DNA of 64,000 nucleotides, taken from positions 2,033,888 to 2,097,887 of the forward strand of contig NZ_CP012544.1 in the NCBI RefSeq assembly GCF_004803815.1. The letters run 5' to 3'. The notes beneath the pieces were generated by a model. It saw only the letters and a program-made list of their open reading frames with translations, was not told the origin of the DNA and ran no database searches. The position numbers and the translations under genes were made by a program. Origin of the DNA: Campylobacter showae. Lineage in GTDB: Bacteria > Campylobacterota > Campylobacteria > Campylobacterales > Campylobacteraceae. Every line of letters starts with the position of its first letter. Position 1 is the stretch's first letter. This document shows positions 1-64,000 of this stretch, in pieces.

Positions 1-894
1 GACGTCATCATGCTGCACAAGGCGGGCTTTAACAACGTCGTAGCGGTGCTTGGAACCGCTCTCACGACCAAGCATTTGCCGCTTTTAAAACGCGGCGAGA
101 TTAGCGTCATCTTGTGCTTTGACGGCGACGACGCGGGCATAAATGCCGCGACGAAGTCCGCCCTGCTGCTCGCGCAAAACGAAATCGACGGCAGCGTAGT
201 CATTATTGAGGGCGGCGCAGACCCCGCAGATATGGTGGTAGCGGGCAAAATAGAGTATCTGCGTCAAATTTTTGAAAGCGGCACGGAGATCGGCGAATTT
301 TACATCAGACATTTAGCTAGCGGCTTTGACCTCTCGCGCCCCGTACAAAAGCAAAAGGCGCTAGAAGCGATCCAGGCCTTTACCTCGAGTCTAAAACCCG
401 TCGTCGCAAACTCCTACGCGCCGCTCGTGGCTAAAATTTTAAAGATAGCCGAGGGGTCGTTTTGGCTAACTAGAGGTACAAATACGCAAGCCGCTCAGGA
501 GCGCATGCAAGCCTACGAAATGCAAAATTTACGGGCAAACTCGGGGCGCAAAGATCCGCTAGAAATCCAAATTTTAAAAACGATGATAGAAAACGAGAGT
601 CTAAAAAAATTTATTTTAGAGAATTTAAAGCCAGATTATTTCGCGCGCCACAGGGCAGTCTACGAGGCGATAACAGCGGGAGCGGACGCGAACGATCCGT
701 CCGTGCGCGAGATAATATTTGAAAAATACGAGGCGTTTAAAAACGAGGAGGAAATTTTACAAAACCTAAAATTTTTTAAAACAAGGTTTTACAAAAATTT
801 ATACAAAAAGTATTCGGCGTCGCAAATCTCGCTAGAAGAAAAGCAACCGATACTAAAAAAAATCAACGAAATTTTAAAGGAACTTAAAAAATGA
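1..894 (+). CDS. dnaG: DNA primase DnaG, 3' part (5' end outside window)
   Basis: Primase that lays down RNA primers for replication and docks on the DnaB helicase. The reading frame is open from base 1, so the gene begins upstream. About 297 residues are visible. They start inside the TOPRIM domain (DVIMLHKAGF, then FDGDDAG near visible residue 40, whose acidic residues bind metal) and run through the linker into a Lys-rich helical C-terminus that fits the helicase-binding domain. The zinc-binding N-terminus is not in the window. The stop overlaps the next ATG by four bases (ATGA), so the two genes are probably translationally coupled. Family assignment is firm. Confidence 0.95.
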   Translation, partial: DVIMLHKAGFNNVVAVLGTALTTKHLPLLKRGEISVILCFDGDDAGINAATKSALLLAQNEIDGSVVIIEGGADPADMVVAGKIEYLRQIFESGTEIGEFYIRHLASGFDLSRPVQKQKALEAIQAFTSSLKPVVANSYAPLVAKILKIAEGSFWLTRGTNTQAAQERMQAYEMQNLRANSGRKDPLEIQILKTMIENESLKKFILENLKPDYFARHRAVYEAITAGADANDPSVREIIFEKYEAFKNEEEILQNLKFFKTRFYKNLYKKYSASQISLEEKQPILKKINEILKELKK

Positions 895-1877
895 AAGCAT
901 TAGTTTTATTTAGCGGCGGGCTTGATAGTATGATCTCTATCAAGCTGCTGACAACCCAAGGCATCGAAGTTACGGCGATCCATATCGACATCGGATTTAG
1001 CGGCGACGAGAAAAAGGCGGAAATTTTACGCCGCCGCGCGAACGAAGCCGGAGCCGAGTTTAAGATCGTAGATATCAGAAACGAATACCTGCGCGAGGTG
1101 CTTTTTACGCCAAAGCACGGCTACGGCAAGCACTTTAACCCCTGCATCGACTGCCACGGATATATGTTTAAAACGGCGCTTGCGATGATGAGCGCGGAGG
1201 GCGCTAGCTTTATCGCTACGGGCGAGGTGATCGGCCAGCGTCCGATGAGTCAGAGGCGCGACGCTATGGCGCAGGTCAAAAACGCCGCGGGCGACGAGGA
1301 GGATCTCATCCTGCGCCCGATGTCCGCACAGCTGATGAAGCCTACAAAACCCGAGCACGAGGGCTGGGTCGATCGCAGTAAGCTGCTAGGCATCAGCGGA
1401 CGCGACCGCAAAAGACAGCTAGCCCTCGCCAAGGAATTCGGCTTTAGCGAATTTGAGACGCCCGGCGGCGGGTGCTTGCTCACGATAGAGAGCTTTTCAA
1501 ATAAAATCAAAGATTTCATCAAATTTGACCCGGACATGACTAGCGCGGATATGCAGCTACTCCGCATCGGGCGGCATCTGCGCCTAGCAAACGGCACCAA
1601 AATGGTCATCGGCCGCGACGAAAACGACAACGCCAAACTACTAGCTCTAAATAATCCCAAATTTACGCAGATCAAATTTGACGAGGGCGTCGTGGGCGCG
1701 ACTAGTCTCGTGGATGCTAAATTTAACGAGGCTGATCTTGAGTTTGCCGTGCGGCTGGCGCTTGCCTACACCAGAGCAGACAAAGATACGGCGGTGCTCG
1801 CTAGAGTCGGGGAGCGCGAGATTTGCGTGAAGCCTTTTGAGAGCAAAGAGTCTGCGCAGGAGTTTTTTGTTAGTTAA
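891..1877 (+). CDS. PP-loop ATP pyrophosphatase, MnmA/ThiI-like tRNA thiolase family
   Basis: 328 residues. The N-terminal PP-loop motif SGGLDS (residues 8-13) marks an N-type ATP pyrophosphatase that adenylates a substrate. Cysteines C85 and C88 (CIDC) and C195 (PGGGC) form the three-Cys arrangement seen in tRNA-thiolating enzymes, where they hold an Fe-S cluster or carry sulfur. The C-terminal third resembles the accessory domain of campylobacterotan proteins usually annotated as argininosuccinate-synthase-like or tRNA methyltransferase. A role in tRNA thiolation is inference, and the exact substrate cannot be told from sequence. It is coupled to dnaG by an ATGA overlap. Confidence 0.75.
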   Translation: MKALVLFSGGLDSMISIKLLTTQGIEVTAIHIDIGFSGDEKKAEILRRRANEAGAEFKIVDIRNEYLREVLFTPKHGYGKHFNPCIDCHGYMFKTALAMMSAEGASFIATGEVIGQRPMSQRRDAMAQVKNAAGDEEDLILRPMSAQLMKPTKPEHEGWVDRSKLLGISGRDRKRQLALAKEFGFSEFETPGGGCLLTIESFSNKIKDFIKFDPDMTSADMQLLRIGRHLRLANGTKMVIGRDENDNAKLLALNNPKFTQIKFDEGVVGATSLVDAKFNEADLEFAVRLALAYTRADKDTAVLARVGEREICVKPFESKESAQEFFVS

Positions 1878-1885
1878 ATTTAAGA

Positions 1886-1928
1886 GCTTTAAATTTGCCT
1901 GATTTGTAAAAACGGCAAAATTTAAAGC
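1886..1928 (+). terminator. Hairpin after the PP-loop gene
   Basis: Arms GCTTTAAATTTGCC (1886-1899) and its near-complement 1914-1928 pair with one bulge, directly downstream of the stop at 1877. There is no long T run, so the termination role is tentative. The rest of 1929-2150 is AT-rich and I see no gene in it. Confidence 0.45.
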
Positions 1929-2150
1929 TAAAAATACTATCTTTCTTTGAAATTTGCCGTAGAATTTGCTGCAAATTTTACGGCCTTTGCGCGGATAAAT
2001 TTCAAATTTACGACACAAGCCATTTGTTTTAACTCGGCAAATTTAATTTACCTTGCGACGCATCAAAACCAAAATGATACTGGCTTTTATTTTATTTTGA
2101 GATATTTTAAGTATAATTCTCATTTTAATATAATAGTATGAGTTTTTGCG

Positions 2151-2747
2151 ATGGATTATCAAGGATTATTTTTATTGGCACAGTTTTTAAACGAGAGAAA
2201 AAAGGCGAGTCGTAAAGAGATAGCGGAGTTTTTATCGCGCGAAACTGGTGCGAGTCAAAGCAAAACGGACACGCTTTTAAACGTCATAGCAAATAGCCCA
2301 AAAATTCAAGCTTTGCCGCAAGAAAAAAGGATCGTTTTAAAGACTTCGCGCGGGATTTACGAGATAAGCAAAGCTGGCGAAAAACTCTTAAAAAGCAAAA
2401 ACGCTAGACAAAATTTTGAAGCTTGGATTGACGGCGTTTACGGAGAAACTGCGACGCAAAATTTACCAGCGCCCAAAACTAAAAAATACCTAAAAACCAT
2501 CACCGCTCTCGTCGTCCACGAGATAAAGGACAAAATGATCGGCGAAGCAATCAAAAAGCCGATAGAAGCGATAAAATCGCTCGCTCTAAAGCTCATGAAA
2601 AAGCATAAATATTTAGGCAAATTTTATGCTTTTAGACACTTTTTTTTGGCGCTTTTGGCTGCCAAGATTGCGTTTGACGTCGTCAAATTCTTTAAAAATC
2701 GCAAGCTAGAAAAACTGCTTGCAGGCAATCAACCGGTAGGCTGTTAG
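2151..2747 (+). CDS. Hypothetical protein with winged-helix-like N-terminus and C-terminal membrane segment
   Basis: 198 residues, family not recognised. Residues 1-75 (LFLLAQFLNERKKASRKEIA... then ...IYEISKAGEKLLKS) read like a small winged-helix fold. The middle is Lys-rich and amphipathic. Residues about 162-178 (FRHFFLALLAAKIAFDVV) form one hydrophobic segment followed by a basic tail. No clear Shine-Dalgarno precedes the ATG. It lies just beyond the leader-distal end of the CRISPR array and runs opposite to the cas genes, so nothing links it to CRISPR except proximity. Confidence 0.6.
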   Translation: MDYQGLFLLAQFLNERKKASRKEIAEFLSRETGASQSKTDTLLNVIANSPKIQALPQEKRIVLKTSRGIYEISKAGEKLLKSKNARQNFEAWIDGVYGETATQNLPAPKTKKYLKTITALVVHEIKDKMIGEAIKKPIEAIKSLALKLMKKHKYLGKFYAFRHFFLALLAAKIAFDVVKFFKNRKLEKLLAGNQPVGC

Positions 2748-2846
2748 CTAAGTTAACAGAAAATCATAAATTATTTATTGCAACTTTATATTTTGTCGCC
2801 CGTCTATAATCAATCGCACAGCATACTAAGCCGCAAAAATTGATTG

Positions 2847-3730
2847 CATCAAAACTCCAACGGAGTAAATTTTAACTATATCATGGGTTTCGCTCAAGCT
2901 TTAGCACCGTTTGGTTTCAAACTCCAACGGAGTAAATTTTAACTTTTGGAAGTTTTGGGAAGTTTTAAGATATAGTGGTTTCAAACTCCAACGGAGTAAA
3001 TTTTAACAGCGGCACGTGATAGTTATTAGTATGCTCAAAAACGAGTTTCAAACTCCAACGGAGTAAATTTTAACCCGTACAAGTCCTGGATAGAGGACGT
3101 AAAAGAAAGTTTCAAACTCCAACGGAGTAAATTTTAACGGGAGCTCGGGAGGGGCGGCGTCTTCTTGTTTTAGTTTCAAACTCCAACGGAGTAAATTTTA
3201 ACGGGAGCTCGGGAGGGGCGGCGTCTTCTTGTTTTAGTTTCAAACTCCAACGGAGTAAATTTTAACGCATAGCTCTAGCCGCGCAGGCCGTAGGCAAAAA
3301 CCGTTTCAAACTCCAACGGAGTAAATTTTAACTTTACGAGGACGCGGCGAGCGTAGCGGCTAAGGCATTGTTTCAAACTCCAACGGAGTAAATTTTAACT
3401 ATAACCTGCGGATCTTTGCCCGCGCATCCTGCTAGGTTTCAAACTCCAACGGAGTAAATTTTAACTAGCGCTCTTTCATTTCGCATAGGCCAGCATCGAC
3501 GTTTCAAACTCCAACGGAGTAAATTTTAACACCTATATTATTGTCGCCCTCTTCGTCTTCATAACTGTTTCAAACTCCAACGGAGTAAATTTTAACCCGC
3601 GTCGCTTACTATTGCAGCTCCAGCCGTCAAGCCGTTTCAAACTCCAACGGAGTAAATTTTAACGCGTATCATTGGGGACATCTTCAGGCTCTAAATTCTT
3701 GTTTCAAACTCCAACGGAGTAAATTTTAAC
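2847..3730 (-). CRISPR. Type I-B CRISPR array: 14 repeats of 30 bp, 13 spacers
   Basis: Repeats start at 2847, 2914, 2978, 3045, 3109, 3173, 3237, 3303, 3370, 3436, 3501, 3567, 3634 and 3701. On the plus strand each begins GTTTCAAACTCC and ends GTAAATTTTAAC. The crRNA sense is the minus strand: there the repeat ends TTTGAAAC, a type I-B 5' handle, and has a stem ACTCC/GGAGT with loop GTT. Spacers are 34-37 nt. Spacers 3139-3172 and 3203-3236 are identical. The repeat at 2847 has lost its handle bases (4 of the first 5 plus-strand bases differ), as expected for the oldest, leader-distal repeat. New spacers would enter near 3701-3730, next to the leader. Confidence 0.98.
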
Positions 3731-4097
3731 AGCACCAAAATATACATTTTTAGGACTATAAAAACTCAAAGTCTATATTTTTACGCCTTAAATTTGCATA
3801 AAAAGCAAAATAATATCGATACAAAATGCCCTAAATTTCATCATTTCTAAAATCTTAGAAAAAGCTTTATCGACATGATTTGGATTTAAAAAGGCACTTA
3901 GAAATCAAATATCCCGCCGCAACAAAAGTAAGCTAGCGCCCCCCCAACCCGACACCATACCCAAAGATGCATAAGTCAAATTTGACCGCAAATGAGTAGC
4001 GATTTTTGTGCCGCATTTTAATGAAGTAGCGACACTAAAATCAAATCATCAAAATGCAACCGCGACCTTTTGCTGTCCCTACCGACAAATATCAAAT
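3731..4097 (-). promoter_or_regulatory. CRISPR leader region between cas1 and the array
   Basis: 367 bp without a gene, strongly AT-rich next to the first repeat (3731-3860). It sits where the leader and array promoter must be if the array is read from the minus strand. No consensus promoter can be picked with confidence. TATAGT at about 3759-3764 (minus strand) is a weak -10 candidate. A C7 run lies at 3939-3945. Confidence 0.7.
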
Positions 4098-5096
4098 TTA
4101 CCCCCACCTAAATCCCTCGTAAGGCGCATCTTCGCAGATACATTTTTTGATCTGATTAGCTTCGCGGCGGATCACCTGCCGCCACGTGAGATCGCGCCCG
4201 CCCAGCGAGATCGTTTCGCCAAGCCTTGCGATCATCTTTAGCTCGATCTTTTGCACGGCGTCGTTGCTAAATTTTATCCGCCCGGCGTCGGTTTGAAAGT
4301 CCTTTGCCGTGATCTCTTTTTTATTTAGCATACTAAAAATCAGCGTATCGCCCAAAATCGGCTTAAAAATCTCCGCAAGATCGAGGTGCAGGCTCAACGC
4401 GCGGTAGTTTGGCTCGTGCAAAAAGCCGATGCGCGGATCAAGCTCGGTTTTGTAAATTTCGCTGAGGCAGACGTTATAGATGCGCGTATTTACGTAGCTT
4501 ATGAAGCTGTTGATTTTATCGGCGGGCGGGCGCTTAGAGCGGACGGTAAATTTAAAGCTTTTTTGATCCGCGATTATCTCGTTCCACTTTTCGTAGTATA
4601 ACTTTTGAAACGCCCCTTCTACCGCCATTATCGCAGGCACGTCCGCGGCAGCGTTTAGCGCCTCTATGTGGGGCGAGACGTCAAATTTTACGCCGTGTCT
4701 TTTGCAATTTGCCGCGTCGTTTAGGATGTGCGCACGAGTGATCTCGCGAGCGATGTAGGCGCGCTTAAGCGGATCGTCAAAGGCGCGGACCTGATTTAGT
4801 AGCACAAAGCCGCTTTTATTGACCGAGTTTGAGGTGTTTGGATAAAAGTTCCCGCGAAAGCTCTGATATGGGCTAAAAATGTGCAAAAGGACGTTGTTGT
4901 CCGCCAAAAACGCCATGGTGTAGGTGTCGATCTGCACTTTTGCAAGCACGTAAATTTCATCGATCGCATTTATCGGCAAAATTTTACTAGCGACGACCGC
5001 GCCTGCATCGTCAAATTTATCAAAATAGATATTGTTATCTTGCCTGCGAAGCCTGCCTGCGCTCAAAATAAAATGCGTCCTATCGCTTTTTTGCAT
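4098..5096 (-). CDS. cas1: CRISPR integrase Cas1
   Basis: 332 residues, the usual length for type I-B Cas1, the nuclease/integrase that inserts spacers at the leader end. Hallmarks seen: a beta-rich N-terminus with EIYVLAKVQIDTYTMAFLADNNV, then EGAFQKLYYEKWNE, which carries the catalytic Glu, and GFLHEPNYRALSLHLDLAEIFKP with the catalytic His and acidic residue. RBS AAGGAACAAAG precedes the ATG. It is the last cas gene and its 3' end abuts the leader. Gene order here is cas4-cas2-cas1, whereas cas4-cas1-cas2 is more usual. Confidence 0.97.
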   Translation of the reverse strand: MQKSDRTHFILSAGRLRRQDNNIYFDKFDDAGAVVASKILPINAIDEIYVLAKVQIDTYTMAFLADNNVLLHIFSPYQSFRGNFYPNTSNSVNKSGFVLLNQVRAFDDPLKRAYIAREITRAHILNDAANCKRHGVKFDVSPHIEALNAAADVPAIMAVEGAFQKLYYEKWNEIIADQKSFKFTVRSKRPPADKINSFISYVNTRIYNVCLSEIYKTELDPRIGFLHEPNYRALSLHLDLAEIFKPILGDTLIFSMLNKKEITAKDFQTDAGRIKFSNDAVQKIELKMIARLGETISLGGRDLTWRQVIRREANQIKKCICEDAPYEGFRWG

Positions 5097-5165
5097 CTTT
5101 GTTCCTTAAATTTAGCCGGGATTTTAAGTGTCGCCGTCAAATTCGGCAAATTTACGCGAGCAAAT

Positions 5166-5444
5166 TTAACTAAACAGCGCGCCGCTTTTATCCTGTCCGA
5201 TGACTATACGCTTGGAATACTTCAGCGAATTAAACGTGTAAATCACGATAGAATCAAGCTGCGGGGCGCACTCTTTTTGCAGCATTGTGCTTAGTTTTTT
5301 AAAATCGCTCTCGCGGATTTCGCCTTCAAAAACGGAAAACTGCACTCGCGGCAAAAACTTCTCGACCCCCTTTCTGATGCGGTTTGCGTTGTTTTTCTCT
5401 TTTTGCTCGGCGCCGGCGATGTCGTAAAATAAAATCACGTACAT
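5166..5444 (-). CDS. cas2: CRISPR adaptation protein Cas2
   Basis: 92 residues from the ATG at 5444, giving the canonical Cas2 opening MYVILFYDIAG with the conserved Asp at residue 8 in the ferredoxin-like fold, then FLPRVQFSVFEGEI and SIVIYTF. An in-frame TTG at 5468 would add eight basic residues that no Cas2 needs, so I prefer the ATG. Cas2 is the structural partner of Cas1 in the integrase complex. It lies 11 bp after cas4 and 69 bp before cas1. Confidence 0.95.
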   Translation of the reverse strand: MYVILFYDIAGAEQKEKNNANRIRKGVEKFLPRVQFSVFEGEIRESDFKKLSTMLQKECAPQLDSIVIYTFNSLKYSKRIVIGQDKSGALFS

Positions 5445-5455
5445 TTTTCTAAATT

Positions 5456-5956
5456 TCAACTTGCGCAATATCCGCTATAAGCGCAGTTTGTGCAAAATTT
5501 ACCCTGCGTAAATTTCGGCGGCCGCTCCAGGTTTGTGAGTGCCGTTATCTCGCTTAAAATTTGCTCGATTAGAGCGAAATTTTCGCTGCTATCATCCACC
5601 AAAATCACCTTTTTGCCGCTGATTAATTTGCCTTTTACCTCTTTTAAATTTAAGCCCGTTTTTAAAAGATAGACGTAAAAAAGTAGCTGCATCTTGCCCG
5701 CAAGCTCGTTTTTTAGGCTCTTTTTGTATTCGGTGATGAGATAATGTCCGCGCTGCTTGGAAAGTTTGTCGAATTTTAAATTTGAAAATGCAAAGTCCTG
5801 CAAATTGCTCTCTTTGATCTCCGCTAGCGCCTTGCCCATCAGCACGTTTTCATCCTCCTGATCTGCGTGGATATGGTGAGCGTAAAGCCACGCCTCGCGC
5901 TTACAGGTGACGTAATAATTAACAAGCGTGCCGGTAATTTGGTCTTTGCAAAACAT
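5456..5956 (-). CDS. cas4: CRISPR-associated exonuclease Cas4
   Basis: 166 residues, RecB-family nuclease that trims and orients prespacers. C18 and the C-terminal trio C155, C158 and C164 (CTNCAYSGYC) are the four Fe-S ligands. The nuclease E-x-K signature is visible in LITEYKKS. Its start codon shares one base with the cas3 stop (TAATG), so the genes are coupled. Assignment is firm. Confidence 0.95.
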   Translation of the reverse strand: MFCKDQITGTLVNYYVTCKREAWLYAHHIHADQEDENVLMGKALAEIKESNLQDFAFSNLKFDKLSKQRGHYLITEYKKSLKNELAGKMQLLFYVYLLKTGLNLKEVKGKLISGKKVILVDDSSENFALIEQILSEITALTNLERPPKFTQGKFCTNCAYSGYCAS

Positions 5957-8154
5957 TAGTCAAATACCTCATCCGTGATGTCCAAATTCGTATCTTTTTT
6001 AAGCCCGTAATCCGTGCTATAAAAATAAGACGAGCCAAACGGCAGATAAAACATATCCTTTAGTCCGCGTATTTGCCTTAAATTGGGCGTCAATTTCTCT
6101 TTATCTTTAAACGTTACGTTTATGCTAAATTTCGATAACTTTCTGATGTGATTTTTTAAAATATCTCGTATCGTAAATTCGTTATTTTGGCTATTTTTAA
6201 TTTCGATAATCTTAGCTTCAAAATCCTTGATAAAATTTTCTTCGGGCTCGATTATTAGCGTTTGTTTGCAGTTATCGTTCATAATTTCTTCGATTTTTTG
6301 GTTTATATTTTCGAATTCTAGCTTTTTTATCTCGCTTTGTATATATAAATTTTCCAGTTGATCGCTGATTTTCTGAAAATACAAATTTGAAATTTCTAAA
6401 ATTTCACTCTCTCGCACCTCTCTTTGTTTGAAAATTTCTAAAATCGCTTTGCTTACTTTCTGCAAATCGCCATAAATCAAATTTGTAAATTTACTTATTT
6501 CGGCAAAGACGTATAGCTCGCCACAAATTTCTCCAAAATGCCTATTTACGCGCCCTGCGGTCTGTATGATCGAGCTAATGGGCGCAACTTCGCGAAATCC
6601 AACGTCAAAATCAAGATCCACTCCCGCCTCGATAGACTGCGTGGAAATTAGTAAAATTTTACTTGCAAGCGGATCGTCTTTATTTGTATTTATTGCACAC
6701 CTTACCGCTTCGATAGTAGCGCGTTTGTGATCATCATACATATATCCGTTTAGGCAAAAGCAGCTAAATTTATCTCTTAGTTTTACGAACAGCTCCTGTG
6801 CTTTTTTGATCGTATTGACGACGACGAGGGTATTTTTATCTCTTGCGGTTTCGCAAATTTTCTCTAAAAGCCCCTCTTCGCCGCTTATATCAAGCCATTT
6901 TATAACGTATCTATCCTGCCTTGAAAAATACTCTAAATTTGAAATTTCTTTAAAATTTTCGCTTTTAATAACCGGCATCGTCGCCGACATAAATATAAAA
7001 ATAGTGCCGAGCCGCTGCGAGATGATCTCGCAAAGCAGGATAAAATCTTTTCTAAAATTATATGGGATTGCTTGCGCCTCGTCGATGATAACGACGCTAT
7101 TTTTGAGCTGATTAAATTTGACGTTGTCTTTGTTTTTATTGCCAAATAGCGCAAATATAAGCTGATAAAGCGTAGTTACGTTTATCTCGCCGCTAAAAGA
7201 TTCCATCAAAAATTTGATCTTAGAGTACCTATCATCTTCGGTCAGATTTTTTTCGTCTATCGTCGTTTTGTGGTGAGCCTTGCCAACCGAAATATCGCTA
7301 TTTTTATAAATTTTCGCAATTATATCGTAGGTTTGATCGATTATCGAAGTAAAAGGAAGCGCATAAATTATGCGAGATTTATTAAATTTTAGGGCAAAAT
7401 TTAGAGCAGTCAAGGTCTTGCCGTATCCAGTCGGCGCGGTCAAAGTAAAAAGTTTGTAATTTTCGTCAAAATTGTTTAAAACAAAATTTCTAAACTCATC
7501 TCGCTTTTTATTCGGCGGTAATGTTTTGATATCGCTCTCTAAAACATCTACCGGTATATCTTTGGTTTCCTGTTTTGGCATGCTAAAGATAGCCTCAAAT
7601 TTATCGCTATAAACCAAATTTGAGTATAGGCTTTTGAAATTTATGAAATCCTCATAAGTAAATTTGTGTTTATACTGCAATAAAATTAAGTATTGACGAA
7701 GCTTTTCCGCTCTATCTAAAAACTCATCCTTTTTTGTAGATAATCCCGAATAAACCTGGGTATTTTTAGCGGCGTTAACTACTTCTTCCCAATATTCTAG
7801 CTCTTTTAAATTTTTAAAAAATTTATTAGCATCTCGAGCTAATGTCATTAAATTTACGGCATCGCCGTGGTGCGAAACGATGGCAAGAAAGCCAAACAGA
7901 GTCGGTATTTCATCAAATTTGGAGTTTAGCAAGAAAAAATATGCCGACAGAAATGAGTGGTTTTTATCCAGCTTGTCGTTTGAGGTGTCTCTGATGTAAA
8001 TTTGAAAATTATTTTTTAGTTTTGCGATATCGTGATAGAGCTTGACCTGCTTATCCAGCTCTTCATCGCCGGCAGAGATCATATTTTTTATATGATTTTC
8101 TAAAAGTTTATTTGGATGAGACCAAAACTCGTCAAATAAAATAGACTCTTTCAT
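5956..8154 (-). CDS. cas3: CRISPR helicase-nuclease Cas3 (HD + DExH)
   Basis: 732 residues, the effector that Cascade recruits to unwind and degrade target DNA. The N-terminal HD nuclease shows YHDIAK (H41-D42) and SHHGD near residue 93. The SF2 helicase follows: Walker A TAPTGYGKT near 241, DEAQ box VVIIDEAQAIP near 355, SATMP motif III, and motif VI IIQTAGRVNRHFG. All key residues appear intact, so the enzyme is probably active. The ATG lies inside the 3' end of cas5 (23-bp overlap). Confidence 0.97.
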   Translation of the reverse strand: MKESILFDEFWSHPNKLLENHIKNMISAGDEELDKQVKLYHDIAKLKNNFQIYIRDTSNDKLDKNHSFLSAYFFLLNSKFDEIPTLFGFLAIVSHHGDAVNLMTLARDANKFFKNLKELEYWEEVVNAAKNTQVYSGLSTKKDEFLDRAEKLRQYLILLQYKHKFTYEDFINFKSLYSNLVYSDKFEAIFSMPKQETKDIPVDVLESDIKTLPPNKKRDEFRNFVLNNFDENYKLFTLTAPTGYGKTLTALNFALKFNKSRIIYALPFTSIIDQTYDIIAKIYKNSDISVGKAHHKTTIDEKNLTEDDRYSKIKFLMESFSGEINVTTLYQLIFALFGNKNKDNVKFNQLKNSVVIIDEAQAIPYNFRKDFILLCEIISQRLGTIFIFMSATMPVIKSENFKEISNLEYFSRQDRYVIKWLDISGEEGLLEKICETARDKNTLVVVNTIKKAQELFVKLRDKFSCFCLNGYMYDDHKRATIEAVRCAINTNKDDPLASKILLISTQSIEAGVDLDFDVGFREVAPISSIIQTAGRVNRHFGEICGELYVFAEISKFTNLIYGDLQKVSKAILEIFKQREVRESEILEISNLYFQKISDQLENLYIQSEIKKLEFENINQKIEEIMNDNCKQTLIIEPEENFIKDFEAKIIEIKNSQNNEFTIRDILKNHIRKLSKFSINVTFKDKEKLTPNLRQIRGLKDMFYLPFGSSYFYSTDYGLKKDTNLDITDEVFD

Positions 8155-8842
8155 CGTTTATCTGATATATATTTCCATGGTTTTTAGATTTTATAGCTTC
8201 TTTGCCGTTTATTTCCATTACAAAGTCTTTAAAATCTTTAAAAATTCGCCCATTTTCGCAGTCGCAAGGCATTCTAACCGTAGTTAATTTCGCATTTTCA
8301 TTAATACCATCAAAAACAAAATCTTCCATAAGCGTAAATGTATCTATAAAACTTTCGTCTTGAGCTATTTTTTCACATATTTCTATATAGATCCAGCTAA
8401 AATCGGCTATGCAAAAGTTTATCCCAAGATACGGCGTAAAGGCAGTTTTGTGCTCTTTTAAATTTGAAATTATCTTATCCCGGTAGCTTTGCTCTAAATT
8501 CTCTAAATTTAAAAATACGACATAAGACGGCGAGCAGATGAGCTCTCTGTAAAACTGCTTTTTCTCCTTGGCGTTTTGATAGCCTTCCTCTATGTGCATA
8601 TTGCTTGAGAGGGCAAATTTTATGCCGTTAAAAACAAAACTCTTTTTTAAAATTTGCCTATCTATTTTTACGCTGTATTTGATGCTAGATAGCTTAAAAT
8701 ACTCCTCCTCGCCTATAACGGCGCCTAAAAAGCCCATTATAGCGGTCTTTGGCGGCACCGGATAGGTTAAGCTAGAATAAATCGTTGCCGGATGCGAAAA
8801 ATGAGCGTAATCGCCGAATAATCTAAAAGCAATAATGCTCAT
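8132..8842 (-). CDS. cas5b: Cascade subunit Cas5 (type I-B)
   Basis: 236 residues. The N-terminal RAMP region AFRLFGDYAHFSHPATIYSSLTYPVPPKTAIMGFLGA is the classic Cas5 signature. Cas5 caps the 5' handle of the crRNA in Cascade. One base separates it from the cas7 stop and its 3' end overlaps cas3, consistent with a single polycistronic unit. Confidence 0.95.
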   Translation of the reverse strand: MSIIAFRLFGDYAHFSHPATIYSSLTYPVPPKTAIMGFLGAVIGEEEYFKLSSIKYSVKIDRQILKKSFVFNGIKFALSSNMHIEEGYQNAKEKKQFYRELICSPSYVVFLNLENLEQSYRDKIISNLKEHKTAFTPYLGINFCIADFSWIYIEICEKIAQDESFIDTFTLMEDFVFDGINENAKLTTVRMPCDCENGRIFKDFKDFVMEINGKEAIKSKNHGNIYQINDERVYFI

Positions 8843-8843
8843 T

Positions 8844-9785
8844 TTACGCCTCTATCTTTTTCCAACTACTATCAAAATTTTCTTTGTTTATCGCTTCAAA
8901 ATCATAATCGCTCATATACTCTATTTTTTCTATATTTGCGGCATATCTTGTGAGTTTATTTTTTAAATTTGTAAAGTCGATAGTGTATTCGTTGATACTT
9001 CTTATCGCTCTATCTTCTTTTTCGCTTTTTAGGCTTATACTATTGTTTAGATCGCCCGCAAACGTATCGTCTTTATACGTGATGATTAGCATAAACCTTG
9101 GAGTCTGGCCGATTTTGGAGCGAGTCGTTAAGTTTTTAGTACCGTGCCACAAAGCTTTTAAAATTTTAGCTTCATCGGCTTCATTAAAGCCCGTTTTTGC
9201 CGCATTATAATTATCGATAATGCCGTAAGTAGCGAAAATAGCGTATCTTAAAAATTTTTCCTCTCTAAAAGTCGCCTGCGCACTTTGTTTTTTTTCAATA
9301 TTTGGATCATAATCGCTAGCAAAAGCGCCCTTGCCTTTTACATACTCTATCTCTACTTTATTTAAAGATTTACTTAGTCTAAACTGTACCGGCCCTGTAA
9401 ACTGAACGCCAGCGGTTTTTATCTCTTTGTCTTGTTTTTTTTCGTCTCTATCCGAAATAGGCAACACGCCGCCAAATGCGCGAATATCGATAAATTTAGA
9501 CAAAATTTCTTTTTGCAGTTCGCTTTTGCTTTGTTTTATGTTTATGCTTTGTCTGATCGCCGTTTTAGCATCTAGTACGACGTCTTCTATCCTATACTCC
9601 TTTATAAAAATCGACGCCTCGTCTTTTTTCATAATCTCGTCTCTGATAGTTCTTTTTATGCGCACATCCGTCACCTCGGCTATGCCGGTTTCATCATCGC
9701 ATCTTGGAGCGTTATCCTTTAGCATGTCGCCGTTTGGATTCCAATTCTCTCCGTCCCACAAAAAAAGTATCTCTTTTTTCTGCAT
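8844..9785 (-). CDS. cas7b: Cascade backbone Cas7 (Csh2-type)
   Basis: 313 residues. The opening EILFLWDGENWNPNGD and TDVRIKRTIRD are typical of Csh2/Cas7b, and GPVQFRLSKSLNKVEI plus the later LWHGTKNLTTRSKIGQTPRFM region complete the RRM-like fold and thumb. It forms the helical backbone along the crRNA. RBS AAGGAG lies upstream of the ATG and it follows cas8b by 14 bp. Confidence 0.96.
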   Translation of the reverse strand: MQKKEILFLWDGENWNPNGDMLKDNAPRCDDETGIAEVTDVRIKRTIRDEIMKKDEASIFIKEYRIEDVVLDAKTAIRQSINIKQSKSELQKEILSKFIDIRAFGGVLPISDRDEKKQDKEIKTAGVQFTGPVQFRLSKSLNKVEIEYVKGKGAFASDYDPNIEKKQSAQATFREEKFLRYAIFATYGIIDNYNAAKTGFNEADEAKILKALWHGTKNLTTRSKIGQTPRFMLIITYKDDTFAGDLNNSISLKSEKEDRAIRSINEYTIDFTNLKNKLTRYAANIEKIEYMSDYDFEAINKENFDSSWKKIEA

Positions 9786-9799
9786 ATTATTCTCCTTAC

Positions 9800-11566
9800 T
9801 TATTTCGTTTTATCTTTTAAAAATTTGCGATAATCACTCCCGCCCATAGCAAAAGCAAGCGTAGTATGAGAGCTTTTTACTATCTTGCTTTCTTTAAAAA
9901 AGACTTGCGGTAAAATTTCAATCAAACACTCTTTTATATTTTCAACATTTGGATTTGGTTTGCCGGAAGCTGCCTTAAGCTTTCTAATCATCTCATCGCA
10001 CTTAGTCCAAATTCGCTCCAAATTTTCCCTGCTTATCGAGCCGCAGTTATCAAGCCAGTTGCTAAACGATACGCCGCCATTAACGCCGAGCTGCCAGTTT
10101 ATCAGAGCTGCGCTTAGCATGCCTAGTAAATAAGCGCTTGCAAGCGCGTCATCTTGATTTAAAAATTCGCTATTTTTGGTTAGCTCTCTAATCAGTTCTT
10201 TTTTATCGATTAAATTTTCCAAATCGCACTCCTTTTGAAACACTAGTTTTTTATTTAACACGTCGATCTCATTAAAAAAATTCTGATATTTTTTAATAAC
10301 ATCAATCGTTCTTTGCCTGTAAAAATCGTTAAAATATTTACCCCACTCTAATTTCTCCGCATAGTCCTTATTGGCGCTACCATAGCAAATCAAATCGCTA
10401 TATCTTTCTATCATAATCTCTAAATCAAATTTATTTCGCGACAGTAAAAAGCTCATCACGCTTAGCCTATCTTCAAACAAATTTTGAAGATATATCGTCT
10501 CATCGGTTCCGCTGTTTTTTTCATAGAAAGCTTTAATATCAAAATTGCCCATTAAATTTGAAATTTTAGAGATAAAAGAGGGCAAAACGTCATCTATCGC
10601 AAGCTTTAAATCGATAGCTGCGTTGCTTTGCGTATAAAATAAAATCGTATTTAAAACCGGTAAATTTTCCTGTTTTTTAGCAGCGATCTCAAGATAATCA
10701 TTTATGCTAAATTTTATAACTTCTTCGGCCATCTCAATATTTTTCATATCACTTTTTGAAGTTTCTTCTAGTATTTTTATAATCTCTTCTAGATTTACCG
10801 AGCTACCCAAAATCGTCGGTAAAATCGCCATTTTCATACCGTAAAAATTGTGCGATAGCTTATCTTTTATCGCTTTAAAGCCGTTTTCTACCTTTTTTGC
10901 GCTAACGGCGCTTAGCGGCAAAAGTTTTGACTTGATAAATTGCATATTAGCAGGCATCTCATTTACCGAGCAAAATGCTAAATTTGCATCGCCGCCTATA
11001 CCTTTTTCATTTGTCAAAATATCGTATCCATAGGACGATTTTTGCTCTTTTACGCTGATACGATTTTCAAAAATTTGTTTAAAATAGGCAGAAACGGGCT
11101 TGCCCTTGTATGAGAGCGAGAAAAAAGTAGCGACTTTTTTGCCTTTTTCCTTTTTTAGCTCATCAAGACCTTTGATCTCATCTATAATATCGGCAAAATA
11201 TCCTTCATTTATACTAGGTAACATAGATAAAATAGCGTCTTTTTCTATATCGCTCGGCTCAAAACACGAGAGCAAATTTGAAACCGATCTCAAAACGCCT
11301 TTTATAAATTTAGCTTCGTCTTTATTTGCTTCTTTGGATAAAAATTGAGAATTTGGAAAAAGATTACCGGAATTTGCGCCTACGCCAAATCTACATATTA
11401 TCAGATCGTCTTTGCTTATGTTTAAATTCGGCTCTATTCGCTTGGTTTCTATGTCGCAGAGATATACTTTGATTGTATCGTATTTGTAGGCATCGTTTTT
11501 GAGACGCTTTTCATCTTTTTGATATATTTCGCCTATGTCGGCGAAAATCTTAACTATATCACCCAA
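9800..11566 (-). CDS. cas8b: Cascade large subunit Cas8b (Csh1-type)
   Basis: 588 residues. Cas8b recognises the PAM and recruits Cas3. The Csh1 family is divergent; I recognise it from length, position and fragments such as LIICRFGVGANSGNLFPNSQF and AYLLGMLSAALINWQ. The start is a TTG at 11566 preceded by AAAGGGAA at optimal spacing, and no ATG competes nearby. A promoter TTGATT-N17-TATAAT (11599-11627) lies just upstream. It begins the cas8b-7-5-3-4-2-1 operon. cas6 is separate. Confidence 0.9.
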   Translation of the reverse strand: MGDIVKIFADIGEIYQKDEKRLKNDAYKYDTIKVYLCDIETKRIEPNLNISKDDLIICRFGVGANSGNLFPNSQFLSKEANKDEAKFIKGVLRSVSNLLSCFEPSDIEKDAILSMLPSINEGYFADIIDEIKGLDELKKEKGKKVATFFSLSYKGKPVSAYFKQIFENRISVKEQKSSYGYDILTNEKGIGGDANLAFCSVNEMPANMQFIKSKLLPLSAVSAKKVENGFKAIKDKLSHNFYGMKMAILPTILGSSVNLEEIIKILEETSKSDMKNIEMAEEVIKFSINDYLEIAAKKQENLPVLNTILFYTQSNAAIDLKLAIDDVLPSFISKISNLMGNFDIKAFYEKNSGTDETIYLQNLFEDRLSVMSFLLSRNKFDLEIMIERYSDLICYGSANKDYAEKLEWGKYFNDFYRQRTIDVIKKYQNFFNEIDVLNKKLVFQKECDLENLIDKKELIRELTKNSEFLNQDDALASAYLLGMLSAALINWQLGVNGGVSFSNWLDNCGSISRENLERIWTKCDEMIRKLKAASGKPNPNVENIKECLIEILPQVFFKESKIVKSSHTTLAFAMGGSDYRKFLKDKTK

Positions 11567-11598
11567 AATATTCCCTTTGCTAAATATTTATTAGCAAA

Positions 11599-11627
11599 AT
11601 TATAATACTTTTTAAAGATTAAATCAA
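11599..11627 (-). promoter_or_regulatory. Sigma-70 promoter of the cas8b operon
   Basis: -35 TTGATT (11622-11627) and -10 TATAAT (11599-11604) on the minus strand with 17 bp between them. The -35 starts immediately after the stop codon of the 55-residue ORF. The cas operon therefore has its own promoter and does not depend on the upstream one. Confidence 0.75.
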
Positions 11628-11786
11628 GTATTTATAAACAAAAAATATGATAAGAAATAGGGTTGACGCTTTAAAAATATTTAAAGTAATACTAATTTTA
11701 GTTTCTTTATATCTACGTCCGATTTCGTCAAAGAAGCTTTTATTTACTATTTCGATCTCGGTTGAAAACTTGTGAACATTTTTCAT
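11619..11786 (-). CDS. Small protein with C-terminal hydrophobic segment; candidate CreT-type toxin
   Basis: 55 residues from ATG 11786, preceded by a purine-rich AAGAAGAAGAA. The N-terminal half is charged (MKNVHKFSTEIEIVNKSF...) and the last 15 or so residues (STLFLIIFFVYKYLI) could insert in a membrane. A longer 90-codon frame exists but its 5' part runs through the -10/-35 boxes at 11817-11845, so it is not all transcribed. No family recognised. Its near-consensus promoter carries a match to an adjacent crRNA-like RNA. Position between cas6 and cas8b equals that of creT in Haloarcula type I-B. The toxin role is inference, and the toxic product could be the RNA rather than the peptide. Confidence 0.55.
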   Translation of the reverse strand: MKNVHKFSTEIEIVNKSFFDEIGRRYKETKISITLNIFKASTLFLIIFFVYKYLI

Positions 11787-11816
11787 ATTTCTTCTTCTTA
11801 TAAATAAGTTCTTGAA

Positions 11817-11845
11817 AGTATATAGAAAAAAGAATATTTTGTCAA
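11817..11845 (-). promoter_or_regulatory. Near-consensus sigma-70 promoter of the 55-residue ORF
   Basis: -35 TTGACA (11840-11845, perfect consensus) and -10 TATACT (11817-11822), spacer 17 bp, minus strand. This is unusually strong for a campylobacterotan, where -35 boxes are generally poor. Transcription would start near 11810 and reach the ATG after about 24 nt. Confidence 0.8.
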
Positions 11846-11848
11846 TAG

Positions 11849-11880
11849 TTATGTTATTTAAATTATTAAAGATATCTTGC
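11849..11880 (+). promoter_or_regulatory. Protospacer-like target of the crRNA-like RNA
   Basis: From 11852 the plus strand reads TGTTATTTAAATTATT. It matches the spacer-like sequence at 11945-11960 at 15 of 16 positions, the only mismatch being position 12. With a two-base gap the match continues through ATATCTTGC. The 5'-adjacent trinucleotide TTA (11849-11851) would be the PAM. The site lies 3 bp from the -35 of the small ORF promoter, so bound Cascade would occlude RNA polymerase. Confidence 0.7.
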
Positions 11881-11905
11881 ATATACAGCAAAATTACACT
11901 ATAAT
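11877..11905 (+). promoter_or_regulatory. Promoter of the crRNA-like RNA
   Basis: -35 TTGCAT (11877-11882), 17 bp spacer, -10 TATAAT (11900-11905), plus strand, divergent from the small ORF promoter. The predicted start at about 11911-11913 falls two to four bases before the degenerate repeat at 11915, which is what a dedicated crRNA-like gene would need. Confidence 0.65.
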
Positions 11906-11909
11906 ATTC

Positions 11910-11977
11910 TTAAGGGCAAGACTTCCTCCGTTGGAGTTTTAAACTGTTATTTAAAATATTGCATATCTTGCCCTTAA
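11910..11977. repeat. 12-bp perfect inverted repeat enclosing the repeat/spacer-like unit
   Basis: TTAAGGGCAAGA (11910-11921) pairs with TCTTGCCCTTAA (11966-11977) across 44 bp. The arms bracket almost the whole crRNA-like unit and overlap the cas6 stop codon (11974-11976). It could end cas6 transcription on the minus strand and/or fix the 3' end of the plus-strand RNA. Confidence 0.8.
11911..11977 (+). ncRNA. crRNA-like RNA with degenerate CRISPR repeat (candidate CreA antitoxin/CreR)
   Basis: 11915-11944 aligns ungapped to the crRNA-sense array repeat with 24 of 30 identities. The hairpin core CTCCGTTGGAG and most of the handle (TTTTAAAC versus TTTGAAAC) are kept. A spacer-like stretch follows from 11945. 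At 11972-11986 a second repeat-like half (11 of 15 identities to the repeat start) overlaps the cas6 3' end, giving a 27-nt spacer, shorter than the 34-37 nt in the array. Cas6 could process it and Cascade could load it. The 3' end is uncertain. Confidence 0.65.
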
Positions 11978-12657
11978 ATTTCCTCCACCACCTCCACAAA
12001 CCCCGCTCCGCAGTTCATACATCCGCTTCCGACACCGGCGTCAAGGATCAAATTTATCAGCTCCGGTTGCGCGCAAATTTTCCATTTCGCTTGCCAAGCT
12101 TGAACCGGCGAGCGATTGTTGCCGTAATAAAAATTAAATGGATTTTGCAAATTTTGCCAGAGCAAATTTAGCTCGAATTCTCCGTCGTATCTGCGCCCGG
12201 TAAGAGTTTCAAATCTTTGCAGCGCGTTTGTTTTCATCATCTCAAGATGCCTGGAGTCTTGCGGCTGCAGATAAATTTTATGCCCCAAAAGCCCGCCTAT
12301 AGCGCATGCTACGCAGCCTTGTAACACCGCTTCGCTTTGCGAGGTTCTGTGTTCGCTAACAGCCACCGTCGTATCGCACAGGCAAAGCTCACCCAAGCTT
12401 AACCCGTCTTTTAGCACGGCAAGCGCGATTATTTTTTCAAATTCCGACTCATATGAGGTAAATCTAATCCGCAAATTTGCGCCATTTAAACGAAAATCAA
12501 AATTCGTTCGTTTAAAAATTTTGCCGCTCGGCTCGTGCCTGTACCCATCGTGCTCGGCGCTTGGCAGATAGCGGTAGATGTAGCCCTGGATGAGCTGAGG
12601 CAATGCCCTTGATATTTTTAAATTTGCGCTCGGCAAACGTGAGATTATTATGAGCAT
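11974..12657 (-). CDS. cas6: CRISPR pre-crRNA endoribonuclease Cas6
   Basis: 227 residues. The decisive feature is the C-terminal Gly-rich RAMP loop GVGSGCMNCGAGFV, followed by EVVEEI at the end. The N-terminal RNA-binding fold includes IQGYIYRYLP and histidines H35 and H41 that could serve catalysis. Cas6 cuts pre-crRNA within the repeat. RBS AAGGAT precedes the ATG. It is separated from cas8b by about 400 bp with other transcription units inside, so it is expressed independently. Confidence 0.9.
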   Translation of the reverse strand: MLIIISRLPSANLKISRALPQLIQGYIYRYLPSAEHDGYRHEPSGKIFKRTNFDFRLNGANLRIRFTSYESEFEKIIALAVLKDGLSLGELCLCDTTVAVSEHRTSQSEAVLQGCVACAIGGLLGHKIYLQPQDSRHLEMMKTNALQRFETLTGRRYDGEFELNLLWQNLQNPFNFYYGNNRSPVQAWQAKWKICAQPELINLILDAGVGSGCMNCGAGFVEVVEEI

Positions 12658-12690
12658 TTTTATCCTTAAATTTAGTAAATTTTAGACGTA

Positions 12691-12696
12691 ATTATA
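12691..12696 (-). promoter_or_regulatory. -10 box of cas6
   Basis: TATAAT on the minus strand about 34 bp upstream of the cas6 ATG. No good -35 is present, which is common in this phylum. Confidence 0.5.
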
Positions 12697-12802
12697 AAAA
12701 ATCTCGCATTAAAAATCGGTTTTGCGCAAAAATGCGGCGAAATTTCAAATTTTACCCGTCAAATTCGCTAAAATATCCGCAAAAATCACGCAAGGAGAGC
12801 AA

Positions 12803-13975
12803 ATGAAATACGATTTTGACGCGCCTGTAGAGCGAGGCGGGACGTATTCGTCAAAATGGAAAACAATCGGCGACGAGCTACCGATGTGGGTGGCGGATAT
12901 GGATTTTAAGGTCGCGCCAGAAATTTTAGAAGCGCTGCAAAAGCGTCTAGACAACGGAGTTTTTGGCTACTCATACGTGCCGCGGGAGTGGAGCGAGGCC
13001 ATTTGCTCATGGTGGAGCAGACGACACGACGTCAAATTTGACCCAAATTGGCTGATTTTTTGCACGGGCGTGATACCGATCATTAGCTCTGCGGTGCGCA
13101 AATTTACGAGCGTGGGCGATAAAATCGTGATCCAAAGCCCCGTCTATCACGTCTTTTACCGCAGTATCGAAAACAACGGCAGGGTCGCGCTCACAAACGA
13201 GCTAGCCTACGACGGGCGCGGCTATGATATTGATTTTAAGGACCTCGAAGAAAAGCTCGCTGATCCGCTAACGACGATGTTTATCCTTTGCAACCCGCAC
13301 AATCCCGTCGGCAAAATTTGGAGCGCCCAGAAGCTAGCCAAAATCGGCGAACTATGCGCTAAACACGGCGTTTTGGTGATATCTGACGAGATACACTGCG
13401 ACATCACGAGCCCCGGCAAAAGCTACGTGCCCTTTATCCGCGCGAGCGAAACTTGCAAAAACATCTCGATCACCTGCGTTTCGCCGACTAAAGCCTTTAA
13501 CATCGCAGGCCTGCAAAGCTCCGCCGCCGTGGTGCCAAACCCAAAACTGCGCGCCAAAATGGCAAAAGCCATCAACGACGACGAGGTCGGCGAGGGCAAT
13601 GCGTTTTCTTGTATCGCGGCGATCGCGGCGTTTGAGCGGGGAGAAGCGTGGCTCGAGCAGATGCGCGAATACATAGAGCAAAACCGCAAAATCGTAAGCG
13701 AGTTTTTGCAAAACGAACTGCCGCAGATTAGGCTTGTAGAGCAGGACGCCACGTATCTGCTCTGGCTTGACTGCCGCGAAATTTGCGACGACGCGAGCGA
13801 TTTTCATAAGTTTTTACGCCAAAAAGCGGGGCTTTGGCTAAACGACGGCAACGCGTATAGAGGTGCCGAGAAGTGCTTCCTGCGCCTTAACATCGCCACG
13901 CAAAGATCGCGCGTGCTGGAGGGGCTAAAACGCCTAAAATCAGGCGCTCTAGCCTACGTAAAAAGCAGGGAATAA
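12803..13975 (+). CDS. PLP-dependent C-S lyase/aminotransferase, MalY/PatB family
   Basis: 390 residues from ATG 12803, chosen for the RBS AAGGAGAGCAA just upstream; the frame opens 27 codons earlier without one. Fold-type I aminotransferase: LPMWVADMDFKVAPEI at the start, NPHNPVGK, ISDEIHCD with the PLP-binding Asp, and SPTKAFNIAGL with the Schiff-base Lys. MalY/PatB proteins cleave cystathionine or cysteine to pyruvate, ammonia and a thiol or sulfide. In oral bacteria this is a source of hydrogen sulfide. The exact substrate is inference. It is divergent from cas6 and unrelated to CRISPR. Confidence 0.9.
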   Translation: MKYDFDAPVERGGTYSSKWKTIGDELPMWVADMDFKVAPEILEALQKRLDNGVFGYSYVPREWSEAICSWWSRRHDVKFDPNWLIFCTGVIPIISSAVRKFTSVGDKIVIQSPVYHVFYRSIENNGRVALTNELAYDGRGYDIDFKDLEEKLADPLTTMFILCNPHNPVGKIWSAQKLAKIGELCAKHGVLVISDEIHCDITSPGKSYVPFIRASETCKNISITCVSPTKAFNIAGLQSSAAVVPNPKLRAKMAKAINDDEVGEGNAFSCIAAIAAFERGEAWLEQMREYIEQNRKIVSEFLQNELPQIRLVEQDATYLLWLDCREICDDASDFHKFLRQKAGLWLNDGNAYRGAEKCFLRLNIATQRSRVLEGLKRLKSGALAYVKSRE

Positions 13976-14016
13976 TATATTTACGAAAAATTGGGATAAA
14001 ATTTAGACCTTTTTGG

Positions 14017-14090
14017 TATGATTTGCGCGTCCGACAAGAAAACCTCCTTTTTGTAACGGCGCCTCGGCTCCCCCTGCCGAGGCGTTTTTG
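14017..14090 (+). ncRNA. Candidate small RNA with C/U-rich loops ending in an intrinsic terminator
   Basis: Between the C-S lyase stop and moaC. A possible -10 TATGAT lies at about 14017-14022. Then comes a short weak hairpin presenting ACCTCC and a strong hairpin whose loop is TCCCCCT. Two exposed C/U-rich, Shine-Dalgarno-complementary motifs are typical of regulatory sRNAs such as RepG of Helicobacter, which pairs with G-rich leaders. It could equally be just the lyase terminator. Confidence 0.4.
14061..14089 (+). terminator. Strong intrinsic terminator
   Basis: Perfect 8-bp GC stem GCCTCGGC (14061-14068) with GCCGAGGC (14076-14083), a 7-base loop, then G and five T. Confidence 0.85.
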
Positions 14091-14189
14091 TCTTATTCAT
14101 TAAGCTTTTTTAGTTATAATCCTTCTCATAAATTTACCCTGCCTAACTCAAATTTAAGCAAATTTAGCGTTTCAGGCGAAAGGACGAAA

Positions 14190-14663
14190 ATGCTAACTCA
14201 CATAGACGAAAACAACCGCCCAAAAATGGTCGACGTAAGCGACAAGGGCGCAACTACGCGCATAGCCGTAGCAAGCGGCATCATAAAAATGTCGCGCGAA
14301 GCCTTTGACGCGATCAAAAACAACACCGGCAAAAAGGGCCCGGTTTTGCAAACCGCCGTCATAGGCGCGATAATGGGTGCGAAAAAGACGAGCGAACTCA
14401 TCCCGATGTGCCACCCGCTGCTAATTAGCAGCATAAACTGCGACATCGAGGAGCTAACCGAAATCTGTGCCTACAAGCTAACCGTTAGCGTCAAGATAGA
14501 CGGCAAAACGGGCGTAGAGATGGAGGCGCTAACAGGCGTTAGCGTCGGGCTACTAACGATTTACGATATGATAAAAGCGATAGATAAAACCATGCAGATA
14601 ACAGATATCACGCTAGAAAGCAAGAGCGGAGGCAAAAGTGGCGACTATGTGCGATCTAAATAA
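14190..14663 (+). CDS. moaC: Cyclic pyranopterin monophosphate synthase MoaC
   Basis: 157 residues from ATG 14190, chosen because AAAGGACGAAA precedes it; an upstream in-frame ATG at 14088 lacks an RBS and overlaps the terminator. MoaC completes the first step of molybdenum cofactor synthesis with MoaA. Diagnostic stretches: [41 protein letters not shown], and [20 protein letters not shown]. Its end overlaps the next gene by 26 bp, suggesting an operon. Confidence 0.96.
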
Positions 14664-14901
14664 AGAACCTGAAATCTCATACCCAAATTTTTGGGAATAC
14701 AAAATCATCGTGCTTGATAGTGAAAACGCCGAAGCTATCGCGCAGGGCGTCGTAGGCGAGAGGCAACACAAGATAACGCCGTCAAAATCGAGCAAAGAGA
14801 GCAAATACAAAAGCTACAATCTAAGCGTTTTGGTTAATTCTAACGAGGAGCGATTAGAGATATTTTCCGCGCTAAGACGCGTTTGCAAATACGTACTATA
14901 A
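14638..14901 (+). CDS. DUF493 (YbeD-like) family protein
   Basis: 87 residues. GTG 14638 is chosen as start because GGAGG ends five bases upstream; ATG 14647 would be too far from it. Small alpha/beta protein of the YbeD/HP0495 family with [13 protein letters not shown] and [13 protein letters not shown]. The fold is ACT-like and the function in this phylum is unknown. The gene lies inside the moaC 3' end. Confidence 0.8.
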
Positions 14902-14909
14902 GGACTTTC

Positions 14910-16190
14910 ATGCAAAATTTAGTCTTCATCCAAACCATAAAAGAGAACAAAAACGACCCGCAAATTTCCGTTTTGATCAGAGAATTTGCGCTAAGCGAGT
15001 TTAGAAAAAGTGTCAAAGGCGCAAAAAACGGCGACGCAAACGCGGCTCTAGCTAAAGAATTTGAGCAAATTTGCGAAGCGCTAAAAGGCGAGGATCTGCT
15101 AAACCGTCAAAACGTCGCCAACCTCATCCAAAGCGCCGGTGACGCGCTCAGCGAGGCAAAAGAGCAGTATATCCACCGCCTAATCTACGAAAAAGAGCAG
15201 ATCGAGCGGCAAATTTACGCGCAAAAAGACGAGATCAAAAACGACGTTCGCGCGCTGCTTGAAAATATGGAAAATTTCATAAAAAATAGCGACCTGGCGG
15301 ATAAAGAGGAAATTTTAACCGCGATAGACGAAAAAATGCTCTGCGAGCTACAAATGCTGGGCATCCTAAAAGAAACCACCGAGGCGGCGTTTCTAACCGC
15401 GATCGAAAAGGGCGACGACGTGAAAGATACGGTGGAGCAAATCGCCAAAAACGTCGTACTTAGCGCGATAAACGAGGGCGAAGAGAGCAAAGAGCGCATC
15501 CTGGAAATCGCAAGGACAGTCTGCGAGGCGGCGAGCGAGATAGCCGACGTCGATCAGGCCTTTGCCAAGGAGCTAATCAGCGGCACGATCGGGGGCGTGA
15601 AAGAGGCGCTTAGCAAAAGGACGGAGAAGTTTATCGAGGAGATCAAATTTGTCCCGGACGGCCAGACGCTGCTAGGCGAAGCCAAAGAATTCATAAGGCT
15701 CGAGGAGAGGTTCGTAGCGATGCTGCGCGATATGGCGCGCTCAGAGGAGCCATCTGCTGCCGTGATAAACGAAATCCTAGACGAGTCCATAGATAGCTAC
15801 TTCGCCAAATTTAAGCGCCTGCAAAACGACGTTTCGCGCCAGATCGAGCTTCAGCTAGAGGAGTTAAAATTTAACGAAAATATCGATAAATTCGCTAGCC
15901 TTGCGGGAGCCAAATTTGAGGAGCTAAAGCGCGAAGTCGGTCAAGCCGGCGATAAACTTAAAGAAAATTTTAACGCCAAAGAACGCATAGAAGCGCTCAA
16001 AAAAGAGATCAGCGACTTTGAAAAACGAACCGAGGAGAAGCTAACCGAGATAAGTGCTGGCGAGATCGGCGAAAATCTCAAAGCAAAAACAAAAGAACTA
16101 GGCGAAAAGCTCTACAAAGCCGCCGAAAATCTCATAAAAACCGCCAAAGAAAAGATCGGCAAAAAAGAGGATGAGAAAAAAGACGAGTGA
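14910..16190 (+). CDS. Long helical/coiled-coil hypothetical protein
   Basis: 426 residues from ATG 14910, preceded by AAGGACTTTC; the frame opens earlier inside DUF493. Almost entirely charged amphipathic helix, rich in Glu, Lys and Ala, with no signal peptide and no membrane segment. The last 120 residues repeat an apolipoprotein-like pattern (EELKREVGQAGDKLKENF, then ENLKAKTKELGEKLYKAAENLI). No function recognised. It follows moaC and DUF493 closely, so co-transcription is likely. Confidence 0.7.
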   Translation: MQNLVFIQTIKENKNDPQISVLIREFALSEFRKSVKGAKNGDANAALAKEFEQICEALKGEDLLNRQNVANLIQSAGDALSEAKEQYIHRLIYEKEQIERQIYAQKDEIKNDVRALLENMENFIKNSDLADKEEILTAIDEKMLCELQMLGILKETTEAAFLTAIEKGDDVKDTVEQIAKNVVLSAINEGEESKERILEIARTVCEAASEIADVDQAFAKELISGTIGGVKEALSKRTEKFIEEIKFVPDGQTLLGEAKEFIRLEERFVAMLRDMARSEEPSAAVINEILDESIDSYFAKFKRLQNDVSRQIELQLEELKFNENIDKFASLAGAKFEELKREVGQAGDKLKENFNAKERIEALKKEISDFEKRTEEKLTEISAGEIGENLKAKTKELGEKLYKAAENLIKTAKEKIGKKEDEKKDE

Positions 16191-16198
16191 GCTAAGCT

Positions 16199-16232
16199 CG
16201 GGCGCATTTAGTTAAATTTGCGCCCGGATTTT
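16199..16232 (+). terminator. Intrinsic terminator
   Basis: CGGGCGCA (16199-16206) pairs with TGCGCCCG (16219-16226), followed by GATTTT. It closes the moaC-containing transcript. Confidence 0.75.
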
Positions 16233-16337
16233 ACTTACCTGCTACAAACGGCGGCAAATTTAACGCGATAAATTTGCGCTCAAATTTGACTCCGCCAAAA
16301 CGCCGCGAAAGTCAAATTTAACTCCAAAGGATCAAAA

Positions 16338-17279
16338 ATGAGCATCACGTTTTTCGTTAAAAATAAAAAGAAGTTTCTAGTCGGTCTTGCGCCCGTGATG
16401 AGCGTGGAGGAGGCGCTGCGGTTGGTGCCGAATTTATCGCAGTTTAACGCCGACGAGGACGACGAGGAGTTTGACGCCGAGGGCTTTTACGGCGCAAAGC
16501 TTGACGAGTTTGACTGCCTAGTTGCCGGCACGAACGGGCTTAGCGGACGCGGCTTTGAGATCGGATACGAGGACGGCGCCTACAACGTCCGCATCGGCAC
16601 GCCCAGCACCCGCACGGACTGGAAAATCGCTCTAGAGTACCTAAAAAACCTAGCCATAAAAATGGACGGCGAAATCGTGAGCGAGGACGGGGAGAAATTT
16701 AGCGCGCAAAATATCGAAAGCTTTAACTATGAGCCCGATATACGCGCGGGGCTAGAGGCGATAGAGCAAAATTTGCAAAAAGAGGCGCAAATCAGCACTA
16801 TTTACGGCATAAGAAACGAAGTGTCCTTTGATAAAAAGATCATAGCTCGCATACTAGGCGCGGAGGATCCCGCGGGCGAATTTGGCAAATTCGTAACCGA
16901 TATCCAAAATTTGGATGCATATTTTGCAAATCAGATGTTTTACCGCAGGAACGATAGCGGCGAGATCATCGGGCAGTACGTCCTGTCGCAAGACGTCGTT
17001 ACCGTGCTGCCGTATGAACCTAGCGTGGAGTATAAAAATTTGCAAATGCTGGGCGATGAGAAAGTCGCGCGGTGGTCGGTCGCGATATTTGGCGGAGATG
17101 GCAACGACGACGAAAAATACGAGATCCTAGCGACGCTGAAATATGAAAGTTTCATCCAAAATTTGCCGAGAGATAAATACAAATTTATCGATGCTAAAAA
17201 TATCGTAGTAAGCGCGTTTAGCAAGGCAGAATTTGACGAGCTAATCGCAAAATGCGGCCAAGATGGGCTAGCGGACTAA
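16338..17279 (+). CDS. Hypothetical protein, DUF4299-like
   Basis: 313 residues, acidic, no signal peptide. The opening MSITFFVKNKKK and the overall pattern resemble DUF4299 proteins of unknown function. RBS CAAAGGATCAAAA precedes the ATG. It contains an Asp/Glu run (ADEDDEEFDAE near residue 38). Flanking intergenic regions are dense in CAAATTTG words and give no functional clue. Confidence 0.6.
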   Translation: MSITFFVKNKKKFLVGLAPVMSVEEALRLVPNLSQFNADEDDEEFDAEGFYGAKLDEFDCLVAGTNGLSGRGFEIGYEDGAYNVRIGTPSTRTDWKIALEYLKNLAIKMDGEIVSEDGEKFSAQNIESFNYEPDIRAGLEAIEQNLQKEAQISTIYGIRNEVSFDKKIIARILGAEDPAGEFGKFVTDIQNLDAYFANQMFYRRNDSGEIIGQYVLSQDVVTVLPYEPSVEYKNLQMLGDEKVARWSVAIFGGDGNDDEKYEILATLKYESFIQNLPRDKYKFIDAKNIVVSAFSKAEFDELIAKCGQDGLAD

Positions 17280-17520
17280 GCGGCTTGCTTGGCAATAAAT
17301 CGTTGCCGCCGTGCGGTAAATTTAACGGCATAGTTAAATTTATGGCCGAAATTTGCCCGCCTTTTTGCTCCGAAACGAAGCCAAATTTGACGCAAGATAG
17401 ATCAAATTTGGCGTCAAATTTAAAACTCCGCAAGGCTGTAAATTTAACCGCAAACCCAAAATATTGACTTGCGCCGTACCTTTGGATAAAATCGGGCGCA
17501 AAAATCAAAAGAGATCAAAA

Positions 17521-17921
17521 ATGCGAAAATTTTCCTGCCGCTTTTATGCGCTTTCCTGCTAGGCGGATGCACTACGTACGGCGTCGGCCCCTCTAATATA
17601 TTTCTAGAAAACAAAGAGCTAACTCAGCTAAAAGGCCGCCATATCCTAGATATGGAAAAATACTCCGGCGGCTGGTCGCATATCGAGATAGGTGTGCTTT
17701 CGAACAAATTTTATATGCAGCACGAACCGCGCGAAGTGCTATCGGTAGAAAGATCGTGCAACTTCTGGGGCTGCAGCGTAACGGGTGTGAACTACAGCAC
17801 CTACGGCTTTGTTTACTTTACTACCGACAAAGACGGCTATATCACGGACTACACCGAGGACGGCGACGCGATAAGGAGCGTCAAGCATAAATTTAAAGAC
17901 CTGCTAGTACTGGAGAACTAA
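17521..17921 (+). pseudogene. Lipoprotein gene with a one-base frameshift in the signal peptide
   Basis: From ATG 17521 the frame stops after 13 codons. One additional A in the A4 run (17526-17529) would instead give MRKIFLPLLCAFLLGGC, a textbook lipoprotein signal with lipobox, continuing through TTYGVGPSNIF into the frame that stays open to 17921. The downstream frame alone starts at ATG 17652 with no RBS. So it is either a recent inactivation, a slipped-strand switch, or a sequencing error. The mature protein would have about 115 residues with a Cys pair (SCNFWGCS). Family unknown. The stop lies one base before the Sel1-like gene, implying an operon. Confidence 0.7.
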
Positions 17922-17922
17922 G

Positions 17923-18591
17923 ATGAAAAAGACGGTAATAACACTATGCGCGTTTGCGATCACTGCGGCGTTTGGGCTCTCTAACGAGGATTACGATAAA
18001 TTTATAGTGCTAGATGATAGCGGAAAATACAAAGAAGCGTTGGCATTTATCAAGCCAAAGGCCGATAGCGGCGATGCTAGAGCCGTCACGCTCGTAGGCT
18101 ACCTATACGAGGTGAGGATGTCTAACATCGGCGAAGGCGTAAAGTGGTACAAAAAAGCCATGGGACTAAATGATTCGCTCGCTCACTCGAATATGGCGCG
18201 GATCTATTACCGCATGACGGACTATAAACTAGCCGCGCAGACCCTTGAAAAGGCAAGCAAACTAGGCGACACGGGCGCGGACGCAACGCTAGGAAATATG
18301 TATCTAAACGGAATACACTTTAAAAAAGACTATAAAAAAGCGCTCGTCTACATCCAAATAGGAAATATGTATCTAAACGGAATACACTTTAAAAAAGACT
18401 ATAAAAAAGCGCTCGTCTACATCCAAAAAGGCGTTGCCGATGACGATCCTCAGGCTCTAACCGATCTAGCTATATGCTACGAGAACAGCTACGGCGTCGC
18501 AAGGGATATGGATAAAGCCATAGAGTTCTACAAACGCGGAGCGGCGCAAGGTAACGAATACGCCAAAAGAGCGCTAGAGAGGTTGCAGTAG
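17923..18591 (+). CDS. Secreted Sel1/TPR-repeat protein with internal tandem duplication
   Basis: 222 residues with a signal peptide (MKKTVITLCAFAITAAFG). Sel1-like repeats are seen in GEGVKWYKKAM, DYKKALVYIQKGV and DMDKAIEFYKRGAAQGN. Such solenoids mediate protein contacts in the periplasm. Residues about 124-169 contain two nearly identical 23-residue units beginning GNMYLNGIHFKKDYKKALVY, encoded by a 69-bp direct duplication (18292-18360 and 18361-18429). A 23-residue period does not fit the roughly 36-residue Sel1 unit, so the duplication probably disturbs the solenoid. Confidence 0.8.
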   Translation: MKKTVITLCAFAITAAFGLSNEDYDKFIVLDDSGKYKEALAFIKPKADSGDARAVTLVGYLYEVRMSNIGEGVKWYKKAMGLNDSLAHSNMARIYYRMTDYKLAAQTLEKASKLGDTGADATLGNMYLNGIHFKKDYKKALVYIQIGNMYLNGIHFKKDYKKALVYIQKGVADDDPQALTDLAICYENSYGVARDMDKAIEFYKRGAAQGNEYAKRALERLQ

Positions 18592-18706
18592 CCAGTGCAT
18601 GGCTACCTGAGTTTTGACGATACCGACTTTATCCGTCTGGTAGCGGCGACTCGGGCGGCGACAGCTTGGGCCACCTCCCAAACCCGCTCGGTTTAAAATT
18701 TAGTTT

Positions 18707-18738
18707 TCGGTAAACCGCCAGATATCGGCCGGTTTACC
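18707..18738. terminator. Inverted repeat between convergent genes
   Basis: GGTAAACCG pairs with CGGTTTACC around a short GC-rich loop, located between the Sel1-like gene and the convergent membrane gene. Probable terminator for one or both; T runs are weak. Confidence 0.5.
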
Positions 18739-18805
18739 CGTTTAGCTTTCGCCTTGCGAAATAACTCAAATTTGGGCAAATTTAAAACCCAAGCCCAAGT
18801 CAAAT

Positions 18806-19600
18806 TTAATAAATAAAAAGCCCCGCGTCCTTTGCTTCGCCGACCTTGTCTGTTTTCACCCAAGCCGCGATATAGATGAAAAACGAAGCCACGAGTAAAA
18901 AGAAGCCAAATACCGCCAAAACGCCGCTCGCCCACAACAGCTCTCCCGCAAAAAACGTGCAAACGTAGACGCGAAAAAGCCCGTTTCTAGTTAGTCTTGC
19001 TAGCTCGAAAAAGACCTTCCCCCACACGAACGCGACGTAGCCAAGCAGCAGTAGCGCGATGATGGCGACAAGCTTAGCGAGCGGATGAGCCGCGTCCGCC
19101 ATATAGGACGCCAGCGTCGCCGTGACGTGAGCGACGAACATCACGATCATCGCCTTGCCGTAGTTTACGTGCAGATCCTCGCTTTGAGCGAGCCCGGCGA
19201 CTCCGCCTAGCGCCGCGTAGGTTAGCAGTGCGGCTGATATGACGGCGAGATTGTCCGCGATCTGTAGTGCTAGTCCCGCGTAACTCGCGATAAAATACGC
19301 GTAGATCTTGATCACGGCCGGCACGATACCGGATGCTATGCCTAGCGTCCTAGCTCGGTCAAACGCCGCGCTCTCTTTTAGTGCAGCCTTCGTCTCCTCG
19401 CTTCTGACGTCTTTCGTCGCGCGCTTTTCGCCCTCGTCTGCGATCACAAACACATCTCTCGCAAACGCCCCGTCAGGTCGAAACGCCGCTCGCTCGCCGC
19501 CGCTAGGTCGCCCCGAGCGCACGTCCTCGAAGCTAAATTTATAGTATTTGCCGTCATCGCCGATTATCGTCGTTTCGTTTATCGCTACGCCCTTCACCAA
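18806..19600 (-). CDS. Multi-pass membrane protein with cold-shock-like N-terminus
   Basis: 264 residues. Residues 1-55 (NETTIIGDDGKYYKFSFEDV, then RAAFRPDGAFARDVFVI) look like the OB/cold-shock-like domain found fused to small membrane proteins. Residues about 90-255 contain five or six hydrophobic helices. Function unknown. RBS AAGGAGAG precedes the ATG. It lies upstream of no obvious partner; DUF3137 and LemA genes are behind it on the same strand. Confidence 0.65.
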   Translation of the reverse strand: MVKGVAINETTIIGDDGKYYKFSFEDVRSGRPSGGERAAFRPDGAFARDVFVIADEGEKRATKDVRSEETKAALKESAAFDRARTLGIASGIVPAVIKIYAYFIASYAGLALQIADNLAVISAALLTYAALGGVAGLAQSEDLHVNYGKAMIVMFVAHVTATLASYMADAAHPLAKLVAIIALLLLGYVAFVWGKVFFELARLTRNGLFRVYVCTFFAGELLWASGVLAVFGFFLLVASFFIYIAAWVKTDKVGEAKDAGLFIY

Positions 19601-19701
19601 CTCTCCTTTTTGCGTTTTTGCCGCCCTGTTTCAGATTAACCCGCTCGTTTGCATTTTTGAGGTACGGGTTATGCCGCCCGTCAAATTTGACGCCGCGCTC
19701 C

Positions 19702-20568
19702 CTAGTCCAGCCAAATTTTACGGTTTAGCCGCAGCTCCTCGACGATACGCAAAAAGCCGCCGATCTCGTCTTTGTAAAATCTATTCGCCCCTTTGCCAAC
19801 GAGCGGACGGCGCAGATCAGGCTCGAAGTTATCGCGCCCCGTACGGATCGCCATGCAGATTTTATCGCCTATTAGCACGATGTTTATCGGGCGATGAAAT
19901 CTCGTTTTTAGTAGCTTTAGATTTTCCATCAGGCTAGGCGTGAGCGCATATCTAGCCTCGATCTGATCGGTCGTATAGACGCGAAATAGCCGCTCAAACT
20001 CCGCGTCGTCCATCCTCGCGCGCTTGCCGCCGTAGTCCTTAAAATCATCCGTCCCGCTACAAATTTGCGTAACACCCTTTAGCCGTTTAGGAAAATCCGC
20101 GACAAATAAAATCCCCGCAAAAAGTACTCTATGCGTCTTGTTTCCGTGTAGATCCTCTTTGATACTTATCGCCTCTACGTCGCTAAATTTAACCCGCATG
20201 CCCTCTATCTGTCCGAAAATCAGGTCGTTGCCCGAGTATTTGTCGATGTCGAAATCATAAATCATATAAAGATAATCGCTCTCTACGTAGTCGCCCGGAT
20301 AATACGTGAGACCGCAGTCCTCCACGATGCTCCTCACGACCTTTCGCTTAAATTTAAACGTAAAGCTATCGGTAAAAATACTCTCGAAAAAATAGTACAT
20401 CGCAGTCCCGCAGACCACAAACGCGACCGCGCTAAGGGCGGCGTTTTGCGCGGCTAGATATAGCAGCCAAGCCGCCGCGGCGGCGACAAAGACGCAGGTG
20501 AGCTTTAGCCTAAAAAGCGAGCGCAAAACCTTTTGTCGCTCAAGCTCTAGCAAGACCAGATCGTCCAT
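19702..20568 (-). CDS. DUF3137 family membrane protein
   Basis: 288 residues. Two N-terminal membrane segments (about 22-40 and 46-62) are followed by a cytoplasmic domain with IVEDCGLTYYPGDYVESDYLY, IFGQIEGMRVKFSDVEAISIKEDLHG and KTRFHRPINIVLIGDKICMAI, features of DUF3137 proteins, which commonly sit next to LemA. Function is not established. About 250 bp separate it from lemA. Confidence 0.75.
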   Translation of the reverse strand: MDDLVLLELERQKVLRSLFRLKLTCVFVAAAAAWLLYLAAQNAALSAVAFVVCGTAMYYFFESIFTDSFTFKFKRKVVRSIVEDCGLTYYPGDYVESDYLYMIYDFDIDKYSGNDLIFGQIEGMRVKFSDVEAISIKEDLHGNKTHRVLFAGILFVADFPKRLKGVTQICSGTDDFKDYGGKRARMDDAEFERLFRVYTTDQIEARYALTPSLMENLKLLKTRFHRPINIVLIGDKICMAIRTGRDNFEPDLRRPLVGKGANRFYKDEIGGFLRIVEELRLNRKIWLD

Positions 20569-20814
20569 TTATGCTCCTGTTTTTAATCTAACGCCGTTTT
20601 TATAAATTTGGCTATTTTACGGGCTTTCGTCTTTAAATTTGCGTTTTAAACCGCTTAAATTTAAGCTCTTTTCTGTGGGCGGCGACGCTCAAATTTGGAT
20701 CAAATTTGCCGCTTTTACCTTCAAATTTGACGAACCGACAAAGCCCGCCTGCATTTTCAAGAGTGCGGTTAAGCGTTCAAATTTAACGTCAAATTTGATG
20801 AAGCGAGTTCAAAT
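20569..20814. other. Intergenic cluster of TCAAATTTGA-type palindromes
   Basis: No gene seen. At least seven copies of the CAAATTT(G/A) core occur between about 20690 and 20815, near or on palindromic TCAAATTTGA. The same word recurs in most intergenic spaces of the window. Confidence 0.6.
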
Positions 20815-21369
20815 TTAGCGATTAAAAAGCTCGTGCACGTCGTGCGGATCGTCTTGACCTTTCGGCACCTCGAAAAACGCCGCCTTATTAAACCTCGCCC
20901 AGCTAGCGACGAGATTTGAAGGAAACATCTCCACGGCGTTGTTATAGTCGGTCACTGCGGCGTTGTAGGCGCGTCGCGCGGCGGAGATCTGTTCCTCGAT
21001 CTCGTTTAGCGTCTTTTGCAGGTGCATGACGTTTTCGTTGGCTTTGAGCTCGGGGTAGTTCTCGACGACGACGTTGAGCTTTGAGATGAGGTTTGACAGC
21101 TCGCCGTTGAGTGCAAATCTCTGCTCGTCGCCTGCTGCCTTTTGGATACCGCTTCTAAGCGCGGAGATGTTTTCTAGCAGCTCGCGCTCGTGCGTGATGT
21201 ATTGCTTGACGGTGGCGACGAGGTTTGGGATGAGGTCAAAGCGCCTTTTTAGCTGCGTATCGACGCCCGATCTGATGTTTGAGACTTGGTTGCGCTTGCC
21301 CACTAGCGAGTTGTAGACCGAGATGACGATGAGTGCGAGAACGGCGATGATACCTAGGACGATGTACAT
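20815..21369 (-). CDS. lemA: LemA family protein
   Basis: 184 residues. One N-terminal membrane anchor (IVLGIIAVLALIVISVYNSL), then the LemA signature RNQVSNIRSGVDTQLKRRFDLIPNLVATVKQY and a long helical bundle. Conserved across bacteria, role still vague. RBS AAGGAG lies just before the ATG. DUF3137 downstream is a frequent neighbour. Confidence 0.93.
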   Translation of the reverse strand: MYIVLGIIAVLALIVISVYNSLVGKRNQVSNIRSGVDTQLKRRFDLIPNLVATVKQYITHERELLENISALRSGIQKAAGDEQRFALNGELSNLISKLNVVVENYPELKANENVMHLQKTLNEIEEQISAARRAYNAAVTDYNNAVEMFPSNLVASWARFNKAAFFEVPKGQDDPHDVHELFNR

Positions 21370-22300
21370 TTTTGCTCCTTTGATTTAACTTTTATTTTGA
21401 TTATATCAAAAAACCGCTGAAGCCGGAAAATTATACTCGTTTTTAACGCGCTAGATGCTAGGTCGCTCGGGATTTGCTACCAAAATGCTAAATTTCGCTT
21501 GTCTTTGCAAAAGCCGCTTTGCGAGCAAATCTCGGACACAAGGGCTAGTTACCGCAAAATAAAGACGCGCGGCCGATTTTACGCTTAAATTTAGGCTTAA
21601 AAACGCAAAATACGCTTTTAGCTTTACGTTACGGGCGGTTAAGCCCATTTTTAAACAAAAATAAAAGATATGCGTAGGCAAAACGGCTCGGCGCAAGCCC
21701 TTGCCGTGCGGCGGCAATCGGCGAATAAAATCTAGCCTATAAATTTCGCCTGTACGGGCGGCACGGCCTTTTGCCGCGATAAATTCGTATCTTTTGAGGG
21801 CGATTTTACGCGACCTAACGGCTAAATCATCGCAAATTTAGCGCCGTTTAAGCAGCGATAAAAAATAGCGTTTTTAAGCACGCCAAAAAAGCGCGAAACA
21901 TATTTTCTCGCAGCTTCAGAGTTTTAAGCCGCAAGAGCAAAACTGACTTTAAACGGCAAATCGCCGAGCCGCCAAATCCACCCCGCGCGTTTTGCGTTTA
22001 GGCAAGGAAATTACCGCTCGCACTCTATGCAAAATTTAGCTATTTTGCCGGCTGCAAGTAGGCAAATTTACGCTTACTAGTAAGCCTAGAGAGCAAAAGC
22101 GCGGATTTGCGCCGCGCACAAACGGCAAATTTGCGACTTTGCGCCGTAAGGCAAAAACCAAAACTAGCCAAAAGGCGCAAATTTAAGGCGCGCATAAAAA
22201 CTAAACCAAAGCGCTTTAGCCTTTTAAAGCTCGCAAAGTTTGCCGCAAACCCGCTTTTACCGCGTCTTGTGCGATAAATTGCGGGATAAATCCTAGCAAA
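21370..22300. other. 930-bp region without a recognisable gene
   Basis: No protein with family features, tRNA or terminator recognised. The only sizeable frame (88 codons, minus, 21451-21717) has biased composition and no RBS. The DNA alternates GCG/CGC and AAATTT words. It could hold a decayed gene or long leader sequences, but I cannot show either. Confidence 0.6.
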
Positions 22301-24811
22301 TCACCACTTCATACCCGCTTCCAGCCAAAAGTTGCGGCCAAGGCCGTACTCGTAGTAGCTACCTTCGTTTGAGGCGATAAATTTTTTGTTTAAAAGATTA
22401 TTTATGTCAAGATTTATAAACGCTCGAAAATCGCCGGCCAGCCGCCTTTCGTAACCTATACGCATATCCCACGTCGCGTATGCGGGTAGCTTTTGGCGCT
22501 CGTAGACGTACATCCCGCGCGCCCTATTCCAGCCGCCTAGTAGCGCGTCCGTTTTGCTCGTATAGTTTATGAAATTTGAAACGCTAAAGCCGCTAAATTT
22601 AGCCGAGTGGCGAAATTTGGCGGTAAAAGGCACATGGTAATCAACGACAGGTAGTTCGCTTTTTTTGATGATTTTACCGTTATACGAGACGTCGTCATTC
22701 ATCTCGTCGTCTTCGTAATCCATAAAGCTCCTGCTTTGCTTAGTAAAGCTTAGCGAGCCTTCAAAATCGTTTTTTACGCCCCAAATTTCGATCGGAGCGA
22801 TGTTTGCCGCGCTTAAGGTTACGATGTCGCGCTTGCTTTGCCCCTCGTTGGTAAATATAGAATATCCGTTTCCGTAGCCTGCTAGCGGCTCTCTTACGTA
22901 TTTCATCGCTACTTCGTCGCGGCCTTGGCGTCTTACGTATTTGAGATTTAGCCTCGCGTTGCCGACGTCGCCGCGATAATACGCGCTAAATTCGTCGTCG
23001 TAAGGCGTCTTTAGCCCTCTGATCGGGTAACGGTCGCTATCGTAATCGCCGCACACGTAGGGTGCGCCGTATGAACCTCTAGTGCAAGTTTTACTCATTT
23101 TATAGATGCCGTTATACATCTTGTACGCGAAAAAATTTCGTCCGTAGTAGCGGTTTAACCCGAGTCCTACAAAATTTTTATCCGCGAATTCATACTCGGC
23201 TAGCAACCTCGGGGCCAAATTTACGTCGTTATTATCGCCGTTTCGCTCGATGCGAAGTCCGGGGCGAAATTTAAACGCGCCAAACCTCATCTCGTCTTCG
23301 AGATAAAGGGCGAGATTGGTTTGCGTAGCCTTGGTTTTTACGGCGTAGTAGTAGATTTTTTTCGATAGATATTGACCGACCGCGCCCTGGGATGCGAAGC
23401 TATCGTCTATGACGCAAGTTTTATCCCCCGGCTCGCACGCGCCCGTTAGCGACTTTGGGATGCTGTTGTGAACGTAGGTTTTGGGTATCTCGTAACCGCC
23501 GATTTGCCTAGTTAGCTCAAAGCCCGATTTTATCAGATGCACCGCGCTAAAAGCGTCAAATTCTTTCATGCTCGCATCAAATTTATACGAGAGAGTATTC
23601 TGCTTTTGGGTAAAGTCGTTATACCCGCCGATGCCCGCACTCCCGCTCGTACTCCAGTTTTTGACGTTTGAGGATTTGTAGGTATAATACTCGGTATCAT
23701 GCTCATAGTCGCGGCTGTTTTGCGAGGCGGAGTAGCTAAGCGTCTGCTCTAAAAATACCCCCTCAAGATCGGCCTGCGCCTCGAGAGTCGCGACGTAACC
23801 GCCGTATTTTAGCGTGAGCTGAGAGTCTAGGTAGCGCTTGGCGGAGGTGTAGTTATCTAGCCTAGAGTACAAAAAGCTCGGCTTTAGCGTAAATTTATCG
23901 CTCACGCCCCAAACGCCTTTTACGAAAAGATTATCATTAGTCTGCCTGTCGTTTGGAAACGAGTATAAATTTTGATTTATCTGCTTTTTGTTGTAGTGGT
24001 TTTCTATGACGGAGCGGTGCCTCGAGTAGTTTAGCAAAAGGCCGAAATTCTGCGTCAAATACCCCTCGGCGCCGACTCTATACCTGCGCTTTTTAAAGTC
24101 GCTCATATCGGCTAGATCGCCGTCGTCGTATCTTTGCTCGGCGGAGGCGTCTTTATAAATTTTGCTCCAATCCCCGCCCGTATAAGAGTAGCTAAGCACG
24201 CCGTGAAAGCCGCTTTTAGGGTCTCTGGTTTTAGCGTTTACGGCACCTCCTTGAAAGCCGCCGTACCTAGCCGAGACCGCGCTATCTAGCACCTCGACGC
24301 TACCTAACAGATCCGTATCTACGCTCATAGCCTGCGAGCCTATCGTGCTGTCGCTCCAGATGTTGTTGTGGTTATTCCACGTGCGTTTTTTAGGGTCTAG
24401 GTCGTTATTTATGCTTGCGCCGTCTAGGGTAAAGTTGTTTTGATAGTAGCTCGCGCCGTTTATGCTGATATCTTGCGGAGCCAGCTCGCCCGCACGCACG
24501 CTTTTGGCGTTTTTTGCGCTAAAGGCGGCGTTTGGATTGCCTTTTAAAAGATCGGTTATGCCGTGATTTTTAGACGTTATCAGATCCATATCCGCGCGCG
24601 TTAGTTTTCCGGGCTCTTTCGTAGCGTTGGCGTCGGCGCTGACCTCGACTTTATCTAGCACGACCTCCGCAGCGTTTAGCGTACTTAAATTTAACGCCTT
24701 TAAAGCGGTTAAATTTAAAGAGTCTTGATTAGCGTCGCGACTCGCTGCCCAATGCGAAAGCGGCAAATTTAACGCCGCGGCCGCTACCAAAAGGCTAGCC
24801 GTTTTTTTCAT
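22301..24811 (-). CDS. TonB-dependent outer-membrane receptor
   Basis: 836 residues. Signal peptide MKKTASLLVAAAALNLPLSHWAAS, a plug domain about residues 60-200 (ITDLLKGNPNAAF, DISINGASYYQNNFTLDGASIN, LLGSVEVLDSAVSARYGGFQGGAV), and a beta barrel ending in the aromatic FWLEAGMKW. The plug is of the large carboxypeptidase-regulated/OMP_RagA-like style with a long NDLDP insertion. Substrate unknown. Two secreted MerP-like metal-binding proteins are encoded upstream on the same strand, so metal uptake is a reasonable inference. Confidence 0.88.
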   Translation of the reverse strand: MKKTASLLVAAAALNLPLSHWAASRDANQDSLNLTALKALNLSTLNAAEVVLDKVEVSADANATKEPGKLTRADMDLITSKNHGITDLLKGNPNAAFSAKNAKSVRAGELAPQDISINGASYYQNNFTLDGASINNDLDPKKRTWNNHNNIWSDSTIGSQAMSVDTDLLGSVEVLDSAVSARYGGFQGGAVNAKTRDPKSGFHGVLSYSYTGGDWSKIYKDASAEQRYDDGDLADMSDFKKRRYRVGAEGYLTQNFGLLLNYSRHRSVIENHYNKKQINQNLYSFPNDRQTNDNLFVKGVWGVSDKFTLKPSFLYSRLDNYTSAKRYLDSQLTLKYGGYVATLEAQADLEGVFLEQTLSYSASQNSRDYEHDTEYYTYKSSNVKNWSTSGSAGIGGYNDFTQKQNTLSYKFDASMKEFDAFSAVHLIKSGFELTRQIGGYEIPKTYVHNSIPKSLTGACEPGDKTCVIDDSFASQGAVGQYLSKKIYYYAVKTKATQTNLALYLEDEMRFGAFKFRPGLRIERNGDNNDVNLAPRLLAEYEFADKNFVGLGLNRYYGRNFFAYKMYNGIYKMSKTCTRGSYGAPYVCGDYDSDRYPIRGLKTPYDDEFSAYYRGDVGNARLNLKYVRRQGRDEVAMKYVREPLAGYGNGYSIFTNEGQSKRDIVTLSAANIAPIEIWGVKNDFEGSLSFTKQSRSFMDYEDDEMNDDVSYNGKIIKKSELPVVDYHVPFTAKFRHSAKFSGFSVSNFINYTSKTDALLGGWNRARGMYVYERQKLPAYATWDMRIGYERRLAGDFRAFINLDINNLLNKKFIASNEGSYYEYGLGRNFWLEAGMKW

Positions 24812-25161
24812 AATTATCCTTAGTTAAATTTATTTGTCGGTTTTGGGCGTTTGCGTCAAAACCGCGTATTTTAGGCGGCGATAAATTTTACTCGCCTTAC
24901 GTTTTAGCTTTGAACGGTTGCTAAATTCGGCTAAATTTACGCCGCAAAGTTTGTAAAAAGGTGGCTATTTGCGATTCACCTCCGCAGCGATTTGGCTTTG
25001 TTTTTTAAACACGCGTTTAAACCGCAAATTTAAATAAAAACGCCGCCGAAATTTATTCGCCGCTTAAAAAAGCTACGCCAAGCAGGTTTGCTAAGCTCTA
25101 AAGCCGCTTTTGCTAAAAATCTAAAAACCGCGCTAAGAGCTAAATTTATCCAGCGCGGGCG
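24812..25161. other. 350-bp spacer between the TonB receptor and the MerP-like genes
   Basis: No gene seen. Composition is AAATTT- and GCCG-rich. The receptor promoter presumably lies here, but no convincing -10/-35 pair stands out. Confidence 0.5.
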
Positions 25162-25428
25162 TTATTTTTCAGACTTTAAAACCGCCTGATAGCCTTGTTT
25201 TTTGAGCGCTTCTACGACCGTATTTTCGGCAAAGTCGTCCTCGACGACGATGTCGGCCGTTTTAGCTTCCAAATTTACATCAAATTTCTTTACGCCCTTA
25301 AGCTTATTTAACGTCTGCGTGATGACCTCGTAGCAGCTCACGCAGGCCATATTGGGGATCTCGTAAACCAAAGTCTTGTCCGCAAATGCCGCCGTGCAAA
25401 GCACCAGCGCTAGAGCTAGCTTTTTCAT
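25162..25428 (-). CDS. Secreted heavy-metal-associated (MerP-like) protein
   Basis: 88 residues. Signal peptide MKKLALALVLCTAAFA, then an HMA domain with the metal-binding CxxC in IPNMACVSCYEV and a ferredoxin-like beta-alpha pattern (VKKFDVNLEAKTADIVV). Probable periplasmic Cu, Hg or Ni carrier. Start overlaps the stop of the upstream homologue (ATGA), so the two are co-translated. Confidence 0.88.
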   Translation of the reverse strand: MKKLALALVLCTAAFADKTLVYEIPNMACVSCYEVITQTLNKLKGVKKFDVNLEAKTADIVVEDDFAENTVVEALKKQGYQAVLKSEK

Positions 25429-25685
25429 TCTTTGATACCGACTTTGTATTTTTTGGCTTGGATCGCGTGCACGATGTCCATCACGTTTACGCCGCTATCT
25501 GCTGTGATATTTACGTCTTTGCTTTTTAGGTCAAAGCTCACTGCGGTGACGCCCTTGACGCCTTTTGCGGCATCTTCGATTTTCTTGGCGCAACCGCCGC
25601 AGTTCATATTCGGTACGTTTAGTTCGTAGGTTTGCTGCGCAAAAACGCTGCCGCAAATCGCCGCTAAAAGTAAAATTTTCTTCAT
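25425..25685 (-). CDS. Secreted heavy-metal-associated (MerP-like) protein
   Basis: 86 residues. Signal peptide MKKILLLAAICGSVFA, then HMA domain with CGGC in VPNMNCGGCAKKIEDAAKGVKG. ATG 25685 is chosen because AAGGAG ends five bases before it; ATG 25688 is too close. Paralogue of the downstream gene with a different CxxC. The leader upstream shares a motif with that of the copper-type receptor at 36.9 kb. Confidence 0.88.
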   Translation of the reverse strand: MKKILLLAAICGSVFAQQTYELNVPNMNCGGCAKKIEDAAKGVKGVTAVSFDLKSKDVNITADSGVNVMDIVHAIQAKKYKVGIKE

Positions 25686-25730
25686 CATCGCTCCTTGAAA
25701 ATAATATTTGATATGAAATTGTATCACTAT
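25686..25730 (-). promoter_or_regulatory. Leader motif shared with the copper-type receptor
   Basis: On the minus strand, AATTTCA, then AAATATTA, a T run and AGGAGCG occur in the same order and nearly the same spacing as upstream of the gene at 36937. It suggests a common operator; the regulator is unknown. Confidence 0.45.
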
Positions 25731-25872
25731 ATTTCTTATATATTTATTATTTTCTATTTATATTAAAATGTAATATAATTTACTTTTTTCTTATATTTAA
25801 AACTAAAATTTGACATCGAATTTGAGCAGATTTAAAGCGGGAGTAAAAATATTGCGGGGAAATTAAGAGGGG

Positions 25873-25911
25873 AATTTAGCCCACAAAAAGCGTAAATTTG
25901 CAGGCTAAATT
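25873..25911 (-). terminator. Hairpin downstream of typA
   Basis: AATTTAGCC (25873-25881) pairs with GGCTAAATT (25903-25911), starting 9 bp past the typA stop. Confidence 0.5.
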
Positions 25912-25919
25912 TATAAAAT

Positions 25920-27728
25920 TTATTCTTTGGTTTTTGCCATTCTACGGCGCATAGTAGGATCTAGATAGCGTTTACGTACGCGTATGTTTGTCGGCGTGAC
26001 TTCGACTAGCTCATCCTCCTCGATCCACTCCAAAGCGCGTTCTAGGCTTAGCTTTCTAGGCGGTACGAGCTTGATAGCGTCGTCGGAGCCGCTAGCGCGT
26101 ACGTTGGTTAGGTTTTTGCCCTTGATCGGGTTTACGTCTAGGTCGTTTGGACGACTGTGCTCGCCGATGATCATACCCACGTAGGTCTTGGTCTGTGGAT
26201 CGACAAAAAGTATGCCGCGATCTTGTAGGTTCCAGAGGCTATATGCTAGCGTTACGCCGTTTTCCATCGACACTAAAGCGCCGTTGCTGCGGTGCTCGAC
26301 GCTACCGATGAGCGGACGGAACTCAAGGAAGCTGTGGTTCATGATGCCCTCGCCCTTCGTATCGGTCAAAAACTGGCTTCTAAAGCCGATGAGTCCGCGC
26401 GCAGGGATCTCAAACTCGATCCTGGTCTGTCCGTCGCCGGTCGGGTTCATCGAGACCATCTCGGCCTTTCTACGTCCTAGTTTTTCGATCACGGTACCGC
26501 TAAACTCGTCCGGCACGTCGCATACTAGTAGCTCAAACGGCTCGCAGCGCACGCCCTCGATCTCCTTAACGATAACCTCAGGACGTCCGAGACAAAACTC
26601 AAAGCCCTCGCGGCGCATATTTTCAGCCAAAATCGTTATCTGTAGCTCGCCGCGGCCGCTAACCTTAAATTTACCCTCGCCGATGTTTTCGTAGCGCATC
26701 GCGATATTGGTTTTCATCTCGCCCGATAAGCGCTCGTCGATCTTGTTTGAGGTTACGTGCTTACCCTCGGTGCCTGCTAGCGGACTGTCGTTTACGCTAA
26801 ATACGACGCTAAGCGTAGGCTCCTCGATTTTTAGCGGATCAAGCGGCATAGGGGAGTTTGGATCTACGACGCTATCGCCGACGTCCAGCGCCTCAAAGCC
26901 CGCTATCGCTACGATATCGCCCACCTGCGCCTCGTCAATGTCGCGGCGCTCAAGACCCAAAAAGCCGATGAGTTTTGAAATTCTGCCCGTAGTTTTCGTG
27001 CCGTCGGCTTTAGCGAGCATCACGTTTTGGTTTTTGGAAATTTTACCATTGAATATACGTGCGATACCGATTTTACCGACGTAATTGTCGTAATCAAGCG
27101 TGAAAACCTGAAGCTGCAAAGGATTGTTTATATCGCCGCTAGGAGCTGGAACGTGAGACAGGATCGTCTCGAAAAGCGGCTGCATATTTACGTTTTCGTC
27201 GGCCAAATTTAGCTTCGCGTAGCCGTTTCTAGCTGCTGCATAAACGACCGGGAACTCTAGCTGCTCGTCGTTTGCCTCAAGCGCTACGAAAAGGTCGAAA
27301 ATCTCGTTTATCACGCGATCGGGATCGGCTGCGGGTTTGTCGATTTTATTTACGACGACGATCGGACGAAGACCGAGCGAGAGCGCCTTTTTCACGACGA
27401 ATTTAGTCTGCGGCATTACGCCTTCTTGTGCGTCTACGAGTAGCAAAACGCCATCGACCATCTTTAGTACGCGCTCCACCTCACCGCCAAAATCGGCGTG
27501 GCCCGGGGTGTCGATGATGTTGATCTTAGTGTCTTTGTAGCGGATTGCTGTGTTTTTTGATAGGATCGTGATGCCGCGCTCGCGCTCGATGTCGTTGCTG
27601 TCCATCACGCGTTCGCCGACGGCTTGGTGCTCGTTAAAGGTACCCGATTGTTTCAAAAGCTCGTCAACCATCGTAGTTTTGCCGTGATCGACGTGAGCGA
27701 TGACGGCGATGTTTCGTATCTTTTCCAA
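25920..27728 (-). CDS. typA: Ribosome-associated GTPase TypA/BipA
   Basis: 602 residues, full length. Translational GTPase that acts on 50S maturation under stress. G1 AHVDHGKT (residues 10-17), switch RGITI, G3 [13 protein letters not shown]4 NKIDKP, then EF-G-like domains and the BipA-specific C-terminus ([23 protein letters not shown]). Monocistronic between convergent and divergent neighbours. Confidence 0.97.
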
Positions 27729-27798
27729 AGTTTTTCTCCGTTATTAAAATAGGGCTGATTTTAGCCAAATTTTCCTTATAAAAATAATAAAGCTACTT

Positions 27799-27815
27799 TG
27801 GAACGTTTCTTGCAT
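27799..27815 (+). promoter_or_regulatory. Sigma-54 promoter of fliK-flgD-flgE
   Basis: TGGAAC-N5-TTGCAT with the obligatory -24 GG and -12 GC ten bases apart, 31 bp upstream of the fliK ATG. Middle (hook) flagellar genes of Campylobacter are RpoN-dependent. Confidence 0.85.
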
Positions 27816-27846
27816 GGTTTATAGAAGTTAATTTCAAAGGGTTTTT

Positions 27847-29295
27847 ATGCAGACTACTCAAAACGATATTTTGTCCTTTGACGCGAGCATCAAAGGCGGC
27901 GTGAAAAAGCAGAGCAAAAGCTCGCAAAAAGGCGGTAGAGAAGACGGCGCATTTCTCTCTATGGTGCTAGACGCGGCCGCTAAAAAGGGCGAAAATTTAA
28001 GCGAAAAAGATCTAAAAGAGATAGCAAAAGCCGTAAATTTATCCGCTCAAACAGCTCAAAATCAGCAAACCAAAGCGCCCATCCAAAGCACAGACGTAAA
28101 AGAAATTTTAGGCGAGGAAGCGGCGGAAAATTTATTTGAAAACGCGACTTTTATGCAGCTTTTGCAAATTTTGGAGATGCTTAGCGGCGGCGAGAAAATC
28201 AGCAAATTTCCAAATTTCGAAAACCGCTTAGCCAAAGCGCTCTCAAGCGAAACGACGCTAAACGAGCTAAGGGGAGCCAAAAATCTAAACGAGCTAATAG
28301 AGATCGCAAATAAGCTAAATTTGGGTCTAGAAAATATCGAAGTGACGCAAGCCCAGGCTGACGAACTGGGCGAGAAATTTCCAAATTTGGCGAAAAAAGA
28401 TTTCTTTGAACCCGTAACTCCTAAGAAAAATTTTGCATTTAGCGAACTAAAAAACAAGGTCGAAGAGACGATAAGCGCAAGCGAGCCGGAGCCCAAAGAT
28501 ACGCTAAATAAACTACTCGCCGCCGTACAAGAAGAGCAAAACAAAGCCCAGCCCAAAGACGCCAATGCAAAAGCGCAAGACGCACAAAATTTGGCTCAAA
28601 ACTCCAAAATCATAAAAGAAGCGGTAAAAAACGATGGCGAAAAAGAGACAAATTTAAAAGACGAGAAACCAAACCTCAAAGCCGAAGGCGATCTAAATTT
28701 AACCGCCGCAAAAAGCGAAAAATCTGTGCTCGACCAAGACTCTAAAAAGATAAATTTACAAAATTTACTATTTCCGGAGCGCGAGAGCGCCGAGGAACAA
28801 GTTTTGACCGAGACCCAAAGCGATAACAGCGAAAACAGCGAGCTAAACGCGATGGTAAAAGACGTTATATCAAACGCTAAAGCGCAAAGCAGAAATTTCC
28901 AGGCCGTGCGCGAGACGTTTGACAACTTTAGCTCAAATTTGAAAGAGCAAGTCGCAGCATATAAATCGCCGTTTATGCGCTTTAACATCACGCTAAATCC
29001 GCTAAATTTGGGCGAAGTCGAGATCACGATGGTAAATCGCGGCAACAATCTGCACATAAATTTTAACTCAAACACGCAGACGATGAACCTCTTTTTACAA
29101 AATCAGGCCGAGTTTAAAAACAGCCTCGTAAATATGGGCTTTACCGAGCTTGAGATGAACTTTAGCGATCAAAATCAGCCCAAAAAAGAGCAAGGACAAA
29201 AGAGCTACAAAGGCTCCAAATTTGGCTCCGACGACGCCGAGCAAAGCGAAGCGTCCGCGCCTAGTTTAGAGCTCGTAGTTCCGCGCTACGTGTAA
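27847..29295 (+). CDS. fliK: Flagellar hook-length control protein FliK
   Basis: 482 residues. A long, disordered Lys/Glu/Ala-rich N-terminus acts as the molecular ruler. The conserved C-terminal core MRFNITLNPLNLGEVEITMV through FLQNQAEFKNSLVNMGF is the FliK substrate-specificity switch domain. Terminates hook growth at set length. Order fliK-flgD-flgE matches C. jejuni Cj0041-Cj0043. Sigma-54 promoter upstream. Confidence 0.9.
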   Translation: MQTTQNDILSFDASIKGGVKKQSKSSQKGGREDGAFLSMVLDAAAKKGENLSEKDLKEIAKAVNLSAQTAQNQQTKAPIQSTDVKEILGEEAAENLFENATFMQLLQILEMLSGGEKISKFPNFENRLAKALSSETTLNELRGAKNLNELIEIANKLNLGLENIEVTQAQADELGEKFPNLAKKDFFEPVTPKKNFAFSELKNKVEETISASEPEPKDTLNKLLAAVQEEQNKAQPKDANAKAQDAQNLAQNSKIIKEAVKNDGEKETNLKDEKPNLKAEGDLNLTAAKSEKSVLDQDSKKINLQNLLFPERESAEEQVLTETQSDNSENSELNAMVKDVISNAKAQSRNFQAVRETFDNFSSNLKEQVAAYKSPFMRFNITLNPLNLGEVEITMVNRGNNLHINFNSNTQTMNLFLQNQAEFKNSLVNMGFTELEMNFSDQNQPKKEQGQKSYKGSKFGSDDAEQSEASAPSLELVVPRYV

Positions 29296-29342
29296 ATTTG
29301 GAATCAAATTTGCTTGAGATATAAAAATTTAAAGGATAAAAG

Positions 29343-30047
29343 ATGTCAAACGGACTAGAAACCAATAACTTTACGGTAAACAACCAAGCCGCTAAAAAAT
29401 CAGCGGACGCCCTACAAAAGGCCGCAGGCACCAATCCAAACGCCCAGCTAGACAAGGACGCTTTTATGAAACTTCTTTTGACCGAGCTTCAGTATCAAGA
29501 CCCGACAAGTCCTATGGACACGGAAAAAATGCTAACCCAAACTAGCCAGCTAGCCTCGCTTGAGATGCAAGAAAATACGAATAAAATGATGCAAAAGCTA
29601 GCCGACCAGCTAAAAAATAGCACAAATATGTACGCCGTCGGAGTGCTCGGCAAGATGGCTAAAATCGGCGACAGCGGCATAGTAAAAGAAGAAGGCGCAG
29701 GCGTCAAATTTGCAGGATTTTTAGAAAGCGCGGCAAAAGGCGGCACGATAAACATAAGAGACAATACCGGCAAACTTGTAAGAACACTGGAGTTTGGCGA
29801 AGCAAAAGCGGGAGCAAATACCTTTGAGTGGGACGGCAAGGATAGCGCAGGCAACGACGCAAAAGCAGGCACCTACTCGGTAGAGATAAACTACGTCGAT
29901 CAAGCAGGCAAAGCCAAAAGCGGCGGCGTAGGCAACTATCTCGTAGAGGGCGTCAAATTTATCGACGGCGTCGCACAGGTAAAGGTCGGCGGACAATACG
30001 TCAGCATCGACAAAGTCAAAGAATTTACCGAGCCGTCAAAAGGATAA
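29343..30047 (+). CDS. flgD: Flagellar hook capping protein FlgD
   Basis: 234 residues. N-terminal FLKLL-like export/cap motif AFMKLLLTELQYQDPTSPMDTEKML, then the FlgD Ig/tudor core (VRTLEFGEAKAGANTFEWDGKDSAGNDAKAG). It scaffolds hook polymerisation. RBS AAAGGATAAAAG. Followed by flgE after four bases. Confidence 0.95.
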   Translation: MSNGLETNNFTVNNQAAKKSADALQKAAGTNPNAQLDKDAFMKLLLTELQYQDPTSPMDTEKMLTQTSQLASLEMQENTNKMMQKLADQLKNSTNMYAVGVLGKMAKIGDSGIVKEEGAGVKFAGFLESAAKGGTINIRDNTGKLVRTLEFGEAKAGANTFEWDGKDSAGNDAKAGTYSVEINYVDQAGKAKSGGVGNYLVEGVKFIDGVAQVKVGGQYVSIDKVKEFTEPSKG

Positions 30048-30051
30048 ATCC

Positions 30052-31683
30052 ATGGTAAGAAGCCTATATAACGGCGTTAGCGGAGTCAGAACACAGGGGT
30101 TTAGCATGGATGTTTGGGCGAACAACATCGCCAACATAAACAACGTCGGCTTTACCGCTTCGATACCCGAATTTAAGAGCATTTTTTATCAAACATCCTT
30201 TGCCGCGGGCAATAATCCGACGCAGGACCAAGTAGGCCTGGGTGCGACAGGCATGACGACGGCGCTTAGCTTTTACAAGCAGGGCCCATTTATGAAAACC
30301 GATAACGTCCTAGATATGGCGATCGGCGGCAAGGGGTTTTTCGGAGTAACGAACGGCTCTGGCACATACTATACGCGCGCCGGAAGCTTTGGTGTAGATA
30401 AAGAAAGATATCTCGTAACAAATCAAGGCAACTACGTCCTAGGCACGCAAAATACGCTAACGCAGGTGACTCCAAGCCAGGGCGCGATAGAGGCTTTCGG
30501 TAGAGTAAACGGACGAGCCGCAGTCACGCAGGCCTACACTCTGGGCGCCGATACTACAGACCTTGATGTCGGCGACATCGGCTCTCAGGGCAAGATCCGC
30601 CTGCCTGAGTTTTTGTATCTACCAACCAAACCGACTTCAAAGGTGACTTTTAAAGGAAATCTCGACTCATCTTTTAAAACCGAGCCAACCACTTTGCCAG
30701 TCGATAACGCTACATATAATAGCAGCATAGATAACCCCTCTAGAACCATAAATTTACGCGGGCGAGTCACGGCTGACGATACGATAACCCGCCCTAGAAA
30801 AGGCGATATGGTTACCGTAACGGTAACCGACGCAAACGGTAAAACGGCTGAATTTAGCGCTCCAATCGACGAAAACGGCAACTGGAGTATAAGTCAAAAA
30901 TTTGAAAGGGATTTTGACCTAACGACCGCTCCAAATTTGACTGCAAAAATAAACACTACTAAAGAAGCGGCAAATCAAGAAAAATTCGTAACCGAGCTTT
31001 TAAATGCAGACGGCACGAAAAATAAACTCGAGCTAACGCTAACAAAACGCGTACCTCAGAGCGCTAACGGTACGGTTTGGGATGCGGCGGCGACCGTAAA
31101 AGACGCAAGCGGCGCAGTAGTCTCAAATACTAACGGCGAGCTAAATTTCGATCACGAAGGTAGACTTGTTAACTCTACTTTAAGCGCTCTAGATAATAAC
31201 GGCTCGCAAGTCGAGCTAGACTTCGGCACTCCTGTGGCTGCGGGTCAAATTTACTCAGGCGTCACTAGCACGTCTCAAGCCAAAAGTATCTCGATCGCGC
31301 AAGACGGCGTACGAGAGGGTATTTTAAAGGATTATTACACCAACGATTCGGGAAATATTTTGGCGCAGTTTACAAACGGTCAAGTCCGCTCCGTCGGCAA
31401 AGTCGCTCTCTATCACTTCCAAAACGAGCAAGGCCTTGCAAAAATGGGCGATAATATCTATTCGCAAAGCGCGAATTCTGGCGCGGCATTTTTCTATAAA
31501 GATGCAGGCGGCAAAAGCATCTACGGCGCCAAACTAGCTAGCAGCATGCTCGAGCAGTCAAACGTCGATCTAGCCCAGGCTCTAACCGAGGTCATCGTCA
31601 CGCAAAAAGCCTACGACGCTAACGCCAAGAGCATAACGACTAGCAACGAAATGCTCCAGCGCGCAATCGAGCTAAAGCGCTAA
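30052..31683 (+). CDS. flgE: Flagellar hook protein FlgE (hook-cluster copy)
   Basis: 543 residues. N-terminal rod/hook motif SLYNGVSGVRTQGFSMDVWANNIANINNVGF and C-terminal coiled helix VDLAQALTEVIVTQKAYDANAKSI, with a variable middle domain. Same length class and place as Cj0043 of C. jejuni. A second, longer hook paralogue is at 58.6 kb. Which one builds the main hook here is inference; in C. jejuni it is the long one. Confidence 0.92.
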   Translation: MVRSLYNGVSGVRTQGFSMDVWANNIANINNVGFTASIPEFKSIFYQTSFAAGNNPTQDQVGLGATGMTTALSFYKQGPFMKTDNVLDMAIGGKGFFGVTNGSGTYYTRAGSFGVDKERYLVTNQGNYVLGTQNTLTQVTPSQGAIEAFGRVNGRAAVTQAYTLGADTTDLDVGDIGSQGKIRLPEFLYLPTKPTSKVTFKGNLDSSFKTEPTTLPVDNATYNSSIDNPSRTINLRGRVTADDTITRPRKGDMVTVTVTDANGKTAEFSAPIDENGNWSISQKFERDFDLTTAPNLTAKINTTKEAANQEKFVTELLNADGTKNKLELTLTKRVPQSANGTVWDAAATVKDASGAVVSNTNGELNFDHEGRLVNSTLSALDNNGSQVELDFGTPVAAGQIYSGVTSTSQAKSISIAQDGVREGILKDYYTNDSGNILAQFTNGQVRSVGKVALYHFQNEQGLAKMGDNIYSQSANSGAAFFYKDAGGKSIYGAKLASSMLEQSNVDLAQALTEVIVTQKAYDANAKSITTSNEMLQRAIELKR

Positions 31684-31687
31684 ATTT

Positions 31688-31720
31688 AACCCGCAAATTT
31701 GATGCGGGTTTTTAAATTTA
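31688..31720 (+). terminator. Intrinsic terminator after flgE
   Basis: AACCCGCA (31688-31695) pairs with TGCGGGTT (31703-31710), followed by a T-rich tail. Confidence 0.8.
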
Positions 31721-31831
31721 GCTGTAACCGTAAAGCCAAATTTAACGCGATAAAATAGTCTACTTCAAGATATATAAATAATTTTTTAGCTAAAATCAGC
31801 CCCAAAAATTTACAGAATAAAGAAAAAAATT

Positions 31832-32854
31832 ATGAACCGAAAAAGAATCTACAATCCAAGCTCAAATGAAAATTTGACCGATCGCCGCGTATTTAACGGC
31901 AATCCGCACGGCATCTTAAATTTCACCAAAGCAAAATACCAGTGGGCGCTCAAGCTCTGGGACCTGATGGAGGCTAACACGTGGTTTCCAAAAGAGGTCG
32001 ACACAACCGACGACGTACGCGACTACGCCTACAACCTCACGCAGGCCGAAAAACGCATGTACGATCTGGTTTGGAGCCAGCTCATCTCGATGGATAGCTT
32101 CCAAACTAACAACCTAGCCGACAACATCAACCCATACATCACCGCGCCCGAGATCAACGCCTGCCTAGCGCGCCAAGCCTACGAGGAGGCCAACCACTCC
32201 AAGTCCTACGCCGTCATGGTCGAGGCCATCTGCGACAACACCGACCTGATCTACGAGATGGAGAAGCACGACGAAGTGCTGCGTGAGAAAAACGACTACA
32301 TCTCAAGCGTCTACGAGGAGCTTGCAGGCGAAGTCACAGACGAAAAGCTACTACTAGCCATGGTGGCAAATCAAATTTTAGAGGGCATTTACTTTTACAG
32401 CGGCTTTACGGCGATTTATGCTCTGGCACGTGCTGGCAAGATGCTAGGCAGCGCGCAGATGATTCGCTTTATCCAGCGCGACGAGATCACGCATTTGCTA
32501 CTTTTCCAAAATATGATAAACAGCGTTCGCACCGAGCGCCCGGATCTTTTCACGCCTGAAACCGAGGCAAAAATTTACGATATGTTCGAGCGTGCGGGCG
32601 AGCTTGAGATCAAATGGGGCAAATACATCACGCAAAACCAGATCATGGGCTTTACCGACGACATCATCGAGCAATACATCCGCTACCTCATCGATCAGCG
32701 CCTAGTCGCGATCGGCCTAAAACGCCGCTACAACGTCCCTCATCCGATCAAATGGGTCGATGATTTTGCTAAATTTAACGACCAAAAGTCAAATTTCTTT
32801 GAGGCAAAAGTGACCAACTATAGCAAAGGAAGCATCAGTTTTGACGACTTTTAG
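31832..32854 (+). CDS. nrdB: Ribonucleotide reductase small (R2) subunit
   Basis: 340 residues. Class Ia beta subunit holding the di-metal/tyrosyl radical. EEANHSKSY supplies Glu, His and a Tyr at the radical position (E-x2-H-x3-Y). [10 protein letters not shown] and [10 protein letters not shown] supply the second helix-pair ligands. All ligands are present. The alpha subunit is not in the window. The stop overlaps the TTG start of the nitrilase-family gene. Confidence 0.95.
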
Positions 32855-33611
32855 TCCAAATTTATGCCCTATCGTCCTAACTGCACCAACCTGCCAGCAA
32901 AGACAGGACGAACTACTAGAAAAAATCGCCGCCGCACCCAGAAACTCGGTCATCTTAGCCAGCGAGCTATGTGTGAGCGGGTATGATTTCGATGGATTTT
33001 TTAGCGGCGCAAACCGCGCTATGCTGGGCGGTTCGATCGGCAGTTTCGACGCCATACTTTTTGAAGCGCTACAAGAAGCGCTAAGTCCCGATAAATTCCT
33101 CGGTCTCACTCATCTAACGAGCCTAAACCGCGCTAAAGGTCTAGCACAAATTTCAATCACGCAGGCGCAAAAAAACGAAATTTACAACGAATTTATCCTG
33201 CTAAACAGCCAAAACGTCTTTTACACGCAAAATAAATCAAAACTTTTTTGCCCAAATTTAGAGCATGAAATTTTCGCCTCAGGCGACGAGTCGGCGATAA
33301 AGCCTTTTGATTTTAAAGGGTTAAAAATCGGCGTTCTCATTTGCTTTGAGCTTAGATTTGCCCATCTTTGGCAGCAGCTAAAGGGCTGCGATATCATCCT
33401 CGCGCCCGCAATGTGGGGCAAGGCGCGCGAGGACGCATATCTTACGCTTTGCAAGGCCTTAGCGCTTGCTAACAGCTGCTACGTCGTGGCCGCAAGCTCG
33501 CTTGATTTAGAGTTTTCGGGCGTATTTTTGCCGAGCGGCGAATTTGCGAAAGAGGCTAAATTTGACTCAAATTTGATCCTTGAAACCAAACGAAATTTGG
33601 GGCTTTTATGA
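32841..33611 (+). CDS. Carbon-nitrogen hydrolase (nitrilase superfamily)
   Basis: 256 residues starting at TTG 32841, with AAAGGAAG nine bases upstream. The Glu-Lys-Cys triad is visible: Glu in [12 protein letters not shown], Lys in QNKSKLFC, Cys in VLICFELRF. Probably an amidase acting on a small amide; the substrate is unknown. Overlaps nrdB and is coupled to pcm (ATGA). Confidence 0.88.
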
Positions 33612-34240
33612 CCGCTCTAGAAAAATCAAAATGCGCAAACATGGCCGATGAGATCGGCGATATACTCACTCTGACGCCCTCGCTTTACAAGGCACTTTGC
33701 GACACTCCGCGCGAGATCTTTGCACCCGTCACTCGCCACGCGTACAGCCTAGACGCCCAGCCCATCGGCGGCAACCAATGGATCAGCTCGCCTCTAACGG
33801 TAGCCAAAATGACGCTGGCGCTTGAGGCCGAAGACATCGACAACGCCCTAGAGATCGGCTGCGGTAGCGGCTATCAGGCAGCTATTTTGTCGCATTTGGC
33901 GCACAGGGTTTTTAGCGTCGAGCGCATCGAAAAGCTCGCAAGCGAAGCCAAAAAACGCTTTGAGGTGCTTAAAATCCACAACGTCCACGTGCGTTTTGAC
34001 GACGGAAACGTCGGCTGGAAGAGCTATGCGCCATACGACAGGATCTTGCTCTCGGCGGCGGCGCAGCAGGTACCGCAGATGCTTTTTAATCAGCTAAAAA
34101 ACGGCGGCATTTTAGTAGCTCCTATCAAAAAAGACGGCAAACAGTTTATCGTCAAATTTACAAAGGACGCTCGCGGCGAGATAACGCAAAAAGCGCTTGA
34201 CGAGTGCTTATTCGTACCGCTTTTGGGCGGGATAGAGTAG
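33608..34240 (+). CDS. pcm: Protein-L-isoaspartate O-methyltransferase
   Basis: 210 residues. SAM-dependent repair enzyme for damaged Asp/Asn residues. PIGGNQWISSPLTVAKM is the substrate loop; ALEIGCGSGYQAAILSHLA is the SAM motif; DRILLSAAAQQVPQMLFNQLKNGGILVAPI completes it. Third gene of nrdB-hydrolase-pcm. Confidence 0.95.
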   Translation: MTALEKSKCANMADEIGDILTLTPSLYKALCDTPREIFAPVTRHAYSLDAQPIGGNQWISSPLTVAKMTLALEAEDIDNALEIGCGSGYQAAILSHLAHRVFSVERIEKLASEAKKRFEVLKIHNVHVRFDDGNVGWKSYAPYDRILLSAAAQQVPQMLFNQLKNGGILVAPIKKDGKQFIVKFTKDARGEITQKALDECLFVPLLGGIE

Positions 34241-34348
34241 CGCGAGCCGTCAAATTTGACACCGCTATTTTTACAAACTCCGCTTTTAAATTTAACTACG
34301 CAAACTCGTTTATCATGCAAATTTAGCCATACGTTAAACCTAAAACTG

Positions 34349-34354
34349 TATAAT
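34349..34354 (+). promoter_or_regulatory. -10 box of the 72-residue gene
   Basis: TATAAT with an extended TG-type context (CTGTATAAT), 32 bp before the ATG at 34386. No clear -35. Confidence 0.5.
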
Positions 34355-34385
34355 CGTCATACAAATTCTTAGCAAAGGAGCTAAA

Positions 34386-34604
34386 ATGGCAACAGATCGC
34401 GAATTGGTTAATTTCTCAGAGGAACACGAGCTAAATACGGTGCTAGCAAGGCACGGCAAGGCCCAAAGCATCGCAAACCGCGAGGTGCTTTGCGAGCTCG
34501 GTAAAGAGTGCAAGGAAAAACTAGGCAAAAGAGTGCTAACGCAAGATGAATTTGACGAGTTTTTAAAACCTGTTTTAAATCGCTTGGAGAATAAAAGAGC
34601 TTAA
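34386..34604 (+). CDS. Small conserved-looking hypothetical protein
   Basis: 72 residues, charged and helical, no signal or membrane segment. Strong RBS AAAGGAGCTAAA, its own -10 box, and a tight terminator right at the stop make it a genuine gene. Family not recognised. Confidence 0.75.
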   Translation: MATDRELVNFSEEHELNTVLARHGKAQSIANREVLCELGKECKEKLGKRVLTQDEFDEFLKPVLNRLENKRA

Positions 34605-34630
34605 ATTTCGGGGGACTTTCCCCGAAATTT
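34603..34630 (+). terminator. Terminator overlapping the stop codon
   Basis: Perfect 11-bp arms AAATTTCGGGG and CCCCGAAATTT with a 6-base loop. The rest of 34631-34872 is AAATTT-rich with nothing else recognisable. Confidence 0.7.
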
Positions 34631-34872
34631 CTATCCAAATTTCCCGCTTTTCCAAATATTTCTACTATTCTCTCGTTTTCAAATTTACATCCGCGTCGTC
34701 GTTTGTAGCCGTCAATTTTAGACTATTTTGCGATAAGTACCGCGCGGCAAGCTCGCCTCGTTTAAATTTGACTTCAAATTTAAACGCCAGGCGGCAAAAA
34801 CGTACTCAAATTTACAAATCCAAAAACCGGCAAGAGCCATAAAAGCCTAGCGCGGCAAATTTGACGTTGGTA

Positions 34873-34926
34873 TAAATTCGGCGCGGCTTAAAAACAAAGC
34901 ATAAAGCCAAAACCGCGCCGAATTTA
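34873..34926 (-). terminator. Terminator of the copper-type TonB receptor
   Basis: 14-bp perfect inverted repeat TAAATTCGGCGCGG (34873-34886) and its complement (34913-34926), with an inner GGCTT/AAGCC stem, 14 bp beyond the receptor stop. Confidence 0.7.
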
Positions 34927-34939
34927 ACCGAGCTACGCC

Positions 34940-36937
34940 CTAAAAATGCACCTTAAATTTCACCCAAAAGCTTCTGCCCGGCTCATAAAGCCTCGTGCCG
35001 TTGGGGATAGTCTCGTAGCCTGCGATACCGCCGCCGTAGCCGCCTTTTGAGTTATGATAGGCGTATTTGGCGTCGTTTAGGTTTTCTGCCGCTAGCAAAA
35101 ATTGATAATTTTTGTATTTATAGCCCGCGCTTAGCCCCAGCGTCCAAAAGCTATCGCTCTTGCCCAGGTCCATGCCGCCCACGTCGCCGTAGCCTTTTTG
35201 CGCACGGTTTTGCGACGCGTTAGCGTAGAAGTCGGCTTTGACGAACCAGTCGGGTTTTTCTAAACCGGCGCTTAGTTTAAACGCTAGAGGCGAAACCTTA
35301 GGTAGCGCGTCGCCGTCTTTTAGGCCTCCTGCATTCTTAGTTACTTTGCCGTAGACGTAGGATACTCCCGCCCCCAGCCTAAACATATCGGCTAGCAGCG
35401 TAGTGCCCTCGATCTCGCCGCCGTATAGCAGGGCGTCGGTATTAAAGGCGTCTGAGGACATGCCCATAGGATTATATTTTAGCATGATATAATCATCCAT
35501 CTTTGAGACGAAAAAATTCGCGCTTAGTTCGTAATTTTGATCTTTTAGCACTGCGCCAAAATCCAGCTGAGTATTTCTTTCTTTACGTAGCTCTAAGTTC
35601 GCGTCCTTGTTCGTTTCCCAGTGATCAGGTAGTCTTTGTGCGTGCCCTAACCCAGCATAAAGCGTTAAATTTTGCAGATATTTTTCGTATCTAAAAAACC
35701 CTGAGAATAAATTTTCTTTCCTGCTCTTATGCGTTTTTAACAGTTTTCTCTCGCCCGCGTCCAGCCTAAGTCCGCCAAAAAGCCCGTAGTCGTTTTCTAG
35801 GACGTATTCGTTTTGAGTATATATCGTTTTATACGTTACCTTGCGCTCTTTTACGTGGGGCTTTGATACGGCGGCATCCATTTCAGCTTTAGATACGCCG
35901 GCCCCGCCCGTTCCGGCGCCTCGCCATTTAAAGGAGTCTTGCGAATAGCCCGCGCCGATGAAGCTGGTTAGATTATCGAAATTTAACTCGCCTTCTAGCT
36001 TAAAGCCGTACATATCGCGTATCGGGTGACTGATGCTGTATCCCTTGCCGCGCCCCGTGCCCGGCACCACCGGACGCATGGTGAAGTTGTCCATTATATG
36101 GTCGATCTGGTGATAATACGAGCTTAGTCTGATCTTGTGCTCGCCGACGTCTTGTTCAAATTTGAGTCCGAAAGATTTACGGTCAAACTGTATGCCGTCC
36201 CTCATCCTATCGGCATAAGCCGCTTCGCCCTCGCCCAGATCCGCGCTTAACTGCAAGGCGGTAGTTTCCGTGGGCGTTAGCGTACCCACGAGCGAGACGC
36301 TGTTGCGTTTATAGTGTGTATGCATTTTCTGTCCGCCGCCGCTTTTATAATCGCCGCTCTCGTAGTGTCCGCCGGAAACCTCTATACTGCCCAGCTCGTT
36401 ACCCGCCGCTACGTCCGCGGTAGTTTCAAACCGCTTAAAACTGCCGCCCAACACGCTTACGTTTCCTCCAAAGCTCGGTTTTGACAGCCTTGCTATCTCT
36501 CTATCGAAAAATATACCGCCGCTAATGAGTGCGCCGTATCTGACGTCTTGCGGGCCTTTTACGATACGAACCGAGCTGTAGTTTTGCGCCGAGATGTAGG
36601 TGATGGGCGTATCCATACGCATGCCGCAGCCGCCGTTTAGCGTGCTACCGTCGATAAGTACGGGCAGTCTAGCCGCCGTCTGCGAACGATAATAAACCTC
36701 GCTGCCGCCTCCGCCCTTACGCTCCATCGTAAAGCCGTTCAAATTTGAAAGCGATTTGGCGATGTCGCTGTTTTCCAGTATCGCGCCCTTGCCGACTATT
36801 TGCGCATTAGTCGGCTCGTCGAGGGCTGATTTTTGCATTTTTGACGAGACGGTAACGGGGCTCAAGCTTATCGCTTCCTCGGCGCTAAGCATCAAATTTG
36901 ACGCCATGGCCAGCGCCAAAACGTAAGAAATTTTCAT
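34940..36937 (-). CDS. TonB-dependent copper receptor, OprC/NosA family
   Basis: 665 residues, signal peptide MKISYVLALAMASNLMLSA. The plug has the hallmark LNGGCGMRMDTPITYISAQNYSSVRIVKGPQDVRYG of TonB-copper receptors, which includes the Met/Cys copper-binding pair, and the barrel ends WVKFKVHF with the terminal Phe. These take up copper or copper-loaded ligands; NosA links to nitrous-oxide reductase maturation. Copper as substrate is family knowledge, not shown here. The upstream leader motif is shared with the MerP-like genes. Confidence 0.88.
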   Translation of the reverse strand: MKISYVLALAMASNLMLSAEEAISLSPVTVSSKMQKSALDEPTNAQIVGKGAILENSDIAKSLSNLNGFTMERKGGGGSEVYYRSQTAARLPVLIDGSTLNGGCGMRMDTPITYISAQNYSSVRIVKGPQDVRYGALISGGIFFDREIARLSKPSFGGNVSVLGGSFKRFETTADVAAGNELGSIEVSGGHYESGDYKSGGGQKMHTHYKRNSVSLVGTLTPTETTALQLSADLGEGEAAYADRMRDGIQFDRKSFGLKFEQDVGEHKIRLSSYYHQIDHIMDNFTMRPVVPGTGRGKGYSISHPIRDMYGFKLEGELNFDNLTSFIGAGYSQDSFKWRGAGTGGAGVSKAEMDAAVSKPHVKERKVTYKTIYTQNEYVLENDYGLFGGLRLDAGERKLLKTHKSRKENLFSGFFRYEKYLQNLTLYAGLGHAQRLPDHWETNKDANLELRKERNTQLDFGAVLKDQNYELSANFFVSKMDDYIMLKYNPMGMSSDAFNTDALLYGGEIEGTTLLADMFRLGAGVSYVYGKVTKNAGGLKDGDALPKVSPLAFKLSAGLEKPDWFVKADFYANASQNRAQKGYGDVGGMDLGKSDSFWTLGLSAGYKYKNYQFLLAAENLNDAKYAYHNSKGGYGGGIAGYETIPNGTRLYEPGRSFWVKFKVHF

Positions 36938-36985
36938 TTTCGCTCCTGCAAAATTAATATTTAGTATTGAAATTAAAGCAAAAAT
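36938..36985 (-). promoter_or_regulatory. Leader motif shared with the MerP-like pair
   Basis: Minus strand: AATTTCA, AAATATTA, a T run and AGGAGCG in the order found before 25685. Candidate operator plus RBS for co-regulation. The remaining 36986-37174 is AT-rich with no gene. Confidence 0.45.
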
Positions 36986-37174
36986 CGACTTAAATAAAGT
37001 ATGAATATTTATGTAATGTTAATTATTTTGTATGAAATTTAGCTCAAATCCTGATATTTCGGTCGTTTGCGTTAAGTGTGTAGAAAAGTAACTTTAACGG
37101 ACTAGAATTATAAATTTAAGTAATCTCGGCTTCATCAAATTTGAGTTTAGCGAAACCGAGGTTAAATTTACAAA

Positions 37175-37346
37175 ATCTCTTTTACTAGCAGCTGCGGCGT
37201 AACGAGTCCGCGAAACGAGTTTTTCGATACCGAAAAAACGAGGTCGATACTCTCGCCCGCATGCGGCTCGCGAGTATCTCGCAAACCGCGCTCTTGCCGC
37301 TGCCGATACTGCCCGTGACGACGACTGCGTGTTTAAATTGCGGCAT
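37175..37346 (-). pseudogene. Chimeric remnant: start of coaE joined to a copy of the recJ 3' end
   Basis: From ATG 37346 the minus strand encodes MPQFKHAVVVTGSIGSGKSA and continues VCEIL, the P-loop start of dephospho-CoA kinase. At 37275 it switches into a 101-bp copy of the recJ tail in a different frame and soon stops. The copy (37175-37275) matches 37945-38045 at 98 of 101 positions. The kinase body is missing. The functional coaE must be elsewhere in the genome. Confidence 0.75.
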
Positions 37347-37566
37347 TTTGCTTTTAAATTCGATATGAAACTAGAGTCATGCCTTAAACAAGACGGCAAA
37401 TATCAAAAATGAATTTTTACAAAATCTTAAATTTATCTCGTAGGTTTTTAAATTTCTATTTTATTTGCGATAAATTACCGTTTTGTGGTGCGATTTGAAA
37501 ATTTATCGCATGACTTTGCCGAATTTAAGCGCAAATTTTAAATGTTAATATTAAATTTAAATTTAT

Positions 37567-37878
37567 TTAGCGCATTCTTCTTGAGAAAAATCGTTTATGG
37601 CGAGAATGCCTGTATACTTCTACTTCTCTACAGTTTACCTTTTTCATTGCCTCTTTTATCGCGTCTGGCGTACCTTCTCTGAGTGCTGCTAGCATGACTT
37701 CGGGCGGCTGTTCTTCACAGACTATCTTTTTCTCTTTATGAATAAACGTGCTAATGATATATAAGATAACGGCGACGATAGCGATAAACGTATAAAATAA
37801 AATCTTTTCGATTACCGACTGGCTAAAAATAGTTTTCTTTTTGCTAGATTTATCTTTTATTTGTTTAGATTTAGCCAT
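37567..37878 (-). CDS. Small single-pass membrane hypothetical protein
   Basis: 103 residues. Lys-rich N-terminus, one membrane segment (about 26-45, ILFYTFIAIVAVILYIISTF), then a tail with two Cys (IVCEEQPPE and KVNCREVEVY) and a basic Arg-rich end. Family not recognised. It lies inside the segment bounded by the recJ-tail repeats, which suggests it arrived with, or was trapped by, that rearrangement. Confidence 0.6.
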   Translation of the reverse strand: MAKSKQIKDKSSKKKTIFSQSVIEKILFYTFIAIVAVILYIISTFIHKEKKIVCEEQPPEVMLAALREGTPDAIKEAMKKVNCREVEVYRHSRHKRFFSRRMR

Positions 37879-37937
37879 AAAATTACCGCCGAAAAATCTC
37901 TAAATTTAATCCAAAATCCAGGTAAAACCAGCCGAAT

Positions 37938-39509
37938 TCACGATATCTCTTTTACCAGTAGTTGCGGCGTAACGAGTCCGCGAAACGAGTTTTTCGATAC
38001 CGAAAAAACGAGGTCGATACTCTCGCCCGCATGCGGCTCGCGAGTGAAGTTAAAAAACAGCGCTTCAAGGCATTTGCCATCTTTTTGCAAGATGAGCTTT
38101 AGGTGATTTTGCTCCCTGCCGATTAGTTTTTTATTTTTGACGACGGCGGATTTGATCTCAAAGAGCGGGCGCGGATTTTTCTGTCCGTAAGGCTCAAAAT
38201 GCTCCAAAATTTCAAGCAGCTCAAAGTCCACCTCGCCCGCCTCTATCTCACCTAGAGGCTCGTCAAACGCGCTAAATTCGTGCAGATCCATCAGCATACA
38301 CGAGCTATTTATCGCGTTTTTAAACGCTTCTAAATTTGCCGGATCTATCACGATGCCAGCCGCTCCCTTGTGCCCGCCGTAGCCTGCGAGTAAATTTTCG
38401 TGGCTAGCGATGAGCGAGAGGATGTCTAGCTTGCCCACGCTTCTAGCGCTGCCTTTGGCGCGATTTTCGTCGATACTAAAGACGATGGCGGGCTTTTTAA
38501 ACTGCTTAGCCAGACGCGATGCGACGATACCGATGACCCCCTCGTGCCAGCCCCTGCCCCACGTCACGATGATGTGCTCGTCCTCGCGCACGTCCTTTAG
38601 CGAGCACTCAAAAAGCGTGCGCTCCTCCTCCTTGCGCGAGTTGTTAAAACTCACGATGGTGTCGAGGCATTCGCAGGCACGGTCTAAGCTTTTAGCGCGC
38701 AAAAACTCAAAAGACACGCTCGCATCGTCCATACGGCCCGATGAGTTTATGAGCGGCGCGATGAGAAAGCTGATATCGTCGCACTCAAATTTATCCTTGC
38801 CGTAAAGCTGCTTTATCGCCGTAAATGCAGGCCTGCGCGAGCTGTTTAGGCGGTTTACGCCAAGCTTAACCAGGATGCGGTTTAGGTCGCGAAGCTCCAT
38901 CATGTCGGCGATTATCGCGATAGCGAGGAGATCGAGAAATTTACCCATATCGTAGTTGATGCGGCACACGTCTTTTAGCGCACCCACTAGATACCACGCG
39001 ACCTGAGCACCGCAAATTTCGACGTTTGGAAAAGGGCAATCCTTTTGCTTCGGGTTTATGATCGCGTAGGCCTCGGGCAGGACGTCGGGCGGCATGTGGT
39101 GATCGGTGATGATGAGATCGATGCCCTTTTGTTTACAAATTTGAGCCGCGTCGTTTGCCGAGATACCGTTATCTACGGTCACGATGAGACTGGCGTCTGC
39201 TATCTCCTCGACGATTTGCGGATTTAGCCCATATCCGTCGCTAAAGCGATTTGGGATACGCACGAAATACTCGCTAACGCCCAAATCATCGAAAAACTCG
39301 GCCATTATGACGCTGGCGATCACGCCGTCCACGTCGTAGTCGCCGACGACGACGATCTTTTCGTTTCGCTCGATCGCGCGTTTTATGCGCTCGGCACCTT
39401 TAAATACGTCCTTTAATGCATCGGGCGTAGGAATTTCTGAAAGTTTTTTGTGAATGTCCTTTTCAAATCTTTGATTCAGTAATTCCTTTATTTTTTCCTT
39501 ATTCAACAT
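37938..39509 (-). CDS. recJ: Single-stranded-DNA exonuclease RecJ
   Basis: 523 residues from ATG 39509 (MLNKEKIKELL), matching the usual campylobacter length; a GTG 18 codons upstream is less likely. DHH-family 5'-3' exonuclease. Motifs: VVGDYDVDGVIASV, ITDHHMPP (DHH), GRGWHEGVIGIVASRL, GYGGHKGAAGI (DHHA1). Acts in recombination and mismatch repair. Translation probably couples to the small ORF overlapping its start. Confidence 0.95.
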   Translation of the reverse strand: MLNKEKIKELLNQRFEKDIHKKLSEIPTPDALKDVFKGAERIKRAIERNEKIVVVGDYDVDGVIASVIMAEFFDDLGVSEYFVRIPNRFSDGYGLNPQIVEEIADASLIVTVDNGISANDAAQICKQKGIDLIITDHHMPPDVLPEAYAIINPKQKDCPFPNVEICGAQVAWYLVGALKDVCRINYDMGKFLDLLAIAIIADMMELRDLNRILVKLGVNRLNSSRRPAFTAIKQLYGKDKFECDDISFLIAPLINSSGRMDDASVSFEFLRAKSLDRACECLDTIVSFNNSRKEEERTLFECSLKDVREDEHIIVTWGRGWHEGVIGIVASRLAKQFKKPAIVFSIDENRAKGSARSVGKLDILSLIASHENLLAGYGGHKGAAGIVIDPANLEAFKNAINSSCMLMDLHEFSAFDEPLGEIEAGEVDFELLEILEHFEPYGQKNPRPLFEIKSAVVKNKKLIGREQNHLKLILQKDGKCLEALFFNFTREPHAGESIDLVFSVSKNSFRGLVTPQLLVKEIS

Positions 39510-39651
39510 CGTTTTGACGGGCTTTTGCGTAAGCCTCGCCGTCAAATTTCGCCGCCTTGCCACCGTTTTTGCCTAAATTTTCGCTCGCCTCTGGAGTTAA
39601 ATTTACCCACGCCGCGCCGCAAAAAAGGCTAAATTTTGGTTCAAATTTCAT
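39499..39651 (-). CDS. Small ORF overlapping the recJ start
   Basis: 50 codons from ATG 39651, preceded by the strong AAGAAGGAAAAAG, and ending 11 bases inside recJ so that its stop and the recJ ATG overlap. RecJ itself has no visible RBS, so this ORF may serve as a translational coupler. The peptide (MKFEPKFSLFCGAAWVNLTP...) matches nothing I know. Confidence 0.5.
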   Translation of the reverse strand: MKFEPKFSLFCGAAWVNLTPEASENLGKNGGKAAKFDGEAYAKARQNDVE

Positions 39652-39741
39652 CTTTTTCCTTCTTTTTTATTTTCTAATGCGCAAATTATAGCTTTTTGAA
39701 ATTTAATTTCTTATAATTTTAAACGAGTCGAAATTATATCT

Positions 39742-39762
39742 AAAATGATATTAATTATTATA
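39742..39762 (+). promoter_or_regulatory. Fur box upstream of the iron transporter operon
   Basis: AATGATATTAATTAT matches 13 of 15 central bases of the Fur consensus AATGATAATCATTAT. It lies 65 bp before the substrate-binding-protein ATG, in an AT-rich promoter region, so iron repression by Fur is likely. Confidence 0.65.
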
Positions 39763-39826
39763 TTTAAACCTAGGTTAAGATGCATTTTTGTATTATTGCG
39801 CCCTCATTTCAACAAAAAGGAACGAT

Positions 39827-40939
39827 ATGAAAAAAACTTTTTTAAAAGCGCTGTTGGTGCTTTTTGCGGTATTTTCGGCAACCCAAGCGGCGGCCGAAAC
39901 TAAGGTCATAAAAGACGTCTTAGGTCGCGAGGTAAAGGTAAATTTGCCCGTTAAACGCATAGCTTTGGGTTTTTACTACACCGACTTTTTAGCCGTCGGC
40001 GGCACTAAGGCTTTAGATAAAGTCGTTGGCTTTTCAAAAGAGGTTTGGACGGACTGGACGCCTGCTAGCTGGGATCTATATAGCAAAGCCCTACCGCAGC
40101 TAAATAAGCTTGCGGACTTCGGCGAGGTAGAGGTCGGTACGTTCTCGGTAGAAAAAGTTATCTCTCTAAAACCCGATTTACTAATACTCGCATCTTGGCA
40201 GTATAACGTGCTAGAGCCTGATTTAAAGCCTTTGGCCGATCTAAATATCCCGATAGTCGTGCTTGATTATAACCGCGAGAAGGTTGAGCTTCACGTAAAA
40301 AGCACTAAAATTTTAGGCGAAATTTTAGGCGAGGAAAAAAGAGCGGACGAGATCTCTAAACTATACGAAGACACCGTAAAAAAAGTGGGTGACCGCATCG
40401 CAAAAGCAAATTTGCCTAAACCTAAAATTTATATAGAATTCGGCCGCGGCGGTCCTGACGACACAGGGATAACCTACGGTAAAGATATGTGGGGTTCACT
40501 GATAGATTTGGCCGGCGGAGATAATATCGCAGCCGATCTAGTCGAGCAGTGGGCACCCATCAACGCCGAGCAAGTCATAGCCGCAAAACCCGACGTTATA
40601 ATGATAGCAGGCCGCGAAACCGAACTAAAAAAAGAACCGACTGCGATGGTAATGGGCATAAATATAGATAAAGCCGAAGCGTTAAAAAGACTGGACGGGT
40701 TTAAAAAACGCGTCGGTTGGTCAGAGCTTCCGGCTATCAAAAATAACCGCCTATACGGCCTGTATATGGGCGCGTCAAGAACGCTTGCGGATATGGCGAT
40801 GGTGCAATATATCGCAAAAGCTTTGTATCCGCAGCTATTTAAAGACGTAGATCCGATAAAGACCTACATTGATTTTCACAAAAAGTACTTGCCTGTCGTT
40901 CCCGTCGGAACTATAGCCATCCAAGCGGACGAAAAATGA
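39827..40939 (+). CDS. Periplasmic iron-siderophore/haem-type substrate-binding protein
   Basis: 370 residues from ATG 39827 (RBS AAAAAGGAACG). Signal peptide MKKTFLKALLVLFAVFSATQAAA. Class III (FecB/BtuF-like) fold: VIKDVLGREVKVNLPVKRIAL, then LKPDLLILASWQYNV, and the second lobe GDNIAADLVEQWAPINAEQVIAAKPDVIMIAG. It delivers an iron chelate to the inner-membrane transporter. The exact ligand is unknown. Overlaps the permease start (ATGA). Confidence 0.9.
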   Translation: MKKTFLKALLVLFAVFSATQAAAETKVIKDVLGREVKVNLPVKRIALGFYYTDFLAVGGTKALDKVVGFSKEVWTDWTPASWDLYSKALPQLNKLADFGEVEVGTFSVEKVISLKPDLLILASWQYNVLEPDLKPLADLNIPIVVLDYNREKVELHVKSTKILGEILGEEKRADEISKLYEDTVKKVGDRIAKANLPKPKIYIEFGRGGPDDTGITYGKDMWGSLIDLAGGDNIAADLVEQWAPINAEQVIAAKPDVIMIAGRETELKKEPTAMVMGINIDKAEALKRLDGFKKRVGWSELPAIKNNRLYGLYMGASRTLADMAMVQYIAKALYPQLFKDVDPIKTYIDFHKKYLPVVPVGTIAIQADEK

Positions 40940-41991
40940 ATAAAATAAGCTCCGAAGAGGTCGTAAAGGCTCATAGAAAGCGCGAATTTAAACGCTTAAT
41001 CATCATCTTGAGCTTTATAGCCGTGGGTCTTGTATCGATGGTGTTTGATATCGGTACCGGGCCTGCGATGCTCTCGCCAAAAGAAGTCGTAGATACGCTT
41101 TTGCAGCCGATTTTAGGCGGCGAGCAGGATAAATTTTTATACCACATCGTTTACGATATCAGGCTTCCCGTAGCGCTTATGGCTTTAGTCGTAGGCGCGG
41201 CTTTGGGAGCGGGCGGCGCAGAGATACAGACGCTTTTAAACAACCCTATGGCAAGCCCCTATACGCTGGGACTTGCCGCGGCGGCAGGGTTTGGCGCATC
41301 GCTGGTGATGGCGTTTGGTTCGTTTGGACTGCCTCAAATTTACGCCGTACCTATCGGTGCATTTATCATGACGATGTTAGCGGCGTCTATACTGTTTTTG
41401 TTTTCGATGATGAGGCGATTTGGGTCGGCTACTTTGGTTTTAGTCGGTATCGCGCTTTTGTTTTTGTTTCAGTCTATGCTCTCTTTGGTGCAGTTTTTGT
41501 CCGCGCCCGAGATTTCGCAGGCGATTTTGTTTTGGCTGTTTGGTAGCCTCCAAAAGGCTAAATGGAGTACGCTGGCCGTCGCTACGGTCGTAACGGTCGT
41601 ATGCATCTCGCTACTGATGCTAAATACTTGGGCGCTAACGGCTTTAAAACTGGGCGAAGAGCGAGCCAAAAGCATGGGCGTAAATTTATCCGCCCTTAGG
41701 ATTAAAATTTTGCTTATAGTTTCGGTTATGACGGCTACGGTTATTAGCTTCGTCGGCGTTATAGGCTTTATCGGCCTGGTCGCTCCGCATATCGCTAGAA
41801 ATTTAGTCGGCGAGGATCAGAGATTTTTCCTGCCCACTACTATCTTCGTCGGCGCAGCATTTTTGTCGATAGCTTCGGTACTTTCTAAGGTTATAAATCC
41901 GGGCGGACTCTTTCCGGTCGGCATCATCACGGCGTTTGTGGGCGTGCCGTTTTTCTTCTGGATCATCCTCTCAAGGAAAAACGTATGCTAG
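40936..41991 (+). CDS. FecCD-family ABC transporter permease
   Basis: 351 residues with about ten membrane helices. Family signatures: DIRLPVALMALVVGAALGAGGAEIQTLLNNPMASPYTLGLAAAAGFGAS and VGVIGFIGLVAPHIARNLVG, the segment that contacts the ATPase. Works with the flanking binding protein and ATPase to import an iron chelate. Overlaps both neighbours. Confidence 0.95.
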   Translation: MNKISSEEVVKAHRKREFKRLIIILSFIAVGLVSMVFDIGTGPAMLSPKEVVDTLLQPILGGEQDKFLYHIVYDIRLPVALMALVVGAALGAGGAEIQTLLNNPMASPYTLGLAAAAGFGASLVMAFGSFGLPQIYAVPIGAFIMTMLAASILFLFSMMRRFGSATLVLVGIALLFLFQSMLSLVQFLSAPEISQAILFWLFGSLQKAKWSTLAVATVVTVVCISLLMLNTWALTALKLGEERAKSMGVNLSALRIKILLIVSVMTATVISFVGVIGFIGLVAPHIARNLVGEDQRFFLPTTIFVGAAFLSIASVLSKVINPGGLFPVGIITAFVGVPFFFWIILSRKNVC

Positions 41992-42758
41992 AGCTTAAGA
42001 ATTTAACGATATACCGCGGCTCGCTTTGCACGGCAGATGCCGTAAATGCTAGCTTTGAAGAAGGCAAGGTTTACTCCGTACTAGGGCCTAACGGCGCAGG
42101 CAAAACTACGCTCATAAGCGCAATTTTCGGCGAGATGGGCTATGAGGGTGAGATTAAATTCGGCGAAGAGAGGTTAAATTTCAAAAACCATTTCTCGTGG
42201 AAAAAGAAAATCGGCTACATGCCGCAAGATAGCTACGTAGACGCTAGTTTAACGGCTCTTGAGGTCGTTTTGCTAGGGCTTATGGATAGTCTTGGGCTTT
42301 ATCTAAAAGACGAGCAAATAAACTCGGCCGTAGAGATAATGAAAAAACTAGGGATTTTACACCTAGCCGGTCGCGACGTGATGCAGCTCTCAGGCGGCCA
42401 GCGCCAGATGGTGATGTTTGCCTCCGTGCTTATCAAAAAGCCTAAAATTTTACTTTTGGACGAGCCTGTTTCGGCTCTTGATATGCACCATCAATGCGTA
42501 CTTTTGGACTGCGTTAGAAAATTTACGCGCGAGCACGGTATAACTACCGTTATGATACTGCACGATTTATCGCTAGCGTCGCAGTTTAGCGACGAGGTGT
42601 TGCTACTGAGCGACGGCAAGATAAAAGCCAAGGGCGAAGCCAAAGAAACCATAACTAAAGAGCTAATACAAGAGCTTTATAAAGTAAACGTAGATATTTT
42701 TTACGACGATGCCGGCGTACCGGCCGTAGTCGCAAAGTCAGCGTTCGGGGTAGAGTAG
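41985..42758 (+). CDS. Iron-chelate ABC transporter ATP-binding protein
   Basis: 257 residues. Walker A GPNGAGKTTLI (about 34-44), Q-loop MPQDS, signature LSGGQRQMVMFASVL, Walker B ILLLDEPVSALD, H-loop ILHDL. FepC/BtuD class. The start overlaps the permease end by seven bases. Confidence 0.95.
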   Translation: MLELKNLTIYRGSLCTADAVNASFEEGKVYSVLGPNGAGKTTLISAIFGEMGYEGEIKFGEERLNFKNHFSWKKKIGYMPQDSYVDASLTALEVVLLGLMDSLGLYLKDEQINSAVEIMKKLGILHLAGRDVMQLSGGQRQMVMFASVLIKKPKILLLDEPVSALDMHHQCVLLDCVRKFTREHGITTVMILHDLSLASQFSDEVLLLSDGKIKAKGEAKETITKELIQELYKVNVDIFYDDAGVPAVVAKSAFGVE

Positions 42759-42761
42759 CGC

Positions 42762-43604
42762 GTGAGGATTTTTATCTTAAGTTGCCTTGCTTACGCAAAG
42801 GGCAACGAGGACTTGCGAAATTTAAGCCGCGCGTTTAGCGACGGCGGCGCACAGTGCGAGATAGTGCCGTGGCAAAATTTAGACGTCGGTTCGCTAGACG
42901 AAGATTCTTTGATTTTGCCGCTTGCGGCTTGGGATTACAGCCTAGACGCGGCTAAATTTTTATCGTTTTTAAGCGAGCTTGAAAAAAGCGGAGCGAAGAT
43001 AATAAACGGCGCCGAGATCGTGCGCTGGAATTTATCGAAAAAATACCTCTTAGAACTTGAAGCCTTAGGACTTCCCGCGATCCCTAGCACGCTTTTAAAC
43101 GGCGATGAAAATATAGAAGAGCTAAGGCGAATTTGCTCGGGCGGCGTGATAAAACCGCTCGTCGGACAGAGCGGCAACGGCGTAGCTAAAATCGACGAAA
43201 TATCAAATTTAAGCGAATATAAAAACGGAGCTTTGCTTCAGCCTTTTATCGAAGAGATCACCGTTAGCGGCGAAATTTGCTTGATATTTTTAGGCGGCGT
43301 TTTTTCTCACGCCGTACGCCGCTCGCCTGCTAGCGAGGATTATAGGGCAAACTCGAATTTCGGTGTTAAGATTAGCTCGGTAGAGCCGACTGCAGCCTTT
43401 CTAAACGTCGCGCGAGACGTTTTAGCTAGGCTTGCCTTTAATCCCGTCTACGCAAGGATAGATCTAATCGGCGCAAAAGATAAAATTTTAATCAACGAAG
43501 TCGAGCTTATCGAGCCTAGCCTTTATTTTAGCTACGGCAAAAACTCTACCGAAAAATTCGTAAAAGTAATCCTGGATAAATTTGTCGCGGAAAAGAAAAT
43601 TTAG
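42762..43604 (+). CDS. ATP-grasp ligase coupled to the iron transporter
   Basis: 280 residues from GTG 42762, three bases after the ATPase stop. ATP-grasp core: GGVIKPLVGQSGNGVAKI (ATP-binding loop), ALLQPFIEEITVSGEICLIFLGGVFSHAVRR, and ILINEVELIEPSLYF with the metal-binding E-x-E/N pattern. It resembles glutathione-synthetase/DcsG-type enzymes that make amide bonds on small molecules. In this operon it may assemble or modify the transported chelator; that is inference. Alternative: an amino-acid ligase unrelated to iron. Confidence 0.8.
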   Translation: MRIFILSCLAYAKGNEDLRNLSRAFSDGGAQCEIVPWQNLDVGSLDEDSLILPLAAWDYSLDAAKFLSFLSELEKSGAKIINGAEIVRWNLSKKYLLELEALGLPAIPSTLLNGDENIEELRRICSGGVIKPLVGQSGNGVAKIDEISNLSEYKNGALLQPFIEEITVSGEICLIFLGGVFSHAVRRSPASEDYRANSNFGVKISSVEPTAAFLNVARDVLARLAFNPVYARIDLIGAKDKILINEVELIEPSLYFSYGKNSTEKFVKVILDKFVAEKKI

Positions 43605-43621
43605 AGCCGATCGGCTCTAAA
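43600..43621. terminator. 22-bp palindromic bidirectional terminator
   Basis: Perfect 11+11 palindrome centred on CCGATCGG between the convergent ATP-grasp and pyrG genes. It includes the ATP-grasp stop codon. Confidence 0.75.
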
Positions 43622-43626
43622 TTTGA

Positions 43627-45309
<1,683 letters not shown>

Positions 45310-45423
45310 TTAGCGAGATTATACCTTATTTAAAATTTATAAACGCTTGAGAGCATAAATAATTTTATAAAATCAAAACTTTAAAATTATATTTTAAGTT
45401 AAATTTCTGTAGTATGTTAAGTT

Positions 45424-45639
45424 ATGATTAAAAAATATATTAAAAATATCTCGTCTTTGTATATAGACGGCTTTAGGAACATGAAGCTCGGAAAGAGCTT
45501 GTGGCTCGTGATAGCTATCAAGCTGCTTATAATGTTCGGGATTTTAAAAGTATTTATCTTTGATGAAAGTTTAAATTCAAAATTTGAGAGCGACGAGGCC
45601 AAAGCGAACTTCGTTATCTCAAATTTGACAAAGGAATAA
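45424..45639 (+). CDS. DUF4492 protein, cytochrome bd operon leader gene
   Basis: 71 residues with one membrane helix (about 25-45, LWLVIAIKLLIMFGILKVFIF). DUF4492 genes recur immediately before cydA in Campylobacterota and Bacteroidota; a role in oxidase assembly is inferred from that. The stop lies one base before the cydA ATG. Confidence 0.85.
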   Translation: MIKKYIKNISSLYIDGFRNMKLGKSLWLVIAIKLLIMFGILKVFIFDESLNSKFESDEAKANFVISNLTKE

Positions 45640-45640
45640 A

Positions 45641-47170
45641 ATGTCTGAAATCGCTTCGGTCGATTGGTCTAGGGCGCAGTTTGCGCTCACCGCCATATAC
45701 CACTTTTTGTTTGTTCCGCTCACGCTGGGACTTAGCTTTATCATCGCCATTATGGAGAGTATCTACGTCAAAACCGGTAACGAGCAGTGGCTAAAAATCA
45801 CCAAATTTTGGCTCAAACTCTTCGGTATAAACTTCGCTATCGGCGTAGCTACCGGTATCATAATGGAATTTGAGTTCGGCACCAACTGGGCGAACTACAG
45901 CTGGTTTGTCGGCGACATCTTCGGCGCACCGCTAGCTATCGAGGGCTTGCTCGCGTTCTTTATGGAGGCGACGTTCTTTGCCGTTATGTTTTTTGGCTGG
46001 GATAAGGTTAGCAAGAAATTTCACCTCATCTCAACCTGGCTCGTGGCTGTCGGTTCAAATTTGAGCGCGCTTTGGATCCTCATCGCAAACGGCTGGATGC
46101 AATATCCGGTGGGTATGAAATTTAACCCCGCAACCGCAAGAATGGAAATGGAAAATTTCTTCGAGGTCGCTCTTAGCCCGGTAGGTATCATCAAATTTTT
46201 ACACACCGTAACTAGCGGCTACGTTGCTAGTGCGCTTTTCGTGATAGGAATTTCAGCGTGGTTTATCCTAAAAGGACGCCACCTAATCATGGCTAAAAAA
46301 TCAATCGTCGTAGCGGCAAGCTTTGGACTCGTTACGTCGCTGTTTTTGATGTTTAGCGGCGACGAGAGCGCATATCAGGTCGCGCGCACCCAGCCTATGA
46401 AACTAGCCGCGATGGAAGGCCTTTATAAAGGCGAACAAAATGCCGGCCTAGTCGCGATGGGCGTACTAGATCCGTCTAAAAAACATGGCGACGGCAAGGA
46501 CGCGTTTTTACTCGAACTAAAAGTGCCTTACGCGCTTGGAATAATGGCTACTAGAAAATTTGATAGCTTTACTCCGGGCATCGAGGATTTAGTCTACGGC
46601 AACGAAGCGCAAAATATAGAGAGCGTCGCAAGCAAGATGGCCAAAGGCTCGCTAGCCGTTAGCGCGCTAGCTAGCTACAACGCCGCTAAAAAATCGGGCG
46701 ATAAAGCCGCGATGGAGCAAGCCGAGCAAACTCTGGCTCAAAATATGAAATTTCTAGGCTACGGATACCTAAAATCCCCGGAAAGCGCCGTGCCGCCGGT
46801 CGGTATTACGTTTTATAGCTTTCACTTAATGGTGGCTCTTGGTACTTACTTTTTGGCTTTATTTTTGGTCGTTACGTATCTTACGATGGCAAACGATATC
46901 GAAAATTTCAAAAAGCTGCTGTGGGCGTGCGTATTTAGTATCCCGCTAGGACTAGTGGCGATCGAGGCGGGCTGGATAGTAGCCGAAGTAGGGCGTCAGC
47001 CGTGGGTCGTGCAAGACCTCATGACCGTGGGCGTGGGAGCTACGAATTTAGCCGACACCAACATCAAAATTTCATTCTGGCTATTTGCCGTTTTATTTAC
47101 GGCGCTTTTGATAGCCGAGATAAAAATCATGCTAAAACAGATAAAAATAGGATTTGAAAACCATGCTTAG
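45641..47170 (+). CDS. cydA: Cytochrome bd quinol oxidase subunit I
   Basis: 509 residues, many membrane helices. WSRAQFALTAIYHFLFVPLTLGLS contains the high-spin haem His. EFGTNWANYSWFVGDIFGAPLAIEGLLAFFMEATF and the later GRQPWVVQDLMTV motif are subunit I hallmarks. The Q-loop is of the short type. High-affinity terminal oxidase for microaerobic respiration (CioA in some campylobacters). Confidence 0.96.
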   Translation: MSEIASVDWSRAQFALTAIYHFLFVPLTLGLSFIIAIMESIYVKTGNEQWLKITKFWLKLFGINFAIGVATGIIMEFEFGTNWANYSWFVGDIFGAPLAIEGLLAFFMEATFFAVMFFGWDKVSKKFHLISTWLVAVGSNLSALWILIANGWMQYPVGMKFNPATARMEMENFFEVALSPVGIIKFLHTVTSGYVASALFVIGISAWFILKGRHLIMAKKSIVVAASFGLVTSLFLMFSGDESAYQVARTQPMKLAAMEGLYKGEQNAGLVAMGVLDPSKKHGDGKDAFLLELKVPYALGIMATRKFDSFTPGIEDLVYGNEAQNIESVASKMAKGSLAVSALASYNAAKKSGDKAAMEQAEQTLAQNMKFLGYGYLKSPESAVPPVGITFYSFHLMVALGTYFLALFLVVTYLTMANDIENFKKLLWACVFSIPLGLVAIEAGWIVAEVGRQPWVVQDLMTVGVGATNLADTNIKISFWLFAVLFTALLIAEIKIMLKQIKIGFENHA

Positions 47171-48281
47171 TTTAGAATTTTTACAAATTTACTGGTGGTG
47201 CGTAGTTAGCTTGCTAGGCGGTTTGCTGGTGTTTATGATGTTCGTTCAGGGCGGACAGACGCTACTTTTCGGACTTTGCAAAAACGAGCTGCAAAAGGAC
47301 ATGGTGATAAATTCTATCGGGCGCAAATGGGAGCTTACGTTTACTACTCTCGTAATGTTTGGCGGCGCGTGCTTTGCGGCGTTTCCGCTGTTTTACGCGA
47401 CAAGCTTCGGCGGTGCGTACTGGGTGTGGTTGGCGATTTTGTTTTGCTTTATCCTCCAGGCCGTAAGCTACGAATACCGCAAAAAACCGGACAACTTCCT
47501 AGGCCAAAAAACCTATGAAATTTTCCTTTTCATAAACGGCTCTTTGGGCGTTATACTCATCGGTATGGCGGTTAGCACGTTTTTTTCGGGTAGCGACTTT
47601 TTACTAAACGAACACAACTTCGTACAGTGGCAGACGCCGTTTCGCGGACTTGAAGCGCTGGGCAACATCATGCTCTATCCACTCGGTATCGCGATGTTTT
47701 TCCTAGCTCGCGTGGGCGGAGCGCTCTACCTCATCAACAACATCGACGATGCCGAGATAAGAGCCAACGCCAAAAAAGCGGCGCTAAAAAATACGATTTT
47801 GTTTTTGCCGTTCTTTTTGATCTTCATCGCTTGGATATTTACCAAAGCCGGTTTTGCATACGACGAGAGCGGCGTAGTGAGCCTAGTTGGCTTTAAATAC
47901 GCTCTAAATTTACTCCAGATGCCGCTTGTAGCTGCAATGATAGTTATAGGCGTCGGACTCGTGCTTTTCGGTATATTTAAGGGTGCGTTTACGACCAGTA
48001 TCTACGGCGTAGTGCCTTACGGCGTGGGCGTAGTGCTAACCGTTACTGGGCTATTTTTGGTGGCCGGACTTGCCGATACGGCGTTTTATCCGTCGTTTTC
48101 AAATTTACAAAGCTCGCTCACGATCAAAAACGCAAGCTCTAGCCACTACACGCTAAACGTTATGGCCTACGTGAGCCTACTAGTGCCGTTTGTTTTGGGC
48201 TATATTTTCGTCGTTTGGCGCGCGATGGACAGCAAAAAGATCACGGCCGACGAGATCAAGCACGATCATCACGCATATTAA
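47163..48281 (+). CDS. cydB: Cytochrome bd quinol oxidase subunit II
   Basis: 372 residues from ATG 47163, which overlaps the cydA stop by eight bases; a TTG three codons earlier is too close to the AGGA. Opens LEFLQIYWWCVVSLLGGLLVFMMFVQGGQTL, as CydB does, with eight or nine helices. Stabilises the haems of CydA. Confidence 0.95.
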   Translation: MLSLEFLQIYWWCVVSLLGGLLVFMMFVQGGQTLLFGLCKNELQKDMVINSIGRKWELTFTTLVMFGGACFAAFPLFYATSFGGAYWVWLAILFCFILQAVSYEYRKKPDNFLGQKTYEIFLFINGSLGVILIGMAVSTFFSGSDFLLNEHNFVQWQTPFRGLEALGNIMLYPLGIAMFFLARVGGALYLINNIDDAEIRANAKKAALKNTILFLPFFLIFIAWIFTKAGFAYDESGVVSLVGFKYALNLLQMPLVAAMIVIGVGLVLFGIFKGAFTTSIYGVVPYGVGVVLTVTGLFLVAGLADTAFYPSFSNLQSSLTIKNASSSHYTLNVMAYVSLLVPFVLGYIFVVWRAMDSKKITADEIKHDHHAY

Positions 48282-48289
48282 GGATAAAA

Positions 48290-48418
48290 ATGATAGAAGC
48301 GATAGTTTTTCTTTTTCTTTGGGTTTTGGCGCTTTTTGGCGGATACAAATTCGTCCATTTTAACATCAAACATGTCGAGAAAAACGACGACAAATACTTT
48401 GGAAATTTGCACGAATAA
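48290..48418 (+). CDS. CydX/CbdX-like small subunit of cytochrome bd
   Basis: 42 residues from ATG 48290 (RBS TTAAGGATAAAA). One membrane helix, MIEAIVFLFLWVLALFGGYKF, then a charged tail. Size, topology and position eight bases after cydB match the small bd subunit CydX, although the sequence is divergent from the E. coli one (MWYFAWILG). Confidence 0.75.
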   Translation: MIEAIVFLFLWVLALFGGYKFVHFNIKHVEKNDDKYFGNLHE

Positions 48419-48497
48419 GCGCTGATCCGTAAATCTCGTTCTACTTAAATTTTAGCTTTTGTCGCTATAATGAGGCTAAAATTTTAAGGAGAACGAG

Positions 48498-49643
48498 ATG
48501 TTTGACTTCACTTTTCACAACCCCACAAAAATAGAATTCGGCAGAGGCAAAGAGCAAAATATCGGGCTTTATATGCGCAAATTTGACGCTAAAAGAACCC
48601 TACTGATCTACGGCAGCGAACGCATCAAAAAAGACGGACTCTTTGACACGGTCGCAGCGAGCCTAAAAGAAAACGGCATAGAGTTTATAGAGCTTGGCGG
48701 CGTAGTTAGCAACCCCGTGCTAAGCAAAGTTTACGAAGGCATCGAGCTAGCTAGGAAATTTAACGCCGACAGCGTACTAAGCGTAGGCGGAGGCTCCTGT
48801 CTAGATAGCGCCAAAGCCATCGCCGCAGGCGCGCTATATGAGGGCGACGTGTGGGACTTTTTCACGGGCAAAGACCCGAGCCGCGCACTAAAAATCTTTG
48901 ACGTCATCACCCTTGCGGCGACCGGCAGCGAGATGAACTCGGGCGCAGTCGTGACAAACGAAGCTACGAAGCAAAAATTCTCCATCCACGGCGACGTGCT
49001 ATATCCGCTAGTCTCGGTCGTAAACCCGCAGCTACAAGCTAGCGTTAGCCGCGAGTACCTAGCCTACTCCGCCGCCGACGTTATCGCGCATAGCATCGAG
49101 GGATACTTCACGGCTAAAGTGCAGCCTGATATCATCAACCTCTACATCGAAGCCAATATCAAAACCGTGATGAAAACGACTGAAATTTTACTCGCTGATC
49201 ACGATAACTACGACGCCAGAGCCGAGTTTGCGTGGGCAGCGACGATGGCGCTAAACGGCCTAACCTACGTCGGTACGCACGGCTACTCCTACCCAAACCA
49301 TATGCTCGAGCACGCCATGAGCGCTGTCGTAAACTGCGCGCACGGAGCGGGTCTAGCAGTCATAATGCCAGCGTGGATGAAGTGGTATAAGAGCCGAAAT
49401 TTAAGCGCGTTCGAGCGTTTTGCACGAGAAATTTTCGGCGTAAGCTCAGCGGACGAGGGTATCGAGGCGTTTAAAGCGTGGCTTAGTAAAATCGGTGCTC
49501 CGGTTAGCCTAAAAGCCGTCGGCATAGAGGGCGAGACGCTAGAGGAGGTGGTAAATTTAGCCTACGACTATGCGGTAAACTGGCGCAAAGACAAGCTCTA
49601 CACGAAAGAAAATATCAAAGAGATTTTTGAGCTGGCAAACTAG
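48498..49643 (+). CDS. Iron-containing alcohol dehydrogenase (BdhA/YqhD-like)
   Basis: 381 residues. NAD(P)-binding GGGSCLDSAKAIAAG, LAATGSEMNSGAVVTN, and metal ligands in ADVIAHSIEGY, GYSYPNHMLEHAMS and HGAGLAVIMPAWMKW. Reduces aldehydes or ketones, substrate unresolved. RBS AAGGAGAACGAG. Monocistronic. Confidence 0.92.
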   Translation: MFDFTFHNPTKIEFGRGKEQNIGLYMRKFDAKRTLLIYGSERIKKDGLFDTVAASLKENGIEFIELGGVVSNPVLSKVYEGIELARKFNADSVLSVGGGSCLDSAKAIAAGALYEGDVWDFFTGKDPSRALKIFDVITLAATGSEMNSGAVVTNEATKQKFSIHGDVLYPLVSVVNPQLQASVSREYLAYSAADVIAHSIEGYFTAKVQPDIINLYIEANIKTVMKTTEILLADHDNYDARAEFAWAATMALNGLTYVGTHGYSYPNHMLEHAMSAVVNCAHGAGLAVIMPAWMKWYKSRNLSAFERFAREIFGVSSADEGIEAFKAWLSKIGAPVSLKAVGIEGETLEEVVNLAYDYAVNWRKDKLYTKENIKEIFELAN

Positions 49644-49712
49644 ATAAATTTGAAGATATAGTTAAAATTTGATGTTACATAGAATTAGCATCAAATTTTA
49701 ACAGTATTTTAT

Positions 49713-51011
49713 TTAATTTATAATATTTTTCTCGGAAATCCAAAATCTATAATCATCTATTTTGCTTTTATTTTGATCTTTTGCTACGACTTCTAGCCAA
49801 TATCTGCCGTCTGATTTTACTTTTACGAGGATGTTTTTAAATTTTACCGTCGAACTTGACCTTTCGTCAGATATGCAGGTATACTTTATAAAATTTATAT
49901 CTTCATTTGGCTTATCTTTGCATTTAATGTTCTCTAAATTTATATACCCAGGGATATTCTCTTTTTTGATATCAAGATCGGTTTGATAGTTTCCTATACC
50001 GGCAATTCGCACGAATGCTCCGCTTAAAAATATCATAATAAGTATTGTAAAAATAATGCCTAATCCAAAGGTGAATTTATAATCTAATAAGCTTCTAAAC
50101 AATGTCAAAAATCGCATAAAAATAATCCATACATATAATAATATTGTTATAAATACCATAAATGTATCATTATAATTATAGTACACTATCAATAGTATAA
50201 ATAAATCAGTTATAAAAATTAAGCAAAAAGATAAAATACAACTACTAGGTTCTTTCTTGTCGCTTTTTTTGAATATATACACGAATGTGAATATTGTTAA
50301 AATAGGGTACATGGAAATCAAACAATTCATAGCAGATTCTGTATTTAAAGATAGCCACTTGATAGACGTTATTTTATCGACGATAAAAGGAGCAAGAGCC
50401 ATAATTACAAATAACAATATATTTATCGTTATAAATACTTTTTTTGAAGCGTTGGAATTGCCATTAAAAGCTCTAAATAAAAAGATATTTTGCGAAACAT
50501 AGAAAAATAAAAAATATAATCCGTAAATTAAACCTATAAAGGCAGCTATAACTAAAGACATGGGCATACTGTCTAATGAAATATCTGGGGTTTTTGCTAT
50601 TTTTATAAAATATGGTACGCAAAACAAAGCACCGAGAAATACGAGATTTAGTATGGAAAATACTTTATGCTTTATCAAAAATTTTATCGTATTTCTTAAA
50701 TCATACTCCATAGTATTTATAGAATGTTTTTTTAAAAAGTCTTTGTACTCAGGCTTATTGTAAGCCTTTGTTCCCATTCTCTCATACGCATTATATATAG
50801 ATTTTTCAGTTTTTAGAAAATCTATATATAATCTATTGCATTTCTCCTTATCTATTGACACTTTTTGAGATTTTATTATTATATCTTCACTTTTCAGTAG
50901 TCTTTCAAGCCCGGTTTTTATATGCAGTTTATCACTTTGTAAATCACTGATGTGCTTGAGCTCTTGTTCTATATCCGATAGGTCTTTTTCAGTAAAATAT
51001 CTCTCTAACAT
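49713..51011 (-). CDS. AT-rich multi-pass membrane hypothetical protein
   Basis: 432 residues. The N-terminal 110 residues are charged and helical, followed by about eight hydrophobic helices (110-345) and an exported or cytosolic C-terminal domain (IPGYINLENIKCKDKP... then VKSDGRYWLEVVAKD). Base composition and codon choice (ATA, TTA, AAA) are far more AT-rich than the flanking dehydrogenase and ilvD, which suggests acquisition. Family unknown. Confidence 0.75.
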   Translation of the reverse strand: MLERYFTEKDLSDIEQELKHISDLQSDKLHIKTGLERLLKSEDIIIKSQKVSIDKEKCNRLYIDFLKTEKSIYNAYERMGTKAYNKPEYKDFLKKHSINTMEYDLRNTIKFLIKHKVFSILNLVFLGALFCVPYFIKIAKTPDISLDSMPMSLVIAAFIGLIYGLYFLFFYVSQNIFLFRAFNGNSNASKKVFITINILLFVIMALAPFIVDKITSIKWLSLNTESAMNCLISMYPILTIFTFVYIFKKSDKKEPSSCILSFCLIFITDLFILLIVYYNYNDTFMVFITILLYVWIIFMRFLTLFRSLLDYKFTFGLGIIFTILIMIFLSGAFVRIAGIGNYQTDLDIKKENIPGYINLENIKCKDKPNEDINFIKYTCISDERSSSTVKFKNILVKVKSDGRYWLEVVAKDQNKSKIDDYRFWISEKNIIN

Positions 51012-51018
51012 TAATTTT

Positions 51019-52692
51019 CTACGCCTCCAAAATCGCTCCGTTGCTAGCGTTCGTTACTAGCTTGCGGTACATTCGCAGCCAGCGGTACGGTAGCAGTTTT
51101 TCAAGCGGTTTAAATTTGGCCCTGCGCTCGGCGATCTCCTCTTCGCTTAGACGCACATTGATCGCGTATGTATCCACGTCAATATCGATGATATCGCCAT
51201 CTTGCAGCAGCCCGATCATGCCGCCCTCGGCAGCCTCCGGGCTCACGTGTCCGACGCTTAGCCCTCTCGTAGCTCCGCTAAACCTGCCGTCCGTGATGAG
51301 CGCCACGTCTGCGCCCAGGCCTCGCCCCATGATGAGCGAAGTCGGGCTTAGCATCTCCTGCATACCCGGGCCTCCGCGCGGCCCTTCGTAGCGGATGACG
51401 ACCACGTCGCCTTTACCGACTTTGCCCTTTGAGATACCCTCTATCGCCTCGTCTTGGCTATTAAAGCACACGGCTTTGCCGCTAAATTTACGCTCGCCGA
51501 TTATGCCCGCGGTCTTGATGACGCAGCCCTGCTCGGCTAAATTTCCAAACAAAATCGCCAATCCGCCCACGTCCGAATAGGCGTTTTCGACCTTATGGAT
51601 GACCTCTTCGTCTTTTATGACGCTTGCTCCGACGCGCTCGCCTAGGCTCTCGCCCGTGACCGTCGGCGCGCCAAGGTCTAGCAGCCCGTTATCGCGGCGC
51701 GAAATTTCGTTTATCACGGCACTTAGCCCGCCCGCGCGGTCGATGTCCTCCATATGCACGTTTGGCAGGCTTGGACTGATTTTGGCGATATGCGCGATCT
51801 TGCGGCTGATCTCGTTGAGCCCTGCGATCTGCAAATTTACCCCAGCTTCGCGCGCGATAGCCAGGATGTGCAGCACGGTGTTGCTGCTACCGCCCATCGC
51901 CATATCGACGACTAGGGCGTTTTGGATAGATTTTTCGTTTACGATGTTGCGGATTTTATATTTTTCATCCAGCGCGATCTCGCAGATACGACGTCCAGCC
52001 TCGCGGATAAGCTCCTCACGCTCTGGCGTAAGCGCGGGCACGGTGCCGTTGCCTTTTAGCGCGATACCCATCGCTTCGCACAGCGTATTCATCGAGTTTG
52101 CCGTAAACATCCCCGAGCAGCTGCCTCCGCTCGGACAGGCGGCGCACTCGATCTCTTTTAGCTCCTCGGCGCTGATCTCTTTGGTTTCAAATTTACCCAC
52201 CGCCTCAAACGCCGTGGATAGGTCGATTGGCTCGCCTTTTTTGGTGTAGCCCTTTTTCATCGGGCCGCCGCTAACAAAAACCGTCGGCACGTTCACGCGA
52301 AGCGCGCCCATAACCATGCCCGGTACGATTTTATCGCAGTTTGGCATGCAAACTAGAGCATCTAGGGCATGGGCGTTCATCACCGTTTCGATCGAATTTG
52401 CGATTAGCTCGCGGCTAGGCAGGCTATAGAGCATCCCGCTATGCCCCATCGCGATGCCGTCGTCCACGCCGATGCAGTTAAACTCAAAGGGCACGCAGCC
52501 GTTTTTGCGGATCTCGTCTTTTAAAATTTCGGAGTATTTGTTGAGAAAAAAGTGCCCCGGGATGATCTCGATGAAGCTGTTTGCCACGCCGATAAACGGC
52601 TTTTCAAAGTCCTCGTCCTTTAGCCCCGTCGCTCTTAGCAAGCTTCTGTGCGGCGCGCGCGTATAGCCTTTTTTGATGATGTCGCTTCTCAA
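51019..52692 (-). CDS. ilvD: Dihydroxy-acid dehydratase
   Basis: 557 residues. Fe-S dehydratase of branched-chain amino-acid synthesis. Cysteines in [12 protein letters not shown] and [17 protein letters not shown] are cluster ligands. [16 protein letters not shown] and [16 protein letters not shown] are diagnostic. Complete and well conserved. Confidence 0.97.
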
Positions 52693-52800
52693 ATTTGATC
52701 CTTTTAGTGGAATTTGGGCGATTTTATCGAATTTAGCTTTAAAAAGCTTAATTTAAATCAAATTTGAGTATATTTAAACTCTTTTAAAATAAGGGTAAAA

Positions 52801-54252
52801 ATGCTTTTTAACTCATTTGCGTTTATAGTTTTTTTCTTACCGATTACTTTTGGGGTTTATTTTGTTTTAAATAAACTCAAATTCGTTCAACTCAGTATCT
52901 TTTGGCTCACGGTCGCTTCGCTATTTTTTTATGGATATTGGAATTTTATTTATATCCCGCTTATTTTATGTTCGATCACGTTTAACTTCTACGTCGGTCA
53001 TCTGCTCTGCGCTCACCCATCTCGCAAAAAGCTTATTTTATGGGCGGGCGTCGCGGCAAATTTAGCCCTACTGGCCTACTACAAATACACCGACTTTTTG
53101 ATAGAAAATTTTAACGGATTTTTCGGCGCCGACGTGCCGCTGCATCACGTCGTTTTGCCTCTTGGCATCAGCTTTTTTACATTTACGCAAATAGCGTTTT
53201 TAGTAGACTGCTATCACGAAAAAGTAAAAGAGCCCAGCTTCCTTCGCTACGCGCTTTTCGTTACGTATTTCCCGCATCTTTTAGCCGGTCCTATCATCCA
53301 CCACGCCGAGATGATGCCGCAGTTTGCAAATTTACGTTTAAAGCACATAAACTATAAAAATTTAAGCATCGGACTTTTTTTATTTTCGATCGGACTTTTT
53401 AAAAAGGTCGTAGTGGCCGATTTTTTCGCTAGATTTGCCCTTCACGGTTTTGACGTGTATACGACTCTTAGCATGAGCGAGGCATGGATCACGAGCCTTA
53501 GCTACACTTTTCAGCTATATTTTGACTTTAGCGGTTACACCGATATGGCGATCGGCATTTCATATATGTTTAACATTGTTCTACCGTTAAATTTCAACTC
53601 CCCCTACAAAGCGCTAAATATCCAAGACTTTTGGCACAGATGGCATATGACGCTCTCGAGATTTTTACGCGACTACATCTATATCCCGCTAGGCGGCAAC
53701 CGCAGAGGCGAATACCGTACCTACGCCAACGTTTTTGCAGTATTTTTGCTAGGCGGACTTTGGCACGGAGCAGGTTGGATGTTTATCATCTGGGGCGCGC
53801 TGCACGGACTAGCGATGATGGTTTGTAGATTTTACGGCGCGCATTTTCGCCCGATGAATAAATTTCTAGCTTGGTTTATAACGTTTAACTTTATAAATAT
53901 CACTTGGATATTTTTCCGCGCCAGAGACCTAGATAGCGCGATGAAAGTGCTAAAAGGCATGTTTGATTTTAGCTCGGTTAAGATAAATTTTAACTACTTA
54001 GAGTACATAAGCAACTCTCTGGGATACAATCAAATAAATTTTATGGAAACACCGCAAATAGCCATGGGTACGTTCTGCGCTATTATGGGTATTACGCTTT
54101 TTGTTACGATTTTCGGGCGAAACTCGAACGAAATGGCCGCTAGAGCAAAATTTGGCTTTCTTACCGCACTTTTTACGGCGTTTTTGTTGGCTTTGGTTTT
54201 TGCTTTTAGCTCCGGTGCGCAGGAGTCACCGTTTTTGTATTTTAACTTTTAG
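52801..54252 (+). CDS. MBOAT O-acetyltransferase (AlgI/PatA-like)
   Basis: 483 residues, about ten helices. MBOAT features: FFPFLV-like start (NSFAFIVFFLPITFGVYF), QLYFDFSGYTDMAIGISYMF, NIQDFWHRWHMTLSRFLRDYIYIPLGG, and GGLWHGAGWMFIIWGALHG with the catalytic His. Moves acetyl groups across the membrane to a partner that O-acetylates peptidoglycan (PatA) or polysaccharide (AlgI). Which one cannot be decided here. The SGNH partner follows. Confidence 0.9.
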   Translation: MLFNSFAFIVFFLPITFGVYFVLNKLKFVQLSIFWLTVASLFFYGYWNFIYIPLILCSITFNFYVGHLLCAHPSRKKLILWAGVAANLALLAYYKYTDFLIENFNGFFGADVPLHHVVLPLGISFFTFTQIAFLVDCYHEKVKEPSFLRYALFVTYFPHLLAGPIIHHAEMMPQFANLRLKHINYKNLSIGLFLFSIGLFKKVVVADFFARFALHGFDVYTTLSMSEAWITSLSYTFQLYFDFSGYTDMAIGISYMFNIVLPLNFNSPYKALNIQDFWHRWHMTLSRFLRDYIYIPLGGNRRGEYRTYANVFAVFLLGGLWHGAGWMFIIWGALHGLAMMVCRFYGAHFRPMNKFLAWFITFNFINITWIFFRARDLDSAMKVLKGMFDFSSVKINFNYLEYISNSLGYNQINFMETPQIAMGTFCAIMGITLFVTIFGRNSNEMAARAKFGFLTALFTAFLLALVFAFSSGAQESPFLYFNF

Positions 54253-54260
54253 GATTAAAT

Positions 54261-55298
54261 TTGAAAAAATATAAAATTTTTCTTTTGACGCTTCCTATTT
54301 TGATGCTAGTTATGATCGCGTTTTATATGGCGTTTGCGATGTTTCTCATCAGGGTTTCGTCGGCTCATCACTACGCGTATAAAAACTACCTCATCTCAAA
54401 CGCGACTGAACAAAACCGTATCATCGTCGAAAGCGGCTCAAACTCCTATCACGGTATCAACTCCCAGATGCTTGAAAAGCACTTTGGCAAGCTGGTTATA
54501 AATTTAGCCGATCACGGCGGTTATCCGCTACGCCACAGACTCTACCGAGCGGCCAAGCTAGCGCATAAAGGAGATATTTTTATCCTACCTTTGGAGTACA
54601 GGTACTACATCAACGATGTTCCGCCCGATACTTATTACTACGGACTTTTTTTTGAGATTCACCATTTTTACGACTATTTACCGTTTTTTGAAAAGCTAAA
54701 AACTATCTCGCAAATCCCGTTTCAAGCATTTATAAACGCGCTAATAAGAGACTATAAAGAAATAGCGGCATTTGAGATAAATTTCGATAACTTTATCAAC
54801 AAAAAGCCTCAAGCCGTGCACAATTTTTCGCCGGATTTTAGAAACGGCGAACGCGGCGATTATAAATACATCGGCAAAGTAGAAGAAGCCAAAGACACGC
54901 AGATGCCGTGCCAAAAATACATATTTTTCACCGATTTTTCGGGTAGCAAAATCGGTATAAGCGATATTTTCAAAGAAAATTTAAATTTTATGAAAAAACT
55001 CGAGCGCGAAAAAGGGATCAAATTTATCTTTACCTACCCGGCCGTCGCGGGCGATGATTGCTACGATCTAAACGACCCGCACGCCGCGGATAATCAAAAA
55101 TTTCTAAAAGACGTAAAAAAGCTCATCGAGGATAACGGCTTTGAGATGATCGGCGATTATAAAGATAGCTATTTTCCGCGTAAATTTCTGCACGACACGT
55201 GGTTTCATCTAGTGCCCGAGGCCAGAGATATGCGCACGCAAAAGCTAATCGAAAATCTCGAAAAGTCAAAATACGCAAAAGAGCTACACGCGAAGTAA
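54261..55298 (+). CDS. SGNH-type acetyltransferase partner (PatB/AlgJ-like)
   Basis: 345 residues from TTG 54261 (RBS AGGATTAAAT). N-terminal membrane anchor (about 7-30). ESGSNSYHGIN carries the nucleophile-block Ser, NLADHGGYPLRHRLYRAAKL follows, and LHDTWFHLVPEAR holds the Asp-x3-His block. It would transfer acetyl from the upstream MBOAT to the glycan in the periplasm. Confidence 0.75.
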   Translation: MKKYKIFLLTLPILMLVMIAFYMAFAMFLIRVSSAHHYAYKNYLISNATEQNRIIVESGSNSYHGINSQMLEKHFGKLVINLADHGGYPLRHRLYRAAKLAHKGDIFILPLEYRYYINDVPPDTYYYGLFFEIHHFYDYLPFFEKLKTISQIPFQAFINALIRDYKEIAAFEINFDNFINKKPQAVHNFSPDFRNGERGDYKYIGKVEEAKDTQMPCQKYIFFTDFSGSKIGISDIFKENLNFMKKLEREKGIKFIFTYPAVAGDDCYDLNDPHAADNQKFLKDVKKLIEDNGFEMIGDYKDSYFPRKFLHDTWFHLVPEARDMRTQKLIENLEKSKYAKELHAK

Positions 55299-55537
55299 AA
55301 TTTGATATTAACTAACGACAAGCGTAAATTTGAGCTTTTAGTTTATTGCTAGATCAAATTTGAGTAAATTTTACTCACTACTAAATTTTTAGAACTAAGA
55401 TTTTTAAAGTAAATTTTGATGCGGTAAAAGAGATAAATTTGAGCCCAAAAACTCAAAATTTAAGCGCAAAGCGGAGCTTGCCTCGCGCTTATAAAATGGC
55501 TAGAGCGATTCTGGTCGCTCTAGCCTAGCGAAGTAAA
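55299..55537. other. Intergenic region between convergent genes
   Basis: AAATTT-rich; no gene seen. AGAGCGATT-CTGG-TCGCTCT at about 55503-55521 is a small hairpin that probably terminates the CsgG-like gene. Confidence 0.4.
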
Positions 55538-56356
55538 TCAATCCGCTACTTTCATCGCGCCGCCCGCGCCCAAACCGCCTTTTACGGTTTGCATTTTGTA
55601 GTTTCTGACGGCTTCTATTAGGTTATTCATTGAGTCGGTGAAGGCTGCTACTATGACTTTGCCCTCAGGCGTGTTGGCGTAGGCCCCAAGTCCTCCGCCT
55701 ACTTTACTACCAAATAAGCCTCCAAGTCCTGCAAAGTCCGTGTTTCTAGCGCTTCCCTCGGCTGCCGCTAACTGTACGCCCGATCGGTTTTCGATGAGGG
55801 TTAGAACAGTGCTCACGTCGCTCGTGCTAAATCCGCCCGCTACTGAGCCCGCGACTGAGCCGAAAAATGCGCCTACGACGCCGCCTAGTCCGCTAGTATT
55901 GCTCTCGCTAAATGTTATCGTAGGAGTTAAGGTATAGTCCGCGGCGACCATCTGACCTTTTTTGAAATTTGAGTTCTTTCTAAGCTCGCCCGACTCCATC
56001 AACGCGCGCTCTTCTAGCATTTGGTTAAATGCCTTGCTACGCTCGACGACTACGAAGCAGTTTGACTGCTGAGCTAGGAGCCTAAGAACCGGGATAGTAG
56101 ATGTTAGTTTGTACTGCCCGGTTACGACGGAGTACCAGTCGCTATTTCTATCCTCATAAATCGTAACCGTACCCATAGACTCGGTACATCTGGTTAGTCC
56201 AGAGTTAGTATTGTGCGCGCTTGAACCCGCAGCTGAGCCAGTAGCCGTCGTTTTAGCCCCAGGCGATCCCATACTCATCGACGACATACAACCCGTCAAA
56301 AGAAAAGGCAGAGCCAAAACCGCAATCTTCGATGCGTTAAAAAACGATTTTTTCAT
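55538..56356 (-). CDS. CsgG/HfaB-like lipoprotein
   Basis: 272 residues. Lipoprotein signal (VLALPFLLTGC), a Ser/Gly/Ala linker, then the CsgG-type core: VTGQYKLTSTIPVLRLLAQQSNCFVVVERSKAFNQMLEERALMESGELR and AADYTLTPTITF. CsgG relatives form outer-membrane secretion or anchoring pores, but no curli genes are nearby. The Gly-rich stretch GGVVGAFFGSVAGSVAGGF may be membrane-active. Confidence 0.8.
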   Translation of the reverse strand: MKKSFFNASKIAVLALPFLLTGCMSSMSMGSPGAKTTATGSAAGSSAHNTNSGLTRCTESMGTVTIYEDRNSDWYSVVTGQYKLTSTIPVLRLLAQQSNCFVVVERSKAFNQMLEERALMESGELRKNSNFKKGQMVAADYTLTPTITFSESNTSGLGGVVGAFFGSVAGSVAGGFSTSDVSTVLTLIENRSGVQLAAAEGSARNTDFAGLGGLFGSKVGGGLGAYANTPEGKVIVAAFTDSMNNLIEAVRNYKMQTVKGGLGAGGAMKVAD

Positions 56357-56468
56357 TTATAACTCCTTGGAGAAATTTACAAAATTGTAATATATTTGCG
56401 CTAAAAATTTACTTTATTTTAAATTTGATGTTATAAAATGATTTAGAAATAACCAGAAAGGATTTAAC

Positions 56469-56864
56469 ATGAAAAAACTTGTTTTAATCGCTCTTTTTAC
56501 AGCGTTTTGTTTAAATTTGGCAAACGCTTACGACCGTTATTCAAACGAATCTTTAATAGTCATCCCGGATAACAGCTACAAATACAAAAAACGTCGCCAC
56601 CGAGATAGATACGACGACGACGTAGTGATATATATGGACCCTCCATACGGCGGTTACAGACAAACCGACCGAGGCAGAGACTACCGCGACAAACTAGTCG
56701 ATCAGTACATAAAAAACAATAACATAAAAAAAGGCGGCTCGAGCAAATCCGACGACCGAAGCTACGAGAGAGGCTATGACGACGGATACGACGATGGATA
56801 CCGCGATAGACGCGACGATTATTACTATTCGCCTCGCCCGCAAGTAGGCATCCGCGTTAGATAA
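56469..56864 (+). CDS. Secreted Asp/Arg/Tyr-rich low-complexity protein
   Basis: 131 residues. Signal peptide MKKLVLIALFTAFCLNLANA; the mature part is almost wholly Asp, Arg, Tyr, Lys and Gly with repeats such as GYDDGYDDGYRDRRDDYYY. Probably disordered, possibly metal- or polysaccharide-binding. Family not recognised. RBS AGAAAGGA. Confidence 0.7.
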   Translation: MKKLVLIALFTAFCLNLANAYDRYSNESLIVIPDNSYKYKKRRHRDRYDDDVVIYMDPPYGGYRQTDRGRDYRDKLVDQYIKNNNIKKGGSSKSDDRSYERGYDDGYDDGYRDRRDDYYYSPRPQVGIRVR

Positions 56865-56948
56865 ATTTGACGCCCGTTCGCCGCTAGTCGTCAAATTTGA
56901 CCGGCGGCGAAATTTGATTTACGAATTTGATTTACAAAAAGGAAAATA

Positions 56949-58289
56949 ATGCTAACCAACCCCGTCGTGATCAGTATCCTAGTGATGACTGCGCTTTGTT
57001 TGCTGAGATTTAACATCCTGCTTTCCATCCTCGTCTCCGCCCTAGTCGCGGGTCTCATCTATCACGGCGGATTTGCCGGCGTAGGGGCCTTTTTCGACGC
57101 GCTAACGGCCACCACATCGACGCTGATAACCGGCATGAAAGGCAACCTAGAAACCTCGCTCAGCTATATCTTGCTAGGCGCTCTCGCAGCCGCGATAGCA
57201 AACACGAACCTAACCGCGATCCTCATAAACGCCGTTAGCAAGGCTCTAGCGAAAACCAGCACCTATTTTGCTCTGATAATCGCCTCCATCGCGTGCTTAT
57301 CGCAAAATTTGATTCCGGTTCACATCGCTTTCATCCCGATTCTCATTCCTCCGCTTTTGCCGCTGATGAACCGCCTAGGCATCGACCGCCGAGCCGTCGC
57401 GTGCGCTCTTACTTTCGGACTAAAGGCGCCGTACGTGAGCCTTAGCGTCGGCTTTGGCCTTATCTTTCACGGCATTATCAAAAAAGAGCTCGCAAACAAC
57501 GGCGTAGAGGTGCAGATGAGCGAGATCTCAAGCGTGATGTGGATCGGCGGCCTTTCTATGCTAGTGGGCTTGCTTTTGGCCGTTTTCATCTTTTACCGCA
57601 AAAGACGCGACTACGCTCACACCAAATTTGAAAGCAGCGAGGAGCAAGAGGCGCAGTTGGCCGCAAGCCTAGAAATGACTAAAAAAGAGTGGGCGGTGCT
57701 AGGCGGCGCGGTAGTAGCCTTTGGAGTGCAAATTTACACAGAAAGCATGCCTCTTGGCGCGCTTTTAGGGCTTTTAGTCATGATAGTTTTAGGCGGTATC
57801 GAGTACCGTAAAATCGACAAAATCATGGATAGCGGCCTAGCGATGATGGGCTTTATCGCATTTATTATGCTCGTTGCCGCGGGCTTTGGCTCGGTTTTGC
57901 GCGAGAGCGGCGGTATCGAGCAGCTAGTGGGCTTTGCTAGCGAGGTGGTGGGCGGCAAAATAGGCGGCGCGATACTGATGCTAGCTATCGGCTTGCTCGT
58001 TACTATGGGTATCGGCACGAGCTTTGGTACGATACCGATCATCGCGGCGATCTACGTGCCGTTTTCGCTTTCGCTGGGATTTTCTCCGGCGGCGATCATC
58101 TTGTTAGTTGGTATAGCGGCGGCTCTGGGCGATGCGGGCAGTCCCGCTAGCGACAGCACGCTAGGGCCTACGAGCGGTCTAAATGCTGACGGCCAGCACA
58201 ATCATATTTACGATACGTGCGTGCCGACTTTTATATTCTTTAATATACCGCTGCTAATCGGCGGCGTAATCGGCGCGATGATTTTGTAA
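56949..58289 (+). CDS. NhaC-type Na+/H+ antiporter family protein
   Basis: 446 residues with about twelve helices. Resembles YuiF/NhaC-like carriers, which have been annotated as Na+/H+ antiporters or amino-acid permeases: VHIAFIPILIPPLLPLMNRLGIDRRAVACALTFGLKAPY and ALGDAGSPASDSTLGPTSGLNADGQHNH at the end. Transported ion not determinable. RBS AAAAAGGAAAATA. Confidence 0.85.
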   Translation: MLTNPVVISILVMTALCLLRFNILLSILVSALVAGLIYHGGFAGVGAFFDALTATTSTLITGMKGNLETSLSYILLGALAAAIANTNLTAILINAVSKALAKTSTYFALIIASIACLSQNLIPVHIAFIPILIPPLLPLMNRLGIDRRAVACALTFGLKAPYVSLSVGFGLIFHGIIKKELANNGVEVQMSEISSVMWIGGLSMLVGLLLAVFIFYRKRRDYAHTKFESSEEQEAQLAASLEMTKKEWAVLGGAVVAFGVQIYTESMPLGALLGLLVMIVLGGIEYRKIDKIMDSGLAMMGFIAFIMLVAAGFGSVLRESGGIEQLVGFASEVVGGKIGGAILMLAIGLLVTMGIGTSFGTIPIIAAIYVPFSLSLGFSPAAIILLVGIAAALGDAGSPASDSTLGPTSGLNADGQHNHIYDTCVPTFIFFNIPLLIGGVIGAMIL

Positions 58290-58328
58290 ATTTGGCAGCT
58301 TGTCTCGCGAGCGTCTTTAACGGAGCTA

Positions 58329-58379
58329 GTAAAAATTTAGCTTGATAGACTACATGTCTTATCTTCGCTAAATTTTTAC
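58329..58379. repeat. Long hairpin (13-bp perfect stem with inner stem)
   Basis: GTAAAAATTTAGC (58329-58341) pairs with GCTAAATTTTTAC (58367-58379). Inside, GATAGAC and GTCTTATC pair with one bulge, so the stem approaches 20 bp. It may be the antiporter terminator, or structure at the flgE2 upstream region. Confidence 0.7.
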
Positions 58380-58519
58380 GTCGCAACCCTTAAATCCATC
58401 TCGCGATACTTCGCCTTGGCTTTTTGCGTTCAAATTTGAAGTCAAATTTATAAATTTGAATCATAAACTCTTTTTCGCCACTACCTTCGCGAAGACTAAA
58501 CTAAAATCAAATTTAAATT

Positions 58520-58535
58520 TGGAACGTCTTTTGCT
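58520..58535 (+). promoter_or_regulatory. Sigma-54 promoter of flgE2
   Basis: TGGAAC-N5-TTGCTT with GG and GC ten bases apart, 40 bp before the ATG. The -24 half is identical to that of the fliK promoter. Confidence 0.85.
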
Positions 58536-58575
58536 TAAGTCATCTTAAAATTCACTTTTCAAAAAGGATAAAGCT

Positions 58576-60846
58576 ATGATGAGATCACTTTGGTCGGGCG
58601 TTACGGGACTACAAGCTCACCAGATCGCTATGGATGTTGAGGGTAACAACATCGCTAACGTCAACACAGTCGGCTACAAATACAACCGCGCAAATTTCGA
58701 CGACCTTATCTACCAAACTTCGCGTATCGCCACCGCACCGCAAAATCAACACGGCGGCGTAAATAACATGGAAGTTGGCCTAGGCACGCAGATAAACTCC
58801 ACTACGAGGATTTTTAAGCAAGGCTCGCTGCAAACCACCGACAAACAAACCGATATCGCGCTTCAAGGCGACGGATTTTTCATGGTGAGCTCCGACGGCG
58901 GCAAGACTACCTACTATACTAGAAACGGTGACTTTTCAAGAGATAGCGAGGGTAACTTCGTCGATAACGGCGGAAATATCGTCCAAGGCTGGATGAGGGA
59001 CGAGGAAACAGGAGAGATAGATCCTACTAGACCTATCGGCGATATAAAGATCCCAGTCGGCCTAACCGTGCCTGCTCGCGCTACGACAAACATCGCGCTA
59101 AAAGGAAACTTAGACAGCGGTAACGACGTAGGAAATAAAAAGATACCTATCTATAAGCTAGATCAGCATCACAACGGCGTAGATTTAGATAACGACGGAA
59201 CTATAGCCGGTAGCGAAGTACACGACGAAAATAACGTCGGTGCAAATAGATTCTACGTAAATAAAAACGGCGAACAAAGGATGACGGAGCGCGGAGCCGA
59301 TTTAGGAGTATTGTTTAATAGCAACGGCGATGCATATAACCTAAGAGATGCCCAGGGAACCGGCGGACAAGGCATATGGGCTAGCTATGCAGACGCCAAA
59401 ACCGATGGATTAACCGTAGCTGGCGTAGGAGCTGATGGGTCTTTCGCTGCTCCTGGCAAAAAACTCAATATAACGCTAAATGGGAAAAATATAACTGGTG
59501 AAAATATACTAACTATCGGTCAATTAGCAGGTATAATAAACGGTAAATATAGCGAAACCGGCGTAGAAGCTAGCGTAGTAAACGGCAATAAACTAGTGCT
59601 AACTAATAGAAATAATCTTGGTACTACGGCAAATATGAAAAATATAAAAATGACCGTAAATACAGGTGGAGTTCCTGCAGATGACACAGGATTAACCGAT
59701 ATAAAAATTATAACTGCGTATCAATACGTATATAATAAAACACACGTATCTGCTACGCATGCTTACGACGATACAAAAGAAAGAGAAGTAACCACTACTG
59801 AGGATTTACGTGAAGCTATGCAAAAAGATGCTAGAGAATTTACCAACTATGATCATGTGCAAAATCCAGCAGTAACCGGAACTAACCCATTACCGGCAGC
59901 AAATCAAAATAACGGTGCACAAGTTATCGTAAACGAACACGGCCAATATCAATTTAAAAATCCTAGCGCTGCTGGTGCCAAAGACATGAATATTGCCGTA
60001 ACCGGTTTAACGAACGCCACCAAAAACGTAACCGAAAACGTCAAATTTACAGCATCTATGGCGCCTATTTCAGGATCTTTAAGTGCAGGCGGAGCGACTA
60101 GGGTAACCGATAGCTTAAATATGGCTGCCCATAGTTCAAGTACCGATCTTTACGATAGCTTAGGCACAAAACATAACGTAAAAATGGATTTTATAAAACG
60201 CGGCTATACAGAAAACGGAGGAACAGAGTGGACGATGGTCATCCAAGTGGCCGAGCCAAACTCTATAAATACCGTAGAACCTAGAAACGTAGTAACAGGT
60301 TACGTGAGATTTAACCCGGACGGTTCGCTAGCGACGTATAGTCCTGCCAGTATCACTTTCGGCGCGCAAAACGGTTCGGCTATCGGTCAAAATATCGAGC
60401 TAAAATTCGGCACTACGCAGACCACCGACGGACTAACCAGCACCGACAATAACTCAAGCACCGCGGACATCAGTCAAGACGGCTACGCTAGCGGCGAACT
60501 AAACGGTATTAGGATAGATCAAAGCGGAACGCTAGTAGGATCATTTACGAACGGCCGAAGCCTAGGACTAGCGCAAGTGGGCGTAGCTAAATTTGCAAAC
60601 AATCAAGGCTTAGCCGGCGAAGGCGGAAATTTATTTTCCCGCACAGCAAACTCGGGCGATCCGATCATCGGTGCAGCTCAGACGGCTGGACGCGGTAAGA
60701 TCTCAGCCTCAAGCCTAGAGATGAGTAACGTCGATCTATCTCGCTCGCTAACTCAGCTCATCGTCGTACAGCGTGGCTTCCAAGCTAACTCAAAGACGAT
60801 CACGACTAGCGACGAAATGCTAAACACGCTGCTTCAACTAAAATAA
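58576..60846 (+). CDS. flgE2: Large flagellar hook protein FlgE2
   Basis: 756 residues. N-terminal SLWSGVTGLQAHQIAMDVEGNNIANVNTVGYKYNRANFDDL and C-terminal MSNVDLSRSLTQLIVVQRGFQANSKTI are hook/rod signatures. The long central part (about 170-560) is variable and surface-exposed, with a distinctly more AT-rich middle (59400-60000). It corresponds to the main hook subunit Cj1729c of C. jejuni. Confidence 0.93.
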   Translation: MMRSLWSGVTGLQAHQIAMDVEGNNIANVNTVGYKYNRANFDDLIYQTSRIATAPQNQHGGVNNMEVGLGTQINSTTRIFKQGSLQTTDKQTDIALQGDGFFMVSSDGGKTTYYTRNGDFSRDSEGNFVDNGGNIVQGWMRDEETGEIDPTRPIGDIKIPVGLTVPARATTNIALKGNLDSGNDVGNKKIPIYKLDQHHNGVDLDNDGTIAGSEVHDENNVGANRFYVNKNGEQRMTERGADLGVLFNSNGDAYNLRDAQGTGGQGIWASYADAKTDGLTVAGVGADGSFAAPGKKLNITLNGKNITGENILTIGQLAGIINGKYSETGVEASVVNGNKLVLTNRNNLGTTANMKNIKMTVNTGGVPADDTGLTDIKIITAYQYVYNKTHVSATHAYDDTKEREVTTTEDLREAMQKDAREFTNYDHVQNPAVTGTNPLPAANQNNGAQVIVNEHGQYQFKNPSAAGAKDMNIAVTGLTNATKNVTENVKFTASMAPISGSLSAGGATRVTDSLNMAAHSSSTDLYDSLGTKHNVKMDFIKRGYTENGGTEWTMVIQVAEPNSINTVEPRNVVTGYVRFNPDGSLATYSPASITFGAQNGSAIGQNIELKFGTTQTTDGLTSTDNNSSTADISQDGYASGELNGIRIDQSGTLVGSFTNGRSLGLAQVGVAKFANNQGLAGEGGNLFSRTANSGDPIIGAAQTAGRGKISASSLEMSNVDLSRSLTQLIVVQRGFQANSKTITTSDEMLNTLLQLK

Positions 60847-60855
60847 AATAACCCA

Positions 60856-60884
60856 AATAAGACGCTAAATTTTAGCGTCTTATT
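60856..60884 (+). terminator. Terminator after flgE2
   Basis: 13-bp perfect arms AATAAGACGCTAA and TTAGCGTCTTATT with a three-base loop. Confidence 0.75.
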
Positions 60885-60957
60885 CTATCTAAAAAATACA
60901 ATAATCCTTTACATAGTAAATACAAAATGATACAATGCAAATCAAAAAGGATATAAA

Positions 60958-61206
60958 ATGGCAAGCGTAAATATTCGCGTAAACGATAACGATAAAAAAG
61001 CTGTCGAGCAAATTTTAGCTGATATCGGTCTCACTCTTAGTTCGGCTACGAATGCATTTTATAAACAAATTATAATGCATCGAGGTATACCGTTTGAGCT
61101 CAAGGTCGACCCATTTTTTTCACAAGAAAATTTAAAAAGGCTCGAAAAAAATGCGGAGCAAATGAAAACTACGGGCGGTCAAATTCATGAGGTTTTGAAT
61201 GATTAA
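60958..61206 (+). CDS. RelB/DinJ-family antitoxin
   Basis: 82 residues. Ribbon-helix-helix N-terminus SVNIRVNDNDKKAVEQILADIGLTLSSATNAFYKQII followed by a toxin-binding tail. It would neutralise the YoeB-like toxin and repress the operon. RBS AAAAAGGATAT. The toxin gene overlaps its last eight bases. Confidence 0.9.
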   Translation: MASVNIRVNDNDKKAVEQILADIGLTLSSATNAFYKQIIMHRGIPFELKVDPFFSQENLKRLEKNAEQMKTTGGQIHEVLND

Positions 61207-61462
61207 GGCTTGGTCGGACGATGCTTGGGACGAATTTATTTACTGGCAACAAAATGATAAAAAAGTCTTAAAAAGAATTTTAGAGCTCATAAAAGGTATC
61301 GATAGAAACGGCTATGAAGGCATTGGCAAACCAGAAAGGCTAACGGGCAATCTAAGTGAGTATCATAGTAGACGCATAGACGGTGCAAACAGGATAGTCT
61401 ACAAAATAGAAAACGACATTATTAAAATCATTCAGTGCGACTCTCATTATAGAGATAAATAA
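61199..61462 (+). CDS. YoeB-family mRNA interferase toxin
   Basis: 87 residues. Ribosome-dependent endoribonuclease. KAWSDDAWDEFIYWQQNDKKVLKRI, EGIGKPERLTGNLSEYHSRRID and QCDSHY show the catalytic Glu, Arg and His. Full length, so presumably active. Paired with a DinJ-type rather than the usual YefM-type antitoxin. Confidence 0.92.
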   Translation: MIKAWSDDAWDEFIYWQQNDKKVLKRILELIKGIDRNGYEGIGKPERLTGNLSEYHSRRIDGANRIVYKIENDIIKIIQCDSHYRDK

Positions 61463-61597
61463 TTGTATTGATATTATTTAAAACTAAATTTGTAAATTTT
61501 ACCGTACTGTTGGTAAAAGCTAGAATACAAGTTTAAAATCAAATTTTTATCAATTTTTAGCTAAATTTACCGCTAAATTTAACTAAAAGAGTCAAAA

Positions 61598-62218
61598 ATG
61601 CAAGTAACGCTTCTAAATTACACCCCGCTAAATATCTGCTCGCACGCGATCCGCACGTGTTGGCAAAGCTTTGAAAAAGGCGATAACGGCGGCGAAAAAG
61701 ACGTCGAGCTCATCGAGCGCGTCGGCAATAAATTTAAACACGCCAGCACGCTTGAACACCTCTCATACAACTTCTACATCCAAGGCATCTCGCGCGCCCT
61801 GCTACAAGAACTAGCCCGTCACCGCGTGGCGAGCCTCAGCGTCAAATCAACACGCTACACGCTAAAAGAGCTAAAAAAAGAGGCTAAATTTGAGCTTGGC
61901 GACTTTGATCGAGCGGCGAGATTTATAGTATTAACGGGCGACGAAACGGTCGATAACGCAAGCATCAAAGCGCTGGAAAACCTGCGCGAAATCCTCGCAA
62001 ACACGACAAAAAGCCTCGACATCGTCAAATACTGCCTACCCGAGTGTTACAAAACTGAACTCGCGTGGAGCGTAAACGCGCGTAGTTTGCAAAATTTCCT
62101 CTCGCTTCGTAGCTCAAAATCAGCGCTTTGGGAGATTAGGAATCTCTCGCTAAAGCTTTACGAGTCGCTACCGCAGGAGCATAAATTTATATTCGAGGAT
62201 CACGTAAATCAGGAATAA
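61598..62218 (+). CDS. thyX: Flavin-dependent thymidylate synthase
   Basis: 206 residues. ThyX motif RHRVASLSVKSTRYT, with EHLSYNFYIQGISRALLQELARHR before it, and AWSVNARSLQNFLSLRSS. Makes dTMP from dUMP using FAD, as is normal in Campylobacterota, which lack ThyA. Confidence 0.95.
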   Translation: MQVTLLNYTPLNICSHAIRTCWQSFEKGDNGGEKDVELIERVGNKFKHASTLEHLSYNFYIQGISRALLQELARHRVASLSVKSTRYTLKELKKEAKFELGDFDRAARFIVLTGDETVDNASIKALENLREILANTTKSLDIVKYCLPECYKTELAWSVNARSLQNFLSLRSSKSALWEIRNLSLKLYESLPQEHKFIFEDHVNQE

Positions 62219-62304
62219 TAGAGCGCTTTGTGCCGCCTCCAAAATAAAAGGAATGCTGTGTGAAAATTTTAAGACGAAATTAAGGCAAAATCAGGAGAGG
62301 CGAA

Positions 62305-63321
62305 ATGGGACTGTTTGACATTTTTAAAAAGCAAAAATTTGACGTCGACGTGCGCTCGGACGACATTTTTATCGGCGGCGTAAACTGCGAGTTTGATCTA
62401 GCTAAGTTTAACGAAGCCCTAGGCCAACCGCGCGTGGTTGATGACGGAGAGGGCAAAAGCCGCTATTTTTGGGATGAGGCGGGGATTTTCGCCTTCGTGC
62501 GCGCAGGCGAGCTCGCAGAACCAAAGCTTTCCGAGATAGTTTTGATGCTTGAGGTCGCAAAGGGCGTGCAGCACGAGGTTCCGCGCAAGCTCTACGGCGG
62601 CGCGTTCACGCTTGAGGGCAGACCGCCGCTTGAGGCCGTGCCAGAGCAGGAGCTGCGCAGCGCATATATATTTTTGGAGCTTAACCTTGGTAAATTCGAA
62701 GTCTCGCTAGCTCTTGCCGAGACCGTGCAACAAAAAATCGACGAAATGGACTTTGCCGAGCGCTTCGCTAAACGTGACACCGACGAGATCGCAGACATCG
62801 TGCGAGCTGCGAAAATGCCGATAGGGCGCGTCTGCATCAATCAAAAGGCGAAAAAGGTAAAACGAAAGCCGAGCGATAAATTTAAGCTTCCGCGCGCAGC
62901 GGGCGAGACGCTAGCGTTTAAAAATTTCAATTTCAAAATCGCCGTAATGAACGAGCTGATGTATGAAAAATCCCTGCTACAGCCCAAATTTGACGTGTTT
63001 GAGTACTGCGAGGAGCGCGGTATCGATCCATATGCGGACTTCGGCGCCCTGCCGCAAGCCAAAAAGTGGTTTAAGGACTATCCGGTCCCCGCAAATTTGG
63101 CGGAGCAGGTGAGCGAACTCTACCTTGACGGCGGAAACGAAATTTACCTGCAAATCGCGCCTGATTGGGACGGCGAGGACGAGCTTTTCGATATCAAAAA
63201 CATTGACGCCGCCGAGCTTGCGCCCTTCGTTAATCTTAAAAAAATCGAGACGACCGGCATCGGCATATCTAAAAAGGCGCGAAAAGCATTAACGGATGCG
63301 GGGATTACGGTAGTTGATTGA
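62305..63321 (+). CDS. Hypothetical two-domain protein
   Basis: 338 residues, cytosolic. Residues 1-140 (MGLFDIFKKQKFDVDVRSDDIFIGG... through AYIFLELNLG) form a beta-rich domain of the kind found in uncharacterised DUF6892/DUF7738-type proteins. The C-terminal half (FKNFNFKIAVMNELMYEKSLLQPKFDVFEYCEERGID, then LYLDGGNEIYLQIAPDWDGEDELFDI) is a second domain often seen in immunity-like proteins. Function unknown, names tentative. Confidence 0.6.
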   Translation: MGLFDIFKKQKFDVDVRSDDIFIGGVNCEFDLAKFNEALGQPRVVDDGEGKSRYFWDEAGIFAFVRAGELAEPKLSEIVLMLEVAKGVQHEVPRKLYGGAFTLEGRPPLEAVPEQELRSAYIFLELNLGKFEVSLALAETVQQKIDEMDFAERFAKRDTDEIADIVRAAKMPIGRVCINQKAKKVKRKPSDKFKLPRAAGETLAFKNFNFKIAVMNELMYEKSLLQPKFDVFEYCEERGIDPYADFGALPQAKKWFKDYPVPANLAEQVSELYLDGGNEIYLQIAPDWDGEDELFDIKNIDAAELAPFVNLKKIETTGIGISKKARKALTDAGITVVD

Positions 63322-63413
63322 GCGCGGAGATAAAATTTAAGCCATCAAATTTTGCGCTAAAAAGGGCAAAATTTGAGGTCAAATTTTACTAAAAAACAAA
63401 CAAAAATTTGAAC

Positions 63414-63887
63414 TTATTTTAAGCGTAAATTATTCGCGTGCGTCAGCGCAATAGCGATAGCGTCGGTGATATCAAGCGGTTTGATCTCCTTTGTTATACC
63501 CAGAATTTTCTTAACCATAAAGGCCACCTGCTCTTTATCTGCCTTAGCTTTGCCCGTGACGGTTTTTTTGACCTGAAGCGGCGTATACTCTGCAAAATCG
63601 CCGTGAAGCTGTAAAATTTTAAGACTAAGCGCGCCTCGAAACTGCGCGAGCTTTAAAACCGTTTTTGGATTATAAGCGAAAAATATGTCCTCGATCGCCA
63701 CTTCGTCAAATTTGTGATTTTTAAAAATCAGGTCGAGTCCCTCGCAAAGTTCGGTGATTTGATACTGCAAAGAATTCGGTTTTATTTTGATTAGTCCCGC
63801 CTCGATTAAAACAGTTTTCACGGGAGTCTTTTCGACGATCGCATAGCCGCAATTTCGCGATCCCGGATCAATTCCTAAAATTTTCAT
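63414..63887 (-). CDS. ruvC: Holliday-junction resolvase RuvC
   Basis: 157 residues. Catalytic acids: Asp in [14 protein letters not shown], Glu in [12 protein letters not shown], and the pair in [15 protein letters not shown]. Resolves Holliday junctions with RuvAB. It faces away from the right edge, where dnaA would be expected in a Campylobacter chromosome. Confidence 0.96.
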
Positions 63888-63904
63888 CTCATCCTTTTCA
63901 ACGG

Positions 63905-63936
63905 TTTTTCACGCTTTTTTCACGGCGTGAAAAACG
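63905..63936. promoter_or_regulatory. Cluster of candidate DnaA boxes (TTTTTCACG)
   Basis: TTTTTCACG occurs at 63905-63913 and 63916-63924, and its complement CGTGAAAAA at 63926-63934. TTCAC is the core of campylobacterotan DnaA boxes. The window's last bases (AAAGGCAAAAAT) look like an RBS running into an ATG, plausibly dnaA, just beyond the edge. Confidence 0.5.
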
Positions 63937-64000
63937 AATTTCAACGCCATTTTAACAAATTTAAGATAAAATCTAGCGAATTAATCTTAAAGGCAAAAAT

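Follow-up and report, generated by a model that had tools for sequence, protein, structure and literature searches.

A predicted Cascade-controlled small membrane ORF between cas6 and cas8b in Campylobacter showae and some of its relatives

The interval between cas6 and cas8b in the type I-B CRISPR-Cas locus of Campylobacter showae probably (at roughly 60%) encodes a module in which Cascade, loaded with a guide RNA, silences a 55-codon open reading frame (ORF), likely a membrane toxin, through a TTA-flanked seed site beside the predicted promoter of the ORF. The ORF is best read as a small membrane toxin under Cascade repression, similar to CreTA and CrePA. At the level of sequence, the 24 loci compared show co-variation of guide, target and PAM, and the slot of another species holds a homologue of the ORF that is kept as a protein. 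Repression of the ORF would follow by analogy with the CreTA mechanism, while toxicity is suggested by the size of the ORF, its predicted membrane helix, its linkage to CRISPR, the turnover of the cargo and a MazF-like gene in a homologous slot. The module most likely guards a toxin in this genome, this being one of two alternative states of the locus in related species.

The guide RNA gene in the window

The window, the whole 64,000-nt stretch of DNA analysed, belongs to a genome of 2.1 Mb, and all positions given here refer to it. It carries a type I-B locus in the order cas6, interval, cas8b, cas7, cas5, cas3, cas4, cas2, cas1 and CRISPR array, with all the cas genes on the minus strand; cas4, cas2 and cas1 are named by position and appearance. 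The type I-B gene set cas6–cas8b–cas7–cas5–cas3 is present. The cas6 gene (11974–12657) matches Cas_Cas6_C (PF01881, E 2.1e-9) and cas8b (9800–11566) matches PF09484 (E 5.1e-19) and PADLOC Cas8b. The other Cascade genes are cas7 (8844–9785; NCBIfam Csh2, E 8.6e-69) and cas5 (8132–8842; Cas5h, E 3.7e-19, under the cut-off of that model). Among named organisms, Campylobacter showae CC57C and two C. concisus strains stand nearest by Cas8b.

The array (2847–3730) consists of 14 repeats, with the crRNA sense on the minus strand. Two adjacent repeat-spacer units at 3109–3236, of 64 nt each, are identical and represent a duplicated spacer, and the repeat at 2847 is degenerate, fitting the far end of the array. 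Elsewhere in the window, an exact 69-nt tandem duplication (18290–18427) lies within a 222-codon ORF (17923–18591), which we take to resemble a Sel1-type repeat protein. An Rfam scan of positions 3000–14200, with E values up to 1, returned a single match, below the gathering score and outside the cas6–cas8b interval.

The guide RNA gene is encoded on the plus strand. Its predicted promoter, TTGCAT-17-TATAAT (11877–11905), was read from the sequence, with the TATAAT box (11900–11905) upstream of a degenerate repeat; the promoter is missing from the promoter-scan list because its weak −35 box (11877–11882) scores 3/6, below the cut-off. The degenerate repeat (11926–11944) comprises a hairpin (11926–11936) and the 8-nt handle TTTTAAAC (11937–11944), and 18 of its last 19 nucleotides are identical to the array repeat. 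A crRNA-like gene with a degenerate repeat outside the array is a property of both CreTA and CrePA. The sequence-only reading had proposed such a gene with its own promoter: the repeat is borne out, and the predicted promoter has a weak −35 box.

The guide, or psi-spacer, runs from 11945 to 11965, up to a closing helix. The element is enclosed by a 12-bp inverted repeat, a feature absent from the sequence-only reading, whose 5´ arm (11910–11921) lies close to where the guide RNA is predicted to begin and whose 3´ arm (11966–11977), also on the plus strand, overlaps the stop codon of cas6. The predicted fold of the window RNA (−21.8 kcal/mol, z −4.76) contains this closing helix and also pairs the guide with the handle.

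Guide, target and PAM across related loci

The matched part of the guide target, or operator, occupies 11852–11867 on the plus strand (a full protospacer would extend to about 11887) and is preceded by TTA at 11849–11851. Of the first 17 guide positions, 15 (1–11 and 13–16) match the target, and an equally good match at the 15 scored positions was reached in 0.1% of 2000 dinucleotide shuffles of this locus. A PAM-plus-seed search of the 2.1-Mb genome gave a single site, at window position 11849.

The element was sought in relatives through their Cas proteins. Cas8b was found in 10 of the 48 genomes of the genus and in 18 of 153 in the family, and Cas6 in 26 of the 153. The combined searches gave 27 genomes, of which 22 carry the element and three do not (G046, G006 and G070); the other two (G136 and G137), with weak Cas6 matches, were set aside. 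Across the wider order, a sample of 398 genomes from a larger group contained 33 with Cas6. Outside the family, the loci of 21 of 24 Cas6 genomes were inspected, leaving out G189, G156, G371 and the second Cas6 matches in G291, G479 and G202, and three carry the element (G228, G229 and G273); G158 offered too little sequence for judging it. The resulting 25 elements (22 from the window's family, three from two further families of the order) have a common design: a degenerate repeat, an 8-nt handle, a short guide and a helix joining the RNA ends.

Some loci depart from this picture. One Campylobacter cas8b without the element and without an adjacent cas6 (G046, locus L015) has an upstream short ORF resembling a helix-turn-helix regulator. 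Beside cas6 in G174 (L138), a promoter-like TATAAT is followed by a hairpin-rich stretch (CACCATCAATGGTG) with complementary outer ends, unlike the described elements, which may be another RNA gene.

Targets were found for 24 of the 25 elements. The sole element without one (G065, L053) lies in a locus with stop codons in both cas8b and cas6, where the guide element and the closing helix are kept and the target is gone. Guide positions 1–5 and 7–11 match the target in 239 of 240 cells, against 21 of 48 for positions 6 and 12, a pattern favoured by the picking of targets without positions 6 and 12; when all 17 positions were weighted equally, the same site was chosen in 22 of the 24 loci, with a tie in G035 and G040. 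From position 1 to position 12, the matches are 24, 24, 24, 24, 24, 12, 24, 23, 24, 24, 24 and 9 (each of 24), and the guides comprise 20 distinct 11-mers. TTA precedes every one of the 24 targets, and the trinucleotide played no part in target choice.

The PAM of the array spacers was estimated separately. The joined spacers of G028 (1375 nt), searched against the 48 genomes of the genus, gave 30 loci, which were scanned with the spacers of seven genomes; five of these yielded 69 sites for 41 spacers, after removal of sites preceded by a repeat end. TTA stands before 56 of the 69 sites, a count that keeps a few which are probably not true protospacers (e.g., L104, the array region of G028 itself), and is the commonest trinucleotide for 30 of the 41 spacers. 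Since TTA is the PAM of both the guide targets and the array spacers, the window module is, on sequence comparison, a real Cascade guide. Complementarity at positions 1–5 and 7–11 beside the PAM of the system, as in CreTA and CrePA, is found in the window. Guide and target co-vary across species, the opposite of what the sequence-only reading had named as evidence against it; the comparison of loci gives strong support to its RNA-guide part (crRNA-like gene, target, PAM and position between cas6 and cas8b).

The same search revealed that array spacers of the C. concisus group match many sites in related genomes, often several per stretch (L105–L133), which are probably prophages; these matches are material for PAM and escape studies.

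The closing helix also recurs. Each of the 25 elements has an inverted repeat pairing its 5´ end with a stretch that starts at guide position 15–25, with a mean uninterrupted Watson–Crick length of 10.1 bp. Dinucleotide shuffling, run 300 times for each locus, gave 5.5 bp on average and no mean above 6.1, and pairing the arms of one locus with those of another gave a mean of 5.9 bp; there are 19 distinct 5´ arms. Taken alone, the helix is without significance in G022, G050, G069 and G132 (p 0.053–0.28). We infer that it takes the place of the second repeat found in other CreA RNAs and restricts how much of the guide can be used.

The small ORF and the cargo slot

On the minus strand, the operator adjoins the predicted promoter of the small ORF (TTGACA-17-TATACT, 11817–11845), an arrangement shared with CreTA and CrePA. 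With 11/12 matches it is near consensus, as expected from the claim of a strong promoter facing the ORF. The 55-codon ORF (11619–11786, minus strand), a predicted single-helix membrane protein, is followed by a promoter-like site for cas8b (TTGATT-17-TATAAT, 11599–11627, minus strand; 10/12 matches), so that the separate cas8b promoter claimed by the sequence-only reading also holds as a prediction. The scanned stretch contains eight promoter-like sites, where shuffles have 3.0 on average (sd 1.6), and the same scan gave no terminator-like site in the interval, including between the 55-codon ORF and cas8b. In 19 of the 21 family loci with a target, the best −35 box for the outgoing promoter, sought in the immediate neighbourhood of the target alone, lies 4–7 nt from the target start (TTA included); the outgoing promoter reaches 8/12 or less in four loci (G022, G032, G041 and G045), in two of which the −35 box is 10 nt away.

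The structural model of the window ORF is one helix (residues 2–54; pLDDT 79, from four sequences). The ORF has a homologue at the same place in G003 (BLASTP E 5e-8), and seven proteins at 92–100% identity were found in the protein database, to which a two-locus profile adds P0008, at 36%. Pfam and NCBIfam searches of the small ORFs produced sub-threshold matches only, and no match to KilA-N, the domain of CrePA as first described, was obtained for the window ORF. PADLOC, run on the window ORF and on one ORF each of two further families described below (B and C), gave one weak match (E 0.0065, family C).

Eight of the 24 loci, the window included, carry a short ORF between the operator and the cas8-side gene. 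These ORFs fall into three unrelated families, conserved as proteins between loci, and a hydrophobic 17-residue stretch was found in every one tested (both of A, all three of B, and G229 of C). Family A comprises the window and G003, 55 codons each (ungapped similarity p 1e-5 versus half-wise shuffles). Identical bases number 23, 35 and 23 of 55 at codon positions 1, 2 and 3, second positions being the most conserved, and pS of 0.73 with pN of 0.47 indicates weak constraint. Family B (G014, G026 and G038; 45 codons), with no candidate in the protein database, gives pS 0.84 and pN 0.235 for G026 versus G038, and three nonsynonymous and no synonymous changes for G014 versus G026. Family C (G228, G229 and G273; 36–37 codons) gives pS 0.47 and pN 0.047 for G229 versus G273. 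Purely neutral ORFs were considered and rejected on codon-position conservation.

Behind the family C ORF comes a PemK/MazF-like gene, which exceeds the PF02452 cut-off in G229 and G228 and was assigned by eye only in G273; among solved structures, its relatives are mRNA interferases, at E 0.0035 or weaker. The small ORF precedes the MazF-like gene and need therefore not be the toxin there. The order in G228 is cas6, element, small ORF, MazF-like gene, cas8b, cas7 and cas5 (cas8b and cas5 by look); the contigs of G229 and G273, which break off soon after the slot, yielded no cas7. In G150 (L047), whose guide and target agree at 17/17 positions, a longer leader precedes cas8b and contains very short frames, e.g., MKNRTKVIAVWLK; it is possibly an RNA-type or very small toxin.

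At E values of 1e-3 or better, a threshold that leaves out many weaker listings, family A occurs in 2 of 153 genomes, B in 3 of 153 and C in 3 of 398, each beside cas6. In the Cas6 tree, G035 (no cargo), G038 (family B) and the window (family A) form one supported group with short branches, and two changes are needed for B, two for A and one for C, which suggests that cargo has been exchanged between loci. A broader proposal can be built on this, for which we hold the odds to be even: the cas6–cas8 interval in the order would be a Cascade-controlled cargo slot, served by a single-repeat guide closed by a co-varying helix. Toxin cassettes (two unrelated membrane-peptide families and a third paired with a MazF-type RNase) would be exchanged in it, and sister species would switch between autoregulation and CRISPR addiction.

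In the preferred reading, Cas6 would cut the guide RNA 8 nt before the guide and Cascade would bind the operator with its PAM side beside the −35 box of the ORF promoter. Its distal side might lie over the −35 box of the guide gene, which a full-length protospacer reaches in the window, and the guide would thus likely be self-limiting. Base pairing stops at about position 16, close to where the RNA enters the closing helix, so neither a full R-loop nor Cas3 cutting would be likely. Loss of Cascade, or its block by an anti-CRISPR, would lead to expression of the ORF and a stop in growth. Such a module likely originated from a CreR-type cas8b autoregulator, with a toxin cassette inserted between operator and cas8b, and without a terminator after the ORF, read-through could make it partly CreR.

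The absence of recognised cargo in 16 of the 24 loci, which is the CreR layout (the leader of G150 being longer and the next gene in G032 not identified), raises the alternative that the guide serves chiefly to autoregulate cas8b and the genes downstream of it, the small ORF being a harmless read-through leader. The lack of a terminator-like site after the ORF agrees with this, as does the H. hispanica cas6–cas8 interval, which also drives cas8 according to PMC9458426. We regard it as unlikely: another species keeps a homologue of the ORF at the protein level, the slot is filled elsewhere by unrelated short ORFs or by a MazF-like gene, and cas8b is preceded by its own promoter-like site. In CreR no toxin gene intervenes, whereas the 55-codon ORF and the second promoter-like site do so in the window. 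The sequence-only reading had preferred CreTA, with CreR as the main alternative; most relatives fit the latter, the window is among the eight with a conserved small ORF behind the operator, and that ORF is a putative toxin.

The ORF could also encode a non-toxic membrane protein that assists CRISPR immunity and is subject to the feedback acting on cas8b, since it occurs only beside cas6 at E values of 1e-3 or better and has a predicted membrane helix. This is improbable, however, for a protein that is missing from 16 of 24 related loci, in a slot where unrelated families replace one another and three loci hold a MazF-like gene. Less probable still is a toxic transcript rather than a toxic peptide, as in CreT proper: the CreT of haloarchaea and Acinetobacter are described as RNAs (PMC8501985, PMC10097628), but families A, B and C show conservation at the protein level, to which the comparison of G014 with G026 adds nothing. 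Chance similarity or a functionless simple duplication can be dismissed, since short matches are frequent in an AT-rich interval but the co-variation contradicts it, the 16 target-bearing loci of the shuffle comparison all have p values between 0 and 0.011, TTA precedes all the targets, and the only locus whose cas8b and cas6 are both broken has no target.

The preferred reading of a Cascade-repressed toxin carries its own counterweights, namely the weak −35 box of the guide gene, the weak constraint on family A, the changes between G014 and G026 and the absence of a terminator-like site. If it is true, a CRISPR-guarded toxin module is placed in Campylobacter, and loss or blocking of Cascade has a built-in cost in these strains, whose cells would depend on their CRISPR system. 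Both layouts occur among close relatives, which could allow evolution between cas autoregulation and CRISPR addiction, and the common guide design, the measured PAM and the three cargo families make the transition from CreR to CreTA testable.

Comparison with known systems

A literature search combining CreTA and Campylobacter returned no paper on the combination, as judged by title. The haloarchaeal CreTA, as described in PMC8501985 and PMC9458426, is likewise of type I-B; in H. hispanica the module is situated between cas6 and cas8, the pairing covers positions 1–5 and 7–11 beside the PAM, and the promoters of guide and toxin adjoin. These seed positions were tested by mutation, according to PMC8501985. 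In contrast, the PAM there is TTC and here TTA, the cargo there is a tRNA-trapping RNA and here protein-like, and a second repeat there is replaced here by a helix joining both RNA ends, with relatives in the CreR state. The likeness to H. hispanica drawn by the sequence-only reading thus survives in layout and position and fails in the cargo, which looks like a protein gene here, where CreT of H. hispanica is an RNA toxin.

The CreTA of Citrobacter rodentium, described in PMC12055562, shares a short ORF (96 bp there), a strong promoter, a guide on the opposite strand and a target beside the PAM, and differs in being of type I-E and lying between cas3 and casA. Its toxicity requires translation, according to that paper, which qualifies the statement of the sequence-only reading that this small membrane-like ORF had no known characterised example. 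The same source reports no homology of the C. rodentium ORF to any annotated sequence, and it is likened to the window ORF by description, not by sequence.

CrePA, as reviewed in PMC12737573, also couples a protein toxin with repression by Cascade and a crRNA-like antitoxin, but CreP is a KilA-N domain protein, whereas short membrane ORFs and a MazF-like gene are found here. CreR, in the descriptions of PMC12737573, PMC13131331 and PMC12948488, resembles the 16 relatives whose guide is directed against a site at the presumed cas8 promoter; the window differs, as the promoter at its operator first drives a separate ORF and cas8b has its own promoter-like site. Set against the known systems as described in the sources cited here, the new parts would be the proposed exchangeable cargo slot and the helix that closes the ends of the guide RNA.
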